Source of the DNA: Aeromonadales bacterium
GTDB lineage: Bacteria; Pseudomonadota; Gammaproteobacteria; Enterobacterales; Aeromonadaceae
Reading direction: 5' to 3'
Assembly (NCBI GenBank): GCA_012518835.1
Contig: JAAYRH010000076.1
Span: forward strand, 1 to 48,744
DNA length: 48,744 bases
The stretch's first letter is position 1, and each line of letters begins with the position of its first letter. Of this stretch, positions 1 through 48,744 are shown one piece after another. The notes beneath the pieces are model-generated. The model ran no database searches. It had not been told where the DNA came from and saw only the letters and a list, made by a program, of their open reading frames with translations. Both the position numbers and the translations under genes were made by a program.

Positions 1-98
1 ACGCCGCGATCAACATTAAAGCCGCTGGGTTGGCGGTGTTAGCCCTTGGAGAGAATGTAAGTGGCACTGGGCCAGTCCCTTTGCCCTATTCTCGATGA
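1..98 (+). CDS. tnpB: TnpB (IS605 OrfB-like) RNA-guided nuclease, C-terminal fragment
   Basis: Only the last 31 or so codons are in the window, with the TGA stop at 96-98. They read (N)AAINIKAAGLAVLALGENV followed by a short tail. The NAAxNIxxAGL motif is the hallmark of the end of IS605 OrfB/TnpB proteins; it follows the last RuvC aspartate, and the AVLA-GE-VS pattern is also usual there. TnpB is a small RuvC endonuclease guided by an RNA made from the element's right end. Whether the missing part is intact cannot be seen. The frame is open from base 1, so this is a 5'-truncated CDS rather than a separate small gene. Confidence 0.72.
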   Translation, partial: AAINIKAAGLAVLALGENVSGTGPVPLPYSR

Positions 99-106
99 AT
101 TGGGAA

Positions 107-128
107 TCCCCCTCCTTTAGGTGGGGGG
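107..128 (+). repeat. Right-end hairpin of the IS200/IS605 element
   Basis: Left arm CCCCCTCC (108-115), loop TTTA (116-119), right arm GGTGGGGG (120-127). There is one T.T mismatch inside the stem and a possible T.G closing pair. Imperfect hairpins near the ends, with an unpaired base, are the recognition structures of the single-strand transposase TnpA in this family, and they also form part of the TnpB guide-RNA scaffold. Confidence 0.6.
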
Positions 129-137
129 AGCAGTCAA

Positions 138-441
138 TAAGCCCCGTGTATAAACAGGTTTTTAAACCGTGCGCTTTACATAGCTGCAATAAAGTAAGCA
201 GTGCATGAGGTTGCCACTCGCCACCTAAAAACAGCACACAGCTGATCAAACCCTGATATTGCGTCAAGCGCGCTGTTAAATAATCTGGCGTCAATGCCAC
301 TCCACTGCCCCTCGGCCAGCTATCTACACTGTGACAGCCCTTGCAGCCAACCGGACAACCCGTCAAGGTATAAGCAAGTGAAGTCTCACCTGGCACTTCT
401 TGCCATACGATATCTTCACTACAAAAACGTAAGAGCGACAT
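138..441 (-). pseudogene. nrdG: Anaerobic ribonucleotide reductase activating protein NrdG, truncated by IS insertion
   Basis: NrdG is the radical-SAM enzyme that installs the glycyl radical on NrdD. The N-terminal two thirds are present. They contain the CxxxCxxC cluster motif (TGCPVGCKGCH) and the conserved stretches LISCVLFLGGEWQP and LKTCLYTGL. After that Leu (about residue 101) homology stops at position 138. The reading frame continues for about 40 unrelated residues into the insertion sequence, with a stop at 16-18. The family is about 150 residues, so the C-terminal third is lost. ATG 441 is preferred over an upstream GTG at 447, because an AGGTG ribosome site lies 6 nt before the ATG and contains that GTG. 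An FNR box lies upstream. Probably inactive, unless the product works without its C-terminus or another copy exists. Confidence 0.75.
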
Positions 442-520
442 AAACACCTATATGTTGTGGTTTAAATCAACGTTGAACACCATATGGGGGATCACCTTAC
501 CCTTTTAGTCAAAGGTGAAA

Positions 521-534
521 TTGATCTATATCAA
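521..534. promoter_or_regulatory. FNR box
   Basis: TTGATCTATATCAA is a perfect match to the FNR consensus TTGAT-N4-ATCAA. Read toward nrdG, a weak -10-like TAAGGT at 494-499 would place a start near 487, about 40 bp from the box centre (527.5), the usual position for an FNR-activated class II promoter. This fits anaerobic expression of nrdG. The box is about 150 bp upstream of the pot promoter, so an effect on potABCD is less likely. Confidence 0.7.
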
Positions 535-686
535 GTAAAGAGAGAACCACAGATAAGCTGTACTAGGGCCCAGAGTGCAAATACTTACCTCTTCTGGCTG
601 GCGCTCTTAGAAGGGTTTAAGTAAGGTTAGATTATGGCTATAGCCTCTATATAAAGTGGTTCGTCATAGCAGCATAAATATTTGAT

Positions 687-714
687 TTGACATACAAAAT
701 ATCGGGCATAAAAT
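687..714 (+). promoter_or_regulatory. Sigma70 promoter of potABCD
   Basis: A perfect -35 TTGACA (687-692), a 16-bp spacer and -10 TAAAAT (709-714, 5 of 6) predict a start near 721 and a leader of about 50 nt before potA. Confidence 0.7.
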
Positions 715-769
715 GCGCCCACTTTTTATATTAAACGCATAGCGTTTTCATCGAGGTGTATAAGGCTAC

Positions 770-1876
770 ATGGCGGAAAAAAGCATTCCCCTAGTCTCTC
801 TGACGGGTATCAGCAAAGCATTTGATGGCAAAACCATCATCGATAACTTCGATCTTTCCATTTATGATGGCGAGTTTTTGACCATTCTTGGTCCCTCAGG
901 CTGTGGCAAAACTACAGTACTGCGCCTGATTGCCGGATTAGAACAAGTAGATAGCGGTACTATTACCTTAGCCGGCGATAACATTACGCAGGTGGCAGCG
1001 GAACACCGTCATGTAAATACCGTATTTCAAAGTTATGCATTATTTCCCCATATGACACTGTTTGATAACGTCGCCTTTGGCTTACGGATGCAAAAAGTAG
1101 CCAGCGCTGACATTAAGCCGCGGGTGATAGAAGCACTAAAAATGGTGCAATTAGAATCAATGGCGAACCGTTTTCCTCACCAGCTCTCTGGTGGACAACA
1201 ACAACGGGTGGCCATAGCACGCGCCGTGGTAAATCGACCTAAAGTACTGTTACTGGATGAGTCATTAAGTGCCTTAGATTATAAATTACGCAAACAAATG
1301 CAAAGTGAGCTTAAGCAACTGCAACGCCGCTTGGGTATTACCTTTGTATTTGTCACTCATGACCAAGAAGAAGCCTTGTCGATGTCGGATCGCATTATAT
1401 TGATGCAAGGCGGTCATATTGTGCAGGATGGCTCCCCTCGAGAAATTTATGAGTCCCCTGCTAACCTGTTTGCGGCACGCTTTATTGGTGAAATAAATAT
1501 TCTAAGTGGCACTCTTATTACTGAAACTGCCACTGCTGGACAGTGGCAAGCTAATGTAGAAGGCCGCGAGTGCATAGTGCATACCGAACAATCTTTCTCG
1601 GCTAACGATAAAGTGTGTGTATTGCTGCGCCCAGAAGACTTAAGAATGAGCCGTGCCAGTGAAGGCAGTACCAATGGCGTGCCAGGCCGGGTTATTGAGC
1701 GTCTCTATAAAGGAGCGACACTAGACTCGCGAGTTGAGCTAGATTCAGGGCAGCATATTTTGGTGTCTGAGTTTTTTGATGAAGACGATCCTGACTTTGA
1801 TTACCGTTTAGGTGAACGAGTCCATGTGACTTGGGTTGATAGCTGGGAAGTGGTGTTGCCTTATGAAGCCCATTAA
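770..1876 (+). CDS. potA: Spermidine/putrescine ABC transporter, ATPase PotA
   Basis: This is the nucleotide-binding subunit that powers polyamine uptake at the inner membrane. Walker [10 protein letters not shown] is at residues 41-49, the ABC signature LSGGQQQR at 139-146, Walker B VLLLDE at 159-164 followed by the PotA-type SLSALD, and the switch histidine is in VTHDQEE near 197. The C-terminal 120 residues form the TOBE-type regulatory domain (VLLRPEDLR; ...[13 protein letters not shown]). The length of 368 residues is normal. AAGG stands 5 nt before the ATG. It is first in a tightly overlapping four-gene operon. Confidence 0.97.
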
Positions 1877-2738
1877 TCCTTTGGCCGGCAATGGCTTTAG
1901 AAATCTGGCTGTGACTTTGATTGTGGGTTGGTTATTGATCTTTGTATTTTTACCCAATTTAATGATCATTGCCACCAGCTTTATGACGCGAGATCACAGT
2001 AGTTTAGTGAGCTTGGTATTTAGCCTCGACAGCTATAGCCGCTTATTTGATCCTTTATATGCCAAAGTATTAGGGCACTCTTTACTCATGGCCGGTATTG
2101 CCACGCTCATCTGTTTAGGCGTGGGTTATCCGTTTGCGTTTATTATTGCCAAACTGCCTACACGGCTCAGGCCCTTATTGTTGTTTCTCGTGATAGTTCC
2201 CTTTTGGACTAACTCATTAATTCGTACCTATGCGCTTAAAGTGGTATTAGGTACTAAAGGCTTACTTAATAGCGCTTTATTAGGGTTAGGGCTAATTGAG
2301 CAACCGCTGCGGATTATGTTTACTGAAGTAGCCGTGATCATTGGGCTGGTTTATATCTTACTGCCTTTTATGATACTGCCGTTGTATTCAGCCATTGATA
2401 AATTAGATGGACGGCTATTAGAAGCCGCTAAAGACTTAGGTGCTGGCCCAGCATCACGGTTTTTTCGGGTGATCTTACCACTCACCCTACCCGGCATAGT
2501 GGCAGGCTGTTTATTAGTATTTTTACCCGCCTTAGGCATGTTTTATATCTCTGACTTATTAGGGGGAGCTAAAAACCTCTTGATTGGCAATATAATTAAG
2601 ACCCAGTTTTTAAATATCCGTGACTGGCCGTTTGGTGCTGCTACTAGTGTCACACTGACGTTATTAATGGCGGTTATGATGTATTTGTATTATCGCGCCG
2701 CTAAAATGCTCAATAAGAAGGTGTCCATCGATGATTAA
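1863..2738 (+). CDS. potB: Spermidine/putrescine ABC transporter permease PotB
   Basis: A polytopic inner-membrane permease with about six hydrophobic helices. The EAA loop ([23 protein letters not shown]) contacts PotA. The stretches [26 protein letters not shown] and [10 protein letters not shown] are typical PotB. The ATG at 1863 is chosen over an in-frame TTG at 1836, because the protein then begins MKPINPL as family members do and overlaps the end of potA by only 14 nt. Translation is probably coupled to potA. Confidence 0.96.
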
Positions 2739-3498
2739 ATGGCTAAAAGGCAGCTTTTTATTATTAGTCTTTGCCTACCTTTATATTCCTATTGGCGTCT
2801 TAGTAGCGAATGCTTTTAACCAATCAAAGTACGGTATTAGCTGGGATGGCTTTACCCTAGACTGGTTTGTGCGTTTGGCCAATAACGCCAGCTTAATGGA
2901 AGCGGCGCGGCACTCGGTGACCATTGCTTTGGTATCAGCCAGTGCCGCGGCCATCATTGGCACTCTGGCTGCGGTCGCTTTGTACCGCTACCGCTTTCGC
3001 GGTAAAGGTTTTGTCGGTGGCATGTTATTTGTAGTTATGATGTCACCCGATATTGTGATGGCGATTTCATTGCTAGCGCTGTTTGTGGTGCTGGGCATTT
3101 CTCTTGGTTTTTGGTCGTTATTATTAGCTCACATTACTTTTTGTTTGCCTTTTGTAGTGATCACCGTCTATTCGCGGTTAAAAGGGTTTGATGTGCGTAT
3201 GCTAGAAGCAGCAAAAGACTTAGGAGCCAGCGAAGCCGTGACCTTTCGTAAGATTATTCTGCCGCTCGCCGGCCCAGCGATTGCTGCCGGTTGGCTATTA
3301 AGCTTTACTCTGTCGTTAGATGACGTCATTGTCAGCTCTTTTGTTACTGGGCCGAGCTATGAAATTTTACCGTTAAAAATTTATTCTATGGTTAAGGTAG
3401 GAGTGTCTCCAGAAGTGAACGCCCTTGCGACCATTATGTTAGCCGCATCACTGATACTAGTGGTAATCGCACAACTGTTATTAAGGAAGAAACACTGA
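2731..3498 (+). CDS. potC: Spermidine/putrescine ABC transporter permease PotC
   Basis: The second permease of the polyamine importer, 255 residues, with hydrophobic helices throughout. It has the EAA motif ([24 protein letters not shown]) and the family-typical segments MSPDIVMAISLLALF and SFVTGPSYEILPLKIYSMV. It overlaps potB by 8 nt, and its stop overlaps the potD start, so stoichiometric coupled translation is likely. Confidence 0.97.
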   Translation: MIKWLKGSFLLLVFAYLYIPIGVLVANAFNQSKYGISWDGFTLDWFVRLANNASLMEAARHSVTIALVSASAAAIIGTLAAVALYRYRFRGKGFVGGMLFVVMMSPDIVMAISLLALFVVLGISLGFWSLLLAHITFCLPFVVITVYSRLKGFDVRMLEAAKDLGASEAVTFRKIILPLAGPAIAAGWLLSFTLSLDDVIVSSFVTGPSYEILPLKIYSMVKVGVSPEVNALATIMLAASLILVVIAQLLLRKKH

Positions 3499-4547
3499 TG
3501 AAATTAAAATGGAGTTCTTTGGCACTATTGATGGCCGCTAGCCTACCCTCGTTGGCACAAGCTCAAGACCGTTTATCTGTGTATGGTTGGGCCGAATATA
3601 TTCCGGATCAGGTGATACGAGACTTCACCAAAGCAACGGGAATTAAAGTCGATTACGCTAGTTTTGACTCAAATGAGGCGCTGTATGCTAAGTTAAAACT
3701 GCTGCAAACCAGCAAGGCTAAAGAAAGCTACGATGTTATTTTTCCCTCTAGCTATATGTTGAGTAAAATGGCACGGGAAGAGATGTTATTGCCTCTAGAT
3801 AAAAGTAAGCTGCCCCATTTTAATGAATTAGATGAAGGCATGTTAAATAGGGATTTTGATCCTGAAAATAAATACAGTGTGCCTTATGCTTTTGGTAGCA
3901 CTGCTATTGCCATTAATAGAGATGACTTGCCCGATGCTAAAATGACCAGTTGGGCTGACTTATGGGATGGGCGTTGGAAAAATCAGTTAATGATTACCGA
4001 TGATATTCGTGAAAGCTTTCAAATGGCATTATTAACCTTAGGTTATTCGGCGAATACTAAAGATCCCGCAGAAATTAAAGCGGCTTATGAAAAACTGATC
4101 TCGTTGCAAAATAACGTGTTGCTTTATAATTCAGATAACCCTCGTCTGCCGTATGTCACCGGTGAGGCGTCGGTAGGATTATTGTGGAGTGATCAAGCTT
4201 ATAAAACACAGCAAGATGGTATTAACTTAGAATACGTCTATCCCGAAGAAGGAGCTATTTTTTGGGTAGATAGTGCAGCTATTCCCAGCAATGCCAAATC
4301 AATTGACGCCGCACATCAGTTTATTGATTATTTATTACAACCTGAAGTAGCCGCCGGTATTATGGAAGAGTTAGGGATGGCGATGCCTAATAAAGGCGCC
4401 AAAGGCTTACTGCCGCCTGAAATAGCAGAAAATAGTGTGCTGTTTCCTAGTACAGAAATAACAGCTAATGGTCATTTTCAAGATGACTTAGGTGATGAAA
4501 CCCTCGCTATTTACGAACAATATTGGGTGAAATTACGCTCTCAGTGA
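3498..4547 (+). CDS. potD: Spermidine/putrescine-binding periplasmic protein PotD
   Basis: The substrate-binding component. A signal peptide with a lysine-containing n-region and hydrophobic core ends in SLAQAQ (cleavage near residue 22). The mature part shows LSVYGWAEYIPDQVIRDF, YDVIFPSSYMLSKM and WSDQAYKTQQDG, all typical PotD. The length of 349 residues is normal. The start ATG overlaps the potC stop (TGATG). It is the last gene of the operon, followed by a strong intrinsic terminator. Confidence 0.97.
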   Translation: MKLKWSSLALLMAASLPSLAQAQDRLSVYGWAEYIPDQVIRDFTKATGIKVDYASFDSNEALYAKLKLLQTSKAKESYDVIFPSSYMLSKMAREEMLLPLDKSKLPHFNELDEGMLNRDFDPENKYSVPYAFGSTAIAINRDDLPDAKMTSWADLWDGRWKNQLMITDDIRESFQMALLTLGYSANTKDPAEIKAAYEKLISLQNNVLLYNSDNPRLPYVTGEASVGLLWSDQAYKTQQDGINLEYVYPEEGAIFWVDSAAIPSNAKSIDAAHQFIDYLLQPEVAAGIMEELGMAMPNKGAKGLLPPEIAENSVLFPSTEITANGHFQDDLGDETLAIYEQYWVKLRSQ

Positions 4548-4561
4548 TCCCACTTAATTAA

Positions 4562-4590
4562 TAAGCCCGCCTGGTGCGGGCTTACTTTTT
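4562..4590 (+). terminator. Intrinsic terminator of potABCD
   Basis: A perfect 9-bp stem TAAGCCCGC (4562-4570) / GCGGGCTTA (4576-4584), loop CTGGT, followed by CTTTTT. Confidence 0.85.
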
Positions 4591-4665
4591 AAATAAAAAA
4601 GCCCGCAGACTGAGCAGCTATTACGAACAACAAGTAAGTATTAAATATCGCCGTTATTATTCCCG

Positions 4666-5370
4666 TTAAAGCTTAGTTAATAATTCATCCACATAGGCAG
4701 GTACAGTAACGGTAGCATTGCCATAGCGGTGCTCATCAAATAAAGTTTTTGATTGGCTTTTTTCTAGGTTTATTTCTACGGTATGCGCCTTATGGAGCGC
4801 GGCTTCTTGCACTAAACCTGCGGCGGGATATACATTGCCAGAGGTGCCAATAGCAATAAATAAATTGGCTTCACTGATAGCATGATAGATCTGATCGAGC
4901 AACAAAGGCATTTCACCAAACCATACAATATGCGGACGTAACGGTTCAGGAAATTGACAACAGTGACACAGATCCTTGGGACTGAGATCCTTTGTCCAAT
5001 CGAGAGTCTGATTAGACACGGGACACCGCACTTTTAATAACTCACCGTGCATATGTAACACCTGTTGACTACCGGCTCTTTCGTGTAAATCATCAATGTT
5101 TTGCGTGATCAAAGTGACTGTGCCTGGCCAATCCGCTTCTAATTTAGCGAGCGCGAAATGTGCGGCATTAGGCTCCACGGTTTGTAATAACGCCCGTCGA
5201 GTATTATAAAACTGATGAACTAATTCCGGGTTGCGCTCATATCCTTCGGGCGAAGCCACATCTTCAATACGATGTTCCTCCCATAGCCCGTCGCTGGCTC
5301 TAAAGGTTTTAATCCCCGACTCGGCAGAAATACCGGCGCCGGTTAAGATCACAATATTATCGTGGGACAT
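4666..5370 (-). CDS. cobB: NAD-dependent protein deacylase (sirtuin) CobB
   Basis: Removes acetyl and succinyl groups from protein lysines using NAD+. Sirtuin signatures are in order: [10 protein letters not shown] (residues 11-20), [12 protein letters not shown], catalytic His in HMHGEL, zinc-site cysteines (RC...CHCC), and [16 protein letters not shown] carries the Tyr-x-x-Arg pair that marks class III desuccinylase-capable sirtuins. The 234-residue product is the short CobB form starting just before the Rossmann motif. AGGGGA lies 7 nt before the ATG. It sits alone, downstream of the ihfA terminator. Confidence 0.94.
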
Positions 5371-5440
5371 AAACTGTTCCCCTATTCATCCACCTACCCC
5401 ATTAACATTTAGGCAAGTGCTCATAAAACCGGGTAATGAA

Positions 5441-5468
5441 ATAAGCCAGACAATATTGTCTGGCTTAT
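5441..5468 (-). terminator. Intrinsic terminator after ihfA
   Basis: A perfect 28-nt palindrome begins two bases beyond the ihfA stop codon. Arms AAGCCAGACA and TGTCTGGCTT flank a 4-nt loop. On the minus strand it is followed by ATTTCATT, only a modest U-tract. It separates the thrS-ihfA operon from cobB. Confidence 0.7.
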
Positions 5469-5470
5469 GA

Positions 5471-5788
5471 CTAATCGGAAGACGTGCTATCGTCATCGGA
5501 CGACGCTAGATGCTCTACTCTACTTTTCAGCTTTTGCCCGGGGCGAAAAGTCACCACGCGCCGTGCTGAAATAGGAATATCTTCGCCAGTTTTAGGGTTG
5601 CGTCCGGGGCGTTCCCCTTTGTTGCGTAATTCAAAGTTACCGAACCCGGAAATTTTCACTTGTTCTCCTTGCTCTAGCGAACGACGGATTTCTTCAAAGA
5701 AAGCTTCTACCATTTCTTTTGAATCTCGCTTGCTTAAGCCTAAGTGAGTAAACAAGTGTTCAGCTAGATCGGCTTTGGTTAACGCCAT
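5471..5788 (-). CDS. ihfA: Integration host factor subunit alpha
   Basis: A nucleoid protein that heterodimerises with IhfB and bends DNA sharply. The protein has [13 protein letters not shown] at the N-terminus, SGFGNFELR, and the arm segment [20 protein letters not shown] with the intercalating proline. The acidic Asp/Ser-rich tail makes it 105 residues, slightly longer than the enteric 99. It starts 1 nt after the pheT stop, with a GAGGG ribosome site inside the pheT end, the conserved pheT-ihfA arrangement. Confidence 0.96.
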
Positions 5789-5789
5789 A

Positions 5790-8177
5790 TCAATCCCTCA
5801 AGGAAGCATTAAACTCATCAGAAAGTGCCGTCACGATGTTAGCCACCGCCTCGGCAATTTCTTTCTCTTCCAAAGTTCGATGGGTATCTTGTAATACGAG
5901 ACTAAGCGCTAGGCTTTTTTTGCCCTCTTCAATACCCGAGCCTTGGTATACGTCAAACAAGTTTAATCCAACTACATGTTTATCGCCAACTTTCCTAACT
6001 AAATCAAGGATATCCCCAGCGGCTACCTCTTGATCAACCACCAATGCCAGGTCTCGTCGGTTCGCAGGAAAACGAGAAATAGCGACCGCCTCCGGTACAT
6101 GGCGGGTGGTGAGTGCGGCGGTTTCCACTTCAAACACATAGGCTTGAGATTTTAAGCCCAGTTTACGTAATAAGCTTGGGTGTAATGTTCCCACCACGCC
6201 AACTTGGCGGCCTTGATAAAATAATGCTGCTGACTGACCGGGATGTAGCGCACTAAGCTCGGCACGCGCAAAAGAAAAGTCGAGTTCGTGGCCACTTAAC
6301 GCCAACAGCGCTTCTAAATCCCCTTTGATATCAAAGAAGTCGACTTCTTTCACCGGCATGTCCCAGTGCTCATCCACTAACGGACCTAGCACTAAACCAG
6401 CAAACATCGAGGTTTGGCGTACGCCGTTTTCTGCGCTTTCATCAGGAATAAAAATTAAGCCCTGCTCAAACAAACGCAATCGCGACTGTTGGCGGTTTTG
6501 ATTGTGCACCGCCGCTTTAATTAAGCCTGGCCATAATGAAACCCGCATCGCCGACATATCCGCGGCAATGGGATGCGGCAAGATCATCGTATCCGCATCA
6601 GGAAATAATAGTTGTTGTGCGTTAGGGTCTACAAAACTGTAAGTAATTGCTTCTTGGTAGCCGGCATCAATTAAGGTTTCTTTTAAACGAGCTAAAGGCA
6701 ATTGAGCTTCGTTATGCTTAGACATAGTCAGCGCTGCTACCGGTGCCCGGTTAGGGATCTGGTTATAACCGTAAATACGCGCCACTTCTTCGATTAAGTC
6801 TTCTTCAATTTGGATATCAAATCGATAGCTGGGCACACTCACTTGCCAGCCTTGCTCAGTGGTGGTTACTGCTAGTCCTAAACGGCTAAGCATGTCGGTC
6901 ACTTGATTTGCAGGGATCTCTATACCGATAATTTTATTTAATCGCGCTTGTCGTAAGGCAACTTGAGACGTTTTAGGTAAGTCTTGCTCAGACAGCGCTT
7001 CAACCACAGGACCAGCTTGCCCCCCACAGATAGTTAATAATAATGCTGTGGCCCGCTCCATCACTTTATGTTGTAACTGATAATCAACGCCGCGTTCAAA
7101 ACGGTGTGAGGCATCGGTATGTAAACCATAGCTGCGTGCCCGGCCAGTAATTGACAGTGGGCTAAAAAAAGCACACTCCAATACAATATCGGTGGTTTGC
7201 TCAGTCACACCCGTGGCTTCGCCGCCAAAGATACCAGCCATGGCAATGGCTTGTTGCTCATCAGCAATCACTAAGGTGTCGGCATTAAGCTTAACCTCAT
7301 TACCATCTAATAAGGTGAGCGCTTCGTCTTGCTTAGCCATGCGTACTTGAATCGCTCCCTTTAACGTAGCGCGATCAAAGGCATGCATGGGTTGGCCCCA
7401 TTCCAGCAACACAAAATTAGTGACATCCACCACCGGATCGATACTGCGAATACCGCTACGGCGTAACTTTTCTTGCATCCATAAGGGCGTGCGGGCCTTA
7501 ACATTAATGCCGGTTAATACTCGACTTAAATAACGCGGGCATGCGTGAGGCGCCAAGAGATTGACCGCCACTTGATCGTCAATGGTGGCCGGCACCGCAG
7601 GAATATCTGGCCAAAGCACATCTTGTTGGTTTAGCACCCCCACTTCACGAGCAATACCGGCGATGCCTAAACAATCAGCACGGTTAGGGGTTAAATCGAT
7701 GTCGATAATCGCATCATCTAATAACAGATAGTCGCGTACCGACACACCGAGCGGTGCATCATCGGGTAATTCGATAATGCCGCTAGAATCTAGCTCGATG
7801 CCCAACTCATTGTAAGAGCACAACATGCCATGAGAGGGTTGACCGCGCAGCTTGGCTTTTTTGATTTTAAAATCACCGGGTAACACTGCGCCCACGACGG
7901 CCACCGCGACTTTTAATCCGGCACGACAGTTAGGTGCACCACAGACAATATCTAACAGCTCCCCTTCACCAATATTTACTTTGGTTACTTGCAGCTTATC
8001 GGCATCGGGGTGCTGGCTGGATTCAACCACCTCACCCACCACCACTTGAGTAAAATCACCCGCGACCGGCTCAATATTGTCTACTTCTAAGCCCGCCATC
8101 GTCATCAGCTCGGCAAGAGCTTCGGCGTTAAGGCCAGTATTCACCCATTCATCTAGCCATGTTTTTGAAAATTTCAT
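5790..8177 (-). CDS. pheT: Phenylalanine-tRNA ligase beta subunit
   Basis: The large subunit of the (alpha-beta)2 PheRS, 795 residues, normal length. Domains in order: an N-terminal tRNA-binding OB fold (about 40-150, [19 protein letters not shown]), the B3/B4 editing domain (HADVSHRFERG-like segment near 360), the B5 domain, a catalytic-like core, and the C-terminal FDX-ACB anticodon-binding domain ([15 protein letters not shown] onward). It follows pheS by 15 nt and precedes ihfA by 1 nt. Confidence 0.97.
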
Positions 8178-8192
8178 TATTGCTCCTGCCGA

Positions 8193-9212
<1,020 letters not shown>

Positions 9213-9282
9213 TTAATTTGAAAGGTCTTGATAATAAAGGATTTGTGTCTTTTTCGCCATACTCACATTAAATATGAGCAAT

Positions 9283-9310
9283 AAAAAAGGAGGCCTAGGC
9301 CTCCTTTTTT
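9283..9310 (-). terminator. Terminator between rplT and pheS
   Basis: A perfect palindrome: six A, GGAGGCC, TA, GGCCTCC, six T. It would work in both directions. On the minus strand it lies 20 nt after the rplT stop and would limit transcription into pheST. Confidence 0.85.
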
Positions 9311-9329
9311 CACATATCGTGTTAACGAC

Positions 9330-9686
9330 TTATGCTAATGCTTCTTTTGCTTTGCTAACCAAAGCAGTGAAGGTAGCTTTATCGTGTACTGCGATATCAG
9401 CCAAGATCTTACGATCGATTTCAACTGAAGCCTTTTTCAGGCCGTTGATGAAACGGCTATAAGACAGACCATTCATGCGGCTTGCGGCGTTAATACGCGC
9501 AATCCACAGCTGGCGAAACTGGCGTTTTTTCTGACGACGGTCACGGTAAGCGTACTGACCTGCTTTAGTTACTGCTTGTACCGCTACGCGATAAACGCGC
9601 GAACGAGCGCCGTAATAACCTTTAGCTTGCTTTAATACTTTTTTGTGACGAGCGCGGGCAGTCACACCACGTTTAACTCTTGCCAT
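9330..9686 (-). CDS. rplT: Large ribosomal subunit protein bL20
   Basis: A 118-residue, strongly basic protein. It begins [19 protein letters not shown] and carries [10 protein letters not shown], all diagnostic of bL20, an early 50S assembly protein. In gammaproteobacteria bL20 represses its own operon by binding mRNA upstream of rpmI. It follows rpmI by 15 nt. Confidence 0.98.
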
Positions 9687-9701
9687 TGTTCTTTAATCCT
9701 T

Positions 9702-9896
9702 TTATGCGTTTGGCAACATTGCTCTAACTTGAGCAACATCAGATGCAGCAACCATGCTAGTACCACGTAGATGACGCTTACGCTTAGTACTTTTCTTGGT
9801 CAGGATATGGCTGGTGTGCGACGACTTGCGCTTAAAACCATTCGCCGTTTTCTTAAAGCGCTTTGCAGCACCTTTATCTGTTTTCATCTTAGACAT
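9702..9896 (-). CDS. rpmI: Large ribosomal subunit protein bL35
   Basis: A 64-residue basic protein with the family core [16 protein letters not shown] and [20 protein letters not shown] ribosome site precedes the ATG. It lies between infC and rplT as in other proteobacteria, 78 nt after infC. Confidence 0.98.
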
Positions 9897-9974
9897 AACA
9901 ACTCCGCATTGTTAATAATAACAAATAGTAAGGCGAGCCAAGTCAACACGACTTAGCTACTTGGTAGGCCTTAG

Positions 9975-10514
9975 CTATTTTTTCTTTGGGGCTAGCACCA
10001 TGACGGCTTGGCGACCTTCCATTTTCGGGAAAGCTTCCACTACGGCCAGCTCGTCTAGATCCGCTTTAATGCGGTTCAGTAGATCAAAGCCTAGGTCTTG
10101 GTGCGCCATTTCACGACCGCGAAAACGCAGTGTGATTTTGGCTTTATTACCCTCTTCTAAAAAGCGAACCAGGTTGCGTAGTTTTACCTGATAGTCGCCA
10201 TCATCAGTACCGGGACGGAATTTAACTTCCTTCACCTGTATCTGTTTTTGCTTTTTTCGTTGTTCCTTGGACGCCTTGCTCTTCTCATAGAGGAACTTAC
10301 CGTAATCCATCAAACGGCAGACGGGCGGCTCGGCATTGGGACTGATTTCCACCAGGTCTACACCTGCAGTGGCTGCAGTTTCGAGAGCCTCTGCAATAGA
10401 GACTACACCCATAGGCTCGCCTTCCAGTCCGACTAAGCGGACTTCTGGTAGACGGATCTCATCATTCAGTCGATTGCGAGGAGCTGGTTTGCTCCCTCTT
10501 TTAGCGCCTTTTAT
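9975..10514 (-). CDS. infC: Translation initiation factor IF-3, with ATA start codon
   Basis: IF-3 keeps 30S subunits free and checks the start codon and initiator tRNA. The full protein is 179 residues, the normal size. Read from ATA at 10512-10514 it begins (M)[19 protein letters not shown], matching the IF-3 N-terminus (KGGKR...NRINGEIR in E. coli). The first in-frame ATG, at 10412, would remove 34 conserved residues. GGAGG stands 7 nt before the ATA, and the codon overlaps the thrS stop by 4 nt. Non-canonical starts (AUU in E. coli) underlie IF-3 autoregulation, because IF-3 rejects its own start codon. The body contains [18 protein letters not shown] and [10 protein letters not shown]. 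Confidence 0.95.
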
Positions 10515-12445
10515 AACTTATCCTCCACTGTTTTATTACCGCGAGTTTGGATTTCTTGCTGTATTAGCAAGCTGAGCTCTTCTACATCGAAGATACCCAA
10601 ATCCTGTCCCTTGCGAGTGCGCACTGCCACTTTTCCGGCTTCGACTTCTTTGTCACCGCACACCAACATATAAGGTACTCGCTTTAGAGTATGCTCGCGG
10701 ATTTTAAAGCCTATCTTCTCATTTCTCAAGTCCGCTTTGGCTCTAATGCCAACTTTATTTAGACTATCAGTGAGATTGAGTGCGTAATCGGCCTGATTAT
10801 CGGTAATGTTGAGCACGACAACCTGAGTAGGAGCCAGCCAAGTTGGAAATAGGCCAGCATATTCCTCAATCAAGATACCGATAAAGCGCTCGATCGACCC
10901 TAGGATAGCACGGTGAATCATAACTGGCACATGGCGTTCGTTATCTTCTCCGACATAACTTGCTCCAAGGCGACCGGGAAGCGCAAAGTCAAGTTGAATA
11001 GTGCCACACTGCCAAGCTCGGTTTAAGCAGTCATAAAGCGTAAATTCAATTTTAGGACCATAAAAGGCCCCCTCACCGGGCTGTAGCTCATATTCGATAT
11101 CGGCGGCGGTTAAGGCTTCTTGTAAGGCTAACTCGGCCTGATCCCATGCTTCATCGCTACCAATCCGCTCTTCAGGCCGTGTCGAGAGCTTAACGGCGAT
11201 ATTGGTAAAGCCAAAGGTTTGATAAGTGTCGTAAACCAGCTTGATACAATCAGATACTTCGGATTGAATTTGTTCTTCAGTACAGAAAATATGAGCATCA
11301 TCTTGGGTAAAGCCACGTACTCGCATTAAGCCATGCAGTGCGCCGCTGGGCTCATTACGGTGACAACTACCAAATTCCGCCATACGCAGTGGTAAGTCAC
11401 GGTAGGACTTTAAGCCTTGGTTAAAGATTTGCACATGACCGGGGCAGTTCATGGGCTTAATCGCATAATCACGGTTTTCTGAACTCGTAGTAAACATAAA
11501 ATCTGCGTACTTATCCCAGTGCCCCGAGCGCTCCCACATTACGCGATCCATCATTAACGGACCTTTTACTTCTTGATACTGATAGGCGCGTAGCTGCTCA
11601 CGAACAAATTGTTCTAGCTCACGAAAGATAGTCCAGCCGTCGTGATGCCAAAACACCATGCCCGGTGCTTCTTCTTGCATATGATACAAGTCGAGCTGCT
11701 TACCAATACGACGGTGGTCACGCTTAGCTGCTTCTTCAAGCTGCACTAAATAAGTGTTGAGCGCTTTTTTATCAGCCCACGCGGTACCGTAAATGCGTTG
11801 CAACATTTTATTTTTAGAATCACCACGCCAGTAGGCTCCAGAGATACGTTGTAATTTAAAGTGCTGACAAAAACGCATACTCGGCACATGAGGACCCCGA
11901 CACATGTCGATGTATTCTTCATGATAATAAAGGCCAGGGCGGTCGTCTTGGCTGACGTTTTGATCCAAAATTTCTATTTTGTAAGGTTCGTGGCGCTCAG
12001 CAAAGGTATTGCGCGCCTCTTGCCAGCTAACTTTCTTTTTAATCACCGGATAGTTGGTTTTAGCCAACTCTTTCATGCGCTTTTCAAGCTTGGCGACATC
12101 CTCTTCGGTCAGCGTGTAGTCCAAGTCAATATCATAATAAAAGCCGTTATCGATTACCGGACCGATGGCCATCTTAGTATGTGGCCATAACTGCTTAATG
12201 GCGTGACCTAATAAGTGAGCACAAGAGTGGCGCAGGATTTCTAAGCCCTCTTGGTCTTTCGCGGTAATAATAGCGACGTCTGCATCTTGCTCAATCAGCT
12301 CACAAGCATCGACCAGCTCACCGTTAATACGCCCAGCAATACAGGCTTTAGCAAGGCCCGGTCCTATATCTTGAGCGACATCCATTACAGATACAGCGTG
12401 TTCAAATTGACGTTGGCTACCATCGGGAAGGGTAATTATCGGCAT
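10511..12445 (-). CDS. thrS: Threonine-tRNA ligase
   Basis: A class II synthetase, 644 residues. It has an N-terminal TGS domain (1-61), an editing domain with [11 protein letters not shown] (about 72-82) and a CRGPHVPS segment near 180, a catalytic core with [10 protein letters not shown] (zinc Cys), [20 protein letters not shown] and [14 protein letters not shown], and a C-terminal anticodon domain ([18 protein letters not shown]). It heads the thrS-infC-rpmI-rplT-pheST-ihfA operon. A leader of about 170 nt precedes it. Confidence 0.97.
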
Positions 12446-12634
12446 GAAATATCCTTAACAGTGGTGCACCCTACCAAAGCGCACATGTATGTGTGTAAAT
12501 GAAGCTGTCATGCGTCGCAAGCGACACCGCGCAACGCTATCATCTGGTATACGGTGCCAGTATGACGTGCCCTTTAGGGGCTGGGCTGCAAGACAGACAT
12601 TAAGAAGACTGTATTTAGGGCGCGTATTTTACCA
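12446..12634 (-). promoter_or_regulatory. thrS promoter and long untranslated leader
   Basis: On the minus strand TGGTAAAAT (12626-12634) is an extended -10 element (TGn followed by 5 of 6 consensus bases) with no clear -35. It predicts a start near 12619 and a leader of about 170 nt. E. coli ThrRS represses its mRNA through a tRNA-like leader. The length here would allow that, and a small GTCG-CTTG-CGAC hairpin is present, but a tRNA-Thr-like fold was not established by eye. Confidence 0.4.
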
Positions 12635-12668
12635 GAGACGCCCCTACCCTGCCACCGCAAAATAGCCG

Positions 12669-13109
12669 TTAAGTTTGGTTATTCTCTTGGGCTTGGGCTT
12701 TTAACCACGTAAAGCGGCCATGAGGAATATATAATAATTCGGCTACTTCTCGGATGAGCGCTTCTTCTTCAATATCGAGGGTATGATCACTAAAGGCCAG
12801 CCGCCATAGGGCATATAAAATATCTTCTCGCTCACCAATGGGTAAGTTTTTAAGCTCAGAGGTATACTTGAATAATGATACCGCATCCGTTTGCTGCGCT
12901 TTAGTATGGGAAATTAATTCTTGTACCCGCTCCGGTGTTTGCTTAGTTAAGCGAGCTAGTAACTTTTCTGCCAATTGGCGCTCATTGGCGCTAACATGCC
13001 CATCGGCTAACATCACTTCCCCTAATAAGGTGCTAATCGCCACTTCTTTACAGGGCGTGGTGGGCTGTGGCTCTGTGGTATCTAGCCACGCTTTGATTTG
13101 TTCAAGCAT
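12669..13109 (-). CDS. TerB-like (tellurite resistance TerB family) protein
   Basis: A 146-residue all-helical protein. The double acidic motifs GEVMLADGHVSANERQLAEKLL (about 30-51) and AFSDHTLDIEEEALIREVAELL (about 109-130) are the paired metal-binding-like helices of the TerB fold. No signal peptide or membrane segment. Single gene with GGAGG before the ATG. The family is widespread and its role in such stand-alone forms is unknown; no ter operon is present here, so tellurite resistance should not be assumed. Confidence 0.75.
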   Translation of the reverse strand: MLEQIKAWLDTTEPQPTTPCKEVAISTLLGEVMLADGHVSANERQLAEKLLARLTKQTPERVQELISHTKAQQTDAVSLFKYTSELKNLPIGEREDILYALWRLAFSDHTLDIEEEALIREVAELLYIPHGRFTWLKAQAQENNQT

Positions 13110-13140
13110 ATTTTATCCTCCAATCACGGCTTAGCTGCGC

Positions 13141-13406
13141 ATAAGTAGTTCGGCGTAACAGGCGTGGTTTTATGATGCCACTAAGTAACAAAGAAAAATT
13201 AATTTTTAAAGCTTTTTTGCCACGGAATCCACAAACACCACGGATGAAGCGCAATAAGAAAAGAGCTTATCTTATCTAAGATCTTACCCAGTATTTATTC
13301 GTTTAGATCTTGATTTTTCCGTGGGTTCAGTGGGTTCCGTGGCGAAGTTGTCTTAAGTTTTAAAAGCAAGCTTACGACATAATCCACATTAGTTTTAAGG
13401 CATTAC
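13141..13406 (+). repeat. 265-bp palindromic (MITE-like) repeat, copy 1
   Basis: This stretch is repeated in inverted orientation at 27777-28041, with about 15 differences in 266 positions by hand alignment (about 94% identity, one indel). It is itself palindromic. Arm GCCACGGAATCCAC (13219-13232, continuing to 13244) faces GTGGGTTCCGTGGC at 13330-13343, and an inner pair AAGATCT (13278-13284) / AGATCTT (13305-13311) is nested inside. There is no coding capacity. It fills most of the 341-bp gap between the divergent terB-like gene and folM. It could be a non-autonomous mobile element or a structural repeat; the family was not recognised. Confidence 0.85.
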
Positions 13407-13450
13407 TTAACACCCTCAATGGCAGCACTATTAGTAACAGGAGACAGCTT

Positions 13451-14197
13451 ATGCCACAACCTGTGGTCTTAATCACCGGTGCCGCAAAACGACTAGGCGC
13501 ACACATGAGTCGCCATTTGCACCAGTTGGGTTACCGTTTAATATTGCACTATCATCACAGCGAAACCCTCGCCAAAGCCTTACATCACGAGTTAAATCGC
13601 CTTCGCCCTGATAGCGTTCAACTCCTCAGACAAGATTTGGCTCAACTTGAACAACTGCCTGCCATGGCAGATCGGGTCATTAACTGCTTTGGTCGACTGG
13701 ATGGCTTAATAAATAATGCCTCTAGCTTTTATGCCACTCCTTTTGGTAATAGTCAGCCACAGCAATGGCATGACTTAGCCAGCACCAATGCCGCCGCGCC
13801 CTACTTTCTCATACAAGCTTTAGCCAAGACTTTAATAAGCCATCAAGGGGCCATTGTTAATATGGTGGATATTCATGCCGATAATGGTTTAAAGGATCAC
13901 TTGTTATATAGTATGGCTAAAAATGCCCTAGCCACCTTAACCCGAGGCCTAGCGACAGAGCTTGCACCTAAGGTGAAAGTCAACGGCATCGCTCCTGGCG
14001 CTATTATCTGGCCCGAGCAAGAATTAACTCCCAGTCAGAAAGAGCAAGTACTTAATTCTATTCCGTTGGCTCGCTTGGGAACTGCTCAAGAAGTAGCAGA
14101 CACCGTCGAATTTTTATTAACGGGCCCGCGTTATTTAACCGGTCATATTATTACGCTCGATGGTGGCCGCTCGAGTCGTGGTTTAGTTGATGCATAA
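13451..14197 (+). CDS. Pteridine reductase (short-chain dehydrogenase, FolM-like)
   Basis: A 248-residue SDR enzyme. The NADPH-binding motif TGAAKRLGAHM (residues 9-19) lies in an AxR-type turn typical of pteridine reductases. NNASSFY, DIHADNG and the catalytic pair Tyr-x-x-x-Lys in YSMAKNAL follow, with LDGGRSSRGL at the end. Members reduce dihydrobiopterin or dihydrofolate. AGGAG lies 7 nt before the ATG. Alone between the repeat and the efflux gene. The substrate is inferred from family only. Confidence 0.8.
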   Translation: MPQPVVLITGAAKRLGAHMSRHLHQLGYRLILHYHHSETLAKALHHELNRLRPDSVQLLRQDLAQLEQLPAMADRVINCFGRLDGLINNASSFYATPFGNSQPQQWHDLASTNAAAPYFLIQALAKTLISHQGAIVNMVDIHADNGLKDHLLYSMAKNALATLTRGLATELAPKVKVNGIAPGAIIWPEQELTPSQKEQVLNSIPLARLGTAQEVADTVEFLLTGPRYLTGHIITLDGGRSSRGLVDA

Positions 14198-14223
14198 ACA
14201 GGATTTTAAAATAAGAAAGCGAT

Positions 14224-14249
14224 AAGCTGATGCGAGATTAGCTTTTCTA
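14224..14249 (+). terminator. Probable weak terminator after the pteridine reductase gene
   Basis: An 8-bp stem AAGCTGAT/ATTAGCTT with one G.T pair, loop GCGAG, followed by TTCTATT. Confidence 0.4.
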
Positions 14250-14284
14250 TTACTTCAATACACTTAGGAACTTAACCCCTCGTT

Positions 14285-15763
14285 ATGATGCGAAGCAGCG
14301 TAGTGACCAGCATAGTGACGTTATTAGCGGCGAGCTTATTTGGCTGTGTAACTTATTCGTCAACGGACGCCTCTAATCGCACTCAGCCCTTGCCTCGCAG
14401 TGCGCTGAGTGTGACGCCTGATTATGCATTAAGCCAAGTGGAGTCAAGCACCGTCACTACGATTGATGCCAAGCACACTTACTCTCTTGATGAGCTCATT
14501 GCCTTAGCGCAACATAATAACCCTGCCACCCGGATCGCGTGGCAAGAAGCCGAGCAAGCGGCGACGGCGGCCGGCATGGTCAAAGCCACTTACTTACCTA
14601 TGCTCTCGGCCAGTGTGCTCGGGGGTTATCAGCGCAGTAAACGACATACTCAAAGTGAGCTAACTAATTTACCGCTGGATGTCGAAATAGACACTACCAA
14701 TCATAGCCATATCAGTGGGATAGTTCCGGCACTTACTATGGAATGGCTCTTATTTGATTTTGGTAAGCGCGCCGCCCTACAAAGTGCGGCCAAGGAATTA
14801 GCTACCGCCAGTCGCGTTAAGTTTACAGGGGCACATCAGGCCGTTATTTTTAATGTCTCTCGAACTTTTTTTGAATATAGCGCGGCGCGAGAAAATACTA
14901 AACTCGCCGCCCAGCATTTAGAAAACTCGCTTAATTTAACTAACGCGGCGCAAGCACGCTTTCGTCACGGGGTAGCGACGTCTATTGAAGTGGCACAGGC
15001 TAAACAATTAGCAGCTCAGGCCAAACTTGCGAAAGTACAAACTAAAGGCGTAGAGCAAGACGCCTACCAAGCGCTGTTATCAGCTATCGGACTGCCTCCT
15101 ACAGCAGAGATACAGATTGCGGATACCCAAGGTCGAACTTTGCCGCATTTCTCTGAGCTCCCCAATGATGAATTACTTAAAGAGGCTCTTGCCTATCGTC
15201 CCGACTTGCTCGCCGTAGATGCGGCTCGTAAAGCGGCAGAAAAAGGAGTCGACTCTGCACAAGCGAACTATATGCCTAAAGTGGCTTTGTTAGGGGTGGC
15301 TGCCAGTGGTAATGCCAACTTTAATCTGCGTGGTGTGGGCGAAATGAGCCCCCACTCTTCTTCGCAGGCGATACTTTTAGGCGTCACCCTACCGCTATTT
15401 GATGGAGGGTTAAGACGAATGCAAGTGCAAGAAGCCGAGTCGCGGGCGATGGCGGCACAAGAGCTTGTACGTAAAACACAGCAAGATGCTCTTAAAGAAA
15501 TGCACTTTGCAGTTAACGCGCTGCGCTCAGCATTAGAAGCATATGAAGCAGCCTCTGAGTTAGTAGAAGCCGCCACCTTAACCCACGATGCGGCACAAGA
15601 AGCTTATAAAGTGGGAGTAGGCAATATGATGCTCGCTACCCAAGCCGCTAACGGCTTGCTAGATGCTGCTCAAGCGAAAAGCTTGGCCTATGCGGGCGCA
15701 TTAATTGCCTCAGCCAACCTAGCGTTTATGATGGGACAGATGAACCAAGCACCAGCGAGTTAA
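14285..15763 (+). CDS. mdtP: Outer-membrane efflux lipoprotein of the TolC/NodT family (MdtP-like)
   Basis: The outer-membrane exit duct of a tripartite exporter. A 492-residue protein with a lipoprotein signal ending in the lipobox LFGC (Cys 21). Two OEP repeats rich in Ala/Gln heptads form the periplasmic coiled-coil barrel (about 70-290 and 300-485). The neighbours converging from the other side are an MdtN-like adaptor and an MdtO-like membrane protein, so it is assigned as MdtP. Its 3' end overlaps the mdtO 3' end by 38 nt, tail to tail. In E. coli mdtP follows mdtO on the same strand. Confidence 0.8.
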   Translation: MMRSSVVTSIVTLLAASLFGCVTYSSTDASNRTQPLPRSALSVTPDYALSQVESSTVTTIDAKHTYSLDELIALAQHNNPATRIAWQEAEQAATAAGMVKATYLPMLSASVLGGYQRSKRHTQSELTNLPLDVEIDTTNHSHISGIVPALTMEWLLFDFGKRAALQSAAKELATASRVKFTGAHQAVIFNVSRTFFEYSAARENTKLAAQHLENSLNLTNAAQARFRHGVATSIEVAQAKQLAAQAKLAKVQTKGVEQDAYQALLSAIGLPPTAEIQIADTQGRTLPHFSELPNDELLKEALAYRPDLLAVDAARKAAEKGVDSAQANYMPKVALLGVAASGNANFNLRGVGEMSPHSSSQAILLGVTLPLFDGGLRRMQVQEAESRAMAAQELVRKTQQDALKEMHFAVNALRSALEAYEAASELVEAATLTHDAAQEAYKVGVGNMMLATQAANGLLDAAQAKSLAYAGALIASANLAFMMGQMNQAPAS

Positions 15764-17507
15764 AGCGCTGCGTTAATTGGTCGAGTTGTTGTTGATAGTC
15801 GGACAAACTAGTATGCCCTAGGTGTAATCGCTTAGGCTCCAAATAAGCGAGGCTTAACTCGTACTCAGCTTCTTCTAATACTTGGGCCGCTTGACCGGCA
15901 TAGACCACCCTTTGAAGCGTATCTTTGTTTTCGGTAGTGGCCCAATCCTCTAATATCTGCTGTAAGTGAGTCATGTGCTTTTTTACTGAGTGAATAACGC
16001 TATACGGCCATATTTGTGTAAAAGCGAGATACATCATTAGATTACCCAATAAAATCCCCACAATGCGATCGCCTGCCACACTTAAATCCACACTGGGACC
16101 AAAACCCTGTAAAGTGATAAGAAAAAAAGCAAAGGCAATTTGGATCCCCGCATAGGCCACCCGCTCTGAGCCAATGCCAACCCAAGCCGCTAAAATACTC
16201 ACCACAAATACTGCGGCCATTAAGGTCCCGATAGACGTCATGTGCGGCATAAAGAACACCAGTAATATTACACCTAAGGTGGCACCGATTAAGGCGCCAA
16301 TAATACGTAACACGAGCTTATTAATAGTTTCGCCGCTGCTGCCCAAGGTGGCAACATAACACGTAATCATCGCCGTATGGATACCTTCCCACTCAATGCT
16401 ACTGTAGATGAGATAGCATAAAATAGCCGCGCCGGTGGCTTTAACCGCAGTACGCAGATACGCCGAATTGACAAAAGCGTCCGCCACAAAAAACGTAGCT
16501 TTTTCTTCTGGAATAGTAAACCCTGCGTTATTTTGCTCACTGCTGAGCGTGTTCAGCGCTTGGGCAATGTCTTGATAAGGGGTTAAAGAAAAGTCAGACA
16601 CTTGCCACTTAAAGTAAGAAGTAGGCAATGATTTACTTTGTCGTAACTGACGGGCGGCGAGCAGGCAGGCAGTAGCTAACTGCTGTTGTTGCTGAAGTTG
16701 TCGCTCGGTGGGCACAGTGGTTTGAGTTGTGAGAGCTAAACTGGCCAAAAGTATTTGATAACTTTGTATGACGGCGACGGCTAAATCTTGTTGTCGTTTC
16801 TTCGGCACAAAGTGAAATAGTTTCAGCCATTTTAGGCGTTTTTGCTGGCTTTCTATTCCCTCTGCCACCATAGCGCGCACTTGCTGCGCCGAAGCGTGCT
16901 GTTGCAAACTTTGTGCCGCGAGCTCTAAGCGCCCGGCCACTTCATTCACTAATACTGCTTGCGGCTGGCGGCCAGCGATTAAATTAAAGCTGATAACCAG
17001 TGCCATAGGAGCACATGTCATTAGCCACGCATATAGCACTGCCCGAGTGGCTACTTCACCAAAAGGCACATGCGCTAATAAGGTCATTACAAAGGCAATG
17101 ACTAAGGCAATAATACCGCCCAGCGGCCCTAATAAACTGGCGTTTCCCAAATACAATAAAATAACGGAAGTAAACGCCATAATGGCTAAGCGTGCCGGTG
17201 GTGAGCTAATAGATAGGTTGACCAAACCAATAAGGATAAATACCACAATGGAGACTAGCACCACTAATGCGATGGCTAACACCATACTTTCTGCCGAGTC
17301 TGACTTCATCACAAAGAAGATCACATAACAGCTTAATACGGCAGCGGGAATGTGAAAGGTCATAGACACTAAGGTCATTAAGGCACACAGCAGCGCAATG
17401 CGCCATGTTTGCTCCCAACGCCCCGGAAAGGGACGCAAATCATGTTTTATTTGAGCCCACCAGTGAGTGAACACGGGAGAGGAGTTAATCACAATACTGA
17501 CCGTCAT
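15726..17507 (-). CDS. mdtO: FUSC-family inner-membrane exporter (MdtO-like)
   Basis: 593 residues in two membrane blocks, each of about five to six helices (about 30-180 and 355-500), separated by a soluble helical region and followed by a cytoplasmic tail. This is the FUSC/aromatic acid exporter layout. It lies between an adaptor gene and an outer-membrane channel gene as in mdtNOP (sdsRQP), a system linked in E. coli to export of sulfa drugs and related compounds. At 593 residues it is shorter than E. coli MdtO (about 680). Its start overlaps mdtN by 23 nt. Confidence 0.78.
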   Translation of the reverse strand: MTVSIVINSSPVFTHWWAQIKHDLRPFPGRWEQTWRIALLCALMTLVSMTFHIPAAVLSCYVIFFVMKSDSAESMVLAIALVVLVSIVVFILIGLVNLSISSPPARLAIMAFTSVILLYLGNASLLGPLGGIIALVIAFVMTLLAHVPFGEVATRAVLYAWLMTCAPMALVISFNLIAGRQPQAVLVNEVAGRLELAAQSLQQHASAQQVRAMVAEGIESQQKRLKWLKLFHFVPKKRQQDLAVAVIQSYQILLASLALTTQTTVPTERQLQQQQQLATACLLAARQLRQSKSLPTSYFKWQVSDFSLTPYQDIAQALNTLSSEQNNAGFTIPEEKATFFVADAFVNSAYLRTAVKATGAAILCYLIYSSIEWEGIHTAMITCYVATLGSSGETINKLVLRIIGALIGATLGVILLVFFMPHMTSIGTLMAAVFVVSILAAWVGIGSERVAYAGIQIAFAFFLITLQGFGPSVDLSVAGDRIVGILLGNLMMYLAFTQIWPYSVIHSVKKHMTHLQQILEDWATTENKDTLQRVVYAGQAAQVLEEAEYELSLAYLEPKRLHLGHTSLSDYQQQLDQLTQRFNSLVLGSSVPS

Positions 17508-18555
17508 GCACTATGGTGGTAGCAGAGGCTCCTGCACGTAGTAACCATTCTTGTTCTGGCGCTATTTTTAAACTAAAGCGCACCGGAAAACGCTGTGCGA
17601 CTCGTACCCAATTCATCGATTTTTGTACATACGGCATATTACGCGGCAGATTAATTATGTCCTCTGAACTAACTCCCCAACCAATGCTATCTACTCGTGC
17701 TTTTATCGCGGTGTTGGGATCAGCTAAAATATACACGGTGGCACAATTACCAGGCTTAATACGTTTAAGATCGGTCTCTCGGTACATACCTACCGCATGC
17801 CAATCTTGAGTATCAATCAGCGTAAAAACACTTACCTCAGGCAATAAATGCTCCCCGCTACTCACGTTTAAACCGACAACATAGCCCGATTGAGGGGCCT
17901 TGATATGAGTTTTCCTTAGATCGCGCTCTGCCATCGCCAAACTACTTTGCGCCATCTCGACCATAGCGGCTTCTGCTTCGGTGTTACTCACTAATGCATC
18001 GGCGGCACCGGCCTGCTCTAGTGCTTGGCGCAGCGAAATATTAGCGTCTTGAGCTAAGGTTTTAGCTTCATCGAGTTGCTGCTGAGTAACGTAGCCTTTA
18101 GGCGCTAACGATGCCATTCTTTTTTGACTTTGATTAGCGAGGCGTAAATTAGTGCGTGCCCGCTCAATTTGCTCATTAGTGATAGTGGCGTTATGAGACT
18201 CGGCTTGAATGATCCGCTGCTTATTTTCAAAAGTGGCTTTCGCCAAGGCCAACTCGGCTTTGGTTTGTTGTACCCGCAATTCATAAAACTCCGGATCAAG
18301 TGAAAATAAGCGCTGCCCCTTAGTTACTTTATCGCCATCTTTTACATAAATTTCAGCAATTTGTCCGGGTACCGCCGTAGTAATGTGTACTACATTCGCT
18401 TCTAGCGTAGCATCTTCCGATAACGGGTTATGAAGGGTTTGCTGCCAATACAGTAAGCCAAAGATAATAGCTGCTACAACTATCAAAAGGCTGATAATCA
18501 TGGCTACTACTTTCTTAGTAGCTGAGTGAGGGGCAGTTAAGTCAGGACTATCCAT
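17485..18555 (-). CDS. mdtN: HlyD-family periplasmic adaptor (MdtN-like)
   Basis: The membrane fusion protein of the tripartite exporter, 356 residues. One N-terminal membrane anchor (about 15-37, VVAMIISLLIVVAAIIFGLL), a split lipoyl domain (VPGQIAEIYVKDGDKVTKGQ and IKAPQSGYVVGLNVSSGEHL), a helical hairpin between them rich in Ala/Glu/Gln, and a beta-barrel end. It follows ytcA by 8 nt and overlaps mdtO. Confidence 0.85.
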   Translation of the reverse strand: MDSPDLTAPHSATKKVVAMIISLLIVVAAIIFGLLYWQQTLHNPLSEDATLEANVVHITTAVPGQIAEIYVKDGDKVTKGQRLFSLDPEFYELRVQQTKAELALAKATFENKQRIIQAESHNATITNEQIERARTNLRLANQSQKRMASLAPKGYVTQQQLDEAKTLAQDANISLRQALEQAGAADALVSNTEAEAAMVEMAQSSLAMAERDLRKTHIKAPQSGYVVGLNVSSGEHLLPEVSVFTLIDTQDWHAVGMYRETDLKRIKPGNCATVYILADPNTAIKARVDSIGWGVSSEDIINLPRNMPYVQKSMNWVRVAQRFPVRFSLKIAPEQEWLLRAGASATTIVHDGQYCD

Positions 18556-18563
18556 GTTTTATC

Positions 18564-18836
18564 CTAAGGTAAAAATAGCAACCAGAGCGCGGCAAAGCAC
18601 AGACCAAGGGCTAGGCAAGTATAAATAAACAGCCGAAAGTGTAAGACATCATCAATTCCCAGGCGAATAAATACCACTCGGATGAGCAGCGTGGCCAAGA
18701 TAGCAATAAAAATAAATACCAACCACGCTGGAAAATAAGAGCCTGCTAAGGCAAAAGATGGGGCGCCCCTACAACCGCTCAACAGTAATAAGGGCATTAA
18801 ATAAAATACAGGCATTTGTTCACCACGATTAACCAT
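18564..18836 (-). CDS. ytcA: YtcA-family small lipoprotein
   Basis: About 90 residues. A lipoprotein signal with lipobox LLSGC is followed by a family-like ALAGSYFPAW and two hydrophobic helices. E. coli ytcA lies directly before mdtNOP, and the same order (ytcA-mdtN-mdtO) is kept here. The start is uncertain. ATG 18836 gives a basic n-region (MVNRGEQ) and the usual family length. ATG 18815 has the better ribosome site (GGTGA at 5 nt) but no positive charge. A TTG at 18851 is less likely. Function unknown. Confidence 0.75.
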   Translation of the reverse strand: MVNRGEQMPVFYLMPLLLLSGCRGAPSFALAGSYFPAWLVFIFIAILATLLIRVVFIRLGIDDVLHFRLFIYTCLALGLCFAALWLLFLP

Positions 18837-18967
18837 AAAAGGACTACACAACCCCTTTGTTATTAAATGTGCTTAAGGTGTTTTGTAGTTCAAAGTGCAA
18901 TGTTGAAACTCACCCAGCTGAAGCAAGATGATTCTTGTTGTCATCGGTTTCTGCATGGTGATATTAA

Positions 18968-18997
18968 ATCATATTAGTCTTCTAAAACCTCTTGCAA
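18968..18997 (-). promoter_or_regulatory. Candidate promoter of ytcA-mdtNO
   Basis: On the minus strand, TTGCAA (18992-18997), an 18-bp spacer and TATGAT (18968-18973) predict a start near 18960, about 125 nt before ytcA. Confidence 0.35.
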
Positions 18998-19187
18998 GCG
19001 TTTATGGTGTCGGCACTTCCTGGCACCACATATACAAACAGCAATGACTATCTGACTGACGACACCCTACAACGTAATTAACGTTTATTATTGAAGATTT
19101 TTCAGGCTGGTATTTTATATTTAAATATTGGCATGTTGGCATAACACTGTGTATTGCTATCTACCAGCCAAGCGTTAGTGTATTTAC
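18998..19187. other. Intergenic stretch between the efflux operon and ribE
   Basis: Together with 18837-18967 this is about 350 bp without a gene. AT-rich around 19080-19140. No ORF with a ribosome site, no tRNA and no strong terminator for ribE was seen. An imperfect GGTGTC...GGCACC inverted repeat near 19009-19030 is the only structure noted. Confidence 0.5.
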
Positions 19188-19796
19188 TTATGCTTGGTTA
19201 GCAAGCACTCGCTCTACGGTGTCAACAATAGCTTGCGTTTGTGGGTCAATTTCTAAATTGGCCTGATAACCCACTTGAACTTCACCTAAATTCGTTCGTG
19301 CTAAGGTTTCTGGGATCAAGTGCACAACAAAGCGATCGCTTTGGACTTCTCCTACCGTAAGGCTAATACCATCAATACCTATATAGCCCTTAGTAAACAC
19401 ATATTTAGCAAGCGCTGCGGGTAAAGCAAACCATAAGCTGGTGTTGGTATCGGTTTCATCGCGCACAAGGAGCGAACTCATCCCCATAATATGACCAGAC
19501 ATGGCATGACCACCAATGTCATCGCCAAAGCGCGCGGCTCGCTCTAGGTTAACGCTATCTCCTATCTTAAGCTGTCCTAAATTAGTTACTCTTAGGGTTT
19601 CTTGCATTAAATCAAAGCTCACCTGCTGCTCTTTAATATCAGTTACAGTTAGGCAGCAACCATTGTGAGCTACCGAGGCGCCTAACGCTAAACCAGGCAG
19701 CAACTCAGCAGGTAACGTCACCACATGTGTGCGAAAGTCCGCTTTTTCAATAATATCGACGATTTGGCCTTGGCCTTGAACAATCCCCGTAAACAT
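19188..19796 (-). CDS. ribE: Riboflavin synthase, alpha chain type
   Basis: Converts two 6,7-dimethyl-8-ribityllumazine molecules to riboflavin. 202 residues in two lumazine-binding repeats. The first starts MFTGIVQGQGQIV and contains AHNGCCLTV. The second starts near residue 98 with GHIMGMSSLL and contains YIGIDGISLTVGEV. Divergent from norM, the same neighbour pair as E. coli ribC and mdtK. No FMN riboswitch precedes it. Confidence 0.96.
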   Translation of the reverse strand: MFTGIVQGQGQIVDIIEKADFRTHVVTLPAELLPGLALGASVAHNGCCLTVTDIKEQQVSFDLMQETLRVTNLGQLKIGDSVNLERAARFGDDIGGHAMSGHIMGMSSLLVRDETDTNTSLWFALPAALAKYVFTKGYIGIDGISLTVGEVQSDRFVVHLIPETLARTNLGEVQVGYQANLEIDPQTQAIVDTVERVLANQA

Positions 19797-19930
19797 CAGT
19801 TATCCTTCTAAAAGCTAGCTTAAAATACTGGGAATATGGACGAGTGCAGGCTATATTGCTAACGGTTATTCCCGCCATGGTGTTAATAGCAAGCTCCTCC
19901 CTACCCTATTTGTTAATGAGAAATAATTAA

Positions 19931-21319
19931 ATGGCACTCACGCCTTACTTAAGAGAAATTCCCCGTCTACTGCGGTTAAGCGGTCCTATTATGGTGGCGC
20001 AAATGGCGCAAACGGCAATGAGCTTTGTTGACACCCTAATGGCGGGTCAAGTGAGCGCGGTCGATCTTGCCGCAGTGGCAGTGGCCACCAGCTTTTGGTT
20101 GCCGCTGATCCTGTTAGTACAAGGGGTTATTATGGCGCTGACACCTATCATATCGCAACTTAATGGCGCACGTCGCTATGGCGAAATCGCCGGCGCCGTC
20201 CATCAAGGCTTCTGGTTAACCATATTAGTCACGCTTCCCGCCATGGCAGCGCTTTACTTTTCGCCGCTAACCCTAGAGATAATGGAAGTAGAGCCCGAGT
20301 TGGCAAGTAAAACGGCAGGCTATTTGCACGCTATTTTATGGGGAATGCCTGCTTATGCGTTATATCAGGTGTTACGTAACTTCAGTGAAGGGCTGTCTTA
20401 TACCTTACCGACTATGATCATCGGCTTTGCTGGTCTGTTAGTAAATATTCCCACTAACTATGTTTTAATCCATGGTAAATTAGGCTTTCCTGCCCTAGGC
20501 GGTGTGGGCTGTGGCTATGCGTCTGCCTTGGTGTTTTGGGTAATGTTGATTGCCATGATACTTTATACTCGGCGTTCAGCCATTCTTCAGCCCTTTGCGG
20601 TACTCTCGTCACTCACTGCGCCCAACTGGCCACAAATTGGTCGTATTTTTAAGCTAGGCTATCCCATTGCCATGGCTATTTTTTGTGAAGTAACCTTATT
20701 TACCGTGGTAGCGCTTTTGTTAGCACCATTAGGTGCCGAGGTGGTAGCCGGCCATCAAATTGCCATTAATTTTTCTAGTCTTATTTTTATGCTCCCTCTC
20801 AGCCTTGGCATGGCCATGACTATTCGAGTGGGCCACAGTCTAGGTGAAAACCAGGCCGATAAAGCCCGTCGAGTCAGTATCATTGGCATTGTATTTGGCG
20901 CTATGTTGGCCTTAATGACGGCATTAGCCACTGTGGCCGCTCGCTATTGGATTAGTGATTTATATACCGATAATGCCTATGTGCTCGAATTAGCGTCCAG
21001 CTTATTACTGTTAGCAGCGCTTTATCAAATATCCGATGCCACACAAATTATTGCCGCTGCCGCCTTGCGTGGTTATAAAGACACTCAAGCTATATTTTAT
21101 ATTACGCTGGTATCCTTTTGGCTGTGTGGTTTACCTGCCGGTATCATACTCGGCCTTACCGATTGGTTAGTGCCCGCCATGGGTCCACACGGGTTCTGGA
21201 TAGGTTTTCTGATAGGCTTAACTATCTCAGCAGTGGCGTTAATTGGCCGATTACGGGTGATGTATGCGCGGGTGGAACATAATAATCGTAGTGGCTTGCC
21301 TTTGGTTGACGGCATGTAG
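19931..21319 (+). CDS. norM: MATE-family multidrug efflux pump (NorM/MdtK)
   Basis: A cation-coupled antiporter of the NorM branch, 462 residues and about twelve membrane helices. Family segments are LRLSGPIMVAQMAQTAMSFVDTLMAGQ at the N-terminus (with the conserved Asp of helix 1), a QGVIMALTPIISQLNGA region and AGHQIAINFSSLIFMLPLSL in the second half. The start ATG has only a weak ribosome site (GAGAAA). Its 3' end overlaps the next gene by 56 nt. Confidence 0.92.
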   Translation: MALTPYLREIPRLLRLSGPIMVAQMAQTAMSFVDTLMAGQVSAVDLAAVAVATSFWLPLILLVQGVIMALTPIISQLNGARRYGEIAGAVHQGFWLTILVTLPAMAALYFSPLTLEIMEVEPELASKTAGYLHAILWGMPAYALYQVLRNFSEGLSYTLPTMIIGFAGLLVNIPTNYVLIHGKLGFPALGGVGCGYASALVFWVMLIAMILYTRRSAILQPFAVLSSLTAPNWPQIGRIFKLGYPIAMAIFCEVTLFTVVALLLAPLGAEVVAGHQIAINFSSLIFMLPLSLGMAMTIRVGHSLGENQADKARRVSIIGIVFGAMLALMTALATVAARYWISDLYTDNAYVLELASSLLLLAALYQISDATQIIAAAALRGYKDTQAIFYITLVSFWLCGLPAGIILGLTDWLVPAMGPHGFWIGFLIGLTISAVALIGRLRVMYARVEHNNRSGLPLVDGM

Positions 21320-22301
21320 CCCACAACATGACTTAGAGCGTCATTTTGATACTTACTTAACACGAGTAGCCTCGGTATTAGGGGTGCCGGCACCAGCATT
21401 AACCTCCCCTCAGCCGCTGCCCGAATTGCCACCCCAGCGAGAACTGGTATTAGCGCCAGCGCGCATTAGCACGGGGTTGCTAGATAGCCTTAAGTTAAAT
21501 CGCTGCGATTTACTGGGCTTAGTGGGTAAGCACAATGATCCGGTGGGTCGCAGTCAGTCGGCGGCAGGACAATTGCTGTACCATCTGCAGTTTCAGCAAG
21601 GATTAACCCAGTGCTTACAAGAGAGCGACGATCAGGAGCTCAATGCCTGGCTGATGCATATTATCGAGCAAAAGCAACCGCAGCTCCTCAGTTATCACTG
21701 GAATATGATGATTGCCGAGCCGGAGATCCGCCAAGCGTTAGCGCCAGCTCATCAATCGTTACCTTTTAAAGAGCAAGCTGGCTATTACAGCACCTTACAT
21801 GCTTTTCGCTTATTTACCCGCTGGCAAGAACTAACCGAAGACATCTCAAATAACACTGAACGCTTAACCTCTCAGTCGCTGAGTGAGGCGCTCAGTGGCT
21901 TATATCAAAACCCCTATTTAGGTGAGCTGTTTTACTCGCTGCACAGCGCAGCTCACTACTTAGAGCAAAGTCTGACGTTTTTGCAGGCGCTAGATGACTT
22001 TAATTGTGGCTCTGCTCAACAAGCCGATGCCAAGCGGCTGCGTAATGCGATGCAACATTATTATGCCAAAGACATTCAAGCCTACTTAGCAAAAATAGAT
22101 CGCCAATTTGTGCAATTAGCACCACTACTGCAAAGCACCCTAACTCCTCCTGACTCAAAGCAAGCGTTAATGATCAACTATCAACAACAAATAGAGCAGA
22201 ACTTAGAAAGCACCCTCTATGTTCGCTATCGTCAGTTAACCTTAGAACATGCCAAATTATGGCAACGGTTCTTAAAACGGTGCGATATTCCTGCAGTTTG
22301 A
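21264..22301 (+). CDS. DUF3080-family lipoprotein
   Basis: 345 residues with a lipoprotein signal (MRGWNIIIVVACLWLTAC, Cys 18). The mature part is helical and rich in Leu/Gln/His, with RCDLLGLVGKHNDPVGRSQS and FNCGSAQQADAKRLRNAM, features of the DUF3080 family found next to norM in related bacteria. Function unknown. It starts inside norM in another frame (56-nt overlap), so translation is likely coupled to norM. Confidence 0.75.
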   Translation: MRGWNIIIVVACLWLTACSPQHDLERHFDTYLTRVASVLGVPAPALTSPQPLPELPPQRELVLAPARISTGLLDSLKLNRCDLLGLVGKHNDPVGRSQSAAGQLLYHLQFQQGLTQCLQESDDQELNAWLMHIIEQKQPQLLSYHWNMMIAEPEIRQALAPAHQSLPFKEQAGYYSTLHAFRLFTRWQELTEDISNNTERLTSQSLSEALSGLYQNPYLGELFYSLHSAAHYLEQSLTFLQALDDFNCGSAQQADAKRLRNAMQHYYAKDIQAYLAKIDRQFVQLAPLLQSTLTPPDSKQALMINYQQQIEQNLESTLYVRYRQLTLEHAKLWQRFLKRCDIPAV

Positions 22302-22341
22302 GTAAAAAATCTTCACTCATCAGAGCCTTAACAAAAAAGGC

Positions 22342-22370
22342 TTGCCCAAGCCGCTGGGCTTAGCTAATAT
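22342..22370 (+). promoter_or_regulatory. tRNA-Val promoter
   Basis: TTGCCC (22342-22347), a 17-bp spacer and TAATAT (22365-22370), followed by a GC-rich discriminator (CGCTCGCTCGG) typical of stable-RNA promoters under stringent control. Confidence 0.65.
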
Positions 22371-22389
22371 ACGCTCGCTCGGTTGTGAT

Positions 22390-22466
22390 ACGCCCTTAGC
22401 TCAGCTGGTTAGAGCACTACCTTGACATGGTAGGGGTCGGTGGTTCGAATCCACTAGGACGCACCA
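22390..22466 (+). tRNA. tRNA-Val (GAC), with a mismatched acceptor stem
   Basis: 77 nt including an encoded CCA. D stem GCTC/GAGC, anticodon stem CTACC/GGTAG with loop TTGACAT (anticodon GAC), variable GGGTC, T stem GGTGG/CCACT with loop TTCGAAT, discriminator A. The body matches tRNA-Val(GAC) of E. coli closely. The acceptor stem ACGCCCT/AGGACGC has two mismatches, A1.C72 (22390/22462) and C4.A69 (22393/22459), where bacterial tRNA-Val normally has paired bases. It has a good promoter and terminator, so it is probably transcribed, but may be impaired. Confidence 0.88.
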
Positions 22467-22472
22467 AATTCA

Positions 22473-22501
22473 AAAGCCCGCTATTTAAGCGGGCTTTTTT
22501 T
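22473..22501 (+). terminator. Terminator after tRNA-Val
   Basis: A 10-bp stem AAAGCCCGCT/AGCGGGCTTT with loop ATTTA, followed by a T run. Confidence 0.9.
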
Positions 22502-22591
22502 GTGCTTATGCTTACTAGTTGCTAGCTGAGTCAGGGTTAAAGTTGCACTTATGTAACGCACCTCACCTGCATGTTGGCATAACTAAGTAGT

Positions 22592-22699
22592 CAAAAAGAA
22601 CCCTCGCAAGCGAGGGCAAAACAAACGGAAACGTGCTTAAACAGAGCTAACCATCACCCTTCATATGTAGCCTATCAAAATACATACAAAGCATAATGT
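22592..22699 (-). ncRNA. Candidate small RNA
   Basis: On the minus strand a promoter TTGACT-17-TAGATT (-35 at 22729-22734, -10 at 22706-22711) predicts a start near 22699. An intrinsic terminator follows 100 nt later: stem CCCTCG/CGAGGG (22601-22616) and TTCTTTTTG (22592-22600). No gene on this strand explains the terminator; the nearest coding genes on both sides are on the plus strand. The longest ORF inside is 15 codons without a ribosome site. It resembles no sRNA I recognise. Sequence-only prediction. Confidence 0.4.
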
Positions 22700-22734
22700 C
22701 TTTTCAATCTAACTGCAGCCCTTATTGAAGTCAA

Positions 22735-23029
22735 CTCTCAGCCAGATCTGGTTGCTTTTATTTAACAAGTTGCCCTCTCCATATCTGGTATTTCTTTTAT
22801 CCCTGCCCTGCTGCTAACTTCCTCACTCCTTGCTCTCAAGTAGCTCATTTAACTGAAAAATTATAACAAAATGATTAATAAATCTTTTTTCAGGCATTTT
22901 TGTTTCTTTAGCGTCCTTTCGCAAGCAGGTTTCTCAAAACCTAACTAATCTTTATACAGATTAAAGCTATGTGCGCACCGCTCAACTTGTTACGTAAAGG
23001 TTAGAGCTAAATAAGTAGGGGACAATATA
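22735..23029 (+). promoter_or_regulatory. Upstream region of prkA with an inverted repeat
   Basis: No gene is seen. TAATCT-TTATAC-AGATTA (22946-22963) is a perfect 6+6 inverted repeat whose centre, TTATAC, could itself be a -10 element; no good -35 lies 17 bp before it, as is common for sigma-S promoters. AGGGG stands 8 nt before the prkA ATG. No clear sigma54 element was found, although the enteric yeaGH promoter uses one. Confidence 0.35.
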
Positions 23030-24952
23030 ATGAGTATCTTCGAGCATTATCAAATGCGCTATGAAAAAGCCAAAGAAGAAGAATACAGCCTGCAAGAATT
23101 TCTTAATTTATGTAAAGAAGATAAAGGATGTTATACCTCGGCCGCAGAGCGCCTACTAACGGCGATTGGTGAGCCAACTATGGTAGATACGGCCCAAGAT
23201 CCTCGGCTAAGTCGGCTCTTCTCTAACCGCGTGATTGCACGCTACCCAGCCTTTGCTGAATTTTATGGCATGGAAGACAGCATTGAACAAATTGTGGCGT
23301 ATTTAAAACATGCTGCTCAAGGTTTAGAAGAGAAAAAGCAAATCCTTTATCTGCTGGGCCCAGTGGGTGGTGGTAAATCCTCGCTGGCCGAAAGTCTCAA
23401 AGCCTTAATGCAAAAGTTGCCTATTTATCGCCTTAAAGGCTCGCCGGTAAACGATCATCCTTTTTGTTTATTTGACGATAATGAAGACGGCCCCTTGTTG
23501 CAGCAAGAGTATGGTATCCCCCGTCGCTACCTTAAAACCATTATGTCACCGTGGGCGGTTAAGCGGCTGCATGAATACGGCGGCGACCTTAGTCGCTTCA
23601 CTGTAGAAAAGGTCTATCCCTCGGTGCTTGATCAAATCGCGATTGCTAAAACCGAGCCAGGAGACGATAACAACCAAGATATCTCCTCATTAGTCGGTAA
23701 AGTAGATATTCGCCAGCTCGAGCACTTTGCCCAAGATGATCCCGATGCTTACTCCTACTCAGGGGCGTTATGTAAAGCCAACCAAGGATTAATGGAGTTT
23801 GTAGAAATGTTTAAAGCGCCGATCAAGGTGCTACACCCACTATTAACCGCGACCCAAGAAGGTAACTATAACGGTACCGAAGGCTTATCTGCCCTGCCCT
23901 TCGACGGCATTATTTTAGCTCACTCCAATGAGTCAGAATGGCAACACTTTAAAAGCAACCGTAATAATGAGGCTTTTTTAGACCGTGTTTATATTGTCAA
24001 AGTCCCTTACTGCTTACGGGTCAATGAAGAAGTCGCTATTTATCAAAAGCTATTGACTAATAGTGAGCTAGCTCACGCCAAATGTGCACCTGGTACCCTA
24101 GAAGCACTCGCGCAGTTTGCCGTGTTGTCGCGTTTAAAAGATCCAGAAAACTCCAACCTTTACTCCAAAATGCGGGTCTATAACGGTGAAAGCCTTAAAG
24201 ACACCGATCCTAAAGCTAAGTCCTATCAAGAATACCGCGATTACGGCGGCGTTGATGAAGGCATGAAAGGTTTATCAACACGGTTTGCTTTTAAAATTTT
24301 ATCGCGAGTATTTAACTTCGATCACACCGAGGTTGCAGCTAATCCAGTGCACCTGTTTTATGTGCTCGAGCGGCAAATAGAAAGAGAGCAGTTCGCCCAA
24401 GACACCCACGACACCTATCTAGAATTTATTAAAGGGTATTTGATCCCAAAGTACGTGGAATTTATTGGTAAGGAAATTCAGACCGCTTACCTCGAGTCTT
24501 ATTCCGAGTATGGGCAAAACATTTTTGATCGTTATGTGGTGTATGCCGACTTTTGGATCCAAGACCAAGAATATCGCGACCCCGACACCGGGCAGCTGTT
24601 TGACCGAGCGGCCTTAAATGCCGAGCTAGAAAAAATTGAAAAGCCCGCGGGCATCAGTAATCCAAAAGATTTTCGTAATGAGATTGTTAACTTTGTACTA
24701 CGCGCCCGTGCCAACAACGCCGGTAAAAACCCTAACTGGACCAGCTATGAAAAACTGCGCACCGTGATTGAGAAAAAAATGTTCTCGAATACCGAAGAGC
24801 TGCTGCCAGTGATTTCCTTTAACTCTAAAACTAGTAGCGATGAGCAGAAAAAGCACGATGACTTTGTCGAACGCATGATGGAAAAAGGCTACACCCGTAA
24901 GCAAGTCAGACTATTATCAGAATGGTACTTGCGGGTACGCAAATCCACCTAA
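23030..24952 (+). CDS. prkA: PrkA serine protein kinase (YeaG)
   Basis: 640 residues, full length. An N-terminal AAA-type domain with Walker A GPVGGGKSS at 110-118 is followed by a C-terminal PrkA kinase-like region (LPVISFNSKTS...GYTRKQVRLLSEW). E. coli YeaG is induced by nitrogen and other starvation and acts with YeaH. It is first of a three-gene operon with yeaH and spoVR, the conserved stress cluster. Confidence 0.95.
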   Translation: MSIFEHYQMRYEKAKEEEYSLQEFLNLCKEDKGCYTSAAERLLTAIGEPTMVDTAQDPRLSRLFSNRVIARYPAFAEFYGMEDSIEQIVAYLKHAAQGLEEKKQILYLLGPVGGGKSSLAESLKALMQKLPIYRLKGSPVNDHPFCLFDDNEDGPLLQQEYGIPRRYLKTIMSPWAVKRLHEYGGDLSRFTVEKVYPSVLDQIAIAKTEPGDDNNQDISSLVGKVDIRQLEHFAQDDPDAYSYSGALCKANQGLMEFVEMFKAPIKVLHPLLTATQEGNYNGTEGLSALPFDGIILAHSNESEWQHFKSNRNNEAFLDRVYIVKVPYCLRVNEEVAIYQKLLTNSELAHAKCAPGTLEALAQFAVLSRLKDPENSNLYSKMRVYNGESLKDTDPKAKSYQEYRDYGGVDEGMKGLSTRFAFKILSRVFNFDHTEVAANPVHLFYVLERQIEREQFAQDTHDTYLEFIKGYLIPKYVEFIGKEIQTAYLESYSEYGQNIFDRYVVYADFWIQDQEYRDPDTGQLFDRAALNAELEKIEKPAGISNPKDFRNEIVNFVLRARANNAGKNPNWTSYEKLRTVIEKKMFSNTEELLPVISFNSKTSSDEQKKHDDFVERMMEKGYTRKQVRLLSEWYLRVRKST

Positions 24953-24970
24953 CTTAGCTTGGGGAACCTA

Positions 24971-26242
24971 ATGGCACATTTTATCGATAGACGACTAAAT
25001 GGCCGCAATAAAAGCGCCGTCAACCGACAGCGCTTTATCCGCCGCTATCAACAACAACTCAAAAAAGCGGTGGCGGATGCGGTCCTTAAACGTAGCATCC
25101 AAGATATTGAACATGGCGAGCAAGTCTCTATTCCGAGTAAAGACATTTCAGAGCCTTTTTTTCATCAAGGTAAAGGAGGATATAAAGAACAAGTGCACCC
25201 GGGCAACGAGCAGTTTAGTGCTGGGGACAAATTCGAGCGACCCAGCGCTGGGGCTGGCAGTAGCCAAGGACAAGGTGAAGCCAGTGCCGAGGGGCAAGGT
25301 GCCGATGAATTTATCTTTACTATTTCTAAAGAGGAATACCTCGACTTGTTATTCGATGGCTTAGCGCTGCCTAACCTAGAAAAAAACAAATTAAATAAAA
25401 TTAGTGAGCTAAAAACCTTTAGGGCAGGCCATACCGCCGACGGGGTGCCCGCTAATATCAATGTGGTGCGCTCTTTACGCCAGTCATTAGCTAGGCGCAT
25501 TGCCTTACAAAGCGCTAAGCGCAAGTCCATTATAGCCCTCGAGCGCACCTTGGCCGAGCTCAGTCGACGCCCTGCAGAAAACTACCAACAGGTGTTAGCC
25601 ATCGAAGAAGAAATTGCACAGCTCAAGCGACGTATTGCCGCTGTGCCTTTTATTGATACCTTTGATTTGCGTTACAACAATTTTATCCAACGCCCTATCC
25701 CCTCTACGCAGGCGGTGATGTTTTGCATCATGGACGTATCGGGCTCTATGGATCAAGCTACTAAAGATATGGCGAAACGTTTTTACCTGCTGCTGTATTT
25801 ATTTTTAACCCGTAGCTATAAAAACGTCGAAGTGGTGTTTATACGTCACCACACACAGGCCAAAGAAGTAGATGAACAAGAGTTTTTTTACTCGCCCGAA
25901 ACCGGCGGTACGATCGTGTCCAGCGCCCTACGGCTAATGAAAGACATTATTGATAGTCGCTACCCAGCAGAGCAATGGAATATTTATGCTGCCCAAGCCT
26001 CTGATGGTGATAACTGGGCCGATGATTCCCCGTTGTGCCGCGAGTTATTAGAGAAAGAGCTGATGCCGTTAGTACGCTATTACGCCTATATAGAAATTAC
26101 GCACCGTGCCCATCAAAGTTTATGGCAAGAATACCAAGCTTTGGGGCAACAGTTTCCTCACTTTGCCATGGAGCACATTCGCGAAGTCGCCGACATTTAC
26201 CCCGTGTTTAAAGACTTATTTAAAAAACAACAGGCGGCGTGA
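24971..26242 (+). CDS. yeaH: YeaH (DUF444) von Willebrand A-like protein
   Basis: 423 residues. It begins [15 protein letters not shown], exactly as the family does. A Gly/Ser/Gln-rich linker follows (about 70-105), then a VWA-like domain with the MIDAS motif DVSGSM near residue 255 and [13 protein letters not shown]. The ATG at 24971 is chosen over an in-frame TTG at 24959, because GGGGAA sits before it. Partner of PrkA; cytoplasmic. Confidence 0.94.
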
Positions 26243-26249
26243 GGTGACC

Positions 26250-27770
26250 ATGTCAAAACAACAAACAAGCGTTAATTCATTACCCTTAACCCCACTCAGC
26301 GATGGTCCAGAGTGGACCTTTGCCTTGCTCGAGCAATATCACCGGGAGATTGCTCGCGTCGCGGCTCATTATCGGTTAGGTACTTACCCCAACCAGATAG
26401 AAGTGATCACGGCTGAACAAATGATGGATGCCTATTCGAGTATTGGTATGCCCATTGGCTATCACCACTGGTCTTACGGCAAAAAGTTTATTCAAACCGA
26501 ACAAACCTATCAGCGCGGACACATGGGCTTGGCGTATGAAATTGTGATTAACTCCAATCCTTGCATTGCCTATCTTATGGAAGAAAACACCTTGCCCATG
26601 CAGGCGCTGGTGATAGCCCACGCTTGCTACGGTCATAATTCTTTTTTTAAAAGTAATTATCTATTCAAAAGCTGGACCGATGCCGGCTCTATTATTGATT
26701 ATTTAGTATTTGCTAAACAATACATTAGCGAGTGTGAAGATAAATATGGGGTGGCCGAGGTAGAAATCTTATTAGACAGCTGTCATGCCTTGATGAACTA
26801 TGGTGTCGATCGCTATAAACGGCCCAGCCAGCGCTCGTTAGCCCAAGAGCGGCTCAAGCAAAAGGCCCGTACTGCTTATCTCCAAACACAGGTAAACGAG
26901 ATATGGCGCACCCTACCCCGACCAGCCAAGGATACGAGTGCGCTGGCTAAGCGCTACCCTCGAGATCCGGAAGAAAACTTGCTGTATTTTATTGAAAAAA
27001 ATGCGCCCTTATTAGCCCCTTGGCAACGGGAGATCATTCGGATTGTGCGCAAGATGAGTCAGTATTTTTATCCACAAAAACAAACTCAAGTCATGAATGA
27101 AGGCTGGGCCAGCTTTTGGCACTACACCATTAATCAGCATTTATATGATGAAGGCTTAGTAACCGATCGCTTTATGATGGAAATCTTGCACAGCCACACC
27201 AATGTGATTTTTCAACCGGCTTATAACAGCCCTCACTATTCGGGGCTGAATCCTTATGCCCTTGGCTTTGCCATATTTATGGACTTACGCCGTATTTGCG
27301 AGCACCCCACGGTAGAAGACAGAACTTGGTTTCCTGAACTCGCCGGGAGTGACTGGTTAGACACCCTACACTTTGCGATGGAGAACTTTAAAGACGAGAG
27401 CTTTATTAGCCAATATTTATCACCTAAAGTGATGCGCGACTTACGACTGTTTGCTATTACCGATGACGATACTAAAAGCTACCTTAAAATCGCGGCCATC
27501 CACGATGAAGACGGCTATCAAAGAGTACGGGAAACGTTATCGGCTCAATATAACCTAGCGAACATTGAGCCTAATATTCAGGTATATAACGTTGACATTA
27601 ATGGCGATCGCTCGCTGACGCTGCGCTATGTTCCTCACAACCGCGTGCCCTTAGCCGACTCCTGTCAGGAAGTGCTTAGGCATATTCATCGGCTGTGGGG
27701 CTTTGAGGTCATTTTAGAACAAGAAGAAGTTAGCGGTAGCCGTATTATTGGCCGCTGTCCCGAACGCTAA
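26250..27770 (+). CDS. ycgB: SpoVR-family protein (YcgB)
   Basis: 506 residues. The N-terminal part is rich in His/Tyr/Trp (WSYGKKFIQTEQTYQRG, VIAHACYGHNSFFKSN), with MNEGWASFWHY in the middle, all SpoVR hallmarks. The start ATG at 26250 follows GAGGTGA and lies 7 nt after yeaH. Longer in-frame starts run back into yeaH and are not needed. Role unknown; in Bacillus SpoVR affects the spore cortex, and in non-spore formers it is co-expressed with prkA and yeaH under sigma-S-type stress. Confidence 0.94.
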   Translation: MSKQQTSVNSLPLTPLSDGPEWTFALLEQYHREIARVAAHYRLGTYPNQIEVITAEQMMDAYSSIGMPIGYHHWSYGKKFIQTEQTYQRGHMGLAYEIVINSNPCIAYLMEENTLPMQALVIAHACYGHNSFFKSNYLFKSWTDAGSIIDYLVFAKQYISECEDKYGVAEVEILLDSCHALMNYGVDRYKRPSQRSLAQERLKQKARTAYLQTQVNEIWRTLPRPAKDTSALAKRYPRDPEENLLYFIEKNAPLLAPWQREIIRIVRKMSQYFYPQKQTQVMNEGWASFWHYTINQHLYDEGLVTDRFMMEILHSHTNVIFQPAYNSPHYSGLNPYALGFAIFMDLRRICEHPTVEDRTWFPELAGSDWLDTLHFAMENFKDESFISQYLSPKVMRDLRLFAITDDDTKSYLKIAAIHDEDGYQRVRETLSAQYNLANIEPNIQVYNVDINGDRSLTLRYVPHNRVPLADSCQEVLRHIHRLWGFEVILEQEEVSGSRIIGRCPER

Positions 27771-27776
27771 TATTAC

Positions 27777-28041
27777 GTAATGCCTTAAAACTAAGGTGGA
27801 TTATGTCGCAAGCTTGCTTTTAAAACTTAAGACAACTTCGCCACGGAATCCACTGAACCCACGGAAAAATCAAGATCTAAACGAACAAATACTGGGTAAG
27901 ATCTTAGATAAGATAAGCTCTTTCCTTATTGCGCTTCGTCCGTGGTTTTTGTGGATTCCGTGGCAAAAAGCTTTAAGGATGAGTTTTTCTTTGTTATTTA
28001 GTAGCAACATAAAACCACGCCTGTTACGCCGAACTACTTAT
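27777..28041 (-). repeat. 265-bp palindromic (MITE-like) repeat, copy 2
   Basis: The inverted partner of 13141-13406 (about 94% identical). It fills the gap between the 3' ends of spoVR and fadR and stops seven bases from the fadR stop codon. The same nested arms are present: CCACGGAATCCACTGAACCC (27841-27860) against the GTGGATTCCGTGGC arm at 27951-27964, with AAGATCTTAG in the core. Its hairpins may also end both convergent transcripts. Confidence 0.85.
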
Positions 28042-28047
28042 AAGTCA

Positions 28048-28758
28048 TTATTCTAATAAGCTGGGCGGCAACGGCGTTTGCATCGCACGCCATATTTCAC
28101 CCGAGGCTTTACCATAAGCGCGTACCCGCTCTGCTACCTGCTCAGGCTGTTGCTGGCGCGCCAGCTGCGCTAATTGATGATAATAACTTAGCGCTAAGGT
28201 ACGAGCCTTCGCTTGGGTAAAGTAGTAACGGCCCACTCGGCAATACAAGCCTTTAAAGCCATTGAGGATCAAGCCATAAATGGGGTTGCCGGAGGCAAAG
28301 GCGAGCTGTTGATGCAGTTCATAGTCAAAGGCAGCAAATGCTTGGGGCTCATCGGCAAGTTGTGCGCTTTGCTCAGTAAGTGCCACTACGTGCTGTGGAG
28401 CCTTAGCGATGGCCGCGCGAATAAAAATACTACTAATGTGGGTGCGGGCGGATAATAAGTGTTCAATCAGCTCCGGCTGTTTTTCGGTATCTAAACGCGC
28501 TAAGGTTTCTAAAATGCCTAAACTTGAGGTTTGCCAAAAGTTATTCACCTGCGTGGGTTTACCGTGTTGAATCGTCAACCAGCCATCTCGCGCCAGACGT
28601 TGTAATACTTCACGCAAGGTCGTGCGGGTGACACCGATCAACTCAGATAGCTCACGCTCAGCCGGCAAGATAGAGCCAGGGGGGAAGTGGCTATTCCAGA
28701 TAGATTCTATGATATATTGCTCTGCGACACTTGCGGGGCTATTGGCCTTATTTATCAT
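28048..28758 (-). CDS. fadR: Fatty acid metabolism regulator FadR (GntR family)
   Basis: 236 residues. An N-terminal winged helix-turn-helix ([35 protein letters not shown], about 32-68) is nearly identical to enteric FadR. The C-terminal acyl-CoA-binding helical domain has [19 protein letters not shown]. It represses beta-oxidation genes and activates fabA/fabB until long-chain acyl-CoA binds. A likely FadR site lies upstream of its own gene. fadD, a classical target, is 5 kb away in this window. Confidence 0.95.
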
Positions 28759-28803
28759 AAAATCACTCTGTTAAAGTTGTTAATTTAATAGGGTCAACAT
28801 AGT

Positions 28804-28820
28804 AACAGAGCAGACCAGTT
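28804..28820. promoter_or_regulatory. Probable FadR operator between fadR and dsbB
   Basis: Read on the minus strand, AACTGGTCTGCTCTGTT has one perfect FadR half-site (AACTGGTC) and 3 mismatches in the other half. It lies just upstream of a possible fadR -35 TTGACC (28792-28797) with -10 TTTAAC (28770-28775), where binding would allow autoregulation. Confidence 0.5.
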
Positions 28821-28868
28821 TTCTACAAGATACCTTGGCTGTTAGCTATTTATTATTTTAGGAGTCTT

Positions 28869-29399
28869 ATGCTCGCCGCTTTTTCTTACTCTCGCCTTGC
28901 GTGGGCGCTACTTACGTTAGGCACTACCTTATTACTTACTATCGCCCTCTACTTTCAATATGTCCAAGGCCTAGCGCCTTGTGTGATGTGTGTTTATCAA
29001 AGAGCGGCGTTGGCGGGGGTTATCTTGGCAGCTAGCATCGGCTGGTTGGCGCCTAATCAGCGCTGGTTAAGTAATGGGGCCTTACTAGGGTGGTTAGGCT
29101 CGGCCTTGATGGGCACGAAGCTGGCGCTAGAGCACATTGACTATCAATTTAATCCCTCCCCCTTCGTCAAGTGCTCTACGGTTGCCGAGTTTCCGGCGTG
29201 GTTGGCGCTAGACGCATGGTGGCCGGCGCTGTTTTATCCTAGTGGCGACTGTGCTGATGCCTCTTGGGTCTGGTTAGGCTTAACCATGCCGCAGTGGCTA
29301 TTAGGTATTTTTATTGTTCTAGCAGCCGGTGCGCTATTTTTTATCGGTGTGCGTCTGCAAGCCGGAATATTTACAAACCACAATAAGAACGCCTATTAA
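28869..29399 (+). CDS. dsbB: Disulfide bond formation protein DsbB
   Basis: The inner-membrane quinone reductase that re-oxidises DsbA. 176 residues with four membrane helices. The first periplasmic redox pair is CVMC (Cys38, Cys41), and the second pair is Cys102 and Cys128 in the long loop. Arg45 of the quinone-site motif CVYQRAA is present. AGGAG lies 5 nt before the ATG. In enterics nhaB lies between fadR and dsbB; here it is absent. The 3' end overlaps ycgN by 4 nt, convergent. Confidence 0.95.
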
Positions 29400-29830
29400 C
29401 CGGCCCACATAATAATATGATCTTCCCAGTTACCGGCCTGTGACTCAGGGACCACTTTACCGCGCACCGACTGCCCGGCTTGATGCATGGCACTTTTAGA
29501 GCCAGTTCTTAAGGGATGCCAAGAAGGTAACGACTGCCCTTCTGCTAATAGGCGATACGCACAAGTAGCAGGCAGCCAGAAGTACTCCTCTATTTTATCT
29601 CGAGTTATCTTTAAACAATCCGGCACTATCTCAAAGCGATGTTCATAATTACTACAGGCACAGCTGTGAGTATTCAATAACTCGCAGGCGACGTTAGTAT
29701 GAATGAGCTCGTCGGTGTCTTCGTCAATGAGTTTATTCAGGCAACATTTGCCACAACCATCACATAAGGCTTCCCACTCTTGATCACTCATTTCGTCAAG
29801 AGACTTGGTATGCCAAAAATCTGTTTGCAT
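29396..29830 (-). CDS. ycgN: YcgN/YkgJ-type cysteine cluster protein (UPF0260)
   Basis: 144 residues. The cysteine cluster CDGCGKCC (Cys23, 26, 29, 30) and further cysteines at [11 protein letters not shown] and C86/C104-like positions suggest a zinc or Fe-S site. Family typical WHPLRTGS follows. Function unknown. It is third in ycgL-ycgM-ycgN, 4 nt after ycgM, as in E. coli. Confidence 0.92.
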
Positions 29831-29834
29831 TATT

Positions 29835-30497
29835 TTATCCTGCTATTTGCGCATGAAATCGATATTGCCCGTGTAGCGTTAACTCTAGAGTATCTTGCGC
29901 AGTAAGCGCAGATACCCCCTTAGGAGTGCCGGTTAGTACAATATCACCGGGAGTTAAGGTGAAACTCTGGCTCATCTGCGCTAATAGCTCCGCAATCGAC
30001 CACATCATTAAGGAAGTATTACCTGATTGGCGCAGCTGGCCATTCACAGACAGACTAAAGTCCAGCGCTTGTAGCTCCCCTAGCGACTCAGGCTTAACAA
30101 ACCCCGTCACCGGACAGCTACCATCAAAGGCTTTGGCTCGCTCCCACGGGTGGCCTTGCGCTTTTAGGGTCTCTTGTAGATCACGTAAAGTGAGATCCAA
30201 TGCCAGGCCCACGCCAACAATGGCCGATAAGGTGTCTTTGGCTTGGGCATTGCATAAGGGATGCCCAATTAACAGCGCCACTTCTACCTCGTGATGCACC
30301 GCTCCGTGTCCGGTAGGTAACACTAAGGGCTGCGCCAAACTGACTAGGCTAGTCGCGGGTTTAATAAAAAACAGCGGTTGGTCAGGCAGCGGATTATTGA
30401 GCTCACTAACATGGTCGCGATAACTACGGCCAACGCAGACGACCTTACCGGCAGCATAAGGCAGTGGCTGGCCTTCACTATCAAGATGTTGGTACAC
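29835..30497 (-). CDS. ycgM: Fumarylacetoacetate hydrolase-family protein (YcgM)
   Basis: 220 residues with the FAH-family metal ligands: Glu pair in [11 protein letters not shown], Asp in [11 protein letters not shown], and [13 protein letters not shown] at the C-terminus. Members act as acylpyruvate or oxaloacetate hydrolases or decarboxylases; the exact substrate is not visible. The start is GTG, preceded by AGGAG at 6 nt. Confidence 0.9.
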
Positions 30498-30537
30498 AAG
30501 TGCTCCTATGAAGTTGCCCCTAAAGCACTTTGATTGG

Positions 30538-30813
30538 CTACACTTGTTTTTGTTGTGCCAAATGTTGTTTCAGTAAGTTTTCAGGGGGTGGTGGTATTTG
30601 TAGGTAGTAACCTTGGCTCTGTAACGCAGCCTTTACTTTAGCTAAGTCCGCTTGAGCCAAATGCGTTTTGGTGGCCAAGTTAATTAACATCGTTAACTGC
30701 GGGGCACCAAAGGTCTCTAGTAAAGAAGCGGGCACACGAGAGAAATCGTCGCGCCGTTCGATAAAAAGATAAGTATCTGCCTTTTTCAGGCTCTTATATA
30801 CAACACATAACAT
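30538..30813 (-). CDS. ycgL: YcgL-family protein
   Basis: 91 residues, a small alpha/beta protein with MLCVVYKSLKKADTYLFI and QGYYLQIPPPPENLL, the YcgL signature. Function unknown; conserved next to minCDE and divergent from it. The ribosome site is weak. Confidence 0.93.
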   Translation of the reverse strand: MLCVVYKSLKKADTYLFIERRDDFSRVPASLLETFGAPQLTMLINLATKTHLAQADLAKVKAALQSQGYYLQIPPPPENLLKQHLAQQKQV

Positions 30814-30822
30814 GGAAATTGC

Positions 30823-30887
30823 TATAATCCGTCGGCTTTATTGCCAGTTAGGGCCGCAAACTATACCATCAGCGCGACGAATAACAA
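30823..30887. promoter_or_regulatory. Divergent promoters of minCDE and ycgLMN
   Basis: Toward minC: TGCTATAAT (-10 at 30823-30828), a perfect extended -10 with no good -35, start near 30835. Toward ycgL: TTGTTA (30882-30887), 16-bp spacer, TATAGT (30860-30865) with an upstream TG. The two promoters overlap face to face, so the transcripts share about 20 nt of complementary leader. Confidence 0.6.
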
Positions 30888-30918
30888 AAAGGATTAGATC
30901 CTTGGGGGACAGCCGCAC

Positions 30919-31629
30919 ATGGCGGAGCAGAGTATTGAATTAAAGGGCAGCAGCTTTACGCTATCTGTGGTGCATATTGCCCAGCCTGATATTGAGCAGG
31001 TGAAACAACAACTGGCTGACAAAATTGCTCAGGCGCCTGATTTTTTTCGCGCCGCACCTTTGGTTATCAATATAGAAAAGTTATCCGAGGTGCCCGACTT
31101 TAGCGCATTAGCCGGCGCGCTAAAAGAATTGGACTTAGTCCCTGTGGCTATTACCGGTGCAAAAGACGATGTGATGCGTAATGCCGCACGCAGTGCGGGA
31201 TTAGCCGTCGTTAGCACTGGTAAAGCCGCGGTCACGCAAATGATTTCTGAGCCAGCAGCACCTGCGGTGGCAACTGCACCGCCGGCAGAATTACTAAAGC
31301 AGCCCAATACCAAGGTGCATAGAGGCCCAGTTCGCTCTGGGCAACAACTATATGCCCCTAATGGCTCTTTAGTTATTTTAGGCTCAGTGAGTAATGGGGC
31401 CGAAGTGATCGCCGATGACAGCATTCATATCTATGGCCCACTACGAGGTCGTGCGGTGGCAGGCGCAAAAGGTAATGAATCGGCACGCATTTACTGTCAG
31501 CAGTTAATGGCTGAGCTGGTCTCGGTAGCAGGCCATTACCAAATCAGTGCAGGATTACAAGGTGACCATTGGGAACAAGCGGTCACCATCTCATTGGCGG
31601 ACGAACAATTAACGTTTGACCGACTCTAA
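30919..31629 (+). CDS. minC: Septum site-determining protein MinC
   Basis: Inhibits FtsZ polymerisation away from mid-cell. 236 residues. N-terminal FtsZ-binding domain (1-105, IELKGSSFTLSVVHI), a Pro/Ala linker, and the C-terminal beta-helix that binds MinD (VRSGQQLYAPNGSLVILGSV...IHIYGPLRGRA). A GGGGGA ribosome site precedes the ATG. First of minCDE. Confidence 0.97.
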   Translation: MAEQSIELKGSSFTLSVVHIAQPDIEQVKQQLADKIAQAPDFFRAAPLVINIEKLSEVPDFSALAGALKELDLVPVAITGAKDDVMRNAARSAGLAVVSTGKAAVTQMISEPAAPAVATAPPAELLKQPNTKVHRGPVRSGQQLYAPNGSLVILGSVSNGAEVIADDSIHIYGPLRGRAVAGAKGNESARIYCQQLMAELVSVAGHYQISAGLQGDHWEQAVTISLADEQLTFDRL

Positions 31630-31653
31630 TTTAATGACTTTTAGGAATACACT

Positions 31654-32466
31654 ATGGCACGAATTATCGTCGTCACCTCTGGAAAAGGGGGCGTGGGCAA
31701 AACCACTTCCAGTGCAGCTATTAGCACCGGATTAGCCAGTCTGGGTCATAAAACAGTCGTTATCGACTTTGACATCGGACTGCGTAACTTAGACTTAATT
31801 ATGGGCTGTGAGCGGCGGGTTGTGTATGACTTTGTTAACGTCATCAATGGCGATGCTAACTTAAGCCAAGCCTTGATCCGCGATAAGCGCATTGAAAACC
31901 TCTATATCTTACCGGCCTCTCAGACCCGAGATAAAGATGCCCTCACCCGCGAGGGAGTGGATAAGGTCTTACAAGACTTAGCCGCCATGGACTTTAAATA
32001 CATTATTTGTGACTCACCGGCCGGTATTGAAACCGGTGCCTTAATGGCGCTGTATTTTGCCGATGAAGCCATTATGACCACCAACCCCGAAGTGTCTTCG
32101 GTGCGCGACTCAGACCGGGTGTTAGGCATTTTATCGTCTAAATCGCGCCGTGCCGAGCAAGGCCGAGAGCCGATTAAAGAGCACTTATTGCTGACCCGCT
32201 ACGCTCCCGATCGGGTGAATCGTGGTGACATGCTGGGTGTTGAAGATGTGCAAGAAATTCTTGCTATTCCATTGTTAGGGGTAATTCCTGAATCACAAGC
32301 GGTGCTTAAAGCTTCTAACGCCGGTGAGCCGGTGATCCTAGATGGTGAGTCTGATGCCGCCCTCGCCTATACCGACGCCGTCGCCCGCTTGCTGGGTGAA
32401 GAGCGCCCTTTCCGCTTCCTTGATGAAGAGAAAAAGGGATTTTTCAGCCGAATTTTTGGGAGTTAA
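31654..32466 (+). CDS. minD: Septum site-determining ATPase MinD
   Basis: 270 residues. Deviant Walker A GKGGVGKTT near 10-18, switch motif DFDIGLRNLDLIMG, and a C-terminal amphipathic membrane-targeting helix EEKKGFFSRIFGS. Recruits MinC and oscillates with MinE. Lies 24 nt after minC and 3 nt before minE. Confidence 0.98.
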   Translation: MARIIVVTSGKGGVGKTTSSAAISTGLASLGHKTVVIDFDIGLRNLDLIMGCERRVVYDFVNVINGDANLSQALIRDKRIENLYILPASQTRDKDALTREGVDKVLQDLAAMDFKYIICDSPAGIETGALMALYFADEAIMTTNPEVSSVRDSDRVLGILSSKSRRAEQGREPIKEHLLLTRYAPDRVNRGDMLGVEDVQEILAIPLLGVIPESQAVLKASNAGEPVILDGESDAALAYTDAVARLLGEERPFRFLDEEKKGFFSRIFGS

Positions 32467-32469
32467 TGT

Positions 32470-32739
32470 ATGTCTTTACTGGACTATTTTCGTTCAAGAA
32501 AAAACCAAAATAGCGCTAAACTTGCTAAAGAGCGCTTGCAGATTATTGTTGCTCACGAACGTAGCCAGCGGGATACTCCAGATTATCTACCCCAAATGCA
32601 ACAAGATATTCTGGCGGTCATTCGTAAGTATGTGAACATCGATATTGAACAAATATCGGTGCAACTTGATCAGAAAGGCGATAATCTATCTGTGCTCGAA
32701 CTAAATATTATGCTACCCGAAGGTGAAGAAGAAGCCTGA
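32470..32739 (+). CDS. minE: Cell division topological specificity factor MinE
   Basis: 89 residues. Membrane-targeting/anti-MinCD N-terminus ([25 protein letters not shown]) and a dimerisation domain ([26 protein letters not shown]). Stimulates MinD ATPase and positions the division site. Confidence 0.97.
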
Positions 32740-32744
32740 CGGTA

Positions 32745-32781
32745 AACGTCGAGGGAGCCTGTCCCTCGACGTTATTGTTAG
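32745..32781. terminator. Shared terminator of minCDE and rnd
   Basis: A perfect 12-bp stem AACGTCGAGGGA / TCCCTCGACGTT around loop GCCTG, followed by ATTGTTA on the plus strand. The U-tract is weak on both sides. It lies between convergent minE and rnd. Confidence 0.65.
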
Positions 32782-32789
32782 CAGTACTG

Positions 32790-33887
32790 CTAGCTTAAAT
32801 GAGCACTTAATAGTTCGCCCCGCCAGCCTTGTAATAATACCGGGGCAAGCTCGCTATTCTCCTCTAATCGCCACTTCCAACTTAAATACTGATGGATCAA
32901 ACGCTTCGATGAAATAAGCTCCGCAGGAATATCCGCCTGTAATGCTGCTTGTTCTACGATGGCTTTAATGCGCTTTAACTCCGCTTTATAGCCAGGATAG
33001 TCAATTAACCGTTGTACAGGTGCCGGCCACGAGTCAGGGTTGGCTAATGCATCCTGCACCAGCATTAATAGCCGCTCACCATGGCGTCTAATTTCCATCG
33101 GCGTTAACTCTAAGGCATTTAAGTCACTTAAAGTAACTGGCGCCCGCTCGGCAATACGAAACAGGTGCGCTTCTTTAACCACAAAGTTTAAGGCCAGATC
33201 CCGCTGCTTCGCTTCTCGTAATCGCCATTCACACAAGCGCTGCAAAATGCCTAGCCCTTGACGCTCTAAGGTCCACGCATTTTTTATATCTAGATAAGCC
33301 AAATGAGGTGCCACACTTTCACTGCGACGCTTTACCGCTCGCTCACACTCTTGAATAAACCATGGCTGTAAGCCTTTTTGCGCTAATTGCTCCATTAGCT
33401 GCTGGTATAGTGGATATAAATAAATAACATCGTCGGCGGCGTAATTTAATTGTGCGCTAGATAATGGCCGCGCCAGCCAATCGGTTCTGGCATGGGCTTT
33501 TTCTAAGCTCACCCCTAAGACTTTTTCAACTAGGGGTGCAAAACCAAGCTGGGTGCCTAAGCCTAAAAACGCCGCCGCAAGCTGAGTATCATGAGTGTGA
33601 GCTGGTAAGGCGCCGCTTTGATGCTGGATCAGTTCTACGTCTTCACCGCCCGCATGCAAAATTGAGATCCGCTTTGGATCTTGTAAAAGCCCCCATAACG
33701 GAGATAAGTCCGTTACCTGCAAGGGATCGATCAAGGCGGTGTCTTGACCATCGAATAACTGATATAAACCCGGCTTGGCATAAAAGGTGCGAGTACGAAT
33801 AAATTCGGTATCTAGCGCCAGCAATGGCGCATCGGTATTACAAAAGTCGGCTAAGGTAGGATTATCGGTGATCAGTGTATAAGTCAT
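32790..33887 (-). CDS. rnd: Ribonuclease D
   Basis: A 3'-5' exoribonuclease for tRNA maturation, 365 residues. DEDD motifs: LALDTEFIRTRTFY (Exo I), HTHDTQLAAAFLGL (Exo II) and LNYAADDVIYLYPLY (Exo III), followed by HRDC domains (about 200-285). ATG 33887 (MTYTLITDN) is preferred over an in-frame GTG 33 nt upstream, as it aligns with the family start. It follows fadD, as in E. coli. Confidence 0.95.
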   Translation of the reverse strand: MTYTLITDNPTLADFCNTDAPLLALDTEFIRTRTFYAKPGLYQLFDGQDTALIDPLQVTDLSPLWGLLQDPKRISILHAGGEDVELIQHQSGALPAHTHDTQLAAAFLGLGTQLGFAPLVEKVLGVSLEKAHARTDWLARPLSSAQLNYAADDVIYLYPLYQQLMEQLAQKGLQPWFIQECERAVKRRSESVAPHLAYLDIKNAWTLERQGLGILQRLCEWRLREAKQRDLALNFVVKEAHLFRIAERAPVTLSDLNALELTPMEIRRHGERLLMLVQDALANPDSWPAPVQRLIDYPGYKAELKRIKAIVEQAALQADIPAELISSKRLIHQYLSWKWRLEENSELAPVLLQGWRGELLSAHLS

Positions 33888-33934
33888 GGATACTCTATCA
33901 GTGGTAACAACAGCCCCCACCAGCGGGGGCTTGC

Positions 33935-35659
33935 TTAAGACGCTTCATCCCGCAGTTTTCTGCGCAAGATTTTACCCACATTGGTTTTAGGTAATTCGTC
34001 ACGAAATTCTACCACTTTAGGCACTTTATAGGCAGTAAGATATTGGCGACAGTGGGCAATGAGCGTGGCTTCATCTAAGTTAGAGCCGGGCTTTTTCACC
34101 ACCACGAGTTTTACAAGCTCGCCGTAATGCGCTTTGGGTACGCCTACCGCGCCCGCCTCCAACACTTCGGGGTGTTGCATCGCGACTTCTTCTACTTCAT
34201 TAGGAAAGACGTTAAACCCCGACACTAAAATCATGTCTTTTTTACGATCGACAATGGTAAAAAAGCCTTGCTCATCCATAGTGGCAATATCACCGGTTCG
34301 CAGCCAACCTTCATGAAACGGGCTGTCCAGTGCATTAGCGCTCTCTTGCCCTGGTGCAGTCCAATAGCCACTCATCACCTGAGGGCCTTTCACTTCCATT
34401 TCACCGGGGGTATGAGTCAGAGTAATAGTGTGGTCATTATCATCGACTAAACGAATATCGGTAGAGCACACCGGTAAGCCAATAGAACCATTGTACCCTG
34501 TCATATCATAAGGGCAGACGGTTACCAGCGGCGAGCACTCGGTTAAGCCATAGCCTTCTAACAAACGACTGCCGGTTAAGGTCTGCCAGTGTTCTGCCAC
34601 CACTTTTTGCACTGACATGCCGCCGCCAATAGTGAGCTTAAGGTTGCTAAAATCTAACTGCTGAAAAGACTCGTTATTTACTAGCGCATTAAATAGGGTA
34701 TTAACGCCGGTAATACAGGTGGCATGAAAGTCTTTCATGTCGTTGGTGAGACTGGATAAATCACGGGGGTTAGTAATTAATAAGTTATGCGCGCCAATAC
34801 GATAAAACAATAAGCCATTCACCGTTAAAGCAAACACATGATACAGCGGTAAGGCAGTAACGACTTTTTCTTCGCCGTTGGTTAATACCGGACCATACAT
34901 GCCTAAGCACTGTTCCACGTTGGCCAGCATATTCCGATGACTGAGCATGGCACCTTTAGAGCGCCCCGTGGTGCCGCCGGTGTATTGTAAAAAAGCTAAG
35001 CTATCGCCGCTTAAGCTCGGTCGAGTATAGGAAAGTGTTTTACCTTCGCGTAGCGCCTGAGGGTATGCAATCACCTTAGGCAATTGATACTCAGGGATGA
35101 GCTTTTTTACGTGCTTAACCACTAAGTTAAGCACAGTGCCTTTAAACCAGCCTAAGTGATCGCCCATGCGCGATAAAATAATATTTTTTACCGGCGTCTC
35201 GGCTATTACTTCACTTAAGGTATGCGCAAAGTTTTCTACAATCACAATAGTGTCGGTATTAGCGTCGTTGAGCTGGTGTTTCAGCTCACGGGCGGTATAA
35301 AGCGGATTCACATTCACGATCACTAAACCGGCCCGCAGTGCACCAAATAGGCACACCGGAAACTGCAGTAAATTGGGGATCATCAGGGCAATACGTTCGC
35401 CCGGCGCCAGCTGTAAGCTGTGTTGGAGATACGCGGCAAAATCTCGACTGAGCGTGTCGAGCTCACGGTAGGTGATAGTTTTGCCAAAGTTAGTATAAGC
35501 GGGCAGATCAGCGTATTGCTCCGCTCCTTGTTCAAACATATCGACTAACGAGGCATATTTATCGGGATCAATCGTAGCGGGCACATCGTCTGGATACCGT
35601 TTAAGCCAAGGCTTGCCGGAAAAAGGCGTCGGCTGAGGGTCAGTATGAAGGTGTTCCAT
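33935..35659 (-). CDS. fadD: Long-chain fatty acid-CoA ligase
   Basis: Activates imported fatty acids for beta-oxidation. 574 residues. ATP/AMP motif [16 protein letters not shown], then [18 protein letters not shown], the fatty-acid signature [22 protein letters not shown], and the C-terminal catalytic Lys in [13 protein letters not shown] 35659 has AGGAG 6 nt before it and is preferred over an in-frame TTG at 35686. Probably under FadR, but no clear FadR site was seen in 35660-35790. Confidence 0.96.
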
Positions 35660-35794
35660 ATCAGTCTCCTGAAGCAAAGTAATCAAAGCTGCGCTGGGTG
35701 GGCATTTCCTTGATAAATGAACGCCTTACTCTAAAATGCCACTCGTTTTTACATAAAATAAACCATACCTTAACAAGACGTTGACCGCTACTGT

Positions 35795-35941
35795 TTAGCG
35801 AGAACGGTGATGCCATAACCTAACGCGGCGCATATTTTTACGCCGGCGTAACTTCCTATTTAAAACATCCCGATGATAAGGACGCTGGCGATAATACAGC
35901 GGCGCTTCGGGCTGGCGCTTTTTAATCGATAAAATAACCAC
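35795..35941 (-). CDS. Small very basic protein, 48 residues
   Basis: This gene was found by reading the gap between tsaB and fadD. Its GTG start at 35941 has TAAGGAG (overlapping the tsaB TAA stop) 5 nt before it, and it runs 48 codons to TAA at 35795-35797. The product begins MVILSIKKRQPEAPLYYRQR and ends RRVRLWHHRSR, with about 18 Lys/Arg and no Asp/Glu beyond two or three, so the estimated charge is strongly positive. There is no signal peptide or membrane segment. Tight coupling to tsaB supports translation. In E. coli this gap holds the Slp-like lipoprotein gene yeaY, to which this is unrelated. Function unknown; possibly RNA- or ribosome-binding. Confidence 0.55.
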   Translation of the reverse strand: MVILSIKKRQPEAPLYYRQRPYHRDVLNRKLRRRKNMRRVRLWHHRSR

Positions 35942-35950
35942 AGCCACTCC

Positions 35951-36631
35951 TTATCGTCCCGGTAATTTCTGCCAGGTCACCGTGTCTCTTAAGTAGACCG
36001 GCTGTGCCTCGGCGGCGGCGACTCCTAATCCAGCCTGATACATAGCCACTGCCTGTGGTAGTAAATCTTGCGCCTCAGGAAACGGTAGCGCTTCACACAC
36101 ATTTGCAACGCGCTTGGTGAGCTCTGGGTAAGCGACAAAACCGGAGCCCACTCCTAGCGCGGCGTTCGCTTGAGGTAAACTTAACCAGCTCGCTGGCGTT
36201 ACCACTTGCTCTTCTTCTACAGCTAGCATTACGCCCTCGGTCGCTTGATAAGTGCCGACATAAATTTCACTCATGCGTGCATCAATCGCTGCTACCACTC
36301 GCTCGGCTGTGGTTAAACGATAAGCACCTTGAGCCAGTGCCTGTAAATTAGACACCCCTAATAACGGTAAGTCGGCGCCAAACGCTAAGCCTTGGGCAAT
36401 GCCTAACGTAATACGCACCCCAGTAAACGAGCCCGGTCCTCGACCAAAGGCTAAAGCATCTAATTCGCTTAGTTTTAGCTCAGCCTCAGCCAGTAACTCG
36501 GCCACCATGGGCAAAATTAACTCGGTATGCCCGCGTGGGGCGACTTGGTAGCGGGTGAGAACGTGGCCATCTTGCCATAAGGCGGCTGAGCAGGCTTCGG
36601 TGGCAGTATCAATCGCCAGTATTCGTATCAT
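35951..36631 (-). CDS. tsaB: tRNA threonylcarbamoyladenosine biosynthesis protein TsaB
   Basis: 226 residues, ASKHA fold. ILAIDTATEACSAALW, HTELILPMV and the segment GRGPGSFTGVRITLGIAQGLA are TsaB-specific. It partners TsaD and TsaE to make t6A37 of ANN-decoding tRNAs. It overlaps yoaA by 4 nt, a conserved pair, and the small basic ORF follows directly. Confidence 0.96.
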   Translation of the reverse strand: MIRILAIDTATEACSAALWQDGHVLTRYQVAPRGHTELILPMVAELLAEAELKLSELDALAFGRGPGSFTGVRITLGIAQGLAFGADLPLLGVSNLQALAQGAYRLTTAERVVAAIDARMSEIYVGTYQATEGVMLAVEEEQVVTPASWLSLPQANAALGVGSGFVAYPELTKRVANVCEALPFPEAQDLLPQAVAMYQAGLGVAAAEAQPVYLRDTVTWQKLPGR

Positions 36632-38559
36632 GAAGGCTCCAATGTGGATAAAAATGCGGCCAGTTCCGGCAAACTACGGGTACGGGGCATCGCTGGTAAG
36701 CTATTAATAAAATCAGCGCCGTAAGGACGATTCACTAAGCGGTCGTCGGTGATCACTAATACCCCTTTATCTTGTACATCACGGATCAACCGCCCTACCC
36801 CTTGTTTGAGCGTAATAATGGCTTTGGGTAATTGCACTTGGCTAAAACCGTCTTGTCCTTGGCGTTGGCACTCTTCCAGACGGGCCGTTAATAGGGGGTC
36901 ATCCGGCGAGCTAAAGGGCAGTTTATCAATAATCACACATTGCAGCGCGTGTCCTCGCACATCAATGCCTTCCCAAAAGCTATTGGTAGCGACCAATATT
37001 GCCCGTCCATCTTGGCTAAAACGCTCGAGTAGGCGGACTTTGTTGTCTTCCCCTTGCACTAAAATGGTGCGACTCATTCGGGCGCGTAAGGTACTCGCGA
37101 CGTCATTCATCACCTTATAACTGGTACATAGAAAAAAGCTCCCCCCCGGCACCGCCTCTAAGGTCTCGACTAAGCTTTCGGCCAACCAGTGTCCGCGCTC
37201 TCTGGCTGAAGTAGCAGGTAAATAACGAGGTACACACAAACGCGACTGCTGAGTGTAATCAAAAGGGCTTTCAAGCTGGAGGGTACGACACTCTACTAAG
37301 CCTAAGTCGGTACAAAAGTGACTAAAGCTATTGCCGACCGCTAAGGTCGCCGAGGTAAAAATCCAACTCACGTCTTCTTTAGCTAATTCACTGCTAAAGC
37401 GCTTTGCCACTGAGAGCGGGGTTTTATGAAAGCTAATGTGCAACCGAGTGCAGTCATACCAATAAGAAAAACCGGGCTCAGATACTTCCGTTACCGCGGC
37501 CAACTGAGTGCGTAAAGTGACGAGGCGCTCAAAACAATGATCGAGTTGCTCGCCACGCCCCAGCGCCAGTTTAAGAACCTCGTAGCAAAAATTTAAGCTG
37601 TCATGTAACCGAGATAACGCCTCACCCACCTTTGGTGTTGCCAGTAGCGGGCGTAGTTGCCCCCGTGCGCTGTCAAAGCCCGCAGCCAGTCGTAAGTCTT
37701 GGGCATGACGTTCAATTTGTTCGGCCACCTTACTAATTTGCGCCATGTCTTTGGCTTCGACCTTTTGCGCCACTCGTAAATCTCGCGCCAACTCTAGTAA
37801 CTGACGACTCGACTGACTTTCACCAAAGTATTGGCCTGCAATCTCGGGTAATTGGTGGGCTTCATCCAGTACATAAGCATCGGCATCGGGGATCAATTGA
37901 CCAAAGCCGGTATCGCGTACCGCCATGTCGGCAAAAAATAGATGGTGATTCACTACAATAACCTGCGCTTCCATGGCTTTCGCGCGCGCTTTCACTAAAA
38001 AGCAGTCTTGATAAAAGCTGCACTCTCGCCCCAAGCAATTGTCATTGGTGCTGGTGACGAGCGGTAAGATCTCACTACGCTCGGCTAGCCCAGGAATATC
38101 GCCAATATCACCACTGTGGGTCATCGGCATAAAATGGCGTACCCGCTGTAGATCCGCTAAGCCGGCTTTTGATAAGTGCGGCACGGTATCGTCTAACAAC
38201 TGAACACGCTCTAGGCACAAATAGTTCGCTCGGCCTTTTAGCAGCGCCACCGGCTGATGATATTCCATGGCCTTAGTGAGGGTGGGCAGATCGCGATGAA
38301 ATAACTGCTCTTGCAAGTTACGCGAGCCAGTACTAATCACCACTTTTTTACCTGCCGCTAATACTGGTGCTAAATAAGCATAGGTTTTACCGGTCCCAGT
38401 ACCCGCTTCCACCACCAAGGGCACCTTGTCGACTAACGCCTGCCCCACGGCTTCGGCCATGTCATTTTGGGCGGCTCTTGGAACAAAACCCGCTATTGCC
38501 TGGGCCAGTGATCCTTGCTCGGTAAATAAGCGGGCAACCTCTGCCTTGCTTTCATCCAA
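36628..38559 (-). CDS. yoaA: ATP-dependent DNA helicase YoaA (XPD/DinG-like)
   Basis: 643 residues, superfamily 2 Fe-S helicase. Walker A AGTGTGKT at 52-59, Fe-S cysteines Cys115, Cys175, Cys180 and Cys186, DEAH at 232-235, and C-terminal motifs ATNSFWEGIDVRG and LKQGVGRLIRD. Linked to DNA repair with the replication clamp-loader subunit chi in E. coli. The start codon is TTG (38559) with AGAGA 8 nt upstream; no in-frame ATG is nearby. An extended -10 (TG-T-TATGAT, -10 at 38587-38592) predicts a start near 38580. Confidence 0.94.
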   Translation of the reverse strand: MDESKAEVARLFTEQGSLAQAIAGFVPRAAQNDMAEAVGQALVDKVPLVVEAGTGTGKTYAYLAPVLAAGKKVVISTGSRNLQEQLFHRDLPTLTKAMEYHQPVALLKGRANYLCLERVQLLDDTVPHLSKAGLADLQRVRHFMPMTHSGDIGDIPGLAERSEILPLVTSTNDNCLGRECSFYQDCFLVKARAKAMEAQVIVVNHHLFFADMAVRDTGFGQLIPDADAYVLDEAHQLPEIAGQYFGESQSSRQLLELARDLRVAQKVEAKDMAQISKVAEQIERHAQDLRLAAGFDSARGQLRPLLATPKVGEALSRLHDSLNFCYEVLKLALGRGEQLDHCFERLVTLRTQLAAVTEVSEPGFSYWYDCTRLHISFHKTPLSVAKRFSSELAKEDVSWIFTSATLAVGNSFSHFCTDLGLVECRTLQLESPFDYTQQSRLCVPRYLPATSARERGHWLAESLVETLEAVPGGSFFLCTSYKVMNDVASTLRARMSRTILVQGEDNKVRLLERFSQDGRAILVATNSFWEGIDVRGHALQCVIIDKLPFSSPDDPLLTARLEECQRQGQDGFSQVQLPKAIITLKQGVGRLIRDVQDKGVLVITDDRLVNRPYGADFINSLPAMPRTRSLPELAAFLSTLEPS

Positions 38560-38592
38560 TACGTTAGTCTCTTCGCAAAAAAGCCTATCATA

Positions 38593-38877
38593 ACAAAAGC
38601 GATCTAAAGACGGCAGCGCGTGCCCCCTTTTATTGTCCCTATTTATACCACCCCCCCATGCCCTGGGGCACTAACACCCAAGCCACAGCCGATAATAAGG
38701 CGCCCTAGGCTAGGATGCCATGGTGAAGTTCGGTTGCTAGCCAATCTGAGGCCCAGTGAAAGGTCAACGCCAGCCGCGTGCCTAACAGCATTGCCATCAC
38801 CCCAGTTGTGAAAACGACAAGTGCGCACTAAGGTGCACAAGACAGTCTTATCTTTTAGATAGAAGGATTTCTTTATT
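38593..38877. other. Intergenic region between yoaA and the ydcJ/hglS gene
   Basis: Divergent spacer. Apart from the yoaA extended -10 and an AAGGA ribosome site 10 nt before the ATG at 38878, nothing was recognised. The stretch 38620-38700 is unusually C-rich. Two ORFs of 63-65 codons lie here on opposite strands but lack ribosome sites and protein-like composition. Confidence 0.5.
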
Positions 38878-40272
38878 ATGGCGCTTAAAAACTTTATGTC
38901 CGCAGATGATATTCGAACCTTATTTTCTAATGCAATGTCGCAACTGTATCAACACGAAGTGCCGGCTTATCTCGATTTGTTGCAGTTAGTACAAGAAGTT
39001 AATCAACAGCAGCTAGCGGCTCAGGATCAACTTTCCCTCCAAAAGGACGATGTGCATCGTCTAAATGTGGAGCGCCACGGCGCGATCCGTGTGGGTACTG
39101 GCGCCGAGCTCAATATGTTGCGCCGAGTATTTGCGATTATGGGCATGGCACCGGTGGGCTATTACGATCTCTCGGTCGCGGGAGTGCCAGTGCATTCCAC
39201 CGCCTTTCGGCCTATCAACCCAGTTTCACTGCGGCGCAATCCATTTCGGATGTTTACCTCCTTATTACGTTTAGAGCTGATTGCCGATGACGCCCTACGG
39301 GCACAAGCTGCCACCATATTAGCCAAACGAGATATCTTTAGCTCAAAAGCCCGCTTGTTAGTGAGCCAAGCCGAAGCGCTGGGTGGCTTAAACCCTTCCC
39401 AAGCACAGCAGTTTGTTACCGAGATCCTAACCACGTTTCGCTGGCACCCTGAAGCCAAGGTCGACGTGGCCACTTATCAACAATTGCATGCGGCGCATCC
39501 ACTATTGGCCGATATTGTGGCTTTTAGCGGCCCACATATTAACCACCTGACGCCGCGCACCCTCGATATTGATGCTGTGCAACAGCGCATGTCTGATGTA
39601 GGGCTAACGCCTAAAAGTGTGATTGAAGGTCCACCCCGTCGCCAGTGCCCTATTTTATTACGCCAAACCAGTTTTCAGGCATTAGTAGAGCCCGTCCAGT
39701 TTGCCGATCAGCAAACCGGTACTCATACCGCCCGCTTTGGTGAAGTTGAAGCAAGAGGCATGGCCCTCACACCTAAAGGCCGTGCTTTATACGATAAACT
39801 CCTGCAGCGGGCACAAGGTGCTCCCCCTCTGAATAACGACATCCCGCAAGATAACGCCGCCTATCAGCGCCAGCTCGCTCAGGTTTTTGCTGACTTTCCT
39901 GATGACGAAACTAGCTTGCGTACCCAACAACTGGGATATTTTCACTATCAGCTCACCGCCGCCGGGCAACAAGCACTTAATACCCCTCACTTGCTGGCGA
40001 CCCAACTCGAAGACTTAATTGCCCAAGGCTTAGTGAGTGCTACCCCCATTACTTACGAAGATTTTTTACCGGTGAGTGCCGCGGGTATTTTTCAATCTAA
40101 CTTAGCCAGCGCTAACCCCACGACGGCTCACTTTACACAAGGGGCTAATCAAGATGCTTTTGAAGCAGCATTAGGCTGCCCAGTACTGGGGGAATTTACG
40201 CTGTATGCCAAACTGCAACAAGACTCACTAACGGAGCTTAAACAACAGCTGGGTTATGTCACCCTAACTTAG
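38878..40272 (+). CDS. hglS: 2-oxoadipate dioxygenase/decarboxylase (HglS/YdcJ, DUF1338)
   Basis: 464 residues. A VOC-fold non-haem iron enzyme family that turns 2-oxoadipate into D-2-hydroxyglutarate in lysine breakdown. The metal ligands appear in place: His67 in VERHGAIRVGT, His223 in GPHINHLTPRTLD and Glu291 in FGEVEARGMALTPKG. The first half also carries YYDLSVAGVPVHSTAFRP. YdcJ is the E. coli relative. It stands alone, with its own terminator; no other lysine-catabolism gene is in the window, so the in vivo substrate is an inference. Confidence 0.85.
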   Translation: MALKNFMSADDIRTLFSNAMSQLYQHEVPAYLDLLQLVQEVNQQQLAAQDQLSLQKDDVHRLNVERHGAIRVGTGAELNMLRRVFAIMGMAPVGYYDLSVAGVPVHSTAFRPINPVSLRRNPFRMFTSLLRLELIADDALRAQAATILAKRDIFSSKARLLVSQAEALGGLNPSQAQQFVTEILTTFRWHPEAKVDVATYQQLHAAHPLLADIVAFSGPHINHLTPRTLDIDAVQQRMSDVGLTPKSVIEGPPRRQCPILLRQTSFQALVEPVQFADQQTGTHTARFGEVEARGMALTPKGRALYDKLLQRAQGAPPLNNDIPQDNAAYQRQLAQVFADFPDDETSLRTQQLGYFHYQLTAAGQQALNTPHLLATQLEDLIAQGLVSATPITYEDFLPVSAAGIFQSNLASANPTTAHFTQGANQDAFEAALGCPVLGEFTLYAKLQQDSLTELKQQLGYVTLT

Positions 40273-40281
40273 GGCCAATAG

Positions 40282-40316
40282 GCGCCGTACTAATACTAAT
40301 AACGGCGCTTTTATTT
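40282..40316 (+). terminator. Terminator after hglS/ydcJ
   Basis: Stem GCGCCGT (40282-40288) / ACGGCGC (40302-40308), a 13-nt AT-rich loop, then TTTTATTTG. Confidence 0.65.
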
Positions 40317-40398
40317 GATCTTCATCACTAATCCATAGATTCTTAGCTCATTGCTTTCTTGAACCATCAGCTTGCTTTAGCTTTAGGATCCTATCTTC

Positions 40399-41397
40399 AT
40401 GATAAAAAAACCATTTCTGCTTACTGCCCTAGTGTGCTTAAGCACCTTACTAGCCGGCTGTGAGCATCAAACGGATAAAATAACTGTGGCCGTCGGGCCT
40501 GCCGTCAGTGCCACCGAGCAGCTGTCTCATCAAATACTACAAAATTACGGCATTAAATTAGATGCACTTAACCTGCGCCAAGAGCGCTTTGTGGATGCGC
40601 TGGACGGCGTCGAAGAAGGAGATATTGACCTCTCACTCGGCCTGTTAGGTTTACCTGCCGAAGGAATAGAGCGACTACAGGCGGCGACCGGAGATGTAAA
40701 ACTACTCGGCTTATCCGACGAAGTAATCGCTCAGTTAGAACAACAAACCGGGTACCGACGCTTTGTGATCCCAAAAGGCAGTTATAAATTTGTTGAGCAA
40801 GATGTGCTCACCGTCGCCGCCTTTGCCGTGCTCATGGCTAATACCCAGACCATTAATGATGAAATGGGTTATCAACTCGCTAAAACCATGTATGAACAGG
40901 CGCCCGAGCTTAACCATGCACAAGCCCGATTTATGACCCTAGAGAATGCCTTGAAGGGCGGCGAGCAGCTACCTATTCACCCTGGCGCTAAACGCTTTTA
41001 TGAAGAGCAAGGCTTAACCGTCAGTTTACCCGTTGCTGAGCTAGGCAAGGTATCGAGCAAAAGTGAGTATTTAGTGGGCACCGGCAGTAATGGCGGCGAT
41101 TATTATTCTTTGGGTAAGGAGCTAACGCAACAATGGAGCCAGTCTATTCCAGGTACTAACTTTACTAATTTAAAAAGCCATGCGTCGCTGGAGAACTTAG
41201 CCAATCTTAACGATAACAAGCTAGATTTAGGCATGACAGTACAGGTAGCAGCAGGCGATGCCCTAGCGGGTCGCGGGCACTTTGCTGAAAAAGCCGTCGA
41301 TAATATCGCTTTTATAGGCCAGCTTTATCCAGAAGTGTTTCAAGCCGTTACTCGTAGTCATTACCATCTTAATGCGTTTGATGATTTGCAGCAGTAG
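40399..41397 (+). CDS. TAXI-family solute-binding lipoprotein with circularly permuted order
   Basis: 332 residues. Signal peptide with lipobox LLAGC (Cys21). Residue +2 is Glu, which would allow outer-membrane sorting. TAXI proteins are the binding subunits of TRAP-type transporters. Usually the GTGSxGGxYYxLG strand-loop comes first and LPLHPGAxxYYxExGL comes last. Here residues 27-206 match the usual second part (ITVAVGPAVSATEQLSHQIL... to LPIHPGAKRFYEEQGL). A linker (207-222) follows, and residues 223-332 match the usual first part (YLVGTGSNGGDYYSLGKEL, SLENLANLNDNKLDLG, FIGQLYPEVFQAV, ending FDDLQQ). Nothing upstream or downstream restores a normal order. No TRAP permease gene is present. 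The ligand is unknown. Confidence 0.85.
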   Translation: MIKKPFLLTALVCLSTLLAGCEHQTDKITVAVGPAVSATEQLSHQILQNYGIKLDALNLRQERFVDALDGVEEGDIDLSLGLLGLPAEGIERLQAATGDVKLLGLSDEVIAQLEQQTGYRRFVIPKGSYKFVEQDVLTVAAFAVLMANTQTINDEMGYQLAKTMYEQAPELNHAQARFMTLENALKGGEQLPIHPGAKRFYEEQGLTVSLPVAELGKVSSKSEYLVGTGSNGGDYYSLGKELTQQWSQSIPGTNFTNLKSHASLENLANLNDNKLDLGMTVQVAAGDALAGRGHFAEKAVDNIAFIGQLYPEVFQAVTRSHYHLNAFDDLQQ

Positions 41398-41406
41398 CAT
41401 TATTTA

Positions 41407-41441
41407 AGGGCGGTAGTGCAGTTAAGCCTGCCGCCCTATTT
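41407..41441 (+). terminator. Possible terminator after the TAXI lipoprotein gene
   Basis: AGGGCGG (41407-41413) / CCGCCCT (41431-41437), with a GCAG/CTGC pair inside, followed by ATTTAG. Weak U-tract. Confidence 0.45.
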
Positions 41442-41591
41442 AGCATTTAACACTGGAAACCTTTTTATATTAAAAATAAAACTCCAACAGAAAGCCACAC
41501 TACCCAATTAAGACACTAACTAGCATCTCCACTTCCCACTAATATAAGGTAAGCATTATTTTGCACCTGTTAACTTTATACCGCTCTAGGG

Positions 41592-41620
41592 TTGGCAAAC
41601 TCAGATGGGCTTGCTAATGT
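41592..41620 (+). promoter_or_regulatory. Histidine operon promoter
   Basis: TTGGCA (41592-41597), 17-bp spacer, TAATGT (41615-41620) with a TG extension, and a GC-rich discriminator GGGCGC as expected for a stringently regulated amino-acid promoter. Predicted start near 41627. Confidence 0.6.
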
Positions 41621-41660
41621 GGGCGCAGACTGATTAGAAGCACAACAGGCAACCTATATT

Positions 41661-41708
41661 ATGAACTTCCTGCACGACGCCAAGCACCATCATCATTACC
41701 CACATTAG
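41661..41708 (+). CDS. hisL: his operon leader peptide
   Basis: A 15-residue peptide MNFLHDAKHHHHYPH with six histidines, four of them consecutive. Ribosome stalling at these codons when charged tRNA-His is scarce controls the attenuator just downstream. The position between promoter and terminator confirms the call. Confidence 0.95.
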   Translation: MNFLHDAKHHHHYPH

Positions 41709-41712
41709 GCTT

Positions 41713-41803
41713 TCAGAATGGCATTCTGGAACGCTTACTTTTTGGCGGCTTCCAGCAGGACAAGATACCTAAACCCTCGGAAGCATGGCTTCGAGGGTTT
41801 TTT
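41713..41803 (+). promoter_or_regulatory. his attenuator (pause hairpin, antiterminator, terminator)
   Basis: CAGAATGGCATTCTG (about 41714-41728) can form the pause hairpin. Its second arm CTGGAA can instead pair with TTCCAG (about 41750) as antiterminator. The terminator is AACCCTCGGAAGC / GCTTCGAGGGTT (41772-41798, one bulged G) followed by TTTTTT. It ends about 55 nt before hisG. Confidence 0.8.
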
Positions 41804-41859
41804 CATTTTAATACGGTTTTAAATAAACTTAAAAGTGACACACTAAGGAATACATAACC

Positions 41860-42762
41860 ATGACTTCGGATCAAAATCGTCTTCGCATCGCTATTCAAAA
41901 GTCCGGCCGACTCAGTAAAGAGTGTCAAAAACTGCTAAAAGGCTGTGGCGTTAAATTGAATATTCATGAGCAACGGTTGATCGCCCATGCTGAAAATATG
42001 CCCATCGACTTATTATTAGTACGCGATGATGACATTCCGGGGCTGGTGATGGACGGCGTGGTCGACTTAGGCATCGTCGGCGAAAACGTACTTGAAGAAA
42101 CCGTGATGGATCGTCAAGCCCAAGGCGAAAATGCCGACTATAGCGTGCTTAATCGCTTAGACTTTGGCGGTTGCCGCTTATCACTGGCCGTGGCCCAAGA
42201 CGCCGACTATCAAGGCCCGCAAAGCTTAGAAGGTAAACGCATAGCTACGTCTTACCCTTGGCTATTAAAGCGCTATATGGACAGCCAAGGCGTTAAGTTT
42301 AAAAACGTCATGCTCAATGGCTCGGTAGAAGTGGCTCCGCGTGCAGGCCTCGCCGATGCGGTATGTGATTTAGTGTCGACCGGTGCCACCTTAGAAGCTA
42401 ATGGCTTGGTTGAAGCAGATGTTATTTTTCGCTCAAAAGCGGTATTAGTACAACAGGCCAACACCCTGTCGCCAGCTAAGCAAGCGGTGATCGATAAGCT
42501 ATTACCGCGCATTCAAGGGCTACAACAAGCCCGCGAAAGCAAATACATTATGCTGCACGCCCCTAAAGATAAGCTGGAAGCGGTGATTGATTTGCTGCCC
42601 GGTGCCGAGCGCCCCACCATTATGGCGTTGGCCGGTGAAAGTAACCAAGTTGCCATTCACATGGTCAGTAAAGAAGACATGTTTTGGGAAACCATGGAAG
42701 GCTTAAAAGCACTGGGGGCGTCTTCCATCTTAGTGTTACCTATTGAAAAGATGTTTGGATAA
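41860..42762 (+). CDS. hisG: ATP phosphoribosyltransferase (long form)
   Basis: First step of histidine biosynthesis. 300 residues, the HisG-L hexameric form. [15 protein letters not shown] at the start, [25 protein letters not shown] for the phosphoribosyl site, and a C-terminal ACT-like domain for histidine feedback ([20 protein letters not shown]). No HisZ is needed. Confidence 0.97.
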
Positions 42763-42765
42763 GAC

Positions 42766-44058
42766 ATGCAGATCCTAGACTGGAATACCTTAACCGCAGA
42801 CCAACAAACGGCAGCCCTACGGCGGCCGGCGTTAGCCGATAGTGGCCGCGCCGAGCAAGTAGCGGATATTATTAGCCAAGTACGTGCCGGCGGCGATGAG
42901 GCGCTGTTGGCGCTCACGCAACGTCTCGATAACGTCGAACTCGAGCAATTACAATTAAGCGCAGCAGATATTGCCGCTGCCAGTGCTCGGGTAAGCGATG
43001 AACTAAAAGCCGCCATTGAGCTGGCTATCGACAATATTGAGGTGTTTCACCGCGCCCAATTGCCCGAAGCTATTGCACTCGATACGCGCCCCGGTGTGCG
43101 CTGTGAGCTGCACTTTCAGCCGATTGACAGTGTGGGCTTATATGTCCCTGGTGGCAGTGCGCCCTTAGTATCGACGGTTATGATGCTGGCCATTCCCGCA
43201 AAATTGGCCGGTTGTCAGCGCCGAGTATTATGTTCACCGCCGCCAATTAATGATGCTATTGTCTATACCGCTCAGCGCTGTGGCGTTGATGCCATTTATA
43301 GCGTAGGCGGCGCACAAGCCATTGCTGCCCTCGCCTATGGCACCGACACCATTACTAAGGTCGATAAAATATTTGGCCCCGGTAATACCTGGGTAACCGA
43401 AGCCAAAGGCCAAGTCTCAAGCGATGTAGACGGAGCGGCGATTGATATGCCCGCCGGCCCTTCTGAAGTATTAGTGATTGCCGATGCGCAGGCCGATGCC
43501 GACTTTGTGGCCTCGGACTTATTATCTCAGGCTGAACACGGCCCCGACTCGCAGGTGATTTTAGTCACGCCCTGTGCCGACTTTGCTGAGCAAGTGAATG
43601 GCGCCCTTGAGGAGCAACTCGCTCAATTGTCGCGCGCCGACATTGCCCGCCAAGCGCTAGCAGCAAGCCGCACTTTTATTTGCCAAGACTTAACCCAAGC
43701 CATCGCAATTTCTAATGCTTACGCTCCTGAGCACTTAATTGTGCAAACGACAGACGCTCGCGCCTTATTGCCGTACTTAAAAAATGCCGGCTCGATCTTT
43801 TTAGGCGCCTGGACCCCAGAGTCGGTCGGCGATTATGCCAGTGGCACTAACCATACCTTGCCTACCTATGGTTATGCCCGCACCTATTCAAGCCTTGGCA
43901 TTGCGGACTATCAGCGCCGCTTTACGGTACAAGAGCTTAGCCCCGCTGGCTTGCAAGCCATCGGCCCGGCAGTCGAATTATTAGCGGCCACCGAAACCTT
44001 GGATGCCCATAAAAATGCGGTAAGCCTGCGCCTTGCCAAACTGGAGAAGAAAGCATGA
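42766..44058 (+). CDS. hisD: Histidinol dehydrogenase
   Basis: Last two oxidations to histidine, zinc-dependent. 430 residues. GLYVPGGSAPLVSTVMM, the segment GPGNTWVTEAKGQV, DLLSQAEHGPDSQVIL and EHLIVQTTDA carry the conserved Gln, His and Glu. It begins 3 nt after hisG and its stop overlaps hisC (ATGA). Confidence 0.97.
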   Translation: MQILDWNTLTADQQTAALRRPALADSGRAEQVADIISQVRAGGDEALLALTQRLDNVELEQLQLSAADIAAASARVSDELKAAIELAIDNIEVFHRAQLPEAIALDTRPGVRCELHFQPIDSVGLYVPGGSAPLVSTVMMLAIPAKLAGCQRRVLCSPPPINDAIVYTAQRCGVDAIYSVGGAQAIAALAYGTDTITKVDKIFGPGNTWVTEAKGQVSSDVDGAAIDMPAGPSEVLVIADAQADADFVASDLLSQAEHGPDSQVILVTPCADFAEQVNGALEEQLAQLSRADIARQALAASRTFICQDLTQAIAISNAYAPEHLIVQTTDARALLPYLKNAGSIFLGAWTPESVGDYASGTNHTLPTYGYARTYSSLGIADYQRRFTVQELSPAGLQAIGPAVELLAATETLDAHKNAVSLRLAKLEKKA

Positions 44059-45113
44059 GTTTGACCAAACTCGCCCGTGAAAATGTACAGGCGTTAACCC
44101 CTTATTTATCGGCGCGACGCATTGGCGGCCAAGGGCATATTTGGCTCAATGCTAACGAAGCCGCCGACAGCGGCGAATACACCCTCGATTGTACTAGGCT
44201 TAACCGCTACCCTGAGTGCCAGCCACCACAGGTGATTGCTGCCTACGCCGCTTACGCTAAGCTAAGTACCGAGCAGGTATTGGTGAGCCGTGGCGGAGAT
44301 GAAAGCATCGAATTATTGATCCGCACCTTTTGTGAGCCCGGCCAAGACAATATTGTGATCTGCTCACCTACTTATGGCATGTATGCCATAAGTGCCCAAA
44401 CCAATGGCGTGGGTATTATTGATGTGCCCTTAACCGAGCAGCGCCAGCCGAATATCGATGCGATTATTGACCAACTGGATAACACTAAGCTGGTATTTTT
44501 ATGCTCGCCCAATAACCCTACCGGCGACTTAGTAAATAGCGCCGATGTGAGCCGCTTATTAGAGGCCGCTGCCGGTCGCGCCTTAATCGTAGTCGATGAG
44601 GCCTATATCGAGTTTTGCCCTGAGTCTACTCAAGCTGGGTTATTAGCCGATTATCCCAACCTGGTAATAGTGCGCACCTTATCTAAAGCCTTTGGCTTGG
44701 CAGGCTTGCGCTGTGGCTTTACTTTAGCGAATCCGATTGTGATTGGCTTATTGCTGAAAGTCATTCCGCCTTATCCGGTGCCCGAGCCCGTTGCACAAAT
44801 TGCCGCTCAAGCCCTCACTGAAGCAGGGCTGGCCACTATGCAGGCGCGCGTCGAGCAGATAAATCAATTAAAAGAGACCTTGATGGTGGAGCTACGACAG
44901 CACCCTCAGGTACAAGAAGTGTTTGCCCCTAATGGCAACTATTTATTAGTGCGGTTTACCGAAGGCGCCGCCCTCTTTGCCCGCATGGCCAAGGCCGGTA
45001 TTATATTGCGCGACTTTGCCAACCGCCCAGGATTAACAGGCTGTATTCGGATCACCATCGGCAACCAAGCCGAAATGGACGCGGTACGTGACGTACTGCA
45101 ACAGGAGTTATAA
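44055..45113 (+). CDS. hisC: Histidinol-phosphate aminotransferase
   Basis: A PLP enzyme, 352 residues. CSPNNPTGD, VVDEAYIEF and the PLP-lysine motif RTLSKAFGLAGLRCGF are present. It overlaps hisD by 4 nt and abuts hisB. Confidence 0.97.
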   Translation: MSLTKLARENVQALTPYLSARRIGGQGHIWLNANEAADSGEYTLDCTRLNRYPECQPPQVIAAYAAYAKLSTEQVLVSRGGDESIELLIRTFCEPGQDNIVICSPTYGMYAISAQTNGVGIIDVPLTEQRQPNIDAIIDQLDNTKLVFLCSPNNPTGDLVNSADVSRLLEAAAGRALIVVDEAYIEFCPESTQAGLLADYPNLVIVRTLSKAFGLAGLRCGFTLANPIVIGLLLKVIPPYPVPEPVAQIAAQALTEAGLATMQARVEQINQLKETLMVELRQHPQVQEVFAPNGNYLLVRFTEGAALFARMAKAGIILRDFANRPGLTGCIRITIGNQAEMDAVRDVLQQEL

Positions 45114-46184
45114 GTGACTAAGGAACGTATTTTATTTATCGACCGCGACGGCACTATGGTAGAAGAGCCGCCGGTAGACAAACAATTGGATCGCCTCGAT
45201 AAGCTGGCATTTTTGCCCGGTGTGATCCCCGCCTTATTAACGCTACAAGATGCTGGCTATAAGTTGGTGATGGTGACTAACCAAGACGGCTTAGGCACCG
45301 ACAGCTTCCCGCAAGCAGACTTTGATGCGCCTCACAACTTAATGATGCAGATCTTAACCTCCCAAGGGGTGAGCTTTGCTGATGTGCTGATTTGTCCCCA
45401 TTTTGATGAAGATGACTGCGCCTGTCGTAAGCCGCGCTTAGGCTTAGTGAAAGACTACTTACAAGCCGGTCGCGTCGACTTTACCGACTCTTATGTGATT
45501 GGTGATCGCCACACCGATATCCAATTAGCCGAAAATATGGGGATCCCCGGTCTACTTTATGATCAAGCCACCTTAGGCTGGCCTGAAATTACGGCCCAGT
45601 TATTAAGCCGTGGCCGTAAAGCTAGCGTGACCCGTACCACCAAAGAAACCGACATTAAGTTATCAGTGGACTTAGACACCCAAGGCGGTAACGAGTTTAA
45701 TACCGGACTCAACTTCTTTGATCATATGCTGGATCAAATTGCCACCCATGGCGGCTTTCAAATGAAAGTGAACGTAGACGGTGACCTGCATATTGACGAT
45801 CACCACACCGTGGAAGACACCGCACTGGCTCTTGGCCAAGCCCTGCGCCAAGCGTTGGGTAATAAACGTGGCATTGGTCGCTTTGGTTTTGTATTGCCAA
45901 TGGACGAATGCGAAGCCGCAGTGACACTCGACTTATCGGGTCGCCCTTATATGTCCTTTGAAGGCAAATTTAACCAAACTACCGTGGGCGATATGTCGGT
46001 AGAAATGGTACCGCACTTCTTTCGCTCCTTAAGCGACAGCCTCGCTGCCAACATTCATCTTAAAGTGACCGGTGACAATACCCACCACATGGTAGAAAGC
46101 ATCTTTAAAAGCTTTGGTCGTGCCCTGCGCCAAGCACTGAAAGTGGAAGGCAATGAGTTGCCGTCCAGCAAGGGCATGTTGTGA
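45114..46184 (+). CDS. hisB: Bifunctional histidinol-phosphatase / imidazoleglycerol-phosphate dehydratase
   Basis: 356 residues. The N-terminal HAD phosphatase ([11 protein letters not shown]; zinc ligands in [14 protein letters not shown]) occupies about 1-165. The C-terminal dehydratase has the paired metal motifs [14 protein letters not shown] and [14 protein letters not shown]. The fused form is typical of gammaproteobacteria. It starts with GTG directly after the hisC stop. Confidence 0.97.
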
Positions 46185-46771
46185 GATTGGTGATCATTGA
46201 TACCGGCTGTGCCAATTTGGCCTCGGTGCGTTATGCCGTAGAGCGATTAGGTTATCCGGTCGTGGTGAGTAAAGATCACGCTGTGATCAGCGCCGCGGAT
46301 AAGCTGCTACTGCCCGGCGTAGGCACCGCAACCGAAGCCATGGGTAATTTAGAACAGCGTGACTTGACCACGCTGGTTCGTGAATTACAGCAGCCGGTAT
46401 TAGGAATTTGTTTAGGCATGCAAATTCTCACTCAACACAGTGAAGAAGGCGACGTCGCCGGTGTCGGCGTGATTGAAACCAATTGCCTTGCGCTCACTGC
46501 CCACGACGGCATTCGCGTACCACATATGGGCTGGAACCAAATCTCTCCCCTACCGGATCATCCGTTGTTTAAAGATATTCCTGAGGGCAGTTATTTTTAC
46601 TTTGGGCACTCCTATGCCGTGCCCATGGGCGAATATACGCTCGCCACGACTCAGCATGGCGAAAGCTTTAGCGCGGCAATTGGCCAGGCCAACTTTTTTG
46701 GCGTGCAATTTCACCCTGAACGCTCAGGCGCTGCCGGTGCCCAATTATTAAAAAATTTCTTGGAGCTGTAA
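46181..46771 (+). CDS. hisH: Imidazole glycerol phosphate synthase glutaminase subunit
   Basis: A class I amidotransferase, 196 residues. Catalytic Cys in [10 protein letters not shown], His and Glu in [10 protein letters not shown]. It starts with GTG overlapping the hisB stop by 4 nt. It requires HisF as partner, which is not in this window. Confidence 0.97.
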
Positions 46772-46774
46772 TTC

Positions 46775-47512
46775 ATGATCATTCCCGCCATCGACCTGAT
46801 AAATGGCAAGGTTGTCCGTCTCTATCAAGGAGACTATGAGCAAAAAACCGAATACACAGCCTCTGCTCAAGAGCAGTTTGATCTCTATGTGGCCGAAGGT
46901 GCAACTCAGTTACACCTCGTCGACTTAGACGGTGCTAAAGACAGCAGCCAACGTCAGCTATCCGTAATTAAAGACTTAATTGCTAATACTAAAGCCCCAG
47001 TACAAATTGGAGGGGGCATTCGTAGCGAGCAAGACGTCAAAGACTTGCTGGATATTGGCGCACAGCGCGTGGTGATTGGTTCTAAAGCGGTAAAAGATCC
47101 CGAAACCGTGGCCGGTTGGCTAAAGCACTACGGTCCCGATCGTATTGTGCTGGCGCTAGATATTAATATTACCCCCGAAGGCGAGAAAAAAGTCGCCATC
47201 GCTGGCTGGCAAGAAGACAGTGGCGTGACCATCGAAGCGCTACTAGAGCATTACCTACCGGCAGGACTGTGCCATGTACTGTGTACCGATATTTCAAAAG
47301 ACGGTACCTTAACCGGTTCTAACGTCGCCTTATATCGTGAACTTGCCGCTCGCTACCCCACCATTTTATGGCAAGCCTCGGGCGGCATTGGCAACATAGA
47401 TGATGTAGCAGCCCTTAAAAATACTGGCGTCGCTGGGGTGATTTTAGGTCGCTCCTTACTCGAAGGTAAATTCACCGTCGAAGAGGCTATCGCCTGTTGG
47501 CAAAGCGAGTGA
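46775..47512 (+). CDS. hisA: ProFAR isomerase
   Basis: A (beta/alpha)8 barrel, 245 residues. [20 protein letters not shown] at the start, [24 protein letters not shown] and [11 protein letters not shown] carry the two phosphate-binding half-barrel motifs. It is the last his gene here; in related operons hisF follows with overlap, but here a hairpin and an opposite-strand gene follow. Confidence 0.97.
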
Positions 47513-47531
47513 TATTTTAAACAGAGCGTAT

Positions 47532-47569
47532 AAAAAGCAGCCCTTATAAGTTTACTTATAAGGGCTGCT
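47532..47569 (-). terminator. Hairpin terminator between hisA and the GNAT gene
   Basis: A perfect 15-bp stem AGCAGCCCTTATAAG / CTTATAAGGGCTGCT with loop TTTA. The U-tract (TTTTTA) follows on the minus strand, so it is built to end the GNAT gene. For hisA transcripts it has no U-tract. Confidence 0.75.
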
Positions 47570-47596
47570 GATAAATCCACGTGTAGAGTGAGCAGA

Positions 47597-48118
47597 CTAC
47601 GCGACAATTTTCCTCATTCTGGAGTGATAGGCGTAAACACTGTCTTTATCGATCGTGTAAAAAGAGTCAAGTGCATCTTCTCCTACTTTTTTAGCACCCA
47701 TTTTTTCGTGAAAGGACAGCACACGGGCATTGTCTGTCATCACCGCAAAGTGAGACTGGTTACATCCTAAATGTTCAAAGCCAAACCGATAGACTAACAA
47801 AGCACTTTCTATGGCGGCGTACAGGGTTTTATCTTGATTTAATATCCAGCTTCCCCACGAAAAAGAATCGCCTTTAAGATCAAACACTCGCACCGTGCCA
47901 CACGGAGTACCGTCTAATCTTTCTATAATAAAACAAAATTCCTTACCTGCCGCTTGGTCAGCTTGATATTGTGCCAACCACGCTTGTTTTTCATTCATGT
48001 GAGGAAATACCGCCGATAAATATGCGTTATATGTATTGTTAGCTCGTAACGACAACACAAACGGCGCATCTTCTGCGGTTATTAATCTTAATCTTATTGT
48101 TTTTGAGCTTAAATTCAC
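47597..48118 (-). CDS. GNAT-family N-acetyltransferase
   Basis: 173 residues, RimJ/RimL-like. IRLRLITAEDAPFVLSLR at the start, a central core (FIIERLDGTPCGTVRVFDL), and a C-terminal GNAT segment NARVLSFHEKMGAKKVGED. The start is GTG with AGGTG 4 nt upstream; the first ATG is far inside. Such enzymes acylate sugars, amino acids or protein N-termini, and the substrate cannot be read. It lies downstream of, and on the same strand as, a carboxyethylornithine synthase-like gene, separated by a terminator. Confidence 0.8.
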   Translation of the reverse strand: MNLSSKTIRLRLITAEDAPFVLSLRANNTYNAYLSAVFPHMNEKQAWLAQYQADQAAGKEFCFIIERLDGTPCGTVRVFDLKGDSFSWGSWILNQDKTLYAAIESALLVYRFGFEHLGCNQSHFAVMTDNARVLSFHEKMGAKKVGEDALDSFYTIDKDSVYAYHSRMRKIVA

Positions 48119-48229
48119 TATTCACCTATTTATTAAAATATTTTTTACTTAACTATCAACAGGCGCCTGCCCCACCAACCTACTCGCACCTAACCGCCCG
48201 TTCAGTCATTCATGAGCCGCAACAGTGCT

Positions 48230-48259
48230 AAAAACAGCGGCTAGCTTCCCTAGCCGCCG
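48230..48259 (-). terminator. Terminator after the carboxyethylornithine synthase-like gene
   Basis: On the minus strand, CGGCGGCTAG / CTAGCCGCTG (one G.T pair), loop GGAAG, then TTTTTAGC. Confidence 0.75.
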
Positions 48260-48331
48260 CTGCTTAATCTCCTTGCTCTTTGTTGCTCAGTGCCGACAAA
48301 CCCACACTATGTTCGTTAGTAGATATTAATC

Positions 48332-48744
48332 TTAGGAGGAAGTACGCACATCGTAGCGAGAGGCCGGTATCTTATGGCCAAGTGTCTTATTATCAGCGGT
48401 ATTAAGACGAATATGGGGATAAAAAGCACTGCGCTGTTGAAATGATAAAATCGCCGAATTTAATACCACGCCACCATCAATATTAATGGCGCGGCGAATA
48501 GTTTCATTGTGCTGCCATCGGTCTTGGCCACCGACAACCATGGGTAGATAATCAATCAGCGCCGCCGAGATGGCGCGGGACGCACTGTCCCACAGGTAAC
48601 TGGGCGTGTGATCTACCGCATAATAATCAGTAGTGCCGTATTTAAACATAGGGCGCTTAAAACTGGTGGGTTTGGCAAAGAAAAATCCCATGCCTTCGTC
48701 ACAACTGACATCGATAATTAAACTGTTAGGCTTAAGACAGTTTC
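48332..48744 (-). CDS. N5-(carboxyethyl)ornithine synthase-like protein, C-terminal part
   Basis: The frame is open to the window edge, so about 137 C-terminal residues are seen. LKPNSLIIDVSCDEGMGF and YYAVDHTPSYLWDSASRAIS, then GGVVLNSAILSFQQRSAFYPH, match the end of the alanine dehydrogenase/PNT-related family that includes carboxyethylornithine synthase. Those enzymes reductively condense pyruvate with ornithine or lysine. The dinucleotide-binding part lies outside. The identification is from remembered family motifs. Confidence 0.65.
   Translation of the reverse strand, partial: NCLKPNSLIIDVSCDEGMGFFFAKPTSFKRPMFKYGTTDYYAVDHTPSYLWDSASRAISAALIDYLPMVVGGQDRWQHNETIRRAINIDGGVVLNSAILSFQQRSAFYPHIRLNTADNKTLGHKIPASRYDVRTSS

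What the first reader, a model, noticed from the sequence alone, without database searches (positions are those of the whole stretch)
40399..41397. Circularly permuted TAXI solute-binding protein anchored as a lipoprotein
Seen: after the lipobox, residues 27-206 carry motifs that normally form the second part of TAXI proteins (VGxxxSxTE...IL at the start, LPIHPGAKRFYEEQGL at the end). Residues 223-332 carry those that normally open the protein (GTGSNGGDYYSLG, SLENL..L, IGQLYPEVFQAV, ending FDDLQQ where family members run on into LKGKRVSVG). The two parts join through a 16-residue linker and the new termini fall at the usual lobe-to-lobe crossover. Inference: each lobe becomes one continuous segment and the membrane anchor moves to the hinge side, so opening and partner contacts would differ. 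I know of no description of a permuted TAXI protein. It is an orphan with no TRAP permease nearby, and a lipid-anchored TRAP binding protein is itself unusual in Gram-negatives.
Basis: partly seen in the sequence, partly recalled or inferred. Interest (0 to 1): 0.87.

Follow-up and report, generated by a model that had tools for sequence, protein, structure and literature searches.

The report
Naturally permuted TAXI solute-binding lipoprotein
A bacterial nutrient-binding protein is built with its two halves in swapped order; it belongs to an old, widespread family that normally sits beside its own membrane transporter gene, which this strain's lineage lacks.

Summary
The permutation is real. 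Residues 27-205 of this 332-aa protein match the second part of the TAXI profile and residues 220-331 the first part; re-ordered, they align in one stretch. It is not unique: 10 of 23 same-genus genomes carry it, and a scan of named genomes gave 68 loci in Halomonadaceae, Aeromonadaceae, Alcaligenaceae and Bacillota. All 78 rows tested (72 without same-contig duplicates) share the cut; the 56 rows put in trees form one clade. AlphaFold with 45 sequences is confident, pLDDT 90.7. The family is not orphan: 65 of 68 loci have a fused TRAP permease directly downstream. The window belongs to a five-member clade without that permease; its proteins evolve fast, yet dN/dS is 0.11-0.13 in the three measurable pairs, only one unsaturated. 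Genes of 2-aminoadipate/2-oxoadipate breakdown flank 17 of 18 Halomonadaceae loci but none of 41 Bacillota loci, so a C6 lysine-pathway acid is my best, unproven ligand guess. 'Orphan' and 'unusual lipoprotein' do not hold for the family. I found no printed description.

The parts
40399..40461 (+). lipoprotein signal peptide ending in lipobox LLAGC, Cys21
   Evidence: translation, read by eye; among 77 related loci a simple lipobox pattern fits 73, and one more by eye
40477..41016 (+). residues 27-206: the part that is second in native TAXI proteins; most of lobe 2, hinge strand 2 (136-148), C-terminal part of lobe 1
41017..41064 (+). linker, residues 207-222, joining the old C-terminus to the old N-terminus
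41065..41394 (+). residues 223-332: the part that is first in native TAXI proteins, with GTGS..YY, S263, E312 and hinge strand 1 (303-319)
41395..41397 (+). stop codon
38878..40272 (+). hglS, 2-oxoadipate dioxygenase/decarboxylase, upstream neighbour
   Evidence: NCBIfam NF049974, 678 bits, cut-off 550; Pfam HGLS
41661..41708 (+). probable his operon leader peptide MNFLHDAKHHHHYPH, between the gene and hisG
   Evidence: ORF; terminator-like hairpin 41771-41800; function recalled, not tested
41860..42762 (+). hisG, start of the his operon, downstream neighbour
   Evidence: ORF; named by eye; conserved in the 15 genomes

Best explanation
The gene encodes a naturally circularly permuted TAXI solute-binding protein, tethered by an N-terminal lipid so that lobe 2 rather than lobe 1 carries the anchor. 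It folds into the usual two-lobe clamp. It descends from one ancient permutation; the family normally hands its ligand to a dedicated fused TRAP (QM) permease encoded directly downstream, with a GcvA-like LysR gene next in nearly all the Gammaproteobacterial loci that have the permease. In the window's lineage the permease is gone from the genome and the LysR gene from the locus, and the binding protein stayed. It looks constrained and keeps the amino-acid-binding core, so it probably still binds a ligand, serving another membrane partner or a sensing role. Shown: permutation, single clade, permease linkage, permease absence, constraint in other members of the orphan clade. Inferred: clamp function and transport (by homology), loss rather than never having had the permease, partner in this strain. 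Inferred more weakly (about 0.4): the ligand is a C6 acid of lysine breakdown, L-2-aminoadipate or 2-oxoadipate, one carbon longer than the glutamate and 2-oxoglutarate known for TAXI proteins.
For: Swapped two-domain profile match, and a single match after re-ordering. 78 of 78 family rows (72 without six same-contig duplicates) with the same cut, profile 137-143. One clade, 100/99 support for 56 rows. pLDDT 90.7, pTM 0.85, long strands 136-148 and 303-319. Permease downstream in 65 of 68 named loci and 5 of 9 unnamed ones; reference permease TIGR02123 717 bits. Orthologous permease absent in all 5 orphan genomes (matches of 38-46% only, besides weaker ones) and present at 92-100% in 5 of 5 linked ones. 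Orphan clade 100/98. dN/dS 0.127 for the closest orphan pair against 0.064-0.091 in four linked pairs. Y235, S263, V281, Y310, E312 invariant in all 72 rows of A2. Lysine/aminoadipate genes in 17 of 18 Halomonadaceae loci and in the 4 permease-linked of 6 Aeromonadaceae loci.
Against: No coordinates were available for an order-free superposition; Foldseek aligns in sequence order and its best hit, TAXI 9ibp, covers 200 columns at TM 0.45-0.48, as expected for half a permuted protein but no proof of the whole. The model with 10 sequences was poor (pLDDT 60.6). None of 41 Bacillota and none of 3 Alcaligenaceae loci carry the lysine genes; hglS occurs in 10 of 10 examined Oceanisphaera-type genomes and in E. 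coli, and the other two pathway enzymes tested pass their cut-off in 1 of those 10 genomes; so the ligand is not settled. Orphans changed 15-22 of 107 strongly conserved positions, against a median of 0 and a maximum of 8 in other rows, which could be decay. dS between the window and the two relatives compared is saturated, so constraint on the window copy itself was not measured. The window genome is 91.5% complete in 248 contigs, so a permease elsewhere could be missed.
Confidence: 0.7

Rival explanations
1. In the window's lineage the protein is a leftover of a lost TRAP system and is decaying, with no function.
For: Permease missing in 5 of 5 orphan genomes, LysR missing at their loci; long branches, window 0.57-0.58; 15-22 of 107 conserved positions changed, six of them in all five orphans. 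Genome G019 has neither binding protein nor permease at this locus and keeps LysR, so the locus does erode.
Against: Open reading frames in all 5 lineages; dN/dS 0.127 at dS 0.31 between two of them; pocket core unchanged.
Confidence: 0.2
2. The orphan copy has become a sensor subunit or serves another TRAP permease of the same cell (a sharper form of the last step of the best explanation).
For: Permease gone but gene kept. H282, beside a ligand contact position, is H in 66 of 67 other rows and Q or N in all 5 orphans; E259 is E in 67 of 67 and K or A in the orphans, as if ligand or partner had changed. Other fused TRAP permeases exist in the genome.
Against: No receptor or other candidate partner was seen next to the gene (by eye); no direct evidence of interaction.
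Confidence: 0.4
3. The family binds glutamate or 2-oxoglutarate like known TAXI proteins and the lysine-gene linkage is incidental.
For: S263, Y235 and E312, which match glutamate contacts of VcGluP, are invariant (contacts from PMC11574862 passages). No lysine genes in Bacillota loci.
Against: The most important VcGluP contact, Q93, aligns with V281 in 72 of 72 rows and Y200 with G81 in 71 of 72 (mapping by hand through TtGluBP). Lysine genes lie beside it in different arrangements in two families.
Confidence: 0.35
4. An ordinary native-order TAXI protein misread, or an assembly or fusion artefact.
For: None found.
Against: Swapped-order matches in 78 of 78 rows, in single ORFs from many genomes.
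Confidence: 0.01

Closest known systems
TAXI solute-binding proteins of TRAP transporters (Pfam NMT1_3, TIGR02122), e.g. TtGluBP 1US4/1US5 and VcGluP 8S4J
   Same: Sequence homology over both parts, two lobes with two hinge strands, conserved serine, tyrosines and glutamate at ligand-contact positions, fused TRAP permease beside the family's genes
   Different: Order of the two parts swapped, anchor on lobe 2, Q93 and Y200 equivalents replaced by V281 and G81, and no permease in the window's lineage
Membrane-anchored TAXI binding proteins (Roden et al. 2023, known here only through PMC11574862 passages)
   Same: Lipid anchor on a TAXI protein
   Different: Whether any of them is permuted could not be checked; the paper is not held
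BP0403 TAXI-GltS system of Bordetella pertussis (PMC12344293; abstract and section 14 seen)
   Same: Predicted lipoprotein with a TAXI domain and no TRAP permease beside it
   Different: BP0403 is 503 aa with two extra domains and an SBP domain described as standard, coupled to gltS; no gltS-like ORF was seen by eye among the window ORFs

Membership tests
TAXI solute-binding protein | Homology to NMT1_3 / TRAP_TAXI above the curated cut-off | tested here: met
   186.4 bits against 27; 173.5 against 84.35
TAXI solute-binding protein | Native order of the two sequence parts | tested here: not met
   Two domains in swapped order; hence filed as a permuted variant, not as an ordinary member
TAXI solute-binding protein | Two-lobe alpha/beta fold joined by two hinge strands | tested here: inconclusive
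   Confident model with long strands 136-148 and 303-319; sequential Foldseek match covers 200 columns of a TAXI structure; order-free superposition not run
TAXI solute-binding protein | Binds a carboxylate or amino-acid ligand | not testable with these tools
   Contact residues mapped by alignment only
TAXI-TRAP transporter | Fused TRAP permease encoded next to the binding protein | tested here: not met
   Not at the window locus and no orthologue in the 91.5% complete genome; met in 65 of 68 relatives
Lipoprotein | Signal peptide with lipobox cysteine | tested here: met
   LLAGC, Cys21, by eye; no signal-peptide predictor was run

The most novel reading that the evidence does not exclude
A single ancient circular permutation, most likely in Bacillota, produced a new class of TRAP binding protein whose lipid tether sits on the opposite lobe. 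It co-evolved with its own permease lineage, spread to halophilic Proteobacteria beside genes for 2-aminoadipate breakdown, and in one clade was cut loose from the permease to become a stand-alone ligand receptor.
Probability: 0.35. Interest if true: 0.85.

Novelty: new variant of a known kind. Interest (0 to 1): 0.7.

Why it matters
It is a natural experiment on how TRAP binding proteins work. The permutation moves both termini and the membrane tether to the other lobe while the fold seems kept, so it tests which lobe must face the permease and whether hinge connectivity matters for closing. It also gives a well-bounded subfamily with a testable ligand prediction, and a clade in which the binding protein seems to have outlived its transporter. 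Profile searches hide all this: they sum the two parts and name it a normal TAXI subunit.

Tried and rejected
Native-order or chimera reading: rejected. RNA element in Bacillota loci that would name the ligand: 12 of 41 Bacillota loci searched; three matches, none a riboswitch; the window gave one tRNA. Plasmid-borne copies: none at E 1e-30. Wider spread by even sampling: full-strength hits only in the window's own genus among 394 genomes of the order (6 of 394) and only in the window's own genome among 369 of the class. The named scan used two peptide patterns, IHPGAKRF and YEE[QK]GL[TI]V, so the spread is a lower bound; of its 77 loci 68 were permuted and 9 native-order. The first scan, with the window protein alone, found nothing. 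Fold search: the poor 10-sequence model gave weaker hits; for the good model the TAXI chains 9ibp come first over 200 columns, then other binding proteins and HisG at about 6-12 A rmsd; the viral library was uninformative. Natural permutation among ABC binding proteins such as OpuAC was recalled, was not found in the two papers looked at (no passage; unrelated passages), and is not used. A search for circular permutation with periplasmic binding protein listed 15 of 17 papers, by their titles mostly engineered sensors.

For the trees 22 of 108 rows were left out (6 same-contig duplicates and 16 near copies), and 4 more long native rows. The inner root of the permuted clade differs between the two trees, so a Bacillota origin is likely, not settled. 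The 107 positions were chosen on the non-orphan rows, which favours those rows, although the control left each row out in turn.

Full report
What is there. The window ORF 40399-41397 (+) encodes 332 aa with a lipobox LLAGC at Cys21. Pfam NMT1_3 matches residues 27-205 to the last part of the profile, 111-289 of 289, and counts two stretches; TIGR02122 gives the same picture. A profile made here from 30 native-order TAXI proteins places residues 29-207 at 143-322 and residues 220-331 at 29-140. Re-ordered as 223-332 + 27-206 the protein gives one continuous match, 33-321, 228.9 bits. Against solved structures the re-ordered sequence aligns in a single stretch with all 7 distinct sequences found, while the protein as it stands shows two domains in each of the three alignments printed. 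So this is a clean circular permutation, cut at the DLK|(G)KRVxVG point of native proteins (sequence reading), with a linker of about 16 residues.

It is a family, not a one-off. Among 41 genomes searched, 10 carry a full-length permuted match: 10 of the 23 that the tool groups in the window's genus, none of the 18 others. A scan of named genomes with an alignment of ten members returned 77 loci; 68 encode the permuted form in one ORF at 44-57% identity to the window protein and 9 are native-order. They fall in Halomonadaceae (18), Aeromonadaceae (6), Alcaligenaceae (3) and Bacillota (41). All 78 rows tested, 72 without those six duplicates, show the swapped order with the same cut, profile 137-143. 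In trees of re-ordered sequences the permuted rows are one clade against native rows: support 100 (56 against 30 rows), 100/99 (56 against 26). Proteobacterial groups lie inside Bacillota in both trees, though the inner root moves between them. A simple lipobox pattern fits 73 of 77 loci and one more by eye; the three Alcaligenaceae rows lack the cysteine. An origin in Gram-positives, where binding proteins are usually lipoproteins (general knowledge), would fit.

Structure. With 45 family sequences AlphaFold2 gives pLDDT 90.7 and pTM 0.85; with 10 it was poor, 60.6; a 72-sequence job failed. The long strands 136-148 and 303-319 match the two hinge strands of VcGluP, residues 255-267 and 116-131 (PMC11574862, passages; mapped by hand through). 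Hence lobe 1 is one segment, about 149-302, and lobe 2 is about 27-135 plus the tail 320-332. In the native protein the N-terminus, and so any anchor, belongs to lobe 1; here it belongs to lobe 2. Foldseek aligns in sequence order; its best hit is TAXI 9ibp over 200 columns, TM 0.45 by query and 0.48 by target, which is what half of a permuted protein should give. I could not superpose without regard to order.

Partners. In 65 of 68 named loci a fused TRAP permease, 64-100% identical to the reference, starts directly downstream of the binding protein; three of these are cut by contig ends. The reference is TIGR02123, 717 bits. The three without are the two named members of the orphan clade (L064, L109) and L075 of Virgibacillus. 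In five relatives of the window (G004, G008, G012, G015, G021) hglS, permuted TAXI, permease and LysR follow each other, with hisG next in four of the five (not in G021) and a porin-like ORF (by eye) between hglS and the TAXI gene in one. The window has hglS, permuted TAXI, his leader, hisG. The orthologous permease is missing from all five orphan genomes, where matches reach 38-46%, and present in five of five linked ones; the window genome is 91.5% complete. LysR was looked for only at the loci. The five orphans form one clade, 100/98, so one loss is enough. Genome G019 has hglS, the porin-like ORF, LysR and hisG at this locus, with neither binding protein nor permease there. The locus thus seems to erode in more than one way.

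Is the orphan alive? Between the two closest orphans dN/dS is 0.127 (dS 0.31), against 0.061 for their hisG and 0.064-0.091 for four linked pairs; two further orphan pairs give 0.106 and 0.121 at dS near 2; the window's own dS is saturated. At 107 positions conserved in at least 95% of the 67 other rows (66 permease-linked, and L075), orphans differ at 15-22, the other rows at a median of 0 and at most 8; six positions (32, 65, 75, 259, 270, 282) differ in all five orphans. The ligand core is kept: Y235, Y236, S263, V281, Y310, E312 do not vary in 72 rows. Near it, H282 becomes Q or N and E259 becomes K or A in the orphans. I read this as a protein still selected, with changed ligand or partner; decay is the main rival.

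Ligand. NCBIfam equivalogs name one representative of each neighbour: HglS, 2-oxoadipate dioxygenase/decarboxylase, in the window (678 bits, cut-off 550); 2-aminoadipate transaminase (L048, 728, cut-off 650) and L-piperidine-6-carboxylate dehydrogenase (L045, 817, cut-off 730); and a partial match to D-2-hydroxyglutarate dehydrogenase YdiJ (L046, 678, below the cut-off of 1350, the sequence being cut by the locus end). By tblastn one or more of the four lie within the held flanks, up to 6 kb, in 17 of 18 Halomonadaceae loci, the exception being a 4.3 kb contig, and in 4 of 6 Aeromonadaceae loci, but in 0 of 41 Bacillota and 0 of 3 Alcaligenaceae loci. These steps run from 2-aminoadipate to 2-oxoadipate to D-2-hydroxyglutarate (general knowledge). 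Known TAXI ligands include glutamate and, in Proteus mirabilis, 2-oxoglutarate (PMC11574862 passages), so a one-carbon-longer ligand is natural. Relative to VcGluP the key Q93 is V281 and Y200 is G81, which would change and open the side-chain pocket. Against this, hglS is in all ten Oceanisphaera-type genomes examined and in E. coli, and the dehydrogenase and the transaminase each pass their cut-off in one of the ten. I give the ligand about 0.4.

What is known. Full-text searches for circular permutation, or permuted, with TAXI and TRAP returned no paper holding all terms; the looser search listed 10 of 101 papers, none on this by title. No paper held 2-aminoadipate and TRAP transporter, or aminoadipate, HglS and transporter. 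Subscription papers are mostly not held, Roden et al. 2023 among them. Of PMC12344293 I saw the abstract and section 14, of PMC11574862 passages only. The lipid anchor itself is known for TAXI proteins.

Verdict. A real, old, widespread circularly permuted subfamily of TAXI binding proteins with its own TRAP permease; the window copy is an orphaned member. New variant of a known kind.

Noticed in passing
window 41661-41800: A probable his operon leader peptide with six histidines (MNFLHDAKHHHHYPH) followed by a terminator-like hairpin at 41771-41800, as in a standard his attenuator.
   Followed up: partly
L140 5222-10897 (G019): Relative in which hglS, a porin-like ORF and LysR stand in front of hisG with neither the binding protein nor the permease at this locus.
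   Followed up: yes
L075 4370-8570 (Virgibacillus sp. MSJ-26): Permuted binding protein without a permease in the held flank, followed by a 996-aa ORF that was not classified.
   Followed up: no
L087, L097, L098 (Alcaligenaceae): Permuted members without a lipobox cysteine by the simple pattern, with the permease still downstream.
   Followed up: no
L011 and L012 (G005, G014): Orphan members with a C-terminal extension of some 30 residues beyond the usual end.
   Followed up: no
L045 3971-5599 and eight other Halomonadaceae loci: An ORF of one cluster directly upstream of the permuted binding protein in 9 loci; the one tested (L045) resembles BCCT-family transporters, 333 bits, below the cut-off of 408.
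   Followed up: no
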